Of a stretch of 64,000 nt of DNA, positions 1 to 64,000 are shown piece by piece. The notes beneath the pieces are model-generated. The model ran no database searches, was not told the origin of the DNA, and saw only the letters and a program-made list of their open reading frames with translations. Numbering within the stretch: the first letter of the stretch is position 1; the number at the start of each line of letters is the position of its first letter. Position numbers and translations under genes: made by a program. Source of the DNA: Obelidium mucronatum (taxonomy: Eukaryota > Chytridiomycota > Chytridiomycetes > Chytridiales > Chytriomycetaceae); NCBI GenBank assembly GCA_025765595.1, contig JAIVFH010000116.1:1-64000 (forward strand), written 5' to 3'.

Positions 1-180
1 AAAGGCGAAACTGTCGACGACGACGACGATCGCGGCGGCAAAGCGTCGGACGGCGCGGCGGCGCCTTGCAGAATAAGCGTTCGCTGCGGCTTTTCGGTGG
101 GCGAATACCCGCTGCGCTCCGTGTTTACTTCGGCGCGGGGAGAGAGCAAGGCGCTGTTACAATCTGCCGCAATAAAATAA
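1..180 (+). CDS. 3' end of an unidentified gene
   Basis: Frame 1 is open from the window edge to a TAA at 178-180, giving the last 59 residues of a protein that begins outside the window. The stretch is GC-rich, with an acidic Asp run followed by a Cys/Arg/Ser segment ending in a Lys. The composition looks coding and unlike the AT-rich DNA that follows. The product cannot be named from this tail. It converges with the small minus-strand ORF that ends 10 bases away. Confidence 0.45.
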   Translation, partial: KGETVDDDDDRGGKASDGAAAPCRISVRCGFSVGEYPLRSVFTSARGESKALLQSAAIK

Positions 181-189
181 TTTTCACTG

Positions 190-399
190 TCAATCACACT
201 TTGGGGCAACACCATATTCTCGTACCTGTGGCAGATGGGTAACCCATCGATATGAAACGGAATTGCCTTCCTTGCGCCGAATGCGGGTATACATGTGGAC
301 CATCGAGGAGCCAATGACAAGGGGGGCTGTCGGAGATGCCTGAGCAGCATTCCCGCTGCTCTTGCCATTGCCGCTGCCATAACTGCTAGTATCTGGCAT
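190..399 (-). CDS. hypothetical 69-aa protein or first exon
   Basis: A minus-strand ORF starts at 399 with a Gly/Ser/Asn-rich low-complexity N-terminus, followed by a denser part with Tyr-Thr-Arg-Ile-Arg-Arg and Trp-Val. A possible 5' splice site (CAG|GTACGA) lies near its end, but there is little room for a downstream exon before the convergent plus-strand gene. I do not recognise it, and it may be a small gene or chance. Confidence 0.25.
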   Translation of the reverse strand: MPDTSSYGSGNGKSSGNAAQASPTAPLVIGSSMVHMYTRIRRKEGNSVSYRWVTHLPQVREYGVAPKCD

Positions 400-1519
400 G
401 CTCTATGTTGTAACTTATGAAGAGATAAGCAGGAGAGGAGAAGGTTGGGGTGACGGAAGTATTTCTTGGTGGGTGATCAGATGTCAAACAGATGTCAATA
501 CTCACTTATTCTTTGAGCTACAACTGCGGCTGCTGAATATGACTGCTAAGACGTAGGAGGCTAGCGAAACTGCAGGTAGAGAGAGTGCAGATCGATAGTT
601 TCTGGCTTTTGGCCTGGAATTTTTCAGAAAAGGGCCTCGTCAACATGCCAAAAAGTCTCCAAAACTGCCTCAATTTTGATTGGCTGAAATTCCTTTGGAT
701 ATTCAAAGAAAAAAATTATCTCAAAACTCAAAACCTCATCATTTGTTTTTATTTTTCCTCACTTGGGCTCCCAGGCGTCTTTTCATCTCGTTTTGTTTGA
801 GCCTCACGCTTTTCTAAAGTAGTCTGGGTTCTTTTTCATTTGAGACGCCGCAGTGTCCAGCACCCATTCGCCAACACCAATGTAGCTGTGAACTAATCCT
901 CGAACTGTGTCGTTTTCAATTTTTTTCTCATTCAAGACTGTTAAGTGTAAATTGATTTTAGTTGGGGCTCTTGTTCAACATTCAAGTGAATCATCCAATC
1001 CCTCCCAACCCAAGATCAAGCAAAAAATATTAAATCGGATCGGAAGGCTTCCGGTTCGCTTTGTTGTTTTGCTGGTTGGTATCCTCGATCCAGAGTCCTA
1101 GAAAGTGGCTCCAGTGTCCATGCTTTCCCCACGTACTATGTTATCTCCAGTACCAACTTGGATCCAAAAGGAAGCCCTTCCCATTGCAAACAAACGATTT
1201 CGTATTGGTCCTTACACTGCGAGCCTTCCTTCCTCCCCCGCTATATGCTTTTTTTTTTTTTCAACGAAATGAGCAAACATAACATTACCAGTTCCTGAAG
1301 TCCTTAAAGCGCCTGCAAAGGCAGTGCTGACAAGTGTAGCTTCAAAAGCAATGCTCAATGCTCTTCCGATCATGTTTTTCTATGGGGTCCGTTCTAGTGT
1401 GGGTTGGAATGATTTTTTTTTTTTATTTCAGCCCACGTTGACCTTCAAAACACAACTGTTGAAAGTGTCTAAAAAAAGAACCAAGTAAAAAAAAAAAAAA
1501 AAAAAAAGAGGCGACAGAA
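400..1519. other. 1.1 kb without a recognisable gene
   Basis: Both strands hold only short ORFs with no domain-like composition. There are several T or A homopolymers, including a long A run (about 1487-1507) immediately before the next start codon. It probably holds the upstream region of the F-box/ankyrin gene. I see no RNA gene or transposon end. Confidence 0.5.
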
Positions 1520-2683
1520 ATGGTCAACTTGACAGACCTTCCTGACAATGTAATGCTTTTGATTCTCGAACTGTGTCCGTCTGTATCCCGTCTCGCACGC
1601 TCATGCTCGAGAATATACAACCTATGGACCAGGATTCCGAGTGCACGAACAAATTGGTTGCTTCGATGTTGTCGAAACGATAGAAATCAAGCGCTCGACT
1701 TGGTGGTAACAAAAACAAAGAAAAAAGATGGGGGTAAAAAAAGGGGGGTTTTAATCATCTGTCCCCCCCGAAAAAGGAAACAGATATCGACCTTCAAAGA
1801 CTATGAAGTAGCAATTAACCTCCTCCAACGGATAAGCACGTCACCTTATTTCTCTCCCCTCTGGCTATCTCATGTTCTCATTGACTTGACGCGGATGGAA
1901 CCACCTCGTCAAACACCAAAGCAGCAGCACACATTACCGACACCACCAACAACAGAAGTCCATGAAAGCCTTACATCGCTTCTCCTCAGAATAGGATCCG
2001 GAAACAGTCATCATCCGTCTCCCATTCCGATAGCACCACCAATACTAAAGCAGCAGCCGATTCCTTTGAGTCCTTACAAACAAAACATTATCTCGTCTAC
2101 AAAAAGTTTATCTTATTGCAGTCCTGTGCTTTTCGCGAAACTTGTTGAAACGCTCATTGATGCGGGAGCTGATTTGGATACCGATATGGGGTTATACCTA
2201 AAAAGTCTGCTTTTCACGGGCGGTGGGATGGGATACGGCAATACCAGCGGCGGCTGCGAGACACACATTGCATGGCTCGTTAATGAATCGCACCGAGAAA
2301 CAAAAATGAAGGAAGAGAACGCAATTCTGACTGGCCTTCTGATTGACGAAATCACAGGAGCAAGCAATGGAGGCAAAATCCAAGCAGGATTTGCTGCGTC
2401 TTATTTTTGTATTGTTGGGTGTCATTCAGAGGCGTTGAAGGTGTTGTTGGAGACAGGAAAAGTGGGTGTGAGTGGGATGGATAATTTCTTGGTGCAAGTT
2501 GCGTGTCAAGTGGGTAGCGTGGACTGTGTGAAAGTTCTTTGTGAGTATGCAGATACTACGGGGGTGCAAGGGTTTGATTTATGGGCGAGGGATGGTGGTG
2601 CGTTGAGGTTGGCGAAGCTTGGGGAACATGAAGAGTTGGTAAAGTACTTGGAGCAAGAGATGTTGCATAAACGTGAAGAATAG
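1520..2683 (+). CDS. F-box-like / ankyrin-like repeat protein
   Basis: Single-exon ORF of 387 aa. The N-terminus (about residues 3-40) has the F-box pattern: a Leu-Pro-Asp-Asn start followed by Leu/Ile-rich helices and a Cys-Ser-Arg-Ile-Tyr-Asn-Leu-Trp segment. A Pro/Gln/His-rich spacer follows, then a C-terminal half of degenerate ankyrin-type helices (EALKVLLETGK, DCVKVLCEYAD). F-box/ankyrin proteins are usually substrate adaptors of SCF ubiquitin ligases, and chytrid genomes tend to carry many. The ATG directly follows a long A tract. A second member of the type lies at 24457. The class is fairly secure; the substrate is unknown. Confidence 0.75.
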   Translation: MVNLTDLPDNVMLLILELCPSVSRLARSCSRIYNLWTRIPSARTNWLLRCCRNDRNQALDLVVTKTKKKDGGKKRGVLIICPPRKRKQISTFKDYEVAINLLQRISTSPYFSPLWLSHVLIDLTRMEPPRQTPKQQHTLPTPPTTEVHESLTSLLLRIGSGNSHHPSPIPIAPPILKQQPIPLSPYKQNIISSTKSLSYCSPVLFAKLVETLIDAGADLDTDMGLYLKSLLFTGGGMGYGNTSGGCETHIAWLVNESHRETKMKEENAILTGLLIDEITGASNGGKIQAGFAASYFCIVGCHSEALKVLLETGKVGVSGMDNFLVQVACQVGSVDCVKVLCEYADTTGVQGFDLWARDGGALRLAKLGEHEELVKYLEQEMLHKREE

Positions 2684-2902
2684 TGTCGAGTATGCAATCT
2701 GTTTCTTCTGCGTTTTTCTATCTCGGCATCATTGTGATTGCACAAAATTAGAAATATTAATATTTGGGCTTGAATGAAAGTGCCTCTTATTCTGTTATGG
2801 TGCGCTCTTTCGGCACACGCTTTTGACATGGTCCTCAATCGGTACTTGCTAAGATGTTTTCTCCTTGTTTCGAAAATCTTGACAGCTGTTTTGTTGTGTT
2901 AG

Positions 2903-3892
2903 GCCTGGCAACACCTTCACATTCTTCCAACTAACATTGCTTGTCCCACCACTCCCGATTCGTCCCCAACCAGGATCAACAGCAACTTATTTCCTCTGGC
3001 CTGGTCTGCAACCAGGATTCGCGCAAAACAACCTCAATTTCTTACCGATCGGAAACGGCGTCCTTCAGCCAGTTTTAAGTTATGGCCCTTCATGCATTCC
3101 CAATATGAGTCCCACGCTCGACTATTATTCGACATGGATAATATCGGGATTATATGTGAACTTGGACAAGAAGCCAAGTGTGTTTGTCGAAAAAGTCATA
3201 ATGCATCACTCATGAAAAAATTATCTCTCTCGCTCACCTCTTTATCTTTCTGTCCCTTTTTCGGATTTATTTTTTTTAGCAATGGCGGAGAGGTCCTACT
3301 AGTCAATCCTGGAGATTCGCTTCAAATCACATTCCAACTGATTGAAACAACATGGCATCAAACAATCACATTACTCAATTCAAACCCGTCACGATCCGTC
3401 CATTACGAAATCAATCTTCAAAATCAGACACAAGGCCGCGCGGAAATAAATGTCGAACTATACCACGATGCGACACAGTATTTCCCAGTAACGTTCAAGG
3501 ATATATCGTTACGCGTTTCGCAGGCGGGAGATTCTGGGTATTGTTTCAACAGGACGGGGACGCGAGTGGCTAATTTATTGAAGAGTGAGAGTTGTAGTGA
3601 AGGTGTGTTGGATGTTAGTGGGGTTGGGTGTTTGATTGGTCAGTGTCGGTTTGAAGCTGTGGCGCCCGTTCCTGAGGGTGCAAGTGTCGATGGTGGTGGC
3701 GGTTCTTCTGGTTCTGGAAGCAGTAGTGATTCGAACTCTGGATCCAACTCGATGGGTGCGAATGGTGGAACCGTTGTTGGCAATGGGAGTTCTGCTGCCA
3801 CTCCTTCAAAAACCAGCGATTCCACAAGATTAAGCTTTGTTTTTCGGACAATTATTTTGTATATTACTACATGCATTTTGATAACCTCATAA
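2903..3892 (+). CDS. secreted, probably GPI-anchored surface protein (5' exon not located)
   Basis: Two exons are clear. One starts after a polypyrimidine-AG at 2902 and runs to about 3181; the other is 3280-3892, after an in-phase intron with GTTTGT donor and TTTTTTTAG acceptor. The encoded region has a Pro-rich start, a conserved-looking TYFLWPGLQPG segment, GNGVLQPVLSYGPSC, and VNPGD, a pattern I associate with fungal secreted lectin-like (ConA-like fold) proteins. A Gly/Ser/Asn-rich linker and a C-terminal hydrophobic tail then fit a GPI-attachment signal. The signal-peptide exon should lie in 2700-2890 but I could not place it. The Harbinger element sits 50 bases after the stop, so it interrupts the 3' flank. 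Confidence 0.6.
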   Translation, partial: AWQHLHILPTNIACPTTPDSSPTRINSNLFPLAWSATRIRAKQPQFLTDRKRRPSASFKLWPFMHSQYESHARLLFDMDNIGIICELGQEAKCVCRKSHNASLMKKLSLSLTSLSFCPFFGFIFFSNGGEVLLVNPGDSLQITFQLIETTWHQTITLLNSNPSRSVHYEINLQNQTQGRAEINVELYHDATQYFPVTFKDISLRVSQAGDSGYCFNRTGTRVANLLKSESCSEGVLDVSGVGCLIGQCRFEAVAPVPEGASVDGGGGSSGSGSSSDSNSGSNSMGANGGTVVGNGSSAATPSKTSDSTRLSFVFRTIILYITTCILITS

Positions 3893-3941
3893 GTTTTCTG
3901 TCAATAATAATATAGTCCATGGCGATATTTTACTGCATGCT

Positions 3942-3947
3942 CCAACG
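3942..3947. repeat. target-site duplication CCAACG, left copy
   Basis: CCAACG directly precedes the left terminal inverted repeat, and the same six bases follow the right one at 9228-9233. Confidence 0.85.
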
Positions 3948-3976
3948 TAGGGAAGCCTAAAGCGGTCATTTGCAAA
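3948..3976 (+). repeat. left terminal inverted repeat
   Basis: 29 bases identical to the reverse complement of 9199-9227. Beyond base 29 the ends diverge, but both keep TTTGCA/TTGCAA subterminal motifs. Confidence 0.92.
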
Positions 3977-3985
3977 ACAACAAAA

Positions 3986-4864
3986 TTGCAAAATTTCTTT
4001 TTTTTCAAATGCGTGGGAGTTATCATTTTACGGAATGTTTACTGCCAACCATGCTTGCTCCGGGTTGGATTTTCTGCAGCTGAAATATCTGTACTTCCGT
4101 CCTCCAGCTATCCAGTAAAGAAGTGCGACCGTTGCCACAAGGAATTCCCAGCTGCAGCAGTGAAGACAATCGCGAGTGAGACCGAAGAAGCAGATGACTA
4201 TGCTGGGAGCTATTGTGAAGGCTGTATGGACTGGGCTCTTGGCTCTGATGACGACGACGCGGCTGTTTTGAATGTTCGCATACCTGAAGAGCGAGTAGTA
4301 GCTGCAAGCCGGCAGTGCTGTCTCGATTCGGTCATGCAAGGTTGCAGTGTCCAAAGGTACAACACATGTATTAAGGACCTATTTGACTCTTTTTATTCAT
4401 GTAGAAAAGTATTCCAATACCTATACATTCCAATTATGTCAAAGTGCATTGATGAAATCCGAAGCGAATACAACTCCATGGATAAACGCAGTCAGCACAA
4501 GAGGACATTGCCAAGTGGATATTTGAGCCAGCCATTGAACTTGATGGAACATCCAGAAGAGTTTGGAGGAAGCGCTGATTTAAAAGTTAAAGTGCCTGAA
4601 GGATATTTGATAGAAAAGATGCAACAACTGGAAGCAGAAGGAGATTTTGAAATGTTCTCAGAGGACATTACCAGGCTTTTACGTGGTGCCCGCCGGCGAT
4701 ATGCTGATGAGACAAAGAGCCTCCACGATGTTTGGCCAGTTCTCCAAAAAATGGTTGGATATCTGCGCGATAACAATCTGACTGGACCGTTGGAGCAGTT
4801 TGAAGATGTCGATGATCATGAGGATCGATCTAATGCGGCTTATGACAACATTGTATTCTTTTGA
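3986..4864 (+). CDS. transposon-internal ORF with CxxC...CxxC motif, function unknown
   Basis: The frame is open for 292 codons but starts at a non-ATG codon only about 10 bases inside the terminal repeat. A probable acceptor (TTTTCTGCAG) lies near 4080, so the start may be spliced or lost. The protein has a Lys-Lys-Cys-Asp-Arg-Cys-His motif, an acidic stretch and a second Cys-x2-Cys, suggesting one zinc-binding site, followed by a long helical, charged C-terminal region. It resembles neither the transposase nor the partner ORF of the element. It could be element-encoded or a captured host exon. Confidence 0.5.
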   Translation: MQNFFFFKCVGVIILRNVYCQPCLLRVGFSAAEISVLPSSSYPVKKCDRCHKEFPAAAVKTIASETEEADDYAGSYCEGCMDWALGSDDDDAAVLNVRIPEERVVAASRQCCLDSVMQGCSVQRYNTCIKDLFDSFYSCRKVFQYLYIPIMSKCIDEIRSEYNSMDKRSQHKRTLPSGYLSQPLNLMEHPEEFGGSADLKVKVPEGYLIEKMQQLEAEGDFEMFSEDITRLLRGARRRYADETKSLHDVWPVLQKMVGYLRDNNLTGPLEQFEDVDDHEDRSNAAYDNIVFF

Positions 4865-5904
4865 ATACGTTGCAAATAATAAATACATAATCTTTAATTG
4901 AGTTTTTATTTTGATGTATAAAACACTATAAAAAGCACTACAAACTTCCGGCGGGACAAAAGATTCCAAAATCATAAGGCAAGTGCCTACACTCATTCCT
5001 CACCTTTCTGCACTTCACCTCACAACACATCCTGCCTTTCTTTCCCTTGTCACCTTCTCTTTTCTTGCCTCTCTTTGTTTGCTTGAGGTTTATTGCCTCT
5101 CCGTTGGTCTACGGGAGAGTTTCAGAAGCGGATTAGTTAGTTCGGTTGTGTGACCCGTACACTCACAAATCGGCCTGAACTACAGATCCGTTATGATTTC
5201 TCAGCATTCAGATTGGCATTGGGGATGTTGGTATTTGGGTTTGATTTGACAGCCGGTTTGTTTGGGATGCAAATGTCGACGCGCCACTACAACCAGCAAT
5301 CTAACATGCTTTAATTTAGGTTAGCAGAGAAGCGCGTATGCATATATCTTGTAGGCCAGGAGAACGACGGCTTTTTTTCACTGGTAATTTGAGTGCGACG
5401 ACCGACCAAACGACAGAATCTTCGATCACACTTGACAACTCCACCTTGAAATAATTCGGAATAGAATGCGATGCATAAAGCCAAGTATTCCGTGGTTTGC
5501 GCTCTTTTGCCACGTTTTCAACCGTTTCTTTGTTCTTGTCGTCTTTGATTAACTTGCTCAACATTTACTCATCTGACAGCATGGCAAAAACCCCTTTGAT
5601 TTCATTGTAATATAATTAAAGCGGTGCGGCATACACTGGAGCATGTCACCGCAGCTTCCTTCTGGAGTCCCAAAGGCCGTTGCCTACCTTTTCTCAGAGT
5701 GCCGCGCCTGCATCTTCCGGATGACCTGACTGTAAGTCGCTTCGACACGAGTCGTCGGCTTCGACAGTCAGGTCATCGACAATTCCACCACCACCTCTTT
5801 TTAAACAGTTGTCTCAATAGCCAGCAGCATTGGCTGTCCCGCAATGTCCATTAAATATAACTTAAAGGTGTTTTTGATCAATTTTGACTGATTTTATTTT
5901 TAAA
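4865..5904. other. transposon interior without a confident gene
   Basis: This 1 kb of the element has no convincing ORF on either strand. It contains a pyrimidine-rich tract near 5000-5080 and the long hairpin listed separately. A minus-strand ORF at 5316-5564 (82 codons) is open but has no recognisable features. Confidence 0.4.
5721..5776. repeat. inverted repeat / predicted hairpin
   Basis: ATGACCTGACTGT (5721-5733) is repeated as its perfect reverse complement at 5764-5776. The 30-base loop contains a further CGAC/GTCG stem. It lies inside the transposon, away from its ends. It could be an internal regulatory hairpin or the scar of a nested event. Confidence 0.6.
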
Positions 5905-6450
5905 GATATTATCGATGCTGCCCAAGAGCGGGAAGAGTTCTTGGCCGAAGCTCTGGCCCTCAACTTGAATGCAGGAGCTTGTCATGCCTCTCGATCCAGT
6001 ATCTGCCGGCACAACCGCAACTCGGAACTGCAAGAGTGACTTGAACGGCAAGATAATTCTGTCATTATCAACCACATGGCTATTCCACCGCTTCAACCGC
6101 AGGGTTTTAAGGACTTATTTGGTGGTGACACCTGCTTGCCGTTGCAGGAGACTACTGAATCCGGAGAAACCCCTACCACCCATCTGCAAGCCGCTGCATC
6201 TATCGTAGCTGATGTTGAATTCCGAAAAACTCATTCAGGTGGCAAAGGATATAAAACCCGTGAAGTTGGTATCTCTATATTCTTTTTATTTTATCTCACC
6301 ATTTTTCCCCACCCAGACCCGGCTGGTTCACAACTACCTTGACAAGCTCCTTTTATTGGTTGCCAAAGGAAGTTACGGAATTGTCAATCTTGGTTTTACC
6401 AAACCGGAAGATTGTCCAGCCATCTTTGCCATCAACGATATTTTGTTTTT
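5905..6450 (+). pseudogene. decayed multi-exon gene inside the transposon
   Basis: After an acceptor-like TTTTTAAAG, one frame reads as plausible protein (acidic helix then mixed sequence) from 5905 to about 6265. It is interrupted once by an in-frame TGA at 6037-6039. An intron-like gap (GTTGGT...CACCCAG) leads into a second exon from 6317 encoding a TRLVHNYLDKLL helix and more open frame to about 6440. The parent protein is not recognisable. One nonsense codon in otherwise open sequence suggests recent decay, or an intron I have not resolved. Confidence 0.4.
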
Positions 6451-6602
6451 TTTTAATTTTTCTATTTTTTGGCTTTTTTGCTGTATTTTCATGTTTGGAT
6501 TAGGGGGTTTCAAAGTTAGATTTTTTTCAAACAAAAAAAGCTGTTTTTTTCATATCAAAACTCCTTAAAAAAATCGAGTTTTTCCAGCTGGGGGTTTCAA
6601 AG

Positions 6603-7811
6603 ATGCCCAGAAAATCGGAACGACAACAGCTGCTATCAAGGCTTCTCCTGACGTTGAAGCACACCACTGTTTTAGAAGTGTTGATCAATCATTGCAATCC
6701 GTTGAAGGAATTTCAATATGACGTTCTCCTCATGCTGTATGCAATTCAATCAAGCAGGTATCTCTGGGTTCGAACACCCATACCGAAACAGCTTGGATAC
6801 AGATACCTTTTGAGGCAACTGCCGGCAAAAGAAGTACGACAGGCATTACGAATGGATATCGAATCGTTTGGAAAGCTGGTTGAACTGATCGAGGATGATC
6901 CGATCTTTCAAAACCAAAGTCAAAATCCTCAGACTGAAGTCTGGATACAGCTGGCAACAGCTCTGGAGAGAATAGGAAGTAATGGCTCAGGGGGGGTTCT
7001 CAACCTCAGTGTTGTGCTTGGAATTGGTGCAGGGACTGTTGTGTTGTTCTGTCGGCGTGTGGTTCAAGCCATTTTGCGTCTGAAGTCTCGATGTATGTTA
7101 TGGCCGTCACGCTCCACAAGAAGAGCACTATCAAATCGAATGCATCAAGAGTTTGGACTGCGTGGACTAGTCGGAATTGTTGATGGAACTGATATAGTCC
7201 TGCATCAAAAGCCCTGTGTCGACCCAGAAGTTTATTGGACGCGAAAACATCGATATGCCTTGAATTGCCAGCTTGTGGTGCATCCTGATGATGGAAGCAT
7301 CTTGTACTACTTGATTGGGTGGCCAGGATCCCTCCATGACAACAATGTGTTCAGCAAGTCCCAGCTATTTCAAGAGCCAGACTTGTTTCTGAGCACTGGT
7401 GAATATCTTCTTGGCGACTCAGCCTACGCATTGACCCTTCAAATGCTCACTCCGTATAAAGGGCGTGTTGCACAGTTGCCAGAAAATATCGAATTCAATC
7501 GCAGAATATCGGCAATACGTGTGGTTGTTGAACATTGCATTGGGGTGTTGAAGAACCGATGGGGAAGTTTGAAGCACTTACGCTTGAGGTATGCAGTGAA
7601 AGATGACTTGAAGCACATCAATGACTGGATACTTGTGGCGTTAATTCTTCACAACCTATTGATTAAGTTCAAGGATGGATGGGATCAGGTGGACCGATCA
7701 GATGATATTCCAAATGGATCCCACACTCAAATGATGGGTCCTGTGTTACAGTCAGCAGAAGAATTTCGAAATGCTAAAAAAGAAGCAATATTAGCTTGGT
7801 TACACTTCTGA
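6603..7811 (+). CDS. PIF/Harbinger (HARBI1-type) DDE transposase
   Basis: Intact 402-aa ORF. It would cut and rejoin DNA at the element's terminal repeats. The N-terminal half holds a helix-turn-helix-like segment (about residues 110-165). The catalytic core shows the family motifs: GIVDGTDI (D194/D197), LLGDSAY (D272) and VVVEHCIGVLKNRW (E310), with the YWTRKHRYALNCQLV strand and the PGSLHDNNVF motif between them, as in HARBI1 and plant PIF proteins. All three acidic residues are present, so the enzyme may be active. It converges with the partner ORF; the stops are 38 bases apart. Confidence 0.93.
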   Translation: MPRKSERQQLLSRLLLTLKHTTVLEVLINHCNPLKEFQYDVLLMLYAIQSSRYLWVRTPIPKQLGYRYLLRQLPAKEVRQALRMDIESFGKLVELIEDDPIFQNQSQNPQTEVWIQLATALERIGSNGSGGVLNLSVVLGIGAGTVVLFCRRVVQAILRLKSRCMLWPSRSTRRALSNRMHQEFGLRGLVGIVDGTDIVLHQKPCVDPEVYWTRKHRYALNCQLVVHPDDGSILYYLIGWPGSLHDNNVFSKSQLFQEPDLFLSTGEYLLGDSAYALTLQMLTPYKGRVAQLPENIEFNRRISAIRVVVEHCIGVLKNRWGSLKHLRLRYAVKDDLKHINDWILVALILHNLLIKFKDGWDQVDRSDDIPNGSHTQMMGPVLQSAEEFRNAKKEAILAWLHF

Positions 7812-7849
7812 TTTATTGTTGATTGAAGCAGTTGGGCATCGTTCTAATT

Positions 7850-8995
7850 TTAAAATAAATCCAAATATCCTCGGAGGTCTGCTGGCGTTTTTCCAGATGT
7901 AATCGCTGCCTGGATTAATCCCATTTTCAGCTTTTGCTTCTCCAGTTCGTTACCAGCAGTCCACTTCTTTTCCTCCAAGAGCAACTGCCTTTCTTTGAAT
8001 TCCCTTTCCAGCTTTCGCGATTCGGCGGCTTCTTCCATCTCCTCTCTCTTTAGCAACAAACTTGCATTTTCCACTTTCTCCTTCAGCATAAGCTCATTCT
8101 TTCGAAATTCACTCTCCACCTTCAGTCGATAGGAGTCCTTTTCATCGCGGCTTTCTTGGGCTCGCAAGAAGACAGAGCTGAAGTCATCATTACGTTTCCC
8201 TCTGCTAGAACTTGACAGATCGGCACTGCTTGAAATACTGGAGCTGCTGCTTTTTCGCTTTCTTGAACCAGGAGTTGCAGTTGCAGCTTTGGACTGATTC
8301 ACAGCATCTTCCAATGACAGAGATACAGACTCATCAAAGGTGGAATCATCGACCAAAGACCCACCACTTGAATTGCCAGCACTGGAGTAATCGTTGGTTC
8401 CACGCTCATCTTCCACGAACTCCTCGTCGTTTTCGAAACCATTTTCAAGTGCACCATCATCACTTTGATTGTCCCCAACTTCAGAATCTTCTTCTTCATC
8501 TTTGGGAGGCTCCGTTTCTTCTGTTGTAGAACATTGAACATTTTGCCTCCCACCAAACAATCGATCAAGCTGCTGATAATTGGGGCACATGATTTCCAGC
8601 TTCTCATCAACAGTTTTGATGCCTTTCTTTGATTCTTCATCAGTGACCCCAAACCCAGTTGCTTCGGCTGCTTTTTTGGTGGCCTTGTATGTCCTGAGAT
8701 ACGCATCATATCGGGTTTTCCCTTGTTCGCTGGTCCAACCTGCACTTGTGACAACATTGACATGATCCGCCAATGCCCTGTATGCATCGCTTTTCTTCAA
8801 CTTGGCTCCTGCAACAATAGTACGATTGAAAGCGGCAGAACCAGTTATAAGCTTGAAGTTGGCTGGGATTTCCAACCAGGCAACGATTGCGTTTCGTTGA
8901 GCAGGAGTTGTGTGCTTTGCTGATGGTTTAACCTTTGCAGCTGTAGCTGTTGTTTTAGCTGCAGCCTGAGGAATGAGGGCACGACTCTTTGGCAT
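7850..8995 (-). CDS. Harbinger partner ORF (Myb/MADF-like DNA-binding protein)
   Basis: Read from the ATG at 8995 (MPKSRALIP) it is 381 aa; an upstream in-frame ATG at 9046 would add 17 hydrophobic residues and is less likely. The N-terminal 130 residues contain Trp-spaced helices (VAWLEIPANFKL, TSAGWTSEQGK) typical of the Myb/SANT-like second protein of Harbinger elements. That protein brings the transposase to the nucleus and the terminal repeats. An acidic Ser-rich middle and a long charged coiled coil (about 270-370) follow. The ORF is intact, so the element has both proteins needed for transposition. Confidence 0.8.
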   Translation of the reverse strand: MPKSRALIPQAAAKTTATAAKVKPSAKHTTPAQRNAIVAWLEIPANFKLITGSAAFNRTIVAGAKLKKSDAYRALADHVNVVTSAGWTSEQGKTRYDAYLRTYKATKKAAEATGFGVTDEESKKGIKTVDEKLEIMCPNYQQLDRLFGGRQNVQCSTTEETEPPKDEEEDSEVGDNQSDDGALENGFENDEEFVEDERGTNDYSSAGNSSGGSLVDDSTFDESVSLSLEDAVNQSKAATATPGSRKRKSSSSSISSSADLSSSSRGKRNDDFSSVFLRAQESRDEKDSYRLKVESEFRKNELMLKEKVENASLLLKREEMEEAAESRKLEREFKERQLLLEEKKWTAGNELEKQKLKMGLIQAAITSGKTPADLRGYLDLF

Positions 8996-9198
8996 TGTTG
9001 CTTGCAAAAAAAATGACGGAAAGAAAAAAACGGGAGAAAAAAGCATCTCAGGAGATGCTTTTTTGAGAAAAAAACGATTTCTTTTGAGAAAAAAATGAAC
9101 AAAAGAAATGAATTTTTTTTGTAACTTTGAAACCCCCTATTTTTGGATTTTTGGATTTTTGGATTTTTTTTGTTTTTGTGTATTTGCGTATTTGCACA

Positions 9199-9227
9199 TT
9201 TGCAAATGACCGCTTTAGGCTTCCCTA
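9199..9227 (-). repeat. right terminal inverted repeat
   Basis: Perfect reverse complement of 3948-3976. Confidence 0.92.
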
Positions 9228-9233
9228 CCAACG
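9228..9233. repeat. target-site duplication CCAACG, right copy
   Basis: Matches 3942-3947. Removing the element plus one copy restores a continuous intergenic sequence. Confidence 0.85.
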
Positions 9234-9290
9234 CAACACTGTTTTGATATCGTGAAATATTTGGTTTTTCGACGTCTTGATTTCCCTTTA

Positions 9291-10208
9291 TTATTGAATC
9301 TTTGATCTCCTGTTATAAAGCTGCAGAAATAAACTTGTAAACCAGTCTTTGGTCATGAAAAGAATCCCTTGGCAGAGAATAGCTTTAGCCAGCTGCGCCT
9401 CAAGACCAGCATACCACCCCAAGATTCCTTCAGATTGAAAGACTTTTGTCAAAACATCTGTTGCGTTCTTGTAAGTGACGGCCTCCCGTGTCTTTTCATC
9501 AATCAAAGGACTATCCATGTCTGAATTCATAATCACTGGCCTCCATTGCATTCGAACTTTCGCCATGATATAAGGATACGTGACAATGGTCGCTATCGCT
9601 TTTGTGATTGCACCAATGAGAAAAGATTCCCCAGGACTCATTGATTTGGCACTTTTCCCACGCAAAACGATTCCTTGAACGCGTTCAAACAGCCCATACG
9701 TCAAAGCCGGGTTCACAGTGAGCACGAGAGAGGCCGGGAATCCCCGCCATAGAGCTGGAACGCCTTCCTTTGAAATGATTTCATATGCTAAAGACAGCGA
9801 GTCTTTTGAAGCGGTGGTGGTGGTGGCGTCGGTTGAAGTTTGCTGTCTTGTTGCAATGACAGATAGCGGAGTGGTGAATGCTCGAGAAATGGCCCCGGCC
9901 AAAGCTCCTAGGATCAGTTCAGCGGCTGTGGATGGGGTTTTACCCTTTGATTGCTTGAGATAGGTTCGGCGGATGAAGGTGTAGATAAAGAAGTAGGCAA
10001 ATGCAGAGGAGGCTGACTGGGTGAGTGAGGGCAGCAGTCCAGCGTAGAGCGAAGCGAGTGTGAGGCGGGTTTTGCCACTTGTTGAAGTTGGGTCTTTGGG
10101 CACTTGGAGCCGCGAGGCAATTACATCGAGAGGGTATACGACAGCGTTTGCAAAGACGGCAGCGGCCGCACCGGCAGTCGCGTCGCCGAGCGGTGTTAGT
10201 TTCTGCAT
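9291..10208 (-). CDS. mitochondrial-carrier family protein, peroxisomal nucleotide carrier-like
   Basis: Single-exon 305-aa ORF with the three tandem carrier repeats. Each has a PxDxxxxR-type signature at the end of its first helix: YPLDVIASRLQ, TPLSVIATRQQ and YPYIMAKVRMQ. Six transmembrane helices are expected. The short N-terminus, the second signature and the C-terminal QGILFMTKDWF resemble the peroxisomal adenine-nucleotide carriers (yeast Ant1, animal SLC25A17), which import ATP for fatty-acid activation. The carrier family is certain; the substrate is inferred. The Harbinger element lies 63 bases beyond its stop, in the 3' flank. Confidence 0.85.
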   Translation of the reverse strand: MQKLTPLGDATAGAAAAVFANAVVYPLDVIASRLQVPKDPTSTSGKTRLTLASLYAGLLPSLTQSASSAFAYFFIYTFIRRTYLKQSKGKTPSTAAELILGALAGAISRAFTTPLSVIATRQQTSTDATTTTASKDSLSLAYEIISKEGVPALWRGFPASLVLTVNPALTYGLFERVQGIVLRGKSAKSMSPGESFLIGAITKAIATIVTYPYIMAKVRMQWRPVIMNSDMDSPLIDEKTREAVTYKNATDVLTKVFQSEGILGWYAGLEAQLAKAILCQGILFMTKDWFTSLFLQLYNRRSKIQ

Positions 10209-10269
10209 GCTTATTATTGTTTATTGTAATTATTTATGTATATTTGTTTATTATTTATCTAGATTTACT

Positions 10270-10485
10270 TTACAGCTCATGCTGACAATTCTTTCCTTTC
10301 TCGTTCTTTGAAACCAAAATGCGCCGCGCACCAAACGCAAACACCGCCGCAGCGACCGCAAACACAAACAAGAAAGCGGCGCCGAAGCCGAAGCCGCGGC
10401 CGCTGCCGCTCGACGCGCCGCGATCGCGCGACTTGGACGACGCCGTCGGCGGCAAGTTTGGCGCCGCCGCGAAGCTGCCGAACAT
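10270..10485 (-). CDS. small single-pass membrane protein (71 aa)
   Basis: The minus-strand frame from an ATG at 10485 encodes a Ser/Pro/Gly-rich head, an Arg-flanked hydrophobic segment FLFVFAVAAAVFAFG and a short basic tail. This is typical of a one-helix membrane microprotein. GC content and third-position bias fit coding on this strand better than the plus-strand ORF over the same bases. It is divergent from the carboxypeptidase gene. The family is unknown; many fungal mitochondrial or ER microproteins look like this. Confidence 0.5.
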   Translation of the reverse strand: MFGSFAAAPNLPPTASSKSRDRGASSGSGRGFGFGAAFLFVFAVAAAVFAFGARRILVSKNEKGKNCQHEL

Positions 10486-10605
10486 GTTTGTTTTCTGCGT
10501 TTTTGCTGTGCCGTTGGGCTTGGCGCGTGACTCACCCCCCACACCCCCCACACCATCCCGCATCCCTCATCACTCAGTCTGCGCGTGCGCGATCTCGGAA
10601 GCAAC
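10486..10605. promoter_or_regulatory. short divergent promoter region
   Basis: Only 120 bases separate the microprotein start (minus) from the carboxypeptidase start (plus). They contain a C-rich tract (CCCCCCACACCCCCCACACC). The two genes probably share this promoter. No TATA box is seen. Confidence 0.45.
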
Positions 10606-13600
10606 ATGTCGCCGCCGAGCTCGCTGCTGGCCGCAAAGGCCTTTGACCAGCTGGCAGTGCTGCTGGCCGAACCAGTGTGTCCAATTGTTCCGCAGAGCCA
10701 ACCGGAAAACAACGCATCGCAAAATCAACAGCAATTGATCTCTCCGGTGCAGTCAATATCTGCACCGGTATCACGGCGATCGAGTTCCACAAACTTGTCT
10801 CCAAACGCTCAAGGAGCGGTCGCAGCAATTCCTGGAACGGTACCACAACTTCAACCGCAACCGACAGTCAATCAACAGCAGCCAATCCTTCAACAACAAT
10901 CGCAACCGCAACAACAACAGCCGCTCCTTCCTCGCCATTCCTCTGATCCACTTCTCTATGCAACAAGTCCACAAGTCTTTCCAATTCCGCCGACAAACGA
11001 TAGAGAACTTCGGCGGCGCGTTGTTAAGCAATGTCTGGAAATCAAACGCATTCTAGACAAGGAAAACGTGGTCTTGATTGCCGATTCACCTCTCCACAAG
11101 ATTTTCTTTTCGAAATTCGGTAGTCCAAGTGGCGCAAGTTTGCTGTTGAAGTGTATTCGGGTGGGTTGCTGTCTGTATTCGGGAGGAAATTCTCTTTTGA
11201 CTCTCTTCATTCAACAGATACTTCCGGATATCGACATTTGTATTATAGTGACAAATCTGCTGCTTCGTATTATAACGTCTGCTAGCGATACAGCGTCGAA
11301 TTTAGCGTTCCTCGCCAAAAAAAATGCAGCTGTAGCCGTGATTAGTTGTCTTGTTGGAATAGTGACAGCTACATCTTCGAATAGCACGACTAATGCCACC
11401 AAAAAGAAGGACGATTTTGTGACGGGAAATTCCATGATTCTCGGGGGCAGTGGTAGCACGGCTGGAACGAATCCTGGTGGCAGCAAATCAAAACCAGAGT
11501 CAACAATCAAAGGAAAAGAAGGAACAAGCTCTTTATCGGGGGCAGGATTACCAAGCGGTGTTCCTTCTCTTGCTGCAAGAATGGATGAAGCTATTTTGAA
11601 CATATTCAGCGTTATTGTCAAGTTGGGGAAACACGGTTTGTTTCGATATGTTGTTTTTTTTTTGCCTCCTTCAAATTCTAAACTCATCAAAAAAAAAATG
11701 AAGATCCAAAGCTTCCTGTAATTGCGAGGCTTCACGGGTCCGTGGAAATTGTGACTGACATTGTAAAGAAATGGCATGACAGGAAAGATTATACAGCAGT
11801 GCTTCTTGGATTCCAAGTCTTGCGGGTGTTCGCCTTGAAGAATGGTCAGTCCAGTAATTCATTTTCGATAGCAACAACGTCTTCTGACATTCCCTCAAAG
11901 AATGTAACATCATGATAATGCATAAACGAGGAATCATTGACACTATGCTATCATTTTTCAAATCCAATGGATTGGGACTCATTCGTGAACGAGAAGCACG
12001 AGAGAGCCAAGGCTTTGAAGTGACGATGGACTTGTTGGCGTTATTTGCGAAACATGAAGTTGTAGTCGCAGACATCATTTCCGTGTTTGGAATCCAGTAT
12101 TTCTTGAATTTGTTCAATGGGCTAGCGGGATGCGATTCGATTCGGAAGGCCATTTTAAAACTTTTGAGAGCGATTGTGGAAACACGTATGTTTTAGATTT
12201 TTTGGAAGACCGATGGCAACTGTTAAAATTTCCTCTTGCCCCATATAAAAAGCACCCGGACGCGCAGAATTTAACTTGACTGACGGACTGGAAGTCTTGA
12301 CATCGTCACTCGAAGAAATCATCAAAGGTGAGTGAAAATAGCTGGACATTCACAACTCAACATTCTCAAACTCGCGTAGACAACGATCTTAGCATATCTT
12401 TTACATCAAACACAACAAACACCATACCTTCCTTGTTAATTGCTGTACTTCGATCCGCAGTAGCCGAAGCCGATTTGCCATACATTGACCAGATCCAACA
12501 TCGCTACTTCCAACTACCCCCACCCGACCCGCCAAAAATACCAAAATCAAATCCAGCAACACCACCTACACTATCATTTCAGCATCCTGACGAAAAATCC
12601 TCAGATATATCAGCTGTCCCTACACCCATACTTGCGCGGAAAAAGAAAACGAACCCAAACAAACCTTTAGTCAAACAAAACAGCAATACTCAAATAAGCT
12701 CAACCGCAACTTCAACTCCAACAATTCAAGCACTGCCACCATCCCCATCAGTGCCAGCTTCCAATTATTCCGCACTGCAACAACCCACGGAATCTACCCT
12801 AACACCAGAAGAAGAATTCCATCTGGAAAGCCTATGTCCGGAAAACCACCTCCTGAATTGGACAGCACCTCCCGTCCTCAATATTCCAACTCGGATCCTT
12901 CAATCCGTATACCCGACAAACTTTGATTTCCATGGAGCGCCTTTTATATTGAATCGTGATCCCGATGACTTTCGACCGAGTTTGAAGTTTCCTGTTTCAA
13001 TGACGATTGGCGCCATGGGCGGAACAAATGGTAGTAGTAGTAATCCGGCACAAGCGTCGACGGCATCGCCGAATGTAAGTCCTGGGTTAAGACCGTTTAC
13101 TCCAGGCGGAGGTGCTACGGCAACCACACCAGTATTGAAAAAGTATCAAAGCCCTGTCCCAAAAGAAGTGGAACCGCAGTGTAAAAAAAGCAGCAACACA
13201 ATGAGGAGGACGATATATGAACAGACTTCAAGAATATTGAGGCCGGGGATGTTTTCTGATTTATTGGTGTATGATGTGATGGATGAAAGTGTGAGATTGG
13301 ATGCTGTGCAGCAGAACCCTGAGTAAGGATTTATTTCAATGTGCTGTTGTTTCCGATTCTTATAGAATCTTAATTTCATATTATTTTTTTTTTTAGAGTG
13401 TTGTGGTTTGAATCTCGTTTTGAGAGTGGGAATCTGCAGATGGCGATAAAAGTGCAGCCAACAGAGTATGATTTGATTCTCCAATCAGATGTTGGATCAA
13501 AACCAGGGCGACATAATCAAGTAGGTTTTTTTGCAATAGTTCTTATGAAATTTCTCTTAAAACAAAAAATAGTGGTTCTATTTCTCCGTTCGAAATTTGG

Positions 13601-15396
13601 CACCCTCTGTATCTTATAAATTCAATATAATTAACATGAGTAAAGGAAATAGCCAGTTTGGTGAAGGTAGATAACGAGATTGCTCTTGACTTTGAAAACG
13701 TCTCGAAGTTAAAGATTCTTTTTTTATTCTTTTTTTATAGGAATGCAACCAGTAATTTATTCAGTAAAAGAGGGAGTATGGCGGAGAGGAGGTGATAACA
13801 TCTGCTTCTACAAGTGAGGAAAATTTTTGCGACTCAGGAGATCACCCAATTCACTCACTCTCACACTTCTTTTTGTGCATATAAAAAAAGAAACCACTAT
13901 CGAAAACCCGACTCTCCAAAATCAGAAGAAGCAACCCCCTTCAACGTCATTGGCACAGGCCCATCCTCTGGAAAGCTAGTCTCCTCCATCCCCACCTACT
14001 CCACTCTCACATTCCACCTAAAAAACCCACACCAAGAAGACACAATGTACATTGCCTATCACTACCCGTACACAGTATCCGATCTGACTCTATTCCTTGA
14101 CTCGCTACAAGTCGGTAGCGAGGGGATCATGGAGCTTCAACGAGAAGGACAGACAAACACAGTAAAGTCATGTGATAAATTCAATTTGAGGTGTCGAAGG
14201 CAAACGTTGGGGTCTTCGATGGGGGGCAATAAGGTGGAATTGTTGACGATTACGGCGTTTGATGAGAATTCTATAAATGAGAGTCCGATATCAGATCGAA
14301 TTTATATATTCTTGACTGCGCGGGTGAGTTAAAAGTCGAGTGATAAAATTTTTGTCTTGAAGAGGTTGTGGCTTGTTGGCGCTGACCAGTTCATGGATAC
14401 GTATAAAAAAAATTAGGTGCATCCTGGAGAAAGCAACTCAAGCTACATTATGCATGGCGTGATTCAATTCCTTCTTGGCGATGACGACACGGCACACTGT
14501 CTCCGCCAGAGATGCGTCTTCAAAATAGTCCCCATGCTAAACCCAGACGGCGTAATCGCAGGAAACCACCGCTGCGGACTCGGAGGAACCGACTTGAACC
14601 GAGCATGGCAATCCCCGAGTCCAAGTCGAACCCCGACAATCTATTTGACAAAACTGTTGTGGAAGTATTTGGTGGACAAGGGCCATCGACCGCTTGTATC
14701 TTGCGATTTCCATGGGCATTCTAAAAAAAAGAATGTTTTTATTTTCGGGTGTGAGAATGGACCTGGATTGAATGATGGGATTGAGAAGGTTTGTTTTTTG
14801 GGCTTACCAATTTTTTTTTGTGCGTCTAACCCCTTTTCGCAACATAATTTTATAAATAATACAGATATTCCCTTCGCTTTTGGCAACTTTAAATCCCGTG
14901 TTTGATTCTTCGAACTGTAAATACACTGTCGAGAGATCAAAAGAAGCAACAGCACGTGTGGTCATGTGGCGCGAATTAGGGGTTGTTGGAAGTTATACGT
15001 TAGAAAGTTCGTATTGCGGGACTGATGTCGGTGACAAGAAGGTAAATTGAAGATATCTAGCCGATGAATATTAGCAACTAACTCAGACACACACAAACAC
15101 ACCCAACAAAAAAAAAATATTACGATTGATAGGGGTTACAATTACAAATACCCGACCTTGAGAAAGTCGGGGTCGACTTTTGTTGTGCAGTGTGGGCATC
15201 CTTGGGAATCTTTGAAGGCCGAGTACCAATCGCAACGCCTCTGCCAATCATCCCTCTACAATCAAGAAAGGATAAAGGCAGTAGTTTGGCAGGTTTTGGA
15301 GGAGGCAGTGGTCCTGGTTTAGGATCCGCCGTTGGCGGAGTGGTCGGGATGGTTGCAGGAGGAATGGATTCGGATAGTAGCTGCGAAGAAAAATAA
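10606..15396 (+). CDS. AGTPBP1: cytosolic carboxypeptidase (M14B, tubulin deglutamylase type), 12 exons
   Basis: Twelve exons join in phase to 1331 aa: 10606-11635, 11704-11844, 11901-12185, 12268-12327, 12380-13322, 13397-13520, 13573-13666, 13741-13813, 13891-14323, 14417-14788, 14865-15041, 15133-15396. The enzyme removes glutamates from tubulin C-terminal tails and side chains, a modification rich in cilia. The N-terminal half is Gln/Pro-rich with helical armadillo-like segments. Then comes the CCP N-domain ([38 protein letters not shown]). The metallopeptidase domain has zinc ligands H1063 and E1066 (VHPGES) and H1160 (CDFHGH), and general base E1232 (YTLESSY). All key residues are present. 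The order and length resemble CCP1/CCP4 (AGTPBP1/AGBL1). It fits a zoosporic organism, as does DRC2 downstream. Confidence 0.93.
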
Positions 15397-15760
15397 AAAC
15401 AACCTCGTCTCACGGTAACATTGAAAGACATCCATAACTCAATACGCCATATCTTTGCTCATACGGATTGACTGCAGGACTGTTTTTTTGGGTGGTTTAT
15501 CACGTGAATGCTTGCAAACGCCACCCAACCGTTTTCGCTTAGAAGCAAGAACTTGAAGCAAAGTAGCAAGGTTAATACCCGCGCCTTGCTAATAAAGAAT
15601 GACATGCCTTCCATGTTTCGGGGCTGCAAATAAATCTCAACCGAAGGGACGAGGAAAGACACAGTGAGGAGGCGATCACGACTGGAAGCCATCGTGACGT
15701 CCGCGTGACACAATGCGTGATTCTAATCCTCGTGATCCAACAAAAAAGCAAAAGAACATG

Positions 15761-15768
15761 TATAAATA
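15761..15768 (+). promoter_or_regulatory. TATA box of GH18 gene 1
   Basis: TATAAATA lies 57 bases before the ATG. The third GH18 copy has TATAAAAG about 79 bases before its ATG in a similar leader. Confidence 0.6.
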
Positions 15769-15825
15769 CTTGGACCTTCACCACTCCAATCAATCCAAAA
15801 AAGAAGTAACAGTTCTCATCCTTCT

Positions 15826-17714
15826 ATGATCAACCCACTCGCCCTCGTTGTCGCAGTCACAGCTGCAATTTCCAGCGTCTCCGCTCTCGCCACTCCACCT
15901 GTTGGAGAAAAGGTTGCTGGAGGTTACTTGTTGCTCAACCCAACCACTGGTCCAGCCAAGCTTGCTGCTCTCGCCGACAATGCCGCGACTATTCCAGTCA
16001 ACCGTATCTACTTGTCTTTTGTTGCGCCAACCATGGTTTACGTGCCAGGCTCTAACACTCTTGAATACGCCGACATTGGATACTCGAGCACTGGAGACCA
16101 CGGTTTCGCTGCTGTGAAGGCTGCTGTTGCCAAGCTTCAAGCCGGAGGTGTTGAAGTCTTCTTGTCTATGGGAGGATGGAACTACAACTGTTACCCATAC
16201 TTCTACGCTGTAAGCTCAAATCTGTTGTTTCTGTTTTTTTTATCACGTCTGTGTCGTTAACTAACGCGTTTCGCTACATAGAAATACTCCATCGCCTACT
16301 TTGGAAAGGGACCAAACTACTGGAAGATCACCAAGTACGGTGGAGGTTCCGCTGCCGGCTGTACCGCTGCCAACATGTGGTGTTACGTCTGTGAGCCAGA
16401 ATCCGAAGGAACCACGCTCAACGATTTTGTTGTCTTCCCAGAGCCAGACTCAACTCCATCCTGGAAGGCTGCTCAGGCAGCGATTGTTGCTGGAGCCAAG
16501 GGTGCCGCTGTCAAGTGGAACCCACAGATTATCGGTGGTGCTCAATACACTGACCCACTTGACGGAAAGACTGTTACCACTGTTCCGGGAAGCAACTACT
16601 GGAAGACTGTTAACAGAGATCCATACCAGGACTTTGTTTACCTTGCCAAGGACTTGGGTCTTGACGGTATTGACTTGGATTACGAAGAAATGTGGCACGG
16701 TTAGTTTCTGCCCCCTTTTGCTTCGAAGTATCTCACACTTTTTTAAATTTTGCAGCCGACACTTTCCGTAGCGGAACTGGCATGGGTCCATTCAAGCTCG
16801 ATCAAACTGTCTACAAGTACGCTGCCATGACTCTCGACATGATCAACAGCATCAAGGCCATCTACCCAGTCTGCAAGCTCTCTACCGCCGCCGGAGCCGC
16901 AGGAGCCTGGTCCACCAACTGGTGGGGAGGAAACCTCAAGGGTCTCTGGCACTACACCAACCTGTGGTACCCCGACGTCATCAAGTTCATGGCAACCGGC
17001 GCCAACGCTGGAGGTATCAACGTCATGACCTACGACTTGTCCAAGAACAACAACTTTTTCGAATGCCCAAGTGGATCCACTGCTGACTGTGACTTGGCTG
17101 GCCAAGTCAAGTTCTACATGAACACCTACAGTTCTGGAAACATCCCTGCTCGTGTTGGTTACGAAATCGGTCAGCCGGCGTACCCGGACCCAAGCAATGA
17201 CCCAACTAACCAGATCCCGTTGACGCAATCGGCGTTGACTGGAATTTTGTCTGGTGTTTCATCTACTTCTACTGTGGGTGGATTCTTCTGGGAACTCTAC
17301 AAGCCAAAGAACAGTGCGCCAACTGGACCAAGTGGACAACCAGACAATATTGATGCTACAACTGCTGCTCAACAGATTTGTGCCAAGATCTTGCCAGGTG
17401 CTGCTAGATGCAGTGGAGTTATTCCACCAATCGGTGGAGGCGGTGTTACCACTACTACCACTACCACCACCACCAAGGCTGCAACTTCTGCTTCCAAAAC
17501 CACTACCACAACTACCACTACGACTAAGCCTGCTTCCTCCGTCAAGACCTCTACTACCACTACCACAACTACCACCACCAAGAAGGCAACTACCACTGCT
17601 GGATCTGGTCCAGTTGTTGGACAGCCATGTACTCAAGGTGTCTCTCAATGCTCTGCTGGTACCATGTACTACTGCCAGGGAAGCAAGTGGATTGTCTGGT
17701 ACGTTGGTTGTTAG
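15826..17714 (+). CDS. secreted GH18 chitinase-like protein with Thr linker and Cys-rich C-terminal module
   Basis: Three exons (15826-16209, 16282-16699, 16756-17714) give 586 aa. A signal peptide (about residues 1-20, ending SVSA-LA) precedes a GH18 barrel. The active-site signature is complete: LDGIDLDYEE with D256, D259, D261 and the acid/base E263. A long run of Thr with Lys/Ala (about 510-555) forms an O-glycosylated-type linker. The last about 30 residues have four Cys and aromatics (MYYCQGSKWIVWY), the look of a small carbohydrate-binding module. It would be exported to act on chitin or a related glycan. The second copy (22291-24070) shares both intron positions but lacks linker and module. 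Confidence 0.9.
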
Positions 17715-17933
17715 AGGAATGAAACTGAAAACCTGGGCAAGGCGGTGGAAATGAGTGTGAATTGGATTTTGATAAAATAAGCTATGACAAACGCAAAAAA
17801 AAATAAATATTATTTGCCAATTTTTATTATCTGGGCGTTCGCCTTTTTTTTTTATTTGTTTTGGTTTGGTTTGTTTTTCTAGTTTATTTTATTTTTCCTT
17901 TATATACCTTTATATATAGGATTATAATGATAT

Positions 17934-20009
17934 CTATTTGATAATCTCGTCACCTTTTTCCCTCCTTATACTTCGAATTTCAGCGTCAATGATATCGAAA
18001 TCATAGTCATCTGGTGAATAACAACCAACAACTTCATGCACCCAAGCCAAAGGGTTCCACCACTTGGTTATCCCCCACCGATTCAATTTACGGAACGGAC
18101 AAATCCCCAAATCCAAACAAACGCGATCGCAAAATGGGAAAAACTCGACCCTGTTTGCAAGATCTGCGTCGTCTGTACACGCTCTCTCTATTTGCATGCG
18201 TTTCAGATTCTTGATTTCGGATATTTGGGTTTCAGCGGGTGGGAGGAGGATCTCGTTTCGAAGTATTGCTGTGATCCAATGAAGTCCCTGTTTTGTTTTT
18301 TATTTTGGAAAGACAGAAGTTAAATAAAGAAAGAAAGAAGAATTCAAATTAAAACGAAAAAAAAATAATAAAAACACCATTGAAATCGTAACAGGCGTCA
18401 TTGTACTCCCCAACCCTTGACAAAACGCCATATCCGGGATCTCTGGATGCACCAAATGCCGATACAGAAACAATCCATTGGATTCAACCAAACCTTTGAA
18501 CCCGTCGGGCACGACCATGTTCTGGATTGTTCCTGTTGCAAATACGACGGCGTCGATGTTGTTTATTTGTGTGTTGTTGTTGGAGAGGTGGATGGTTCTG
18601 TGTGAGAATCTTGTGATTGTGGTTTGTGGGTGGTGTTGGATAGAGTTTGAGCGGACTTTGGAGAGGAAGGTTGTGGGTTGCATGATTGCTGCGCATTGAT
18701 TGGAGAGGCTTTTATATATGTGTGTAGAAGAACGGCGGTTAAAGAAACCAGAAAAAAACAAAAAGAAAAAAGTTTGAAACCTGGTGGTTGGAATCATGGA
18801 ATCTCCAGCACGGTATCCAAAAAGGTATAAACTCAACCAAGACGGAGGAGTAACTGGTGTAGCGGCCTTCCTTCTCCACAAGAACGACGAAAACCAAGAA
18901 GATTCTTTTTTCGATCCATGATCATGCTCTGGTGTACTGGTTTCATCCAATTCACTCTCACTCCTTGCGTCATCACCAAAAACAACAAGCCGAAACGCAT
19001 CCCAAACACTCATAAAAGCAAATCGATATCCAAGAATCGACATTACATTGAAACAATTGAAGAAAACGCGTTGCGGGTAGTACCAAGCTGTCCTTCGAGA
19101 AACCCAATGTGTCTGTTGTGGAACATGTGATGATGAGGATGATGCATGATACATGATTCCATCGTGTTCATTGAATCGATGCATTAAGCAATCCAGAGCA
19201 GTTTTACCGCCGCCGACAATGACTACGTTGGGTAATTGGATGTGATTGTTTTTTGATAGTTGGGAGCTGTGGAGGATGGGAGCGCCAAATGACTCGTGCC
19301 CTGGTATCTGAGGGATCTGTCAAAAAATTAAAAAAAAAAAAAAGGCACAGGTATCAATGCATGAAAGAAGAAGAAGAAGGAAAACAAAGAATACAGACAT
19401 TACATTTGGAATCCCAGAATAAGCACCTTGAGCCGAAACAACAAAATCAAACTCTTGTTGATAAGAATCACCGGTCCATTCAACGACAGTCAACTTCCAT
19501 CCTCTTGGTCCATCAGTTCTCGGAGAAATTTGAACGACTTTTGATCTGAACCGAATCTTGTCCATGATAACAAATTCGCATGCAAAAGATTCCAAGTATC
19601 GTTGGATCTGAGATTTTGTTGCAAATTCGTTTACTTTTTCTTGAAAGGGGAATCCAGGAAAGTAGTATCCGTTGGATGGACTGGAATGGAAGAAAAGGAA
19701 GTCAAAAATGATGGTAATGATGTTGAAGAATACACCGCCGAAGGCGGTGATCAAAAAAAAAAAAAATACACAGCCTTCGGCGGTAAAACACGACGCCTTC
19801 GGCGGCAGAGCATAAACAACAAAACCGCCTTCGGCGGTGGGTCAAAACCTCTGCAAACACACAAAATCATTCGCCTTGACCCAAACACCACCCACACTTG
19901 AATTAATTTCAAAAACAACAACATCCCAAGATCCTTCATGCAAAAAGTGACGAGCAGCACAAAGGCCAGCGACGCCACTTCCAATGACAGCAACCTTTCG
20001 GTTGGTCAT
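17934..20009 (-). CDS. flavin-containing monooxygenase-like protein, 5 exons
   Basis: Exons 20009-19861, 19680-19404, 19316-18781, 18708-18378 and 18287-17934 join in phase to 548 aa. The N-terminal GSGVAGL with a following acidic strand end is the FAD-binding Rossmann fold; GGVW and the YYFPGFPF segment follow, as in FMOs. VVIVGGGKTALD is the second, NADPH-binding fold. FATGTIQ near residue 380 is the conserved FMO ATG motif. Such enzymes oxygenate N or S atoms of small metabolites. Intron 1 contains copies of the GGCGGT palindrome. The gene is divergent from the next one (249-base shared upstream region). Confidence 0.85.
19733..19845. repeat. palindromic ACCGCCGAAGGCGGT copies in FMO intron 1
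   Basis: Two full copies and two partial copies, in both orientations of the 3-base centre (GAA/TTC), lie within the first FMO intron. Coding exons on either side are free of them. Confidence 0.85.
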
Positions 20010-20258
20010 AATAATTAAAAAAAAATGTTTAAAAATAATTAAAAAAATGAAAATAAAATGAAAATAAATTAAAAAAGAATAGCAGGTGTATTCGAAACAA
20101 AAGTCTATAAAGAAAAAGAAAAGTTGCTTGCATTAACATGTTTAAAAAAAAGAAACGTGTGTCTATCTAACTTGGGTGGCACACGTCTCCATTTCCATAA
20201 ATTTCATCCCCAAATTGACAGGTTTGGTTGATCGTACACCACCACCAACAACGTCGCA
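20010..20258. promoter_or_regulatory. divergent promoter between FMO and the unknown plus-strand gene
   Basis: 249 bases, A/T-rich next to the FMO start and pyrimidine-rich toward the plus-strand start. No clear TATA. Confidence 0.35.
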
Positions 20259-22121
20259 ATGCCCGGGGTAATAGAAGTGATCATCATCATGGGTAAGAGA
20301 ACTCTTTGACCAGGGAGTGTTTCCTATTAAAACAAAACTCCAAACAAAAGCAATCTACAACGCCGTCAAGAAGCGGCTCAACCAGGACGGGTCCAAGGCG
20401 CTCGTCAGCGCCACGTTCCCCGCCGAGCTGCAGGCGCAGATCAAGGGCGACTTTGGCGGCGCGGCGGCGGCGTTTGCGCGGCAGACGCAGCGGCGGGCGG
20501 TGCGTGCGGCGGGTGCGAGTGCGGGCGCGAAGAAGAAGGCGGCGGGCTGGTTCTTTGCGCGCGCGGAGCAGGAAGCGGAAGAAGCGGAAGAAGGCGAACG
20601 AGAAGACGAACAAGACGAACAAGACGACAACGACAACGATCTCGAACGAGACAGAGTCCGCCCGGGCACGCCCGCGCCAACGCCGCCGTCGCCCGTTCTT
20701 CTCGACGAAAAAGAAAAAGAAAAACCCGAAAAAGACCAGCGGCCGTCCGTGCTCGCGCGTCTGTCGCGTCTGGGCTTTTCATCCGCTTCGTCGCCGCCAT
20801 CGCCGTCTTCTTCGACGGGTCCGACGTCGCCGAAATCTCAACAGCCGCAAATAAAGTTTGACGCTGCAAAGGCGACGGCCGATGCCGAAGCGGCTATTCT
20901 GCTGCTGTGGGCTGTCAGCGATGCCCTCAAGAAGGCAAAGAATGCACGCGTGGCGCTCGACAAGGCAAAGTTGTCTGCTCACGCCGATCATGAATCAAAC
21001 ACTGAAAAGAAACCAGCCAATGAGGGCGATTCGGATAATGCTCAAAAAGATGTTCAACTGCAAGAAGTCGACGACAAGGAAGCGGATGCAATGATTGGGA
21101 AAACGGATCACGAACGCGAACTCCAATTACTCACTTCTCTCAACAATGAATCTCTCGTCTCCTTGATTCGTGCTATTCAAGCCGTCGTGTCGCTTCTTAA
21201 AGATTCTTTTCTTGTTGCCGAATTGGAAATTACATATCATGATCCTATTCCACTGCCATTGCCGTCGTCCTTGTCGTCGATTGTTTCTGCTATTGATGAG
21301 GATGATTCACTTTTGCGTCAAAGTGTAGACAGTCTTGATTCCGTTTCTACAACCACAATTGCGACTGTAAACACTAAGAAAAAGTCTAGTCTTTCTCCTC
21401 TTGTTCATGATACCTCTAAATACCCTCCTGCTCTTGTTTCGAAATTAAAACTTGGTTGGTTTTTTTTCTAACTTTCCGTACCGCCGAAGGCGGTTCCTTA
21501 CCGCCGAAGGCGGTGTATCTCTACCGCTGAAGGCGGTGTATCTCTACCGCCGAAGGCGGTGTATTCTTTTTTTTTGTCTTTAACCGCCGAAGGCGGTGTA
21601 TCTCTACCGCCTTCGGCGGTGTGTTCTTTTTTTGTTCTTCAACCGCCGTAGGCGGTGTATCTCTACCGCCGAAGGCGGTGTATTCTTTTTTTTTCTTTGG
21701 CGGTGTGTTCTTTTTTTGGTCTTCAACCGCCGACGGCGGTGTATTCTTTTTTTTTCTTCAACCTTCTTTTTTGTACTATAACCGCCAAAGGCGGTTGAAT
21801 TCAATTTCTTATCCTTGTTTCTTCTTTATATTCTTTTTCTTCCTTCTTTTCTTCCACACAACCCTCATAATAACCTTTAAAAAAAATAACAACCCTTTAG
21901 GCTGGGGTACTGTTGGAATGATTCTCGATTGCACCACAAAACAAGAAATTCGCGATTTGTTGGAAAGGACTGAAAAGATGAATCACGAGGATGAAAACAA
22001 TGAACCAGCTCCTGTAGAGGACGATTCGGCCGCTGCGAGACGGCTGTTTTTGGTGGATACTATTGTGGATATTCTCAAGGAAAGGGGAACCGTTGCTTCA
22101 ACTGAAATTGATTGGATTTAA
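20259..22121 (+). CDS. unknown charged helical protein, 3 exons
   Basis: Exons 20259-20292, 20351-21454 and 21901-22121 join in phase to 452 aa. A short N-terminal hydrophobic start (MPGVIEVIIIM) leads into AIYNAVKKRL. A very GC-rich Ala/Arg/Glu region and an acidic-basic Pro/Ser spacer follow, then helices (FDAAKATADAEAAILLLWAVSDALKKAK; SLIRAIQAVVSLLKDSF). The C-terminal exon ends RLFLVDTIVDILKERG. I do not recognise the family. The second intron (446 nt) is far longer than its neighbours because it carries the palindrome array. Confidence 0.7.
21478..21796. repeat. array of 15-bp palindromes (ACCGCC-NNN-GGCGGT) in an intron
   Basis: About ten full copies and one half copy are spaced by T-rich segments (GTATCTCT, GTATTCTTTTTTTT). 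The stem ACCGCC/GGCGGT is nearly invariant; the 3-base loop varies (GAA, TTC, GTA, GAC, AAA). One copy has a stem mismatch. The whole array sits between a normal donor at 21455 and acceptor at 21900. Confidence 0.92.
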
Positions 22122-22290
22122 AAGTTACCATCATATGATGGTTTTTTTTTGTTTTATGGAAAAAATGAAATATATAGTCTTTTTTTAGAGGGAATGTATT
22201 ATTTAAAAAGAAATGAATGCATTAAAGAAACACAATGATGCACAGAAAAAGCGGTATAAAGACAATCAATCAATCAGAGAAACAAAGCAA

Positions 22291-24070
22291 CTACTGTTTG
22301 GCTCCACCACCACTACCACCCGCTCCATTTGGATTTCCAGACCCAGAATTTCCTGGAAACCCATTCATGGAATGACCATACCCAGCATCACCTCCACCCA
22401 TTGCCGAAGAAATCCCCGGAATTTGTGGAATAGACCCGTTACATCTCGCCGCATTCGGAATCACAGCCTTGCAAACTTGCCGCGCAACAGTATTCGCATC
22501 AATATTATTCGGCTGCCCAGTCACCCCCGTCGGCTCACTATTCTTTGGCTTATACAACTCCCAGAAAAACCCACCCAACGTCGAACTCGTCGCAACACCA
22601 TTAATAATAGCACTCAACCCAGCCTTCGTCAATGGAAGCTGATGAGCCGCATCATTCGTAGGATCAGGATACGCAGGCTGCCCCACTTCATACCCAACCC
22701 GCGCCGGAATACTCGCATTCGCATACGTCTCCATATAAAACTGAACTTGTCCAGCCAAATCGCAATCCGCAGTCTGTCCACTGGGGCATTCGAAATGCGC
22801 ATTGTTGTTGGACAAGTCATACGTCATGACATTGATTCCTCCCGCGTTCTTGCCTGTGGCCATAAAGTTGATGACTTCGGGGTACCACAGGTTGAGGTAG
22901 TACCATAGGCCCTTGAGGTTTCCGCCCCACCAGTTCCCTTGCCATGCTCCAGCGGCGCCGGCGGCGGTTCCGAATTTGCAGGCGGGGTAGATTGCTTTGA
23001 TGTTGTTGATAATGTCGAACGATATCGCAGCGTATTTGTACACGGTTTGGTCAATCTTGAAGGGTCCAGGCACAGTACCGCTTCGGAACGTATCCGCTAT
23101 TTAAAAAAAAAAGAGAAATCGCATTAGTTGTCAAAAAAATTGATTCTTTACAAAAAAAAATCTTTACCATGCCAAATCTCTTCATAATCCAAATCAACAC
23201 CATCGAGACCCAAATCCTTCGCCAAATACACAAAATCCTGATACGGATCCCTTCCCTTCTTGAACCAAGTATTATCCCCCGGAACAGTCACAGACATTGC
23301 ACCATCCGTAACAACAGCACCCCCAATAAACTGTGGATTCCATTTCACAGGCATTCCCTTTGCTGTTTTACTCGCTGCCTCCACCTGTGCTTGCGCGCGT
23401 TTCCAGGTTTTAGTTTTGGCGGGTTCAGGGAAAATCACAAAGTCCGAGAGTGTTGTGTTTGAAGATTGTGGTTCACAGACGTAACACCACATGTTTGTAG
23501 CGTTGCAGTTGGAGGCAGAGTTGTTTCCGTATTGTTGGATTTTCCAGTAGTTTGGACCCGTTGGGAACGAAGAGATTGAATATTTCTGTTAAAAACGAGA
23601 CAAACAAACATGAGTTAAGTACAGGGCGGCAACATCCAAAAAAAAAAGAAAAACACAACACAACAAACCATATAAAAGTACGGAAAACAATTAAAATTCC
23701 AACCCCCCATCGACAAAAACACTTCCACGCCACCCTTCTGCAACAACCCCACATACTTTTTCACCTCCGCGAACCCATAATCGCCACCCTTCTTGTACCC
23801 GATATCCGCGTACTTGAGCGTTTTGGACCCCGGCACGTACACCATCGTGGGCGCGACAAAGGATAAAAAGATTCTGTTGACGGGAATCTTTGCAGCGTTT
23901 GATGCGAGTGCTTTGAGTTTCGAGGCCGCTGTGGATGGGTTGAGGAGGAGGTAGCCGCCAACGACTTTGAGGCCGGCGGAAGGTGTTGCCAAGGGTTGGA
24001 CGGTGGGGGTTGTACAGGAGAGGAGTATTAGGAGAAGTGACGTGAGGGATAGGTAGGAGGAGGACCTCAT
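22291..24070 (-). CDS. secreted GH18 chitinase-like protein, paralogue 2
   Basis: Exons 24070-23669, 23585-23168 and 23096-22291 give 541 aa. Both introns are at the same positions and phases as in the copy at 15826, and the middle exon has the same length (418 nt). There is a hydrophobic signal peptide, and the barrel motif LDGVDLDYEE keeps all catalytic acids. In place of the Thr linker and Cys-rich module it ends in a Gly/Asn/Ser-rich tail (about 45 residues). It probably shares the substrate but lacks the binding module. A TATA-like ATAAATAG sits about 60 bases upstream on the minus strand. Confidence 0.9.
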
Positions 24071-24456
24071 CTGGGATTTTTTTGTAGAGGCAAGAATAAG
24101 CGACGGCAGGTGTTATTTCTTGAAGCCTTGCTATTTATGAGAGGGGGCAAGTGACGCATCTCTTTTGAAAGCCCCCCTGGTCGTGACGGTAGAAAAATTT
24201 ATGTGACCCGCTGAAAAAAAAAGTGACGATGCTGCAAGGGCTCAGGGCAAACCGCGTTTATTAAGAATTTAAAAAAAAAAGGCAGGCAATAATGACAGTG
24301 TACTCAAGAGAAAAATAGAGATGGAAACAAGGTATTCCAAACAAGCTTGTTTTGGAGATGTAAACAAGCCAACAAAAAAATCGCTGAAATGTTTAAATCC
24401 CAGCATGAGCCGGGGAGCCGGAGAAGAAAAAACAACAACAACTGAACAGCGACGAG
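24071..24456. promoter_or_regulatory. divergent promoter of GH18 gene 2 and the F-box/ankyrin gene
   Basis: 386 bases between divergent start codons. A minus-strand TATA-like ATAAATAG is near 24130. Otherwise A-rich tracts only. Confidence 0.4.
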
Positions 24457-25317
24457 ATGCATTCTTTCCCATCCGAGTTAATCCAAGAAATTTTGATGAA
24501 CGTTCCTCTGGACTCCTCGCAAGACCTCATCAACATTGCATTAGCATCTAAAATCCTCCTCGCCCCATTCATCCTCTTCAGCCCTGTATTCGCAACATCC
24601 CATATCCGCCATCAAATGAAAAAAGAGCGCGCCGAAGCCGTTTGGAGGTTATTGGGAGGAAACGGCTGTATTCGCTGTGATTGCGTGTGGGGGGCCCCGA
24701 AACTCCTCCCCAACTACCAGAACGCGCTTTACAAGGAAGTCACCCGGACTAAATCCACTGAAAAGGAGCTACCCAATTTCGCTCTCCATTGGGCCTCCAA
24801 ACGCGGCCACACCCACCTCGTGAAACTGTTGCTCCAAGACCCAGACGTGCAGCCACAGGACTTGGAAAACCGCGCCTTCAAGGCAGCGACACACTATGGC
24901 CACTTTGAAATTGTAAAGCTGCTGTTGGGCGACTCTCGCGTTGATCCAACCGTTTCGTGTAACTACGGGTTCCGTTTCGCAGCGTTTGAAGGACATTTGG
25001 AGATTGTGAATCTTTTGCTGACGGATTCGAGAGTGGATCCTTCGGATCATAATAACACTGCGATTGCTTGGGCTTGTCAAAGAGGTCATTTGGAGGTGGT
25101 CAAGGTTTTGCTGGCACATGACCGTGTGGATCCGTTGATGAATTGTAACCTTGCCTTACGATTGGCTGTTCAAAATCGCCATTTGGATGTTATCAAGTTG
25201 TTGATGGCGGATGAACGCGTTTTGAATAATGGAATGGATATTGTATCGCGTGTGTCCCCTTGTTCTGGTGTGTTTTTCAAGAATCTGTTGGAGGCAACAC
25301 ACAATACCCATCATTAA
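24457..25317 (+). CDS. F-box / ankyrin-repeat protein
   Basis: Single-exon 286-aa ORF. The first about 40 residues (FPSELIQEILMNVP...LINIALASK) are F-box-like. Residues 105-260 form about five regular ankyrin repeats with the GHxxLVKLLLxDxxVDP pattern repeated (GHTHLVKLLLQ, GHFEIVKLLLG, GHLEIVNLLLT, GHLEVVKVLLA, RHLDVIKLLM). It probably presents an ankyrin-bound substrate to an SCF ubiquitin ligase. It converges tightly with the peptidase gene (about 50 bases between stops). Confidence 0.85.
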   Translation: MHSFPSELIQEILMNVPLDSSQDLINIALASKILLAPFILFSPVFATSHIRHQMKKERAEAVWRLLGGNGCIRCDCVWGAPKLLPNYQNALYKEVTRTKSTEKELPNFALHWASKRGHTHLVKLLLQDPDVQPQDLENRAFKAATHYGHFEIVKLLLGDSRVDPTVSCNYGFRFAAFEGHLEIVNLLLTDSRVDPSDHNNTAIAWACQRGHLEVVKVLLAHDRVDPLMNCNLALRLAVQNRHLDVIKLLMADERVLNNGMDIVSRVSPCSGVFFKNLLEATHNTHH

Positions 25318-25368
25318 TTCATCAGCTATATGTGTAAATCCAATTTATTGTATAAGTTCTTTGTTTGT

Positions 25369-27429
25369 TTATAAATTTGAATTGAAATTGGCATCCATCA
25401 GAAACTTTTTGAGAAAAGAAACTTGAGCAACTGCATGAAAGTCTTGAACACTCTTTTGCTCAAAAACGTGCCCCTCCTTCTTCCCTACAAACAACCAAAC
25501 AGTTTTCCCCTTTTCTCTCACAACCTGCGCCATCTGAACAGCTTCCCCCAACGGAACCCTTGTATCATTCTCCCCAATCGCCAAATACAGCGGCGCAACA
25601 ATCTTGTCTGCATGCAACATCGGACTAATCTTCTGCAAAAACTCCCGCTCCACAGGATCCCTTTCATCTCCATACTCTTTCCTCCGATGTTCCGCTCTCC
25701 ACGGCCCCGTATTCTCAAAAAAGGTCAGATAATTACTGATTCCACAAGTCGCCAACCCACACCTGAATAAACCCGGGTAAAACACCATCGACGCCAAAAC
25801 CGCCCACCCCCCATACGACCTCCCCATGATCCCAACCCGCGATCCATCATACTTGTCAGGCTGCCCACAGACCCAATGCACAAGGGCCTCGATATCTTTC
25901 AACGCGTCTTGCCGCTTCAATCGGTCATCTGACTCCATGAATGCTGTTCCGTAGCCAGTTGAGCCGCGGATGTTTGGCGCGATGCATGTGATTCCCATTT
26001 CGTTTGTGAGGTATCGCATGCTGAGGGAGTGGTTTCCGGGGAGGTAGTACGGGCGGTATTGGGACGCTGGGCCGCCGTGGATGTACAAGAGAACAGGGGT
26101 TGGTTTGCTTGGAGGGTTGGGTGGGCGGTAGAGATATGCTGAGATTTTTGTTCCATCAAAGGAAGTGTAGGTAATCAATTCTGGGTCATTTGAAACGGAT
26201 GGGCTGTTGCTTTTTCCGTCGCAAGTGGTGGGGAGTGCACTGGGAAAGGGCGTTGATTCCAGCGCAAGCACATCGAAGTGAAAGAGTAAAGAGGGATGTG
26301 AGGGAGAGTTGATTGCATAAGATACTCTGTTGGCAGTCTTGTCGACAATTATATTCGAAATAACTCCGAGAGGTGTGTCAAGTCGCTGAATTATCCTCCA
26401 CGTGCTGGTGTCAAATAGGTAACTGCCAGATTGGCCACCTTCGTTCAAACAAAAGAGTATCATGGTGTCTGAAATCATAGCAATGTGCTCGATATCCCAA
26501 GGGCTGGGAAAAGATGCTCCATGAGTATTGCCAGGCGTTGTTATATGGCGAACATTCTGGGTCCGTAGATTCACTTCAGCTAACGCAAAAACATCGCTGT
26601 AGGCATTCGTTGCAATATATATAACGTCCGGATCGGTTTCTGAGGTCTCCAAAGTTTCAAAGGTCACTTCTTTTCTGTATAGCGTTCCTGGATACTCAAT
26701 CTTTCTGATTGGAAGATCAATGGTCCCATCTTCCTTCACATCACAAGAATGTAGGTCCATTCGAGAAGCCGAAAATGCTTCTCCAAACAGGACGCGAGTA
26801 TTCTCAATAAACGCAAAGGGATGAATTATTCCGCCACTTGCTTGATAAGCCAAAACCGGACTTGTATCCTTCCAAGACGCAGTTGGGGTGGCGCGAGTCC
26901 AAGTATAAACATCAGCGCATTTACAGTCCCTCTTATTCCATGTGAACACGAGCATCAACTCGTTTTTCGAGAGGCATATTCCAGAACACTTTGTCTTTGG
27001 GCTATCGTTTGTAATCAACCTATGGAACGTCCAAACAGACTGGCTGTCAACCATACCCTCCCATAGATCAGGTGCTTCATTTCCTCCTACATCACGAAGA
27101 AATATAGCGCCTGATTTAACGGGTTTCCAGCTTGAGATGTTGCATCCAAGGTTTGGCCCTGAGCACAAGTCTGTGATTTGAGTGCAGTTCGCGTCAACGA
27201 CACGGAAGATTTCTGTTCCATTGAATGCATCTTCGAGGTTTTCTTGTCGACGCTTTTTGATGAAAACTCCTCCGGCCGCGTCTTTGGCGAAAGCAATTAG
27301 CTTGGTTGGTTTCAGTGCCGAATAGCTGTCAACCACAGATTGTAGCTCTGAGTTTATGTCGCCTAGCCCAAAGCCAGATGCTTCGACGTTAATGTAATTG
27401 GGGACAGCTATCAGGGGATGCTGTTGCAT
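25369..27429 (-). CDS. S9-family serine peptidase (acylaminoacyl/dipeptidyl peptidase type)
   Basis: Uninterrupted 686-aa ORF. The N-terminal about 400 residues are a beta-propeller-like region. From about 425 the alpha/beta-hydrolase domain shows LLYIHGGPASQY (oxyanion loop), nucleophile S538 in GRSYGG, D622 in GENDTRV and H654 in KEGHVF, the full S9 triad. No signal peptide or membrane anchor is seen, so it is probably cytosolic, removing N-terminal acyl amino acids or dipeptides from peptides. The start at 27429 is the first ATG of the ORF; an upstream exon cannot be excluded. Confidence 0.9.
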   Translation of the reverse strand: MQQHPLIAVPNYINVEASGFGLGDINSELQSVVDSYSALKPTKLIAFAKDAAGGVFIKKRRQENLEDAFNGTEIFRVVDANCTQITDLCSGPNLGCNISSWKPVKSGAIFLRDVGGNEAPDLWEGMVDSQSVWTFHRLITNDSPKTKCSGICLSKNELMLVFTWNKRDCKCADVYTWTRATPTASWKDTSPVLAYQASGGIIHPFAFIENTRVLFGEAFSASRMDLHSCDVKEDGTIDLPIRKIEYPGTLYRKEVTFETLETSETDPDVIYIATNAYSDVFALAEVNLRTQNVRHITTPGNTHGASFPSPWDIEHIAMISDTMILFCLNEGGQSGSYLFDTSTWRIIQRLDTPLGVISNIIVDKTANRVSYAINSPSHPSLLFHFDVLALESTPFPSALPTTCDGKSNSPSVSNDPELITYTSFDGTKISAYLYRPPNPPSKPTPVLLYIHGGPASQYRPYYLPGNHSLSMRYLTNEMGITCIAPNIRGSTGYGTAFMESDDRLKRQDALKDIEALVHWVCGQPDKYDGSRVGIMGRSYGGWAVLASMVFYPGLFRCGLATCGISNYLTFFENTGPWRAEHRRKEYGDERDPVEREFLQKISPMLHADKIVAPLYLAIGENDTRVPLGEAVQMAQVVREKGKTVWLFVGKKEGHVFEQKSVQDFHAVAQVSFLKKFLMDANFNSNL

Positions 27430-27661
27430 AATTGAAGTTTGGTTTGCTGCTTCGAGATCACTGTCCCAGAATATTTTGCAAACGGCATAATTATGTTTTG
27501 GAAACGACAGGTATTTATTTATACATCACTAATTCTCAATAAGATTGATATGTTCATATCTTGGGCATCTTAATCACTGGCAAATAATAGTGACAGTGTT
27601 GCTGCTCTGCTTTTTGAGACGGTTTTGCAAACCTGGGGCAAGGCTCCTGGCTTCTAGTTTT

Positions 27662-27883
27662 CTAGATGTAAATGGAGTTCATTGACTGAGAGACGATTGG
27701 CTCAAGGCTGTGTTTGCTTGTTGTCGATGACGTGGACGATATGGCGACAGAAGGGGCTCGTGAAGAAGAAGTGGACTTAAGGGACTCCGCCTGTTTTTGC
27801 ATAATGTTTTCGTTGAGCTTCTTTGCCACTTGGATGTTGATGGCTGGGTCTTGGAGAAGTGTGGCAAAATTCAAGGCTTGCAT
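27662..27883 (-). CDS. small DPAxN-family protein, copy 1 (73 aa)
   Basis: From the ATG at 27883 the product is 73 aa. Start, internal DPAINIQVAKKLN segment and Ser-rich C-terminal half align with the 72-aa protein at 32883: both begin M-x-A, have D-P-A-(I/M)-N-(I/V) at residues 12-17, a Lys/Leu helix, a Glu-Ser pair, Ser-rich sequence and a C-terminal Ile. The shared plan at two neighbouring loci shows it is a real gene. Function and family unknown; it is basic, probably soluble, with no signal peptide. Confidence 0.7.
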   Translation of the reverse strand: MQALNFATLLQDPAINIQVAKKLNENIMQKQAESLKSTSSSRAPSVAISSTSSTTSKHSLEPIVSQSMNSIYI

Positions 27884-28032
27884 TTTCGTTCGGAATTTGG
27901 TGCTTGTTGTTTTTTTGGTTATTCTCCTTCCTGGCTGTATATCGTTCTTTTTATAAGTAACAGATGGAAAAGCGTGGGAGGCTGTAGCCCATGATTTCAA
28001 AAATAGCCGCCACGATTTTCAGAGAAACCCTA

Positions 28033-28080
28033 ATTTATATTGCACTGATATTTGAAATTTATATTGCACTGATATTTGAA
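28033..28080. repeat. 24-bp tandem duplication
   Basis: A 24-base unit (ATTTATATTGCACTGATATT plus TGAA) occurs twice in perfect tandem, upstream of the small-protein gene and 157 bases before the copia insertion. Confidence 0.9.
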
Positions 28081-28237
28081 GAATGGAACCGCCTGACAGA
28101 TGTCTCTATTACCTTCATTTGATGTATACTAAAACACTTTTGTTGAATGGGTGTAAACTGGTGTCAGGCACGGGTACTTGGAATTTAGGGTAAGAATTAT
28201 AAATTAGGGTTGACATATAGCGAAGGAATAGCGGAAC

Positions 28238-28431
28238 TGTCGTTTTCTATTTGGATTGTTTAAGATCACAATACAAATAAACAATAAAAGATTCAATGGT
28301 TAAAAACTAAAGGGAAAACCGCCTCTTTAAATACGAATTCCACCATCAAAACAATTTCATCTCGGTAAGTCCAAACGGCCACCCAAACTATTTCCAAACT
28401 CCACCAGATTAAATTTTTGCTGATTATCACA
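28238..28431 (-). repeat. 3' LTR
   Basis: 194 bases, TG...CA ended in either orientation, identical to 32601-32794. Confidence 0.95.
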
Positions 28432-28492
28432 CACCCCCTAATTCGTATTTCCAGCGCGATGAACAACCCTCAAAACTCCCATCGAAACTTTC

Positions 28493-31400
28493 TCAGCCAC
28501 GCACAGGCCGAACTCCAATGAATTCCCTGTGTTTCGAAAACGCCGGATATGGTAAGTTCTTCGTTCCAATATCCGAACAGTTTCCCGTTCCCGCTACATG
28601 ACTAACTTCAACAACGCCCGATCGCACATGGTCCCGAATAAACTCCACACGGACAACCTCATGCTTGATGCGTTCCAAAGCCTTGTCACTATTCGCAATC
28701 TTTACAGCTGGCATATTGTCGCTGTAAAGCTTGAACGATTTGGTTTCAACTCCGAGTTCTTTCAACAACTCTAGTAACCACAATCCTTCACAAAGTCCGT
28801 AAAAGATTGCTGCAATCTCCGCCATAGCAGTTGACGTTGCTGTTACCGAGTCCTGCTTCGATTTCCAACTCACAAGGTTACCGCCGAGAAAAACCATGTA
28901 GCTCCAGACAGACTTGCCGGATTCTAAGTCCCCAGCCCAGTCCGAATCAACCCAAACCTCAAGTTCGAGATGACCACGATCATTGTAGTGAAGACCGTAA
29001 GTTGGCGTTGATGCCAAATAGCGAACCACTTCAATTCCCGCGTTCCAATGCGACGCGTTCGCATTCGCGTTGTGCTTCCCCAAAGCTCCCAAGTAGAAAC
29101 AAAGCTCCGGCCGAGACCATACCATTGGGTACATCAATTTTCCGACCAGACTCCGGTAGTTGTTTTCTGTGGGTAAGTCCTCCACAGACGCCTTTTCCAA
29201 CCTAAGTCCCGCAGGGAACGGTGTTTTTCTCTCCTTCCCGCCAGACAATTGGTAGTCCCCAATTACCTCTCGTATCGCTTGCGTTTGGTCAATGACCAAC
29301 CACTGCTCCTCTAAATCCCTTGTGATTGTTGTCCCAACATATTTGGCAACATCACCCAAATCTTTCACACTAAATTTCGTCGTGAAAGCCTTCCAGAATT
29401 CATCAAAATCCCTTTGATCCAACTTACTAAACATTGTCAGGATATCATCTACCCAGACAACAATAATAATCGGTTTCCCCGATACTGATCCCTTCTTGAT
29501 GAAAATACATTTCTCAGCAATTAATGCCAAGAAACCAATACTCTCCATGAACGCCTTCAACATTCGTCGCCAACAATTACCCGCCTGACGCAGACCATAC
29601 AACGCCTTCAACAGGTAACAAAACAACACCTTCCCATCTTCACCCAAAACTTCGAAACCCGGAGGTTGTTTCATCCAAACTTCCTCACCATCCAAGCTCG
29701 CACTAACAAATGCTCCCCTGACATCCGATTGATGCATTTTCAATTTCCATACCACCGCTAACACAAAACATACCCGAATTGCCGCCAACTTTGCTACTGG
29801 CGCAAACGTTTCCAGATAATTCACCCCTTCAACTTGCAGGTCACCGCGAGCACACAGACGCGCTTTCCTTTCATCCTCAGGTAGTACCATTGGACCAGTC
29901 TTTTTGTCGAAAACCCACGTCGACGGAACCGCTTTGACATTCTTAGGTTTGTCGGACCGCAAGACCCAGGTTCCATGTAAGTCCACCAGAGTAGAAATTT
30001 CCTTGAACATGGCTTTTTCCCATTTCTGTTTCTCCTCGGCATCAAGACATAAGTACTCCTGATAGTTTTTAGGTACAGTTAGAAACGCAACATGACTTGA
30101 CTCATCATCTGATTCAGCGTAGTTCTTTCGGGCGACGGATCTTCGTGGACGATTTTGTGTTGGTGTGGATGGAGGAGATGGCGCCGGTGTTCCAAAAACA
30201 GACGTAGTCGTTGACGATGGACCTTGCGACGCTGTGTCATAGTCTGTCGCCTCCTCACCTACATCATCACCAACACTTCCATCTATCACCCCCTCGTCCA
30301 CAATATCCTCATCCGAATCACTTTCCATGTCCCCCGAAAAATCCCACATCTTATCCAAAACATCCGCTGTTTTTCCTTCAAACGAATTACCCAATTCGTC
30401 AAATCTTACACTTGTGGTAATAAAGATTTCCTTTGTCTCTACATCAACCACTTCATACGCATGCCCACCTTGTACGTAATTCAAGAACCGACAAGCACGC
30501 GATCGCTTATCTAACTTCTTCTTTCCTTTCAACAGCTCCTTTGGCACCCTCGCCCAACAAGCCGCACCGAATACACGCATTGGCATCCGTTTGAAGTCCG
30601 GCTTCTTTCCGGTAAACCCCTCTATTGGCGTCACTTCCAATTCCGCATATGGCGACCTATTCGCAACATATGTCATACACGTCAAAGCCTTAACCCAATA
30701 CTTAACAGGTAACTTCGACTCCAAAAGTGCTGTCCTCGCCTTATCGAAAAGGACCCTATTCGAAACTTCGGCCACTCCATGCTGTTGATGTTCGTAAGGC
30801 ACGATGAATTGCTGTTCGACCCCCAGTGAGTCCATCAATTCCGCAAATTCGCCAAACTTAAACTCTTTAGCATTATCCGACCGAACACACTTCAACTTTT
30901 CCCCAGACTGGCGTTCAGCCCAAGGTAACCACGATCGAAAAATTTCCACTAATTTGCTTCCCGATCGCCGACTTACTGGAAACGAAAATCGCATTCCAGT
31001 ACAGTCATCCGTCAAAACCAGAGCCACGGTTTCACCATCAAGACCCGGTACGTTGACAATCACAAAATCCATATGGATCAAATCCATAGGTTTCTTCGCA
31101 CGCTCATTTCCCGATGATTTGAAGCTACGATGCGTATGTTTCCCCTCTACACACGACTTACAAAAGTCAATCCCTTCATCCAACTGCCCCTTGGACAAGG
31201 TAAGACCTTCCACCATCCCTTTTAGACGTTTCATGTTCCCCAGGCTTAAATGTCCAAGCCGCTGATGCCACAGTTGAACATCCGGTACCGCAAGACCAAT
31301 ATGCTCAATATTTAGTGGTTCAATTTGAAGAATCCAAAGACCCGCTTTGTTCTTCTTGGAACACATGAACTCCTCGCCTTTTACCATGAACCGACGAACG

Positions 31401-32566
31401 CCATCTTGCGAAACAGTTGTAGCACCTTTCGCATCAAAAGATGATGACGAAACCAGATTTGCCGCCATACCAGGTACGTGATAAACTTCCGTTACAGTCA
31501 CACGAGTTTCAGAACCATCTGACAACTTTGACTTGAACTCCACAATACCGACACCGCAAATATCCAGTTCCTCATTGTTTCCAACTCTCACAGTCCCCTT
31601 ACACTCAGCGTAAGTACTGAAACACCGACGATCATAGCAATATGTCTTCGTCGCCCCCAAATCATCAACCCATTCACCAGACTTAGAACTTGATTCCTCA
31701 TTTCCATTCGCCATGAACGAAAAGTGAACCGACTTTGTCTTCGATGAAGGTTGGTTGTCCTTTTTCATGGCCGGCTTACCGCCACCACTACCACTGGACC
31801 CTTTCTCCTTCCAACCCGTCTTAGGTTTGTTTTTACAATCCCTCCAACGATGACCAACTTTTCCACATCTGAAACATTCACTTGTTTCATCCCCCGCAGC
31901 AAAAGCAGATTGCCCTTTTTGCGATCCCTTGACACCACCACCAGAACCACCCTTTCGATTCAACTCATTCGAGTGTTCCGTTATCAATCGAGCGACCTTT
32001 TCTCTGGTAAGCTTCGATTCCTCCTGCGCCCTGATTGCAGTCTTAAAACCCTGCCAATCAGCATTGTCAGGTAAACCCCTCAACAACAGCGTCGCATGGA
32101 GTTTGTCAATATCGAGTCCTCCATTATTGTCAATTTCGGTAAATATGCCATTCATAGCCCCGATATACTTTGACACTTCGGACCCAGACTTCAATGTGAC
32201 ATCAAGCAACCGATCAAGTCTCGACAACGACGACGACGCAGAATCAGATTCATATTGAGTCTTAAACGTCTGAACCATATCGTACGCAGTCTTGCAATGT
32301 GCAACCAGACTTAATGCATCTCCGCTCAACTTGCCAATCAAGAAACCCCTAGCCTTGGCATCGTCAGTCCTCCTGGTCTTGAGCTTTGCATTGAACGCTG
32401 CAGTTGTAGTGGCATCGGCCCCCGCTGGTAGTAACTCTGGATCATCCAAGACATATAAAATATCCTTGGCTTCCAGTACCGTAATATACTTCAAGTAAAA
32501 ATGTGGCCAATCCACACTTCTTGACTCAAAGGATTGAATGGACTTGTAAAAATCGTCCCCCATCAC
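28493..32566 (-). CDS. Ty1/copia gag-pol polyprotein
   Basis: One 1357-aa ORF carries all copia domains in order. Gag ends in a zinc knuckle (C231-x2-C234-x4-H239-x4-C244). The protease region is at about 300, then integrase with its His/Cys zinc domain (LWHQRLGHLS...CKSC) and DDE residues in HMDFV, RSDNAKEF and GVAEVSNR. Reverse transcriptase follows with the VWVDDIL box, and RNase H with VWVDSDWAGD. The protease site reads W-V-D-D-L-G-A-T where copia proteins have D-S-G or D-T-G, so the protease may be impaired. Apart from that the ORF is intact. Confidence 0.97.
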   Translation of the reverse strand: MMGDDFYKSIQSFESRSVDWPHFYLKYITVLEAKDILYVLDDPELLPAGADATTTAAFNAKLKTRRTDDAKARGFLIGKLSGDALSLVAHCKTAYDMVQTFKTQYESDSASSSLSRLDRLLDVTLKSGSEVSKYIGAMNGIFTEIDNNGGLDIDKLHATLLLRGLPDNADWQGFKTAIRAQEESKLTREKVARLITEHSNELNRKGGSGGGVKGSQKGQSAFAAGDETSECFRCGKVGHRWRDCKNKPKTGWKEKGSSGSGGGKPAMKKDNQPSSKTKSVHFSFMANGNEESSSKSGEWVDDLGATKTYCYDRRCFSTYAECKGTVRVGNNEELDICGVGIVEFKSKLSDGSETRVTVTEVYHVPGMAANLVSSSSFDAKGATTVSQDGVRRFMVKGEEFMCSKKNKAGLWILQIEPLNIEHIGLAVPDVQLWHQRLGHLSLGNMKRLKGMVEGLTLSKGQLDEGIDFCKSCVEGKHTHRSFKSSGNERAKKPMDLIHMDFVIVNVPGLDGETVALVLTDDCTGMRFSFPVSRRSGSKLVEIFRSWLPWAERQSGEKLKCVRSDNAKEFKFGEFAELMDSLGVEQQFIVPYEHQQHGVAEVSNRVLFDKARTALLESKLPVKYWVKALTCMTYVANRSPYAELEVTPIEGFTGKKPDFKRMPMRVFGAACWARVPKELLKGKKKLDKRSRACRFLNYVQGGHAYEVVDVETKEIFITTSVRFDELGNSFEGKTADVLDKMWDFSGDMESDSDEDIVDEGVIDGSVGDDVGEEATDYDTASQGPSSTTTSVFGTPAPSPPSTPTQNRPRRSVARKNYAESDDESSHVAFLTVPKNYQEYLCLDAEEKQKWEKAMFKEISTLVDLHGTWVLRSDKPKNVKAVPSTWVFDKKTGPMVLPEDERKARLCARGDLQVEGVNYLETFAPVAKLAAIRVCFVLAVVWKLKMHQSDVRGAFVSASLDGEEVWMKQPPGFEVLGEDGKVLFCYLLKALYGLRQAGNCWRRMLKAFMESIGFLALIAEKCIFIKKGSVSGKPIIIVVWVDDILTMFSKLDQRDFDEFWKAFTTKFSVKDLGDVAKYVGTTITRDLEEQWLVIDQTQAIREVIGDYQLSGGKERKTPFPAGLRLEKASVEDLPTENNYRSLVGKLMYPMVWSRPELCFYLGALGKHNANANASHWNAGIEVVRYLASTPTYGLHYNDRGHLELEVWVDSDWAGDLESGKSVWSYMVFLGGNLVSWKSKQDSVTATSTAMAEIAAIFYGLCEGLWLLELLKELGVETKSFKLYSDNMPAVKIANSDKALERIKHEVVRVEFIRDHVRSGVVEVSHVAGTGNCSDIGTKNLPYPAFSKHREFIGVRPVRG

Positions 32567-32600
32567 GTAAGTTCAGTAATAAAGCTTGGTGCTGATAACG

Positions 32601-32794
32601 TGTCGTTTTCTATTTGGATTGTTTAAGATCACAATACAAATAAACAATAAAAGATTCAATGGTTAAAAACTAAAGGGAAAACCGCCTCTTTAAATACGAA
32701 TTCCACCATCAAAACAATTTCATCTCGGTAAGTCCAAACGGCCACCCAAACTATTTCCAAACTCCACCAGATTAAATTTTTGCTGATTATCACA
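32601..32794 (-). repeat. 5' LTR
   Basis: 194 bases, identical to the left LTR; the promoter of the element should lie here. Confidence 0.95.
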
Positions 32795-32814
32795 GGAACG
32801 GCTCTCCGAAAAAC

Positions 32815-32822
32815 TATATAAA
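32815..32822 (+). promoter_or_regulatory. TATA box of small DPAxN gene 2
   Basis: TATATAAA lies 61 bases before the ATG and only about 20 bases from the retrotransposon end, so the insertion spared the core promoter but displaced everything upstream. Confidence 0.6.
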
Positions 32823-32882
32823 GGGGCAGGAGCGTCCCAACTGCATTCAAAAAAAAAGTACTTCAACACACTGAATCTTGAT

Positions 32883-33101
32883 ATGCCAGCCTTCGACTTG
32901 AACACCTTCGCTGACCCAGCCATGAACGTAAAGATTTCCAAGTCCCTCTCTTTGAAAGCCGCCAAGTCCTCTGAATCCATCCGTCAGGCTCCTCCTTCCA
33001 TTAACGGTTCTGTGGCTGCGTCCTCAACCAGTAAAAAGGCCCAAACTCCCCTCTTCTTTGCTACAATGCCAAACGGGTTCCTCAACAACCAACACATCTG
33101 A
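32883..33101 (+). CDS. small DPAxN-family protein, copy 2 (72 aa)
   Basis: 72-aa ORF with its own TATA box. It shares the layout of the 73-aa protein at 27662-27883: M-x-A start, DPAMNVKISKSL segment, an ES pair, Ser/Thr-rich middle and Ile C-terminus. The two genes were divergent neighbours before the copia element separated them. No domain recognised; basic, helix plus disordered tail. It could be an expressed small effector or stress protein, but nothing in the sequence proves this. Confidence 0.7.
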   Translation: MPAFDLNTFADPAMNVKISKSLSLKAAKSSESIRQAPPSINGSVAASSTSKKAQTPLFFATMPNGFLNNQHI

Positions 33102-33374
33102 GAACTCTGAACAGCCATCGCATCAAAGCATCCTTCCAATGCAGGCATCATTTTGTATTTATAGAAGTGCATATCCGTATCGAAGCAATAAAACACGCTT
33201 AATCATTACTTACTTCTCCTTTTCCCAACATTTTCCACTCTTTCTGTTGAGAAGTAGACTGTATAACAAAAATCAGGATTTTAATGGTAAGTAAGAATTA
33301 CTACGGATCTTGCTTCTGGTATGATGGTATCCATTCTTTCTGCAAATTTCAGTTTCTATTTTTGGAATTCAACC

Positions 33375-34752
33375 ATGCAAGAACAAACGCCGTTATTGGC
33401 ATCCACAACTTCCTCCAGTCAACCCATCCGACTAGGTAAAAGATTTTTCGCTTTAATTAAGTCTCACATGAGTATTATTAGCTGCGTTGGACCTTGTACG
33501 CGGAGTTCTGATGGTGTTCATGGCCATTGACCGTGAGGAAATTTTGAAATAGCCAGGCCATAAGTTTTGACGTGTTTAGATTTCTCTATCTTAGACGCGA
33601 AGGAGTTCCTTTCAAATTTTGCGTACCCTCATGAACAGTGGTATGAAATGCCAAATTACAAGGGCAATAGTCTGCAATTCCTATCCCGCTTTGTGACATC
33701 TTTTTGCGCACCTGGATTCTTTATGCTGATGGGATGGGGTGTCGCGTTATTCATTGGTGAGAGTTCAAAATAACGGTAGAAGAAAGGACTGATACACGAG
33801 CTCAGAATCTCGGAGAAAGAGTGGTTGGTCGTGGATAGATATATTCAAGCATTTTGCTCTGCGTGGTCTCGTTCTCATTATGTTGAACGATATCATGATG
33901 ATTCCATTCCGCACTGAAATGCACTTAACCCATTATGTTTTTGCAACATCGGTCCTTTTTGCTCTCGGAGTCAATATCTTTCTGGCATCAGTATTTGCGT
34001 ATTTTGAAGAGTCAGTTGGTCTAACTTCTGTTGTCTATTTTGTGTTTCCAGCCATTTTGACAATATTGCCTTCTTTGTGGATACCGCTACCAGAAGATAC
34101 CTCCAAGAATTCTGACTTCTGGTACCTGTTTTGGTTTCTTCCGAAAGCATCACCGTCCTCACCTTATCCAATGCTTTCTGTATATCCTCCAATTCCCTGG
34201 CTTGCACATACATTATGGGGAGTCGGAATCGGCCGCGCCTCAAAGCTCTTGAAATGGGATTCGCAACGACTAGGTTTATTCAATTTGTCGTGTGGAATCT
34301 CTATGATCAGTGTCGCTATTCCGTTACGTTATGGTGTATCTTGGACATCCATCAACCCACAATTGGTTGTTCCGCCGGTTCAAACGTCTTTCATATCCTT
34401 CTTCAATAATGTCAAGTACCCTCCTTCTGTGGTGTATACACTCATAACTGTGGGAGCAAACCAACTCTTGCTGGGATTTCTATTTTTTGCCAACCCAACA
34501 GTGACTACGGACAAGGGTGTGCTAATGGTCTTCGGAGGATGCTCGCTCTTTTTTTACGTGTCTCATTTCGCTGTTTACTGGACGATGGGAACTGTGTTGG
34601 GGGGATTGGGTCTTATGCCCAAGGAGAGGTATGGCGATGGCGTGTTTTGGTTTTGGTATGTTGTTGGACTTGCGATTGAGTATTACCTGTGTCAGCGATA
34701 TGCTTCATTTAAAAGAGGAACGAGTAAGGACTCCATCTGGCGATTGTTTTGA
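33375..34752 (+). CDS. HGSNAT_cat/DUF1624-like multi-pass acyltransferase, paralogue 1
   Basis: Four exons (33375-33435, 33482-33532, 33595-33756, 33806-34752) give 406 aa. After a short cytosolic N-terminus comes the family signature ALDLVRGVLMVFMAIDH, then about eight to ten hydrophobic segments. The family includes heparan-alpha-glucosaminide N-acetyltransferase and bacterial YeiB-like proteins, which move acyl groups across or at membranes; the substrate here is unknown. The third intron is only 49 nt, and the other paralogue has an intron at the same place. It ends KDSIWRLF, nearly the same as the copy at 59594-61020. Confidence 0.82.
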
Positions 34753-35008
34753 ATGAGAAGGCATTGCGATATTCTTCAGGCGTATTTAAGTTTTAAGAAA
34801 CATATTCATTTCAACATGAACCAAGGTACCCGCAAAGCCAAAAAATTCACTCGCTGCTTAAATTATCTTTGACAATCAGACAATGACGCGTATGATTTTG
34901 AAGCGCAGGTCGCGAAACCAGGACCAGGTTAGTCTTGGGTTTCGGTCCTTTGCCTGTCTAACACACTCGCTGTTCACCCTCTCACTCTCAGGAAAGAAAG
35001 CTTTGTCG

Positions 35009-36490
35009 ATGGCCCAAAAGAAGAAAGCGACAAAGAAGCCGCTTAAACAGCCTGAGTCCAAGATGGTGAAACCGACCCAAGCAGCACCCAATAACACAGT
35101 CTCAGGTTGGGCCAACACTACTAATACATACTCATAACTCAAACCTGTGAATTCATTCTTTATCGCAGAAGTATCATCGCGCAAGACGCGTCAGAAAAAA
35201 GCGGAACAGGTTGTCGTATCCATTGACTCACTTGAGAACAAGACGCATGAAACAATTCGACTTTCAAAGAAACTTCCGCTTGAAAGCAACCCGTTCTATG
35301 AAAGCGATGGCGAAGGGGGATCTCCGTTAATGCCGAGCAATCCAGAATACTTCTTCTCATCGGACGATGAGGATATGGAACAAACCGAGCCCCAAGCCAA
35401 GAGACAGAAAACTACAAAAGCAATAGCTCGCCCTGCTACTTCTACTCCCCAGTCGGATAACTTCGACTCGTCTCAAGATTATTCACTCTTTAACGAGGAG
35501 GGCGAAGATGAAGATCCAGACAAGACAATCGTCGCAGATCAGATGAATGAAGACAACTTTGAACTTGGTACTTTTCAGGAAAATCAAAAGCGGGGTCTTC
35601 GGTGAGTACCTCAGTACGTCACGCATTACATGTATTAATAACTTACTGGCTGCCATTTCAAAGTCACCAACAGCAGCAGGAGTACCATTTCGACGACCCT
35701 GCTGCTTCTGAAAGCGAGGAAGAATATGCCGACAAGCTCGCCACTTCCAAGAAATCAGTTGGAAAAAAGACTGCAGCATTGAGTTTAAGCGCGAGAAAGA
35801 AAATGAATGTTTCGCACACAGAAGTGAAACATCCAGTGAGCAGGGACCGCAAGCTTACAAATGATTTCGAGAACCAAAATGTCCGAACATTATTGTCTAT
35901 GATTGAAAAGGTCAGCAAAAGTCACGTTTTGTTGGATTTAATAATCGTGCTTTCCTAAGGCTGACGGTTACTTTGACGACTTTGATGAGAAGTTGTAAGA
36001 TAATTAATTGTTGACGCTGAATCCAACTGACGGTGTTCCAGGGCCTTCCAAATGCAAGCGCTGTGTGACGAAAATATAGCGATTCTTAAAAAGCAAAGTG
36101 AGATAGCAGAGTACGGCGGCAGCTTTCCTTTAAAAGTAACTTCTGTTTAGAACCACTCGTTGTGAATGTGCGCAAGAATGACGCTACCATGTGTGATGAG
36201 TTCAACAAGTCAATTTCTGAGTTTGAAGCGTTGATATCAAGCAAGCGCGAATTATTTCGTCAGTTCCATATTGATGCTGAGGCTGCGTGTAATTGACATT
36301 TTGTGTTTTTTTGCTTTTGGGCAACTGACTTCTTGTGTTGGTTTCAGTTCGTAAAAACAAGAGCGACGCTGTTACAATGATTGAGAAAATGAACGCTCGA
36401 GCGCATTCGGTTGTTTCCCAGACACGCGCCATGGTATCCAACGATTTTTCCGCAAGTAAATTGCAAAAGGCTACAGAAATTTTGATGTGA
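35009..36490 (+). CDS. unknown basic/acidic nuclear-type protein with C-terminal coiled coil, 7 exons
   Basis: Exons 35009-35105, 35169-35601, 35664-35910, 35960-35994, 36042-36097, 36151-36288 and 36348-36490 give 382 aa, all in phase. The N-terminus is Lys-rich (MAQKKKATKKP). The middle is acidic and Ser-rich with KRQK-type nuclear signals. Residues about 235-380 are helical with heptads (FQMQALCDENIAILKKQ, EFNKSISEFEALISSKRELF, TMIEKMNARAHSVVSQT). The layout recalls meiotic chromosome-axis proteins of the SYCP3/Cor1 type, but similarity is too weak to claim this. Tiny exons (35 and 56 nt) are notable. Confidence 0.72.
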
Positions 36491-36564
36491 TATGGTTGCT
36501 TTACTTTCGCTCCAATGGTTCTCGTGTTTGATTTGAATCGCTTGACTTCATGCCAATAAAGAGT

Positions 36565-37570
36565 TTATTTCTTCCCAAAGAAGTGAACAATTGCCCACAT
36601 GAGCAATACTGTAACAAACATTCCACCGAATAGGATCCATCGATCTTGAACTGCTCTCTTTTCGATATATTTGATTACGGTGGATGAAAGTCCAAGACTA
36701 GTTGCGATATCGTACATTCGCTTTTGCGTCGACTTGATGTTTTGATATGTTAATGTGCAATCGTATTGGTGTATCCGATATGCCATACCTTCAATATTTG
36801 TCGCTGTTCATATAGTTCTGTCAATGCACCCCTTCCCATTTGGATAAACTCATCAATACGTCCTTCTGATGCCGTCAAGACTTCATTTTCCTTCAACAAT
36901 CCATCCATCATGAGAATAGTCGATGTATCTGTAAGTGACGGCTCTCCCGACTGCATAATTAGTGAGAACTCAAATGCGGGACTACTGCTATGCGCTTACA
37001 TTCTTTGATCCTGCCGCTGCTCGACGTCCCAATCCCCCAGCCCCTATTCCTCCCATTAGTTCAGATCGTTCTTTTTCAGCAACCTACGCCAATGTTAAAT
37101 CCCGTCCTCCACGTTTCACCTCACCCTAACACTCACCAAGTCAGACATACGCTTCCTCAAATCGTCGTATTTCAACTTTAAACTTTGGTAGTCAGCTTGC
37201 ATCTGATTCGCTCGTCTTTACAATCGATTCGGTTCCCCGTTATAGGTGATCCTTAGCACAAAGTGCCGAAACGGTTTCCAAAAAAAAGGTCTTACGATAG
37301 CGCCTTCTCTCGTTTGACTGTTGTTATTTCTCGCTTCGCAACGTCAGATAGATCCTTTGCAGATTGTCGCAGTGTTTCGAGGTTGGAATGAATCTGGCCT
37401 GTTGTCAGGGTGTCAGGTACTCATATTGGCAGTTGAAAAGAAAGGCTCGGCTGACCAGAAGATGCGCAGTATGTTGATCCAGATTCCACTTGTCCTTGCA
37501 TTTGATCGAGATCCAGTTGTAGTTGTGAAAGCACTTTGGTCGCATTGTTGAAGATTAAGTTGCCTGACAT
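36565..37570 (-). CDS. BOS1: Qb-SNARE BOS1/membrin (GOSR2)
   Basis: Six exons (37570-37456, 37398-37296, 37215-37137, 37083-37000, 36950-36789, 36732-36565) give 236 aa. The N-terminal helices resemble membrin (QIHSNLETLRQSAKDL). The SNARE motif (about residues 140-200) contains LLKENEVLTASEGRIDEFIQMGRGALTELYEQRQILK, followed by the membrin-specific LGLSSTVIKYIEKRAVQDRWILFGGM and a C-terminal transmembrane anchor with a Lys-Lys end. It acts in vesicle fusion between ER and Golgi. It converges with the coiled-coil gene on the left. Confidence 0.9.
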
Positions 37571-37791
37571 TGTTTGGAGAATGTTTTTACGTCTGATATT
37601 ATCGTGTACATGAGACTTAAATAAACCACGTAATCTTTGTATCAGGAAGAAGTAGCACGATATGTCAGAATAAATGTGAAGAGAAAGGGTGACAACTTGT
37701 CACGGATGGCACTAAAATAATACTTAAGGTAACTTGACAAGCATGATACTGTTATTCCAATTGATATGCCTTTTATTCACGACTCTTTGCC

Positions 37792-39896
37792 CTAGATATC
37801 TTCGAAATGGATTTTAAAACTCTTTCGAGGGGTTGTAAATGTTTGCATCTGAGTCGAAGTCTTCAAAACAGGAATATTACACGGTGTATAGATAGTGCGG
37901 CCAATTTTTTCCATGGAAGCCTGAGGATAATATAGTATCAGAATATTGATGCAGTTTTGTAGGCCACTGACCAAAAACTTGAGAAAATCTTTCATTATAT
38001 CAAGCAGAAGCAGAATTCCGTCGAAATTGGTTGGAAAATGATGGCAGAAGACTGTTCCGCACAAAGAAGCACCCGAGTTCAATTTTGTGGATGAAAGAAG
38101 CTTAAACTCATTGCCTGACACTGTTTAAGCCAGTACTTTTCCAAACCCGGTAGATTAACTTGAACTTACCCAATAATGTAACTGAAAAGACCTCGACCTT
38201 GTGCTTGTGGTTTAAGATAATGAAATCGCAGCAATCCTTTGCTCCTTTGAGCGATTTCAGATGTGCATTGTCACCTTCTTTGTGGTTTTCCGTCGACCCT
38301 TCTTTCTTTCCTTCCGCCCATGCCAAAGTAATTCCAGTGCGCGTTTGCCAAGAAATATCTGTCTGAAGCGCTCGAATATTCAATTTCGCTTCATTACACA
38401 GTTTTCGGTACTTCGACGCTTTCATGGATGTCTCCGATGATGTTGTTTCAATTGTGGCTGGAGCAATTGCAAAAATCAGATTCCACATTTTTTGAAAGTA
38501 ATCTGCCTCAGATTCAACTTTCTTGTTATCCTTCCAAAACTTAAGACTACAGATGGCTTATTTAATAAATTATTTGCATGAACTGAATTAAGTTCAAACA
38601 TATTACATCGATATGAAGGCTGTCCTTAGTTCTATTGTCATTTTGTACCGTTTGGCTGGCATTTCCCCTTCTCGAAGTAAAGGAAGTTGAAGAAGATGCA
38701 AATAAACATCTTCACAGTCAAATCCATCATCAATCAACTGCGGCAAGCAAATTAGTTTCGTGAAGCATTAAGGATAATGGCCAAACCTTCTTTATTTCGG
38801 TAATCTCCTGGAAACAGCTGTTATAATCTGGACCATCGAATACATCATCGCTTGCAAAAATCAAATCACTGAGAAGATAAATTAGACCAAAATCGGTTTA
38901 TATAAGGAAAAGCATTAAACCTTGATCTTTGCGACTTCCAAATTCTTCTCAACTCGAATTGATCCTGTTCACAAAAGAATGCCATGGAAAATTCATCATC
39001 TGTATCAAGAATCCAGGAGTGCTCTGGTCTAGAAAATCATGTTTAGTTGGTTAACCCAAACGCAACCATTACCTTTCGTTCGTGTCATTATGTAACATGA
39101 GCACTTCCAGTTTCTCTTCAAAAATAGCGCCAGAAGGCAATTTCAGATCTGCAGATTTATTTCTGCGTGAATATATATCCAAATATTGAGGTGTGTTCCG
39201 ACTTGACGAAACAGTCTACAAGTTTTTCTTAGCACTAAATCACAAATTAAACTCTCTAACTTTCTCATCTGGACAGAAAGATTCGTCATCAGATTCATCG
39301 AGATCACAGTGCTTTCGCGTTAGACTTTTTTTGGGATTTGAATCATTTGACCCTGAATGTGATTATCAGCGTCGCACATTCAAGGGCTTCAATTTACCTG
39401 CGATATCTTGCGGACATTCATCTTCAAGAGAAATTTTAGGCGCCGAAGCAGCACTAATTGATGGTGAGCTTGGCTTACTCTGTATTCAGTTTTACCCTGC
39501 TACAAGGTCATTAAGCGAACCTCTTTGAAGCTATTGGCTATTTCATGCGCCGCAGCATCAAAAGCGGGTCTTATTAGATACGATCCAATCGAAAATATGA
39601 GGTCTCGTTGTATTTTGAAACATGACAGTCTCTCGTGGAAGAGCTAAACGCGTTTAATTTTGAATCATCAGCCATATACAACGTACATCTTTTTCAAGAG
39701 GCTGAAAGGTATATTTCCGCTTGTAGTGGCAAAAATAACCGTTTGTGAAATAGCTGAGGAGTTCCTTTTCAGCCAAACCAGCGTATGTCTTGCCATGCTT
39801 TGAGCGAAGGAGCTCAAGCCAATGAAGTAGAGCAATATCATCCCGCAATGTGCTCCGAAAGTACGTGATTGTGAATTCAACTGTTTTGTTGGTCAT
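37792..39896 (-). CDS. unknown 514-aa protein, 12 exons
   Basis: Exons 39896-39680, 39643-39582, 39537-39521, 39477-39398, 39352-39261, 39215-39073, 39028-38921, 38868-38787, 38737-38649, 38546-38170, 38120-37972 and 37920-37792 are all in phase. The N-terminus is helical (LRDDIALLHWLELLRSKHGK), then a Ser/Asp-rich disordered stretch (about 95-155). Acidic and aromatic segments follow (HSWILDTDDEFSMAFF, DDVFDGPDY), then a C-terminal alpha/beta region (TGITLAWAEGKKEG, CCDFIILNHKHKVEVFSVTL). The third exon is a 17-nt microexon. I recognise no family. An apparent stop at 38603 is removed by splicing at AAACG|GTACAA. Confidence 0.7.
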
Positions 39897-39975
39897 TATT
39901 TTGTTGACGTTTGACAGCAAATCAAATGTATTACAAAAAGAGGAATAATAACAAATATGCGATCCCCCCATCCAT

Positions 39976-40130
39976 AGGCTTCGGTCGTTGGCTTGGTTGT
40001 TCAATGCACCTTATGAAGGCTTCGGTCTGAATGAGTGGGCTTCGGTCTTGCATTGTTTCGCATCTTCGGGATGATTTTGCTCATCAAGGCTTCGGCCTTG
40101 CGGATTGGTTGGGCTTCGGTCTAATTCTGT
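39976..40130. repeat. five copies of a GGCTTCGGTC motif
   Basis: GGCTTCGGTC(G/T) or GGCTTCGGCC occurs five times within 155 bases, spaced 22-60 bases, upstream of the 12-exon gene on its 5' side. Related CCGAAGCC sequence occurs near the palindrome in the GFAT intron. It may be a degenerate form of the GC-rich repeat family or a cluster of binding sites. Confidence 0.6.
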
Positions 40131-40461
40131 CTTTGAGCAATATCGCAAATGTATTTAACGACTTACGCTATAAAATTTTCTGTTTGCTCTTTCACTTCCC
40201 AGTTGTTGTTTTATATAATTATACAGAAGCTAGCTTGTTTGACGCGTTTTCGTTCTGTCGACGTCATTGCAGCCTCGGTCAATCAAATCAAGTAATTTGG
40301 CGACGGAGGTTGATATCTGTTTGTGCAGTGTGAATAAAGTAGGTGTATTTTTTGGCATTTCCACTCAAATGGCTAAGGATCCATTTTATCACTCACTTCT
40401 CGAGGAGTGAGTCTCTGATGAGGAGGAGGAGGAGGAGGAAGCAAAAAATAAAGGTGTTCCA
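40131..40461. other. upstream region of the next gene
   Basis: No certain gene. A TATA-like TATAAAAT lies near 40170. A short reading frame from 40369 (MAKDPFYHSLLEE) ends at a TGA at 40408-40410, but the same frame stays open beyond it into a Glu run and the next coding exon. This could be an upstream ORF, a stop-interrupted start, or a consensus error. Confidence 0.4.
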
Positions 40462-41419
40462 ATGCCATCCACACGTTCCGGGGCATCATCGGCGCCTGTT
40501 TCTGCCGCTTCTGGGCGGCGAAAAGATGGATCGGTGGCTCCAGCCATATTGACTGTGTGTAAAAGGAAACATGCAGCTTAAATCGACGCAGATGTAACGG
40601 ATTCAAAGCGAAGTAAAACTCTTACCCATCAAACACACGATCCAAGTGGTACGTTTCTCAAATTACCCTTTATGATATCTCTAAATCACAAGGTGGTGGC
40701 AGATCCTGTCGATACGAGTTCTGGACCTGTGAGCTGCCGTTTGTGCACCCTTACCGGCCACTTTCCTGGAGGCAAGGTCTGTTTGTTGAGACCACCGCCG
40801 CAGCTTTGGTCGTTGGAGAGCTTGAAAGGGTTAAACGTCTGTCGATTAAAGATTCTGGCTCGTTTGATAGTTTCCACTCTCTCATGGCGATTGAAGATTC
40901 TGGCGCTACACGTTGGTCTGCCAGCAGTAGTTGAAACCAACATGCAAATAACCTTGCTTGACTTCCATTTACTCAATCTGTAGAAAATGCCCGTCGCAAC
41001 CCTCAAACCAGAGCAATAGAGAACCCTCGACGGAACCAAGATGCGCTACCTGCTGTGCCGTCCCAGCAATGCTGGTGCCGCAAGTCCACACTCAAATCGA
41101 ATCTACAAGTACATCTATCCAAGCCAGAACTGCGTTATTGCAGATTCGAGATGAGCCAATGCATTGAGTTAAACATGAGACTAAACAGCAAACCGCAACA
41201 ATCAGCTGCCACATGATTTGCGAATGATTTGCGAACACTTGCCTGAGCTTATAAATTAGAGGACCTGAGGTCAATACTTGTCTCTCGAAGTGTGAAACAA
41301 CAAAGACAGGATTCTCTTACAGTAGCAGAAGTACTTTCCAGTCATTGAGGACCTTAGCTCGATCCAGCACTCTCGCATTGTGAAGCAGACAACGCATTCA
41401 AACTCTAGACGAAGAACGT
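40462..41419 (+). CDS. unknown multi-exon gene (start and last introns uncertain)
   Basis: Four consecutive exons join in phase: 40462 to about 40552, about 40590 to 40649, about 40692 to 40929, and from 40983. The introns have clear donors (GTAAAA, GTACGT, GTAGTT) and AG acceptors. The protein starts Ser/Ala/Arg-rich. It then has a Cys/aromatic segment (SCRYEFWTCELPFVHPYRPL), a helical stretch (ALVVGELERVKRLSIKD) and an Arg/Asn-rich part with CWCRK. A final exon near 41330-41419 (YFPVIEDLSSIQHSRIVKQ, ending in an Arg run) is followed by AATAAAG. Unrecognised. Confidence 0.45.
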
Positions 41420-41677
41420 GAATAAAGGAATTTGCTTGCGACATATTCCATCAGAAATACTTTCCATTACTCGGGTTGTATTTGAGACGATATCTTATGG
41501 ACAGTTACAAGAATGCGACACAGTTGTCGTGTCTAAAAAACTTTACGTGACCAAACTGTCATTACCCTGCAACAAATAAAAAGAACAAGATTGAATTGAA
41601 ATAATGTCATAGATCTCATTTTTTTATTTATTTTCTGTGTAAAGAGTGAGTGAACCCTAGGGAAACTCTGCATTAAA

Positions 41678-43786
41678 CTAATTATTATCCTTGCACTGAC
41701 ACGGCTTTTCGCCTTCTGCATCACATGTATCGGCAAGTACGGCTGGCTCCCAACAATGAAAAAGAATCGGCATTGCACGTTCCATCGAATGGCCAAATAT
41801 TGGATCGCTGGGTGATGAGTCCTGCTTAAAATCCTTCTTTTCTTCGTGAATAAAGTGACCTTGTGGCGCAGAAAGGAGAGACTCAAGATATCGATATGTT
41901 TGAAGGGATGTTTTGTGGGTTGTTTCCTTGCTCGTTAGAAATTGGCCGTTCCTGGTGACAAACTGTAAGAACGCAACCAAATCTTCTAATTAATCTTCTT
42001 ATTACCATGTGTATGTAAATTGGTTCTGTGGCGGAAACTCCCCCAAAACAAGAACAAATAGTTCCTTCAAGTGCTCAAAGTCTGAAAACGGCATTACGCC
42101 AACCGGGCCCAAAGGAAGAAACCCAGTATCAATCGAAAATTGCTTCTCAAATCGATTCATGAATGCTGTCACATGGTGTGGGTCACCTAGAAAACACAAA
42201 GATTAATCGCCAAGTCTCAAGCTACCGAATTATAAAATTACTTTGCATATAGAGAGTATGATCAGCCAAAGTATCATATCTTCTTGCGATATGTGTCAGA
42301 TATGTATGGGTTTCTCGCCCCACGTTTTCTAATACAATCACTTCTAGAGCGCCAGTCATGTTCTTAAGATGTTTCAGCTCGGTTTCGTAAAGTGCTTTTT
42401 TCGAATATATGTACGTGTTTACGGTCTTGTTGGCGAGGATGGGGCTCGTTTTGATCTTGTCTAATGTCTTGGCAAGTTTGTTGATATCTTCATTGTAATG
42501 CGCGACGACAATATCGAATGTCTTGTTTAAGCTTGATGTGAAATAATGACTACTCTTTTGTTGGAGAAGTTGGTTTGAAAGGCTTGTCGTCAAGTCGCTT
42601 GATGAAATGAAGCCAGTCAGGAATGTATTGAACAGAAGAAATAAAAACAAAATGTGTCTTGAATTGGTTTGCGGTAGTGCCATCCATAGAGATCCGAGGA
42701 TTGTGATTCCAGTTCCAAGAGTAATGGCAAGAGTTGCCAATGTGGTTTTAGCCGAAGCTCCCCAACATAAAAAAGACAAGAGTATCAATAATGTTTTCTT
42801 CAGAATGCTGGAGAGATTTGTGAGAGTTGGATGATCCACAGATAGACTTGGGTATCTGGATCGCTAGAAGACGAAATCAGGATAAAGACACGTTCAAAGC
42901 AGCACAAACCATTAAAGCAGAAGATATTAGAACAACGGCAGTCAAAACGCAGTTAAATATTACTGTTAGGCCTCCAGCTGTTGTCAGAATGTCCCAGCGA
43001 ATTGTAGCAATTTCAAGTACTACAAAAAAGCACGCCGTAATCCCTGCGGCCACCTATTCAATGAGTTATAGCAGCAATTTTCGTTGTTTTTGGTGAAGGG
43101 TACTCAACTGGAGCCACGTGATAAACCAACACGAACGGATCGATGGCAAGGTCGCAGTCCTCTCTGATCCCTTCCACAAGCTCAAACGCCACAGTTTTCA
43201 TTGAGTCAAGAAAAACACCCAGTATAACTGGAACAGCAAATATCAAGTTGGACAACGCGAGTGATTCTCCATATGCGGTTAGACATATTCCACAAAGAAT
43301 ACTCCCAACTTGTGGAGCCCCGATCAATATCTGCGGCGAAGTGAGTTTCTTGGTTTCGGTAATATCTTCATAGGTTTCAGATCTTGGCTCAGATGGGTTA
43401 GGAGGGGATAAAATATATTTGATAATGAGAACAAAGAGGGGAAGAGACATCTAATAATATCGACAACCATTAGTGGATTATTCCGAAGCGCTTCGTTTCC
43501 ACACCTTTAAAACTTGAACGAAACTTAATGAAAGGTACAAAAGACCAACATTCGAGAATACGATAGAGAGCGCAGTCATGATCGCAAAGGGTACAACTAA
43601 AGTTTTAAATTGCTTCGCAGTGATTTCGGTTCTTGTTTTCGCGGACGAAAATGTGGAGTTGCTTGAACGCCCTCGATGAAGTAGTGGCTGTTGTTGTTGG
43701 TCACAACAAACGAGAAACTCGTGCACAACACGGGTTCCAACAACGAGGAACACAGTTTGATAACTTGACAAGAAAGCTGGGTAAGC

Positions 43787-43819
<33 letters not shown>

Positions 43820-44033
43820 GTTTTTTTTAAGGTTTGAGGATGATCATGAAGGTAGGAGAATACTCACGAAACTTGAGATCAACGAGAATGTGCCTGCTCG
43901 TCAGGGACACAACAGCAGATAGTATTAAAATAATTGATCCATGAGTCATTGTTTTTGCCAAAGGCAAAGAGTGGACATTTGAGCTGCCATTGGGAGGCGG
44001 TAGCGGTTGTGGATTGTCCTTCGTCATTGCCAT
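41678..44033 (-). CDS. fusion: triose-phosphate/nucleotide-sugar transporter + DUF3431 domain
   Basis: Seven exons (44033-43868, 43776-43505, 43450-43109, 43053-42910, 42863-42242, 42186-42006, 41951-41678) give 666 aa with all phases matching. Residues about 15-365 are a DMT/TPT-type transporter with roughly ten membrane helices (ALSIVFSNVGLLYLSLSFVQVLK, CLTAYGESLA, VYHVAPVAAG, KKTLLILLSFLCWG). The same 622-nt exon that carries the last transporter helices continues into DUF3431 (IVVAHYNEDINKL, IYSKK, NVGRETHTYLTHIARRYDTLADHTLYMQ). DUF3431 proteins are fungal and look like glycosyltransferases. The pairing suggests that nucleotide-sugar import and glycan transfer are coupled in the Golgi. 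Confidence 0.85.
43791..43819. repeat. poly-T tract in intron 1 of the transporter fusion
   Basis: Nearly 30 consecutive T, then G and more T; the complementary strand is the intron of the minus-strand gene. Confidence 0.9.
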
Positions 44034-44210
44034 TCAAAAAAGAACAAAGAAATATCGAAAAAATCTCCTTTTAAACTCCATGAGGATGCCGATGTTTTGA
44101 ATGGGCAATCGCAAGGTTGTCAGATGGAACGCGAAACTAGATTTATTTACTAAAGTTGGCACAAAGTTCATCATCTGCCTTGTTTTCATTCTCAAGGCCG
44201 ATAATCAAAC

Positions 44211-45474
44211 TCAATAATCGGCTTCAGCCGCAGGCCATTTCAAAGCTCGAGTGTATCCTTCCTGGTAACCAAGATTCCCAGCAAGTTGAAAGTACTCTAT
44301 GGCATTTTCCAGAGACACTTGTCCACCAACAATAGGGCTGCCGATTTCCCATAACTCTGCAAGCCTGAAAATGGCAAGCGGGTTACCGTTGTTGACAGGA
44401 TAGTTTGTAATAGTCGAACGAAAGCGCTGGATCCACATTCTCCATCTCCTTTGCGAAGAAGTACTGCGCGGAATGCTTTTGGCTGTGGTCTCCATCAGCC
44501 GCAATTTTGAGGTATTTATGAAATTTATCATCCTGTTTTGAGACATGTGACATAATGAAAGCATACTGGTACGAGCTTTCGATATATTGCGCGTTAAGCT
44601 CTTTTGGTAGAGGCTTGATATCGGCAGGTGGCGGCAAAAGCAGAAATCTTGGATTCAAGATGAGGAATGATGATCCCAGTAAAACCATTCGTGAAGTTCT
44701 TGGTATGTCTTGACAACTAATGTGCGCTTTCCATTACCAGAAACCAACGTCTCGAAATGACGATTGGTTAGTTCAATGAGCCCGTCAATATCACCTGAAG
44801 TTAAAATGGTTAATTCATTATTCCCAAACGAGCGAGACATACCGAACTGTAATCCCATGATTTCTGGTATCACATCCTGTTTTACAGCCACGGCGATCTT
44901 CTGAGGTGGCTCCGCATCACGATTCCAAGATGCGACAGGTTATCGGAGATGGATCAGCGTTCACAGATATACATTGCGACTGACCAACAGCTGTTAAAGC
45001 ATCCACTAGTTCCTTGATTTCACCCTCGGCTTCAAACTTAAATGATCCCGACAATTTCAGCAGAATCAATTTCCGAGTGGACATCCACTTGACAAATGCG
45101 GAGGATTTCTTTCCACTCCTCCATCAAGTGATCCGAAAGTCCTTCAGCCAACCGCAAAGCCATCAATTTCAAAGTAGGGCGCAGAAATCACCACAACATA
45201 TGTGTTTGTTCTGGCGTTTGTCAGAATCCCCTTCTCGTCCTCACTTCGTTTTCTTGACAAACAGGATCTGGGTACTTTGGTTTCGGTACTTTGAATCAGT
45301 TTTTCTGCTTGACGATTTCGACTGATTCCAGTTTTGCTTCTTGTGGGCATGGGCAAGAATCCCATGTTTGCCCAGGTAATACTGAAGCGGATCAGCCCAT
45401 TCTGCTTCGAATTCATCCGCATAGGATATATAGGCGTTGTAGTTTGGAGTAACTCTTGATTTCAGCAACATCAT
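44211..45474 (-). CDS. TIR-like domain + Sel1 repeats, module 2 (frame-broken)
   Basis: The N-terminal part (from 45474) reads YNAYISYADEFEAEWADPLQYYLGKHGI, a TIR box-1-like strand and helix. A TYVVVISAP strand and a LKLMALRLAEGLSDHLMEEWKEIL helix follow, matching TIR-like module 1 at 48.2-48.7 kb. The C-terminal half is Sel1-like (FHKYLKIAADGDHSQKHSAQYFF, AIFRLAELWEIGSPIVGGQVSLENAIEYFQLAGNLG). At least four single-base frame changes break it, the clearest being an extra T after GCGCCC near 45170. It directly continues the dioxygenase frame upstream (minus strand), so it may be part of the same gene. TIR proteins act in immunity and NAD+ hydrolysis; the role here is unknown. Confidence 0.6.
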
Positions 45475-46880
45475 ATTGTTGCTTACGGTCCTTCCAAGCG
45501 GGCACCACTACCATAATGACAGCCGAAGAATAAACATAACCCACTGTCGCCTCATTCCCATAATGCAAATACTCGTGCCGATTCATCTTCAATGGACTGC
45601 CAAACCAAACCACCTTCTTGTTATCCACTTCAACCACATGTCTCCTGCCGCGTCCTTTAGAAACTTGAATTGCTCTTCATATTGATGGTCAGAAGATTCA
45701 TGGAAATTGCCTGAATTGGGTACCAAGCACATACGAATCCGTGTATCGCGCCCCGTCATACAGTGGCTTCACAAAAACTTGCAGACCACATGCAACTGCG
45801 GCCTCAAATACAGACATGTCTGCTCCTTTCAGCAACGGAATAACAGTTTCACTGTCAATCGCGGCTAGAGTTAGAAGATCTCGTCCCGCCGTCCTTCTGA
45901 AGGATGCTGGTTCTTGGGTAACTTGATACGGCGTGTTGGCAATGAAACATGAGAACGGCACCGCTTTCAAAAAAGAATTGCTCTGACAATTGGGCTTGGA
46001 ATTGTGTCAGGAAGGCGCAATCGCGAGGTAACGACATCTCAGCGTTCAACAGCACTTCTTCAGCCAGGCTCCGTTTGAATAAATTGTAGGTCAGTGTGAT
46101 GCGGGTTCCGGACACAATTGGTGAGATTTCGTGTGGGCAGTCAGAAAAGAATGCGGCCCATTGAATCAGGTGGTTATTTGAATCACTTTCTTTGGTCGAC
46201 GGGCCCCAATCAAAGGATTTGGAAGAATCCGAATTTTTTGATTTGGAGTACGAGTCAGATTCTCCTCTGGTGACATGTGAGAATTCCGCCGTCAAAGGCA
46301 ACAGGGAGACAGACTACAAGAGATCCAAACATGTCTGCAGAAATTGGAGTATCCACATGTGCTTTGAAAAACCCTTCTGGCCCGTACACATTGAGTTTAT
46401 GAAGTTCGGCGTGAATGTCAGAGGACGGCTTAATCTTGCTCTCAAGAACAAGGGCTTTCTTGATCTTGTTGATTACTCCAGTGGAATAAACATCAAAAGT
46501 TGTAGCAAGACACGATCCGTCAAGTTTCAACGCTTTTCGATAATTAGCATCCAAGACTGTTTCCGTGTTGAATCCAAAAGATGCCGGGCTGCAATATTCC
46601 AATCAATCCATCAACTTGAGAAGCATCCGACAAGGGAAAAGACAATTTTTCGAATATGAGAGTCGACGGACGACTTTTGCTTGTCAGAATCTTGTTCAAA
46701 AAGAATCTTGACTGGCGATTCTGCGGATACCGGAAGAACTCCACTCACGCAGAATTTGCGATCCAACTGGTTCAAAACTTGACCCAACTCTTTGATTACC
46801 TTCCTCTGTTACGGTCGTATGGATTACTCCTTCCATTTCTTCGGGCTCGGTATCCGCAGTCTCCTCAATTTCATCATCTT
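45413..46880 (-). CDS. 2OG-Fe(II) dioxygenase domain (prolyl-hydroxylase-like), frame-broken
   Basis: Protein segments in successive frames assemble into a recognisable fungal 2OG-Fe(II) oxygenase. N-terminal part: LGQVLNQLDRKFCVSGVLPV and a DASQVDGLIGILQPASFG segment. Double-stranded beta-helix core: LHKLNVYGPEGFFKAHVDTP, giving the H-x-D iron ligands. Then SADMFGSLVVCLPV, WAAFFSDCPHEISPIVSGTRITLTYNL with the distal His and the 2-oxoglutarate Arg. The C-terminal end is HYGNEATVGYVYSSAVIMVVVPAWKDR. Frame breaks are single extra bases (for example CCC for CC near 46597, GG for G near 46790). All metal and cosubstrate residues are present. Confidence 0.7.
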
Positions 46881-46884
46881 CGTT

Positions 46885-47110
46885 GCCCACGCCATCAGAG
46901 TTAACGGAATCATTGTCACCCTCTTCGTTGCCCAAGTCATACCAGTTGTTGGAATCATTGTCATCATCTTTGTTACCCAAGTCATCCGAGTTACTGGAAT
47001 CATTGTCATCCTCTTCGTTACCCAAGTCATCCGAGTCACCGGAATCATTGTCATCCTCTTCATTATCCAATTCATTTGAGTTAGCGGAGTCATTTTCATC
47101 GCCTTCATCA
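46885..47110. repeat. in-frame tandem repeat encoding acidic DDNDS/NSDDLGNEE units
   Basis: Four to five copies of a roughly 45-bp unit, with slight divergence, encode about 75 residues of Asp/Glu/Asn/Ser. They link the Sel1 region of module 1 to the dioxygenase. The period is a multiple of three, so the frame is kept. Confidence 0.85.
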
Positions 47111-49452
47111 CCGCGCCGAGCCGGAGCCTTGATCCGCTTCACAACTTCAGGAAACACATAGTCGTCCTCTAACCGATACAAAGCAATCACATCTCGCTTT
47201 CCATTCCCAGAATCTTTGCCACGGCCACCTCGACCAAGCCCGTTTCTTCTCTTTAAACATTCAAGCGCTCGCTTTCCAGATTCCTTATGCCCAAGTTCTT
47301 CCCCTTGTTTGTAATACTCCAAAGCGTTGGCCATCGATGCTTTCCCACCAACAACCACACTTCCAGTTTCCCAAAGCTCAGCCAATCGGAAAATTGCGTC
47401 CACTTCTTCACATGAAGCAGCATTTTCATAATAATGAAGCGCGAGGGATGGATCTGTGGATTCAATACACTGCGCGAACCGAATCTGACAAGGCCGGTCA
47501 TGCAACCGCGCGCCAATCTCAAAATATTTTTGCGCGGCAGCTCTTGCGATTTCAGATGGACCTTGATCACTGGCCTCGACCGCCGTGGATTCACCAACCG
47601 AAGCAGCAGCAAAGTCATTCGGAAATTTCGATATCAAGTCTGCATAGCAAAAACAAATATCTGTTTTCTTGGACACCAAGCTGAAGCCCTCGTTATCAAG
47701 GCTGTCGTCTTCATCTTGGCCAAAGGCTTCTGCATTTCCGTCAGGTGCGATTTTTGCAATCTCGTCGTCAATGTAGTGGAGGATTCGGGGAAACCAAGAA
47801 AAGACTGTGGGTAGGGAGTGTGGAATCTTTAGTTCCTTTGACTTTCGATGAGTGGTGTGCCATTCGTGGTGTTGCCTTGCCAACAATTCAAGAGCATCAA
47901 GGGTATTCGTTTCTAGATCAACAGCAACCAAAAAAGTGTTAATTGATGATTCAAATAACAAGACGGAAAAAAATGGTACCAAAATGTAACGCAGCTATAT
48001 TACACGTAATCTCTCTGACAACGCGGTCCATGGCTTGGTACCCATCGTCAAATGGAACGTCAATAGTAATACTAGCACTACCACTGATTTCCTCCAGTTC
48101 ACTTAAAATTTTGGCAATGGCCGGATGCTGCTCCTTCTGCGACTTGAACCCATTGATCAAAGAATGGCTTTCGGAGTGACTTGGGAGTTTCAACAAAACA
48201 AGTTTTCGAGACGGATTCTTTCGAACAGTGCGAATGATTTCTTCCCATTCCAAGAATAACGGGTCCGAAAGACCAGCCGCGAACCGCAGTTGCATGAGTT
48301 TCAATGCGAATGGGGTAATGATGGCAACAATACCATCATGGGCTTTTTCAATCGCTAAAATATCATCCGGATGAAGCGAATCAAGTGGGACATGGTGTGC
48401 ACTTGGTGTACTTGAAGAATTTCGGCAGGAACTTCTGTGGCATCAACACTTTTCCCACTATGACATTTCTCCGCATCAAATAGCTTTTCCATAACGCTTT
48501 GAGCTGGATATGAATATGAGTTGTATCGGCCCGTTCCACATTCATCCACCATGTAAGCAGAAAGAGCAGTTTCAGTCGCAAACCCGACTTGCAGCAACTG
48601 AGCCCAATCATTGTCAAAATCTCGAGAGCAAGATATGTAGATGCTGTGCTCAGGTGTATGGTCCCGTTGATTCGATAAACAAAGCCGAGGCTCTGATGGG
48701 AACAACTTGCGTCTGTTGGTGATAACGGAATGGTGAATGCGAGTATAGTACTCGATTGATTTCTCCAGGTCCTGTTCAACACCGGTTCCACGTGCATACC
48801 ATTGGGCTAGCACTTGTTCCGCCTCGCGTTTGGATGCAAATGGTCCTTGATCTGTTGAAGCAGATGAAGCTACTTGTTCGAAATAGCGGGCAGCCAAGGT
48901 CAAGTCCTGTTTGACAACCTTTCCTTCATACAACCTCATGGCCGCTTCCCACGCAGCTTCGCACAACCCCTTATCCGCAGCACCTCGACAGCAAACGCAT
49001 CGCTTCAGTTTGGTCTGTTGTTGCTTTGGCCCTTTTGAACATTGCCTCTGGAAGACCCAAGTGCAAGGCAGCGATTACACTTGCAGCTTCTTTAACGCTT
49101 ACAAAACATTCTTTTGCAGAGTTTTTCAGCTGAGTCCAAATGCGCTCAGGGTCAGTTTGAGTGGCCAAGTCGCCTTCAACTTGCAACGAATCGTCAACGA
49201 CAAACAGCAGCGTTTCTTCTTTGTTTGCGAGAAGGGAGCTCCATTCGGCCACTAGAGCGCTGTCGCTAGCGAGGTCCGAACGGAGTGTCTTGTTGGTATA
49301 ACAACCGTCACTGTTGGTGGAGAGCCGGCAGTCTCGGTCGCGTTAGTCAGTCCAAAGTACTGGAACTCGTAAATAGAGCTCTTAATGTTCCACTGGTTGC
49401 TGCCGTCTTCGGGATCGTGGGAGACGATGCGAAAGGTGGGACTGTCTCGCAT
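46885..49452 (-). CDS. Sel1 repeats + TIR-like domain + Sel1 repeats, module 1 (frame-broken)
   Basis: Exon 1 (49452-49361, MRDSPTF...) is joined across a 50-nt intron with a CTGACTAAC branch site to exon 2 from 49310. Next come Sel1-like repeats (ADKGLCEAAWEAAMRLYEGKVVKQDLTLAARYFEQ, AEQVLAQWYARGTGVEQDLEKSIEYYTRI). A TIR-like domain follows (SIYISCSRDFDNDWAQLLQVGF, HDGIVAIITPFALKLMQLRFAAGLSDPLFLEWEEIIRTV), then more Sel1-like repeats (ARAAAQKYFEIGARLHDRPCQIRFAQ, AIFRLAELWETGSVVVGGKASMANALEYY) and the acidic tandem repeat. Frame changes occur near 48970 (extra T in AGGTGCTGC) and 48400. TIR-Sel1 pairings are known from bacterial conflict proteins; that parallel is inference. Confidence 0.65.
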
Positions 49453-49527
49453 TTATCCAATTTGTGGGGGATGTGTCATGGGTAAAAAAAGGAACCGAGA
49501 GCCTTTCTTTAATATCTCAACATTCAA

Positions 49528-50421
49528 TCAAGAATGCACAACTTTAACAACCCGACGAGCCGTAACTTTGGAATAGACCTCAGACTCAACATCTACAATG
49601 GCACCCGTAGCCACCCGGTCTCTCAGTCGCTGACGAACCCATTCCAAAGGATCTGCAAGACGACGCGAAAATGGAACATCACGTTGTTGAAGGGTGATTT
49701 CCAAGAGCCCTGTGAGAGCTTGTGGTGTAGATCCATAACGCCCACGACCACGCAAGAACCGCTTTGTGAATTGCTGACTCAGAATAGCACCGTTTGGTTT
49801 AATGAAGGCATCGGCTGTGTGGTTGGGGCCAAGTTATTTTGGGGGGGAGTGACCAAGATTGCAAAGAAGAACAACGCACCGACATAGGTTCTGTTCAGAT
49901 CAAGACCACCCTCATCCTTTGCTTTGACAACAGCCTTTTCAAGCGCATCAATCACTTTTCTAGAGATTCCTCTTCCTGTGCCATTTGAGTTGGTTGAAGG
50001 CATCGTTCAACTTCAGACCTCGAATGTCAGACAACAGCGGCACAAATCGCGTGAACTCAGTATGCAAAACGTTTGTGCGAAAGACTGCGATCTTGGGATC
50101 CCGCCTTCGTGGGCCAAACGGGCCAAGAAGCGGGTATGTGGGTTCTTCTTCTCCACACCGAGTTCCTTCTCGAGCTTCAGCTGAGCGTCGAATCTAACGG
50201 CTTTGGACGCATACTGATTCAGCTGCTGTTGCTGTTGCTCCCTCGCCACGGCCTAGAGCATCATGGGCATCCACTGGAAGCATTGGGTGAACTTCAGCGC
50301 CAGCCTCGAGCGTCTGCGCCAACTTTGAGTAAACGTTTGGTCTCGTTGGAGTTGTTGTCCGTGGCACATGGGCTTTGAGTTTGGCTGCGATTGGCGTTGA
50401 TGAGAAGAAACGCTTCATCAT
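49528..50421 (-). CDS. MRPL22: mitochondrial large-subunit ribosomal protein uL22m
   Basis: The N-terminus MMKRFFSSTPIAAKLK is a mitochondrial presequence. The core reads LSDIRGLKLNDAFNQLKWHRKR then ISRKVIDALEKAVVKAKDEGGLDLNRTYV, the uL22 tunnel-protein motif. After a normal intron come a DAFIKPNGA exon and a C-terminal LEWVRQRLRDRV helix. Three single-base frame changes separate these parts: extra G at CTAGGCC near 50240, a shift near 50085, and extra G at AAGAGGAATC near 49965. A ribosomal protein is unlikely to be dead, so these look like sequence errors. It is one of several broken but probably functional genes here. Confidence 0.7.
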
Positions 50422-50505
50422 TTTTGTGTGTTATTTTCTTTTTTTTTTTTTCGTGACAACTTGTACGTATGTTCTTTATTTTAGGGAACCGCCTCGTTGT
50501 ACTAG

Positions 50506-51474
50506 TTAATTGGCAGAAGTGATCCACTCTTCATGGGCAAACTTCCAGTTGTACACTTCTTCTGGCTTGAACCACAAGTCAATTTCAACAGTAGCACTCT
50601 CAAACGAATCAGATCCGTGGATCGCGTTACGTCCGACAGAAATTGTGTAGTCACCACGGAAAGATCCTGGCTCAGACTATGCAAAAAGAGAAGAAAAAAA
50701 AACACAGAGTGTTGGTTAATACTCGATTGTGACTTACAAAAAAAACATCAAGAATCACCTCCAAGGGGTTAGTGGCTCCGATGATGCGACGACCTTGTCT
50801 AATCACATCAACTATGGTGGGGATCGTTGAAGGGTTAGTGAAAAACACGTGGGAAATACGATCAAGAAGGTCTACATACTTCCTTCCCAGACCATGGCAA
50901 TGACAGGTGCCTTTCCAGAGGTCATGTAGTTGACAAGACCCTTGTAGAAGGGACGCGCCTTGAGCTGTTGTGTGTTTTTTGTTTGTTGGGAGAAAGGGTT
51001 TAACAAGCAGCTGTCAAAGCAAAACAGTAAAGAGACAACAGCATACGTCTCCATAGTGCTCCTCCGCCAGCTTCCTTGGATGGAACAATGGCCTTAATTC
51101 CAACCAACTTGTACCCGCGGCGTTCGAATCTGTGAATGACCTCTGAGATCAAACCGCGCTGGACGCCGTCTGGCTTGATGGCAATAAACGTGCGCTCGAC
51201 GCCGCCCTTTGTGCCCGCGGCAGTCTTTACTGGCGGGGCAGCGGCAAGCAGCGGCTCTGAAAGACCGACGCGGTTAGAACCCTGCCGCAAAACAACAAAC
51301 AACACAGAAACGAGTCTTACGCTGGCTGCGCGCGTACAGCGCTGCGCCGACGCCGGCCGCAAGCGCCGCAACGCCGACTGCGGCGCCGGCGCGGGGCGCA
51401 ACGCGCGGCGCGGCGCTGCTCGACGCCATGCGCGCAAAGCGAGAAGCGGCGGGGAAAACTCTGCGGCCAAACAT
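50506..51474 (-). CDS. NDK1: nucleoside diphosphate kinase, mitochondrial/membrane-anchored type
   Basis: Exon 1 from ATG 51474 encodes a presequence-like Arg/Ala-rich start and a [19 protein letters not shown] helix. Later exons give [83 protein letters not shown], and [25 protein letters not shown] with the catalytic His of RNAIHGSDS. It transfers phosphate from ATP to other NDPs. Near 51080 an extra G (AAGGAAGCTG) breaks the frame just before the expected [10 protein letters not shown], most likely an assembly error. The N-terminal anchor suggests a mitochondrial intermembrane-space form. Confidence 0.85.
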
Positions 51475-51525
51475 TTTATTCTTTTTTTTTTTTGTTTTTA
51501 AAGACGCGATCACCACTGGAGGAAG
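51475..51525. promoter_or_regulatory. 51-bp divergent promoter between NDK and DRC2
   Basis: Only 51 bases separate the two start codons, with an 18-base T-rich tract interrupted once. Both promoters and 5' leaders must overlap or lie inside the other gene. Confidence 0.55.
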
Positions 51526-53396
51526 ATGGCCAAAAAGGGAAAGAAGGAAAAGGGCGTCAAAACAGAAGCACAGCTGCTGAAGGAAGAAGAAGCACGGCGG
51601 AAGCTGATGGAAGAAACAAAGGCGAAAGCAAAGGTATATCAACCTACCCCCCAAACACGATTTGTCGGTAGTTCTCATGGCACACGAAAATAAATAAATA
51701 TATATATAGGAAAAGCAACTCGTCGAAGAAAAGAACTCGAAGCTAAACGCCCTCAAGATCCAATCACGATGGCGCGAAATCATGAAACACGTTAAAGTGC
51801 AGGCTCTCCAGGCCCAAGTCGAAGCACTTCAACAGATCCACGAACGCCACATGGACCGGAAAAATGCAGCCACGATCGCGCTCGAAAAGGACCTCGGAGA
51901 GGCTGAGCAGCAGTTTGGCACGGCACTTCAGGCTCATTGCATCAACACTGATACTCTGATTGATTTACAATTGGGGAGACTGAACACCCTTCAGAATCAG
52001 TTTGGGAGTGAGTTGGGACTCCTGGAAGCCGAGTTCCACACGGAGAGGTTAGTCATTTTGTTTGTACTTCCGCAAGCACTGGTATTCACAATCCTTCATT
52101 GCAACCATTTTCCAGGGCAAAGCTGCAAACACAAAGCGCCCTGGAAAAAGCGGAAATACTTGGAATCATTACAAGAATGGAGCAAGAATTCCAAGAAACT
52201 GAAGCGGACGCGAAACATGAATATTCGTCCCAAAAAGATGACATCAAGAACAAAGTAAAAAAATAAACACCCCTTACGCCCCGTCCGCTAGTTCTTAAAA
52301 ACTTTCTCCCTTTTTTTTTTATTGGTTTAGAACTTGGAAGAAAAGCACGCACTCCGGATTCAATTGGAGGGAACTGTAGAAGACTTGTGGCGACAATTTC
52401 AAGCTGCCTTGAACCAATACAACTCAAGCACCGAAGAAAGAAAAAGACAATTCGAGGACTTGAAACAAAAAGACCAGAAAAACGCCAAAGAGATTGAACA
52501 ACAAATGAAGCGACTCATCAAGTTGCAGGTAAGGAGGGCAACACAAACGGCCATTCTCCCTTTCTTTGTTTCTGACAAAAAGAGCGTGATAAAAAATCAC
52601 TTTTCTAGGAAACAATCGCCCACTTCAAAGCAAAACTATCAAACAACTCCAAAGAATACGAAGAACGAAACAAGACACTACGTGAAGAAAAGGAAGCCAT
52701 CCAAGCTCATTTCCAAGCCCTCAAACGACGCATGAACAACTTTCGGAAAAGCGAGCACAAGAGACTCACTGATTTGACACTTCTTTCTTCCAAAGTCTTG
52801 AAGGACTTGTCTGTCAAGGTTGAGAAGGCTGAAATGATTATCAAATTAGCGGAAATGAATCGAAAGTTGGAGACTGAGAAGGAGAAGGTTGTTCCCGTTC
52901 TATGCGTCTACGCTTTCGGCAGAGGAATTCAATATGCCTGCGGTTTGTTCTTGTTTAGTTTTCTTCCTTTGCTTTTTCATGTTTTAATATTTAAATTCAG
53001 AACGACCCTGAACTCGCTGAAATCCTGCCAAAAGAGTTCCCAGCCATGGAACAATTCAACAAACGGTTCAACAAAATCAGTTTGGATGTATTAGCACTCA
53101 AGAAACAAAAAGAGGGTCTCCAAGAAGAAAACGCAAACTTGCGGTCCATCTTGAGACAGTATTTGGATGGAATCAGTTTAAACGAAGATGTCTTGAATCA
53201 ATTGAATCCTCTTGTTGTCGTGAATGGTATGTTTGAAAGTCTCTTTTTTTTTTGTTTGAGTGTTTATTATTTGTACTCAATTTTAACATCATGACTGTGT
53301 GAAGGTCGCACAAACGCTCCACTCAAATCTTCAAACGCGCCTTTAAACATAACATATGTCGAAGTTTCGCATCAGCACAAGTCAGAGCTAATGTGA
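51526..53396 (+). CDS. DRC2: dynein regulatory complex subunit 2 (CCDC65/DRC2)
   Basis: Exon 1 (51526-51633) starts [10 protein letters not shown] as in DRC2 proteins. Later exons, all in phase, encode an almost continuous coiled coil: [63 protein letters not shown], then the [35 protein letters not shown] segment and a C-terminal [28 protein letters not shown]2 pairs with DRC1/DRC4 to build the nexin link between axonemal doublets and is needed for flagellar beating. This is the strongest sign that the organism makes motile zoospores. Confidence 0.92.
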
Positions 53397-53529
53397 GAGA
53401 CACGCGAGGGCATCAATAAAGATTATCATCGAATTACAATTATCCAGCTGTAATATTAACTTTAATTTATTTTATTATTCTTTATCATGCAAGAATCTAT
53501 TCCGTGAAAAAAAAAAAGCCAAGAATGCC

Positions 53530-55016
53530 AACGAATACATCCTAGACCACCACGATCCACGCCTCTCGACGCCCTCTCCCTCCTCCACTCCTCCACCGAA
53601 ACAGCCTCTCTAATTCCATTCGAACCACTCATCAAGGCGCTCACAACCCACTTCCAACTCTTTCAGAACCACCAAAACACACTCCAAAACGCTGCACACC
53701 TGCTCATACGTCTCCTTGCCGCGTCGGTCGTCTTTTTGGATGGCTTTGATTCGGATTACGCGATGCATGTGTTTAACCTGCGGTTCGTGTCTACAGCTGC
53801 TGCTGCTGGGAGCACCACCAACGACTCTGAGTATTGGAAGTATGCGATCCCGAAGCCGTTGAGTCGATTCCAAAAGGGATGCTATGCGTTGTGGACTGTT
53901 GTTGGAGAGGCTGGGTGGATGTGGTTGAAGGACCGGTTGGTGCTTTCCATTGCGAGGAGTGAGGGGCAGAATTATGATGGTTTCGATGATGAGGATGAGG
54001 ATGGAGAAGGGAGTGGCAATTTCGAGGAATCGGAAGCACGGAGCGCTTTATTATCATGTAGGCGGAGGGGGCTTAATTGACCCCGCGTGTGTGTGTGTGT
54101 ACGCAAAAATTCTTAACCAGTCTCATACTAGCCAGGTTAAATAATCTCAAGTGGAAAAAAAGGCTCTTGAATATTCTGAATTTTGTTGAAAATGTATTGG
54201 CGATTGCATCTGTTGTTAATTTTGTGATTTATCTTCGTTTCGGAAGGTTTGTGTGTATTCCCATCTTCCGTCTTTAGTGTTGTTAACCATCAAAAACAAA
54301 AAAAATAAGGCATCGCACACTAGTCGAAAGAATCTTGAAAATGGCGATCATACCACGAGACCGCGTACTCCCTGTGGCAACAGCGAGCTTCGATCATATG
54401 AATCGTGAACTAGTGTGGCGTGGATTAACGGTTTGATACTTTGCTCTCTTACCTCTGATTTCATTTATTATTATCTCATTTAACTTTTCATGCACATAGG
54501 AATTTGTATCCTCCATGATTCCAATGCTCAACTATATTGAAACTACAAAGAAAATTCAATTCGATTGTGGGGTCTTCGAAAAGAGCTGTTGGTGCGCGGC
54601 TGAAAACGTTTATAGCACTGGCAGCTGCAGGGAGCAGTGGTGATGGGAAAAGAATCCAGCGATGGAACAACTACAAACGGAGGCACTGACGAAAACTCGG
54701 AGAGAGTGGATCAAATTCCACTATATTTCGATGATCCTGCGTGTCCGATATGTGTAGATGCGGGAAGGTGGGCTGATGTGGTGAACGTGTGTGGGGATGG
54801 GGATGGTCCAACAGGTGCTCGAATTACGGCGGTCTCGCCGGCATGCACGTGCTTTCAATACTGCTACTATTGCCTAAGGTGGAGCTTTCATATTTGTTTG
54901 CTGTCGCTATTTACTGATTTGTTTTTCTTTGTTGAAAAGCTGCGGCTTTACTGGCTGATAAAGAGTTTTCTTGTGCCAAGTGTGGACTTGGTGTTGGAAA
55001 ATGTGTGCGCTGTTGA
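53530..55016 (+). CDS. PEX2: peroxin-2, RING-type peroxisomal E3 ligase subunit (start unclear, frame-broken)
   Basis: One long frame from about 53530 gives the N-terminal domain (LDALSLLHSS...FEPLIKALTTHFQLF) and a segment AMHVFNLRFV. Spliced exons give RLLNILNFVENVLAIASVVNFVIYLRFGR, then HRTLVERILKMAIIPRDRVLPVATASFDHMNRELVWRGLTEFV, characteristic of PEX2. The C-terminal RING has DPACPICVDAG, CTCFQYCYYCL and FSCAKCGLGVGKC. With PEX10 and PEX12 it ubiquitinates the import receptor PEX5. No in-frame ATG is visible at the 5' end, and the segment around 54570-54660 changes frame two or three times. Confidence 0.78.
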
Positions 55017-55135
55017 AAAAATAAGAGTGACAGTGTATGAACTTTCTGTCTCGGATTCATTATCTTAGCATCATTTTATATTTTAGCAAGCTTATACCGC
55101 ATGAACCATTAACTTTATTTGATAGAAAAACGAGG

Positions 55136-55999
55136 TTAGAGAAAGTACTCTGGCTTCTTGATGTTGATTCCATGTTCTGCAAGAGCACCACTTAGATCAT
55201 CAATCGTCAAGACAGTTTTCTGATGGGAGTAAGAAATCAAATTCAGTTGTTGTGTGAGGACTTTTTTGGATGGATCAAGGAGAAATGGCTGTCCAAGAAT
55301 ACAATTACTTCTCCGCATGTCCAGCAGGAGAGAAAGTAAACTGCTTTGTTTCTTCTTTCATCCGTTGTTGACATTCATTTCCGTACCTTGATTGCAGTCT
55401 TTTTTTCTTTGGCCATTGCTTGCTGCCGTATTTTCGAGTAATGAAAAGCGTCCTGGGCAACGTCAGCAATAAACTTTTGCGTGGCAAGGGCCAGCAGACG
55501 TTTTCTGAATGGATAGGATTGTATTTGTTGGTTGAGTTGTTGTTGATTGATCAAAGCACGACAGAGCACCCACACGCGCACGTCCTCGCATTCAAAGCCG
55601 GCCTGCGCCAGATAGTGGTCAGTCACGGCGTCCGGAATCTGCAGCGAAAGGAAAAGCGCAAACGTTACTCTCGCGCCGCAACCGCTCTTCACCAACCAGC
55701 GGCGCGCACTCGTCCATCAGCGCCAGCAGATCCAGCAGCCCTTTTTCGCGCCGCTCGTCGTCGACGTCTTTCTTGCGGCGCTTCGCGTCTCTGCGTTCGC
55801 CGTCGTCGTTGGCGTCGCCGTCGTCGTCGTCGTCGTTCTCGCCGTGTTCGCTGTCGTCGCCGGCTTCTTCGACTTCTTCGACTTCTTCGGCGCCGTCGTC
55901 GGACTGCGCCGAGTCGTCGTCGGCGCGTTCGGACTCGCTTTCGGACACGGCGGCGCTGCTGCTTTCGCGCTTGGCGGGCGCGGCGCGGCGGGGCGGCAT
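55136..55999 (-). CDS. TAF10: TFIID/SAGA subunit TAF10
   Basis: The first exon starts [13 protein letters not shown] and is very acidic, ending [14 protein letters not shown]. It joins [49 protein letters not shown] and the last exon [25 protein letters not shown]. This is the TAF10 histone-fold domain in order, with the usual loop between helix 2 and helix 3. It is a structural subunit of TFIID and SAGA. Exon frames are intact. The start codon is preceded by an AT-rich region shared divergently with GFAT. Confidence 0.92.
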
Positions 56000-56287
56000 T
56001 GGTGTTTCGTTAAAATTAAAATATAATTCTTCTTATTCAAACTGATCTGCTCTGTTGAATTATAATTCGTGCAAGGAGCAAATGAAGCTTTTTTGTCTGT
56101 AGATCTGGTCGCGGGCTTCATATTGTTTACTATCATTCCAGAGACACATAAATAAAAGAACTTGAATGCAAAAGTAAAAAGATGTCTTGAGTTCTTTGAG
56201 GGTTCAACGGTTAATAGGCTTAGGTGAGTATTAAATACGCATGCAAACTTAAAAGAAACAGGAATCATTTTATACTCAAAAACAACA

Positions 56288-59265
<2,978 letters not shown>

Positions 59266-59593
59266 GGCGATGAGATGTTTCGTTTTTTTTTTTGTCGTTG
59301 AATTCTTAAAGCAAAAAAAAAAAAAAAAATCAATTTATTATTTATCCTAAATCCACCGACAAATAGATCTTGGACAGTTTTACTGAAGTTATTGGGAAAT
59401 CGTATTTATTGGTATGCACACATAAAAATCTCCCCGGATATTTAGATGTATGCATTGGAGGGGCGCTCTCGGGACACTCGGCCTTGTGTAACGGCGGCGA
59501 GCCGGAGGCAGTGCGTGCAGCGAGAGTTTATAGGATAACATTGTCAATGTTTATTTCCCAACAGTATGCTATGCACCCCCAAAAACAAGAGCC
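59266..59593. other. no gene recognised
   Basis: 330 bases between convergent genes: A/T homopolymers, then a short GC-rich patch (about 59458-59530). I see no ORF and no tRNA-like cloverleaf I would defend. Confidence 0.4.
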
Positions 59594-61020
59594 TTAAAAC
59601 AAACGCCACAATGAATCCTTGCTCGTTCCTCTCTTGAACTCAGCATACCTCTTACAAAGGTAATACTCAATCACAAGTCCAACAACATACCAAAACCAAA
59701 ACACTCGGTCACCAAACATTTCCTTGGGCATAACACCCAGGCCCCCCAAAACGTTACCCATCAAGGCATACACATAGAAATGTGTAACGTAAAAGAAGAG
59801 AGATGATCCACCAAATACCATCAACACACCCCTTTCAGTATTTACGGGTCGGTTCGCAAAAAACAGAAGTCCCAATACGAGTTGGTTTGCGCCAATTGTT
59901 ATAAGAGTGTATACCACCGAAGGAGGATACTTGACGTTATTAAAGAAGGAAATGAGCGAAGTTTGAACTGGCGGAACAACCAATTGAGGGTTGATGGATG
60001 TCCAAGATACACCGTAACGTAAGGGAATGGCAAGGCTGATCATTAAGATACCACACGATAGATTGAACAACCCGAGTCGTGGCGAATCCCATTTCAAGAG
60101 CTTTTGAGACGTGGCCAATTCCAACGCCCCATAATGTGTGAGCGAGCCAGGGAATAGCTGGATAGATGGACATAATCGACGTATCAGATGCCGCATTGAC
60201 TCTGGGGAGGAACCACAAAAGATACCAGATGCTGAATTCTTTGTTGGCATCCTCTGGAGGCGGAACACATAAGGAGGGCAGGACAGTGAGCAAAGCAACG
60301 ATAGCAAAATATCCCGTGGACAGCAGCAAAGGTAACCGGTCTGGAGAAACAGCTTTGGTGGCCCATTTTTCCAAATAGACAAACACAGATGCTAGAAAAA
60401 TATTGACACCGAGTGCAAACAGAACTGAAGTAGCATAGACATAATGTCCAATGGATATCTGAAAAGCGGAAGGGAATCATCATGACGTCATTCAAGAGAA
60501 CCAAAACCGCCCCACGCAAAGCGAAATGTTTGAAGATACTCATCCAAGACCAGCCAGCCTTCAGGCGGGAATCTGTGTGTGAGAGTTCTTTTAACCGCTC
60601 CAATACAACAAACCCCTTTGTCAACTCACCAACAAACAAGGCAACGCCCCATCCCATAAGCATAAAGAATCCAGGAGCACAAAACGATGTTACAAAGCGA
60701 GAGAGGAAGTGAAGACTGTTGCCCTTGTAATCCGGCATTTCAAACCATTGCTCGTGAGGGTAAGTAAAGTTCGAAATGAACCCTTTCGCATCTAATTCCG
60801 CCAAAATACGTTGTTAAATATTTGGTTTGGCTTTGTATCATGCGGGGGTGGCCACTAACGATCGATTGCCATGAGCACCATCAAAACTCCACGCAGGAGA
60901 TCAAGAGCAGCTTAAAATGAAACGGCAGCTGTAAGAACGGATTCGAAAGACACTGATTGACAAACCAAGACGAACGGGCTGGTTCTGCGGCAACAGTGGA
61001 GTCGATTCATTGTCAGCCAT
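59594..61020 (-). CDS. HGSNAT_cat/DUF1624-like acyltransferase, paralogue 2 (two frame breaks)
   Basis: Exon structure matches the gene at 33375: start MADNESTPLLPQ, exon 2 AALDLLRGVLMVLMAID, exon 3 HAKGFISNFTYPHEQW to MLMGWGVALFV, then an intron at the same place, and the C-terminus KDSLWRLF. Protein similarity is high throughout. Relative to paralogue 1 there is a net +1 shift after IPFR (near 60455) and an extra A in TCAAAAGCTC (near 60103). These could mark a pseudogene, but their single-base nature and the same pattern in neighbouring essential genes favour consensus errors. Confidence 0.75.
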
Positions 61021-61289
61021 TGATTTCAAATTAACTATATGCAAGAAAAACTGATACTACAGGAAGTTTATTCAGGAAATGCTATTAAGCAAATACTAAG
61101 CAGGTACATACAGCAAATGAAGAGGCTATTGAACAACTATTGGGGAAGAAAATCGGCAAGAGAGATGCCGAACAGGATGCTAATGATAAGAAAAAAAACG
61201 GATGCAATCCAAAAAAGGAAGCCTGAAGTTGTCTGAAAAGACAAAACCCCCCTGCCTGTCCATGAAGCAGCCGAAAGCAATAAAGGGGA

Positions 61290-62008
61290 TCAAGACCACA
61301 ATTCATGGAATCCCGCGCGACTAATTTCCCACATGGTCCAGCCATCTACAGCGGTACCGTCGCGACTCATGCTTGGTGAAACGTGCTCTGCTACTGTGAA
61401 GCCCAACCGCTCAAGCACGCATTCAGCAGATTCCTTTTGAGGAAACGAGTCTCCAAACACGGACGACACAGTGTCGATTGGGGTGTTTGGAGAAGAAAAC
61501 ACGTGTTGAAGAGCAGCTTTTGCAGCTTCGGTGGAGAATCCATTGCCGCACCATGTTTGGAACAATGTTGAGTCTGAGAGTTGCTGCTGCGTCAGCACTG
61601 AGTTCTGGATCGGACAAGTCGAGTTCAACGAGACCAATAAACGTGGCTTGTGAAGAAAGAAGCATGGCCCAGCGAAGGCAGTTGGAGTTGTCGAGATCGG
61701 TTGAAGTCGGGTTCAACGAGTTGGTGGCGGAAGGAGCAAAGGCATTCGCCCATTCAACAGCAGCGGCCATTGTCTTCAGTTCGTCTTCGCTTGATGTTTG
61801 TGGAAGCCGTTGACACGAGAGGGACCAGAAACAGACGTGGTGTACGTAAGAAGGGTAAAGGTTCTACACGTTTCTGGACAATTCCAGAGTGGATCTCAGG
61901 CTGCAAACCCGGGTTATCTTTGTTATTCTTTGCTTTACGCTCAAAAGCAGTTTTATCTGGAAGAGGCGGTGGACTTTCGAGTGGTTTGTAGAAGGTGAAG
62001 AAGGGCAT
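61290..62008 (-). CDS. GNAT-family N-acetyltransferase-like protein (frame-broken)
   Basis: From ATG 62008 (MPFFTFYKP) the N-terminal region contains RTPRLFLVPL, the first strand of RimJ/RimL-type acetyltransferases. Then come DLDNSNCLRWAMLLSSQATFIGLVELDLSD and, in another frame, CGNGFSTEAAKAALQHVF (the acetyl-CoA-binding G-x-G helix). SAECVLERLGFTVAEHVS and WEISRAGFHELW close the fold. Two single-base insertions (near 61797 and 61553) separate the parts. It would acetylate an amine on a small molecule or protein N-terminus; the substrate is unknown. Confidence 0.65.
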
Positions 62009-62242
62009 GTTGAGCTTTGTAATGACTTTTTTGAACAACGTCATCAAGAACCCTTTTTTTCTTTTGCACCATATCACTCACAGCCACCAACAATTAAAAG
62101 CCACCAAAATCTCATTCTTTACCAAGCAAATGAATGAATGAAATGCGAGAAATTTAAGTTTATGGTTCTACTCCGCTTTTCGTGCAAAATAAGTTAATTT
62201 GGATGTCCAATACTTGGGGTACCTGTGTAGCGCAATTTAATT

Positions 62243-62927
62243 TTAATGAGGCCGAATCACGTCCAATTTCACATACCTCCTTCCCGGATCCAAGTTATTA
62301 AATACGAGTGCACAGATAAACATGGTTGTCACACACGTCAGAACAGGCCGCACCATATACCCATACCCAAGCCTCTGGATTTCAGCGCTTCCAGAAATCG
62401 CAAGGAAAGCTGTCGCAGCCTCCAGGCGGGTGCATTGTATTTGTGAGTCCCATGGCGAAAATGGCAAGCGCCACGCCAACGGGGACAGCCAGTGTGAGTT
62501 TATGAGGATGCAAGGCCTCCAAATCAAAGACTTTCGAAGTAGAGACGCCAATAAAAGCAGAGATTAAATGACCCCAAAATAAGTTGGATGGCTGAGCCAG
62601 GGGCGAGTCAATGGCGTGGTATAGTAAGACGGCTGTTGCTCCAAGAGACCCAATCAGCAGCGATCCAGTTTCCGTGAGAGGCCCATTGATGAATTCCGTG
62701 CTTTGATTGACATAGGCGGTGATGACGAGAGAAATGAATGTAATCAGGGTGGATGTACAAGTAGTTTGAAAGGTTGGTTGAGTTGGTCGGCTGTCGGTTG
62801 GACCAGAATCCTGCCCTTTCCACTTCAGAAAGTATCTAACTAAACTATCTTTATAGCTTTTGGACATTCCTATTGACTGTTGCGATGATTCGGGGATGTT
62901 GGAATTGGACGTCAAAAAGGCTGTCAT
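62243..62927 (-). CDS. HPP-family membrane protein (frame-broken)
   Basis: The N-terminal about 50 residues are polar. Four to five hydrophobic helices follow with the family signature MGLTNTMHPPGG, then in a shifted frame ATAFLAISGSAE and a last helix TCVTTMFICALVFNNLDPGRRY. An extra T after GGAGGC near 62420 explains the break. HPP proteins are small integral membrane proteins of fungi, plants and bacteria, some linked to nitrite transport; the role here is unknown. Confidence 0.75.
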
Positions 62928-63747
62928 CTTTTAAGTGCTAAAAACATATGATGACGACAGAACGCATGCTTTTACCTTGATTCAATTTGCGGAACTACAC
63001 ATAGAGACAATTATTGGCATACTCGAGATCATTTTGAGTGGAGACTCTGACCGCCACTTATCCCTTTCTATAAGCAATTACCGTATTGCCATGTATTCTT
63101 TCGCCTCCACGTTAATGTTTAGACATCCAATTGCAGCTAACCGGACACAACAGTAGTATCTACTGTAGTGGACCGCCTTTCGGAATGCGTGGGACTCAGT
63201 TGGAGAGCCCCAGTTTGCGCGCTTTGTCAAATGCTTTAATGAAGAACCTAATATTGGAAGAGCGAATGGAGATCGGGGTTGTGAGACGAAGTAGCAGTCC
63301 CTGAAGCGAGACCTTTGTCTGTTCAATGGCTAGCGCCAACCCTCGAGAAATCGTTAAAATAACAATAAATGATCCACCATGGCCGGAAAAGGTTCGATAA
63401 TAGATACTACCGCTAGAATTCATCTGATGACATCCTGGTCTGATGCTTTCCTCCCTGTTTTAGTTTTTTGCTGCTGTTCACGTGACTGCTTTGCCTGCCC
63501 GCTAACGCCACCGCGTCCATCCATATGTGACAGACGCAAACGGCGGAATAACTACAAGCTGAAAGAGCCAAGAATAAGCTTCTTCATCTGCAAATTATCG
63601 TGGCCCAGGTGTTAACTTGCAAGAACGGAAAAGAGAAACCCAGAAATTGAAAGACACTCCGGTGGTACCCGATCACGATGAGAGAAGTTCGTGAACAGCA
63701 CGTGACACCATTTGCTGTGATTCTTGTGATCCCCTAAAAAAAAGGGG
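62928..63747. other. no gene recognised (about 0.8 kb)
   Basis: Only short ORFs without domain character on both strands. The right end holds the promoter of the third GH18 copy. A CCCCT/AAGGGG inverted repeat around an A run sits at about 63731-63747. Confidence 0.4.
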
Positions 63748-63755
63748 TATAAAAG
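63748..63755 (+). promoter_or_regulatory. TATA box of GH18 gene 3
   Basis: TATAAAAG, 79 bases before the ATG, in a leader that like that of GH18 gene 1 is rich in C and A and ends CTTCTATGATC. Confidence 0.6.
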
Positions 63756-63826
63756 CGTCACATTCCTCCGTATTCCCCAGCTCCACACAAAAAAGTAAAC
63801 CAAAAAACACCAAAAGTTTCACTTCT

Positions 63827-64000
63827 ATGATCAACCCACTTGCCCTCGTTGTCGCAGTCACAGCTGCAATTTCCAGCGTCTCCTGCTCTCGCCACTCCAC
63901 CTGTTGGAGACAAGGTTGCTGGAGGTTACTTGTTGCTCAACCCAACCACTGGTCCAGCCAAGCTTGCTGCTCTTGCCGACAATGCTGCGAATATTCCGGT
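63827..64000 (+). CDS. third GH18 chitinase-like gene, 5' part only (cut by window end)
   Basis: The first 58 codons match GH18 gene 1 almost base for base (MINPLALVVAVTAAISS...). One extra T near 63884 (TCCTGCTC against TCCGCTC) shifts the frame within the signal-peptide end, so the literal frame turns into Cys/Arg/His-rich nonsense. Downstream sequence in the other frame still matches gene 1 to the window edge. Either a recent pseudogene or, more likely given the local pattern, a consensus error. Confidence 0.75.
   Translation, partial: MINPLALVVAVTAAISSVSCSRHSTCWRQGCWRLLVAQPNHWSSQACCSCRQCCEYSG

Follow-up and report, generated by a model that had tools for sequence, protein, structure and literature searches.

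The gene copy described here lies on the minus strand of the window (the whole 64,000-nucleotide stretch that was analysed). It opens with an ATG at 49,452 and closes with a stop codon whose last base is 44,211, both of which were rechecked. Its full extent, 44,211–49,452, follows the matching order in relatives, and it can be read as three exon blocks, the frames of which are broken as assembled; all coordinates below refer to this strand. Exon block 1 (47,980–49,452), aligned to the first exon of the copy on contig C77 (65% identity over 485 aligned residues, 3 frame changes, no stops), contains an N-terminal region, Sel1 repeats and TIR-like module 1. The best Sel1 stretch is at 48,739–48,819 (PF08238, 35.3 bits, cut-off 30.7), in the ORF 48,355–49,074. 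TIR-like module 1 (47,980–48,684) was placed by alignment to module 1 of C77 and by the family alignment; its box-1-like strand starts at 48,639 and the Glu of its W-x-E motif is at 48,241. Intron 1 (47,913–47,979, GT..AG) is followed by exon block 2 (44,843–47,912; 67% identity to C77 over 933 aligned residues, 12 frame changes, no stops), in which a helical region is followed by a Sel1-like stretch (47,287–47,400; 19.5 bits with PF08238, i.e. below the cut-off, as against the 43.9 bits that its counterpart ORF in C77 scores), the acidic linker (46,871–47,100, 5.1 copies of a 45-bp tandem repeat), the 2OG-Fe(II) oxygenase with its C-terminal extension (45,460–46,796), and TIR-like module 2 (44,843–45,432, from tblastn pieces and an alignment to C77). 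Exon block 3 (44,211–44,794; 48% identity to C77 over 188 aligned residues, 3 frame changes) lies beyond a second GT..AG intron (44,795–44,842) and corresponds to a C-terminal helical and Sel1 region (14.9 bits for Sel1, below the cut-off). Both introns were placed by comparison with relatives and their ends were rechecked: G|GT after a common H-x-G motif is found in 7 of 7 module ends of the relatives, and twice in the window.

The domain order TIR-like/Sel1, acidic repeat, oxygenase, TIR-like/Sel1 agrees with the preliminary description of this DNA, as does the presence of an acidic tandem repeat as a linker. Both modules show the box-1-like strands as well as the LKLM-LR-GLSD-EW helices, and the H-x-D and distal H...R residues of the oxygenase are present (first codon bases: His 46,359, Asp 46,353, distal His 46,133, Arg 46,103). 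As to the Sel1 motifs that had been noted in both copies, one stretch exceeds the Pfam cut-off and two other stretches in the window fall below it. Similarly, the block is contiguous, as had been stated, but two introns are readable and the joints are internal to one gene; the apparent absence of intergenic DNA is thus due to the block being one gene with introns.

Copies of the gene are found on five other contigs of the same 48-Mb genome, that of a chytrid-like fungus, and on another stretch of the contig that holds the window (C116). The domain order of the window copy is also present in C77, C186, C168 and the part of the C241 copy that its contig holds, and since it recurs within open frames, the longest of which has 1,245 aa, it is beyond chance. 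A single open frame runs over the acidic linker, the oxygenase and TIR-like module 2 in C77 (1,245 aa), C186 (1,075 aa) and C241 (889 aa), while that of C168 (859 aa) covers the linker and the oxygenase and ends inside module 2, this copy itself needing one frame change. As a single open frame joins the acidic linker, the oxygenase and at least the beginning of module 2 in each of these four copies, we read the block as encoding a single chain of some 1,700 aa rather than three nested genes, a choice that the preliminary description had left to be made. Two further copies have lost parts of the oxygenase. With respect to its haplotig C241, the copy at 71–85 kb of C116 is interrupted by about 9.8 kb right after the acidic linker and is without some 180 bp in which the distal His and Arg would lie; in C194 the oxygenase is without the H-x-D core and a Tyr replaces the distal His. 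Scans of viral contigs and prokaryotic genomes with short patterns found no relatives. The genome also contains matches to IFT57 and chitin synthase, i.e. it is that of a flagellated fungus.

The window copy does not read through in a single frame: it needs 18 frame changes (3, 12 and 3 in the three exon blocks) against the C77 protein, with no in-frame stops. We consider it rather unlikely that the window copy is a true pseudogene that decayed recently and was broken by frameshifts. Apart from the frame changes themselves, such an origin would agree with the lack of a haplotig of the window copy among those listed, and with the fact that the frame changes lie outside long homopolymers (the longest run around each of the 18 is 2–4). 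Other long ORFs of the window are open, e.g. a 718-aa S9 peptidase and a 1,359-aa copia-like ORF, and a gene at 56.5–59.3 kb, which we take to be GFAT-like, is intact by eye. On the other hand, about 9.5 in-frame stops would be expected and none is found (P about 7e-5 when the ratio of frameshifting indels to mismatches is taken as pooled over sister contigs, but 0.03–0.5 if that ratio is 1:5 to 1:1), and an NDK gene 1.1–1.7 kb away also has one frame break, by eye with no room for an intron. The sister contigs themselves disagree in this manner: between the copy at 71–73 kb of C116 and C241, its haplotig, there are 7 frameshifting indels as against only 9 mismatches in 1,338 bp, although these are located near the start of contig C241 and the error could be on either one. 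That stops are absent and that NDK has a frame break weakens the idea of a plain pseudogene, and assembly indels appear likelier than decay as the cause of the broken frames.

The two TIR-like/Sel1 modules are paralogous, as had been proposed: z values against shuffles are 21–52 for the TIR-like parts and 32–74 for the Sel1 parts. A third TIR-like half at the N-terminus, alike by eye, was rejected (z of -0.8 to 0.2 in 4 pairs; one pair with z 8.9 simply reflects 13 residues common to overlapping cuts). The N-terminal region resembles the middle Sel1 region (z 7.4 and 3.8), which is expected for Sel1. Across the copies dN/dS, computable in 14 of 25 comparisons, is 0.06–0.38, being lowest in the oxygenase (0.06 and 0.11) as compared to the TIR-like parts (0.12–0.37) and the Sel1 and N-terminal regions (0.14–0.38). 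These ratios indicate that the family is under purifying selection.

The Sel1 and oxygenase identities are supported by profile matches. Sel1 (PF08238) exceeds its cut-off of 30.7 bits in C77 (36.4 and 43.9) and C186 (35.8 and 46.1), and the oxygenase family PF13640 exceeds its curated cut-off of 27 bits in C241 (31.4–33.8) and C168 (28.6); C77 (21.9), C186 (23.0) and the window piece (14.2, a weak match) are below it. The H-x-D..H..R residues are invariant in 4 of 4 rows of the oxygenase alignment, and the sole match in a PADLOC search was to 2OG (E 1.1e-4). A PDB search with the oxygenase gave no oxygenase among the listed matches up to E 10.

The TIR identity of the modules has moderate support at the sequence level. 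The matches to TIR_2 (PF13676/PF01582 were tested) are below the curated cut-off (at best 21.6 bits vs 28), they span 29–49 residues, and they are partial: in 4 of 9 proteins scanned they run from profile position 1 or 2 to 28–48 and leave the later half unmatched. At E<=1, TIR_2 is found in 4 of 9 rows of the module alignment (A1), in all 9 of which the W, E and I of a W-x-E-I motif are invariant. Among the five modules given, the start of TIR_2 is matched in three: no other Pfam family is listed for the two C168 modules (E 0.0085 and 0.018) or for C77 module 2 (3.2e-4), where it stays below the cut-off and covers 36–49 residues. C77 module 1, C241 module 2 and the window piece have no Pfam TIR match, so that the check set in the preliminary description, a TIR match for the modules, comes out only half positive. 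Whole C77 and C186 ORFs give weaker TIR_2 matches (15.4 and 12.4 bits), an NCBIfam search gave nothing below E 0.1, and none of the 28 places listed in a genome-wide TIR_2 search belongs to the family. No TIR chain was found up to E 10 when the PDB was searched with two family profiles (A1 and A5) and with C77 module 2. As a control, a profile of seven ordinary TIRs of the genome (A4) found 78 sequences at E<=1, and the best 60 of these are nearly all TIR, SEFIR, Toll-like, SARM1 or plant resistance proteins. Profile comparison between the modules and the ordinary TIRs of the genome was negative as well.

Alternatively, the modules may have some other alpha/beta fold, in which case the protein would be a 2OG hydroxylase carried by a Sel1 scaffold, acting in protein quality control or translation and having no link to immunity. 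Such roles are known for other 2OG and Sel1 proteins. The partial, sub-threshold TIR_2 matches and the negative PDB and profile-profile searches would agree with this, as would a weak match of C241 module 2 to Flavoprotein instead (E 0.035), the particularly low dN/dS of the oxygenase and the presence of its stand-alone relative in the same genome. Nevertheless, we find this reading rather doubtful, since TIR_2 is the only Pfam match in three modules and in each case begins at position 1 or 2 of the profile, and since the same genome has ordinary TIR genes, some with Sel1.

The explanation we prefer, with a probability of roughly 0.5, is that the window copy belongs to a small multi-copy family whose members encode one chain of about 1,700 residues, which would be an intracellular sensor or scaffold around a hydroxylase core. 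The proposed chain would consist of an N-terminal region with Sel1, TIR-like module 1, Sel1, the acidic linker, the oxygenase, TIR-like module 2 and Sel1. It may have arisen when a TIR-like/intron/Sel1 unit was duplicated internally and an oxygenase, of a kind that also occurs stand-alone in this genome, was inserted between the two units. We speculate that the Sel1 solenoids bind partner or foreign proteins, that the TIR-like domains assemble or signal, perhaps by NAD+ cleavage via the invariant Glu, and that the oxygenase hydroxylates the bound protein; oxygen, iron and 2-oxoglutarate would thereby feed into the output. The loss of oxygenase residues in two other copies is a turnover that fits a conflict or self/non-self role; turnover of copies, however, also occurs in ordinary gene families. 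A more specific version, an immune-type, oxygen-dependent TIR receptor with its two TIR domains and three Sel1 regions around the hydroxylase, whose reaction would gate the TIR signal or be coupled to it, and with the copies of C194 and of C116 at 71–85 kb, which lost oxygenase residues, being decoys or on their way out, seems to us improbable. Finally, three closely packed separate genes would explain the broken frames of the window copy, but this can be dismissed with near confidence, as in four other copies one frame holds the acidic linker, the oxygenase and module 2, either in full or up to a point inside it, and the exon blocks meet at what look like short GT..AG introns in matching positions.

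To our knowledge, TIR signalling and 2OG hydroxylation have been studied as separate systems. If the preferred reading is true, a TIR-2OG fusion family under purifying selection, with some copies losing the oxygenase residues, would allow a connection of metabolic state with TIR-type signalling to be tested in early fungi. A further lesson is that a gene which looks broken in one stretch of sequence can belong to a family with intact copies elsewhere in the same assembly.

It is instructive to compare this family to known systems. The combination of TIR-like, Sel1 and oxygenase parts in one chain is unusual, and the architecture was not found in the literature searched. Firstly, an array of ordinary TIR and Sel1 genes on contig C36 (L002, L005, L008, L039) is alike in as much as TIR is followed by Sel1-type repeats and several copies lie on one contig. 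In contrast to the family, TIR_2 reaches 52.9 bits in the scanned ORF (its own Sel1 26.8 bits, below 30.7; 75.6 in a neighbouring ORF), three genes of the array and four other ordinary TIRs (the members of A4) match solved TIRs, and the ORFs scanned contain no oxygenase, while GTPase ORFs are nearby. The TIRs of the array are not detectably related to the TIR-like modules. Secondly, a stand-alone 2OG-Fe(II) oxygenase (PF13640) on the haplotig pair C339/C110 is 45–48% identical to the window's oxygenase piece and by eye has the same H-x-D and distal H..R, but by Pfam it consists of PF13640 alone, without TIR or Sel1. Thirdly, two papers (PMC9815663, PMC4986451) describe NLR proteins of fungi that have TIR-like or HET effectors, the former mentioning TIR as reported in chytrid NLRs; the likeness is the presence of TIR-like domains in fungal proteins. 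The family differs in having an oxygenase, and the four ORFs of C77 and C186 that were scanned gave neither NACHT nor NB-ARC at E<=1. Lastly, SARM1 and other TIR NAD+ hydrolases, which are among the PDB matches of the ordinary TIRs, have no sequence match to the family; the conserved Glu of the modules, which may lie in a helix after an inner strand, could be the position analogous to the catalytic Glu of the TIR NAD+ hydrolases.

The block in the window is one copy of a fusion protein that is real, present in several copies and unusual in composition, and whose function we infer; its order is N-terminal region with Sel1, TIR-like module 1, Sel1, acidic linker, 2OG-Fe(II) oxygenase, TIR-like module 2 and Sel1. 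The window copy lies on the minus strand; it starts with an ATG at 49,452, ends with a stop codon whose last base is 44,211, and forms a chain of open pieces whose frames change along it, and its acidic part (46,871-47,100) is a 45-bp repeat in 5.1 copies. The preliminary description saw here two TIR-like plus Sel1 modules flanking a complete dioxygenase. In a Pfam search of ten window pieces Sel1 was over cut-off in one piece (35.3 bits) and below it in two, the oxygenase had a weak match (PF13640 in one piece, 14.2 bits), and TIR was matched in none of the ten. The window covers bases 1-64,000 of contig C116. Its genome (48.3 Mb, 694 contigs) also has IFT57 and chitin synthase matches, both over cut-off, and is therefore that of a flagellated, chytrid-type fungus.

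Queried with the module-1 piece the genome yielded 12 matches; the oxygenase piece yielded 8. Both counts include the window itself. Family matches are located on contigs C77, C186, C168, C241 and C194 and on the window's own contig, C116; two further contigs, C339 and C110, carry the oxygenase without the other family parts. The long open frames measure 560 and 1,245 aa in C77, 616, 159 and 1,075 aa in C186, 473, 859 and 280 aa in C168, and 154, 889 and 222 aa in C241, a contig that begins inside the gene. A single frame holds acidic linker, oxygenase and module 2 in C77, C186 and C241; in C168 the frame with linker and oxygenase stops within module 2. Several contig pairs resemble each other (C77 and C186, 93% over 6.9 kb; C241 and C116:83-88 kb, 98.3% over 4.3 kb; C339 and C110, 96.4%), therefore the assembly seems to keep haplotypes apart, and some pairs may be alleles. 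The family loci then number about five: C77/C186, C241/C116:71-85 kb, C168, C194 and the window. A 410-aa ORF adjoins the C77 copy (L029:1-1230, minus strand) and shows a P-loop-like stretch by eye, with no Pfam match at E<=0.01; a similar ORF adjoins the C186 copy.

The gene model falls into three blocks. Block 1 comprises the N-terminal region, Sel1 and module 1, and terminates at an H-x-G motif followed by an intron; block 2 comprises Sel1, the acidic linker, the oxygenase and module 2, again with H-x-G and an intron at its end; block 3 is Sel1. The junction G/GT lies at the H-x-G motif in all seven module ends compared and at both window sites. Modules 1 and 2 align to each other far better than shuffled sequences (z 52 in C168, z 21 in C77), and so do the Sel1 parts that follow them (z 74, 32 and 68). 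Internal duplication of one unit would be the simplest history.

In the alignment of four oxygenase copies (413-441 residues) the H-x-D motif, the distal His and an Arg 10 residues further on are invariant, and the window copy also carries H-x-D and the distal His and Arg. PF13640 scores over cut-off in C241 and C168 and under it in C77 and C186; a PDB search with the oxygenase returned no oxygenase structure up to E 10. These residues have been lost in two copies. In C194 (L035) the H-x-D core is absent inside a 531-aa open frame and the distal His is replaced by Tyr; downstream, module 2 was not found among the listed ORFs of at least 60 aa. The copy at C116:71-85 kb is without approximately 180 bp, the stretch that in C241 carries the distal His and Arg. 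This copy (L033 and L034, together about 71.2-85.5 kb) also lies in two parts, one spanning roughly 71.2-73.5 kb and the other beginning at 83.3 kb. About 9.8 kb separates them where the oxygenase region starts, right after the acidic linker; in the haplotig of this copy, C241, both parts are joined and the oxygenase stretch is intact. The split copy, the C194 loss and the 180-bp loss suggest that copies turn over, which fits a conflict role and does not show it.

Nei-Gojobori dN/dS ratios were obtained in 14 of 25 comparisons, dS being saturated in the rest. For C77 against C186 they are 0.06 (oxygenase), 0.28 (module 1), 0.18 (module 2) and 0.37 (N-terminal/Sel1); for C168 against C241, 0.11 (oxygenase), 0.12 and 0.24 (modules) and 0.23 and 0.38 (Sel1); the other five lie at 0.14-0.37. 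The oxygenase is lowest in both full pairs, by a slight margin in C168/C241. When the window copy was compared with C77 in eight in-frame pieces, seven gave 0.10-0.32 and the eighth was saturated. Judged at the sequence level, the fusion is maintained as a protein.

Frameshift-aware alignment of the window copy to C77 contains 18 frame changes and no stops. The controls showed two frame changes in C186 (each at a place where the open frames point to an intron), one in C168 and none in C241, the latter two aligning to only part of C77. Pooled over four sister-contig pairs, frameshifting indels stand to mismatches as 1:13.2; at that ratio 18 frameshifts should come with about 9.5 stops, and the probability of none is about 7e-5, rising to 0.03 to 0.5 for ratios of 1:5 to 1:1. 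The frame changes are not at long homopolymers. Patchy assembly indels are the best account of the broken frames; the window copy could also be a truly decayed gene. In a nearby nucleoside diphosphate kinase gene (51,197-50,530, minus strand, PF00334) the frame, read by eye, is broken once, near 51,070, with no space for an intron, possibly by an assembly indel. The gene at 56.5-59.3 kb, which we take to be GFAT-like, is intact by eye, and both a 718-aa S9 peptidase ORF and a 1,359-aa polyprotein ORF (28493-32572, minus strand; presumably copia-like retrotransposon, by eye from motifs) are open. The C116:71-73 kb copy has seven frameshifting indels and nine mismatches against C241, close to the C241 contig start.

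Of nine proteins scanned, two of them N-terminal regions, TIR_2 matched four modules (E 3.2e-4, 0.0085, 0.018 and 0.028); the matches span 29-49 residues, each from profile position 1 or 2, all under the 28-bit cut-off. Module 1 of C77, module 2 of C241 and the window piece had no TIR_2 match, and whole ORFs scored 15.4 (C77) and 12.4 bits (C186). A genome-wide TIR_2 search found 28 places, 23 over cut-off, none a family member. PDB searches with two profiles of the modules (A1, A5) and one single module found no TIR, and hhalign and hmmsearch comparisons with ordinary TIRs of the genome were negative. With partial matches below cut-off and negative PDB and profile comparisons, we therefore call the modules TIR-like, and estimate the probability that they are real TIR folds at about three in four. 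All 9 rows of A1 share the W, E and I of a W-x-E-I motif without variation; its Glu may, as a guess, be the NADase Glu.

The genome also has ordinary TIR genes. A profile of seven of these, three from a TIR-Sel1 array, retrieved 78 PDB sequences at E<=1, the plant protein Roq1 first. Contig C36 (L038 and L039, 111-130 kb) has four places over the TIR_2 cut-off, with ORFs that combine GTPase and coiled coil, and more Sel1 ORFs, between them; one GTPase ORF matches MMR_HSR1 (34.4 bits) and, below cut-off, AIG1 (17.2 bits), and a second is similar by eye. A 743-aa ORF on C31 (L001, 166-169 kb) joins an ordinary TIR_2 domain (66.4 bits) to a BTK zinc motif (27.3 bits). In the portions covered of PMC7159879, PMC4986451, PMC9815663, PMC4102429 and PMC10853773, drawn from the literature on chytrid or fungal TIR, Sel1, NADase, 2-oxoglutarate and dioxygenase, the family architecture was not found described. 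As to known systems, the same portions report no NLR matches in the chytrids examined in one study (PMC4986451), and mention TIR in chytrid NLRs in another (PMC9815663).
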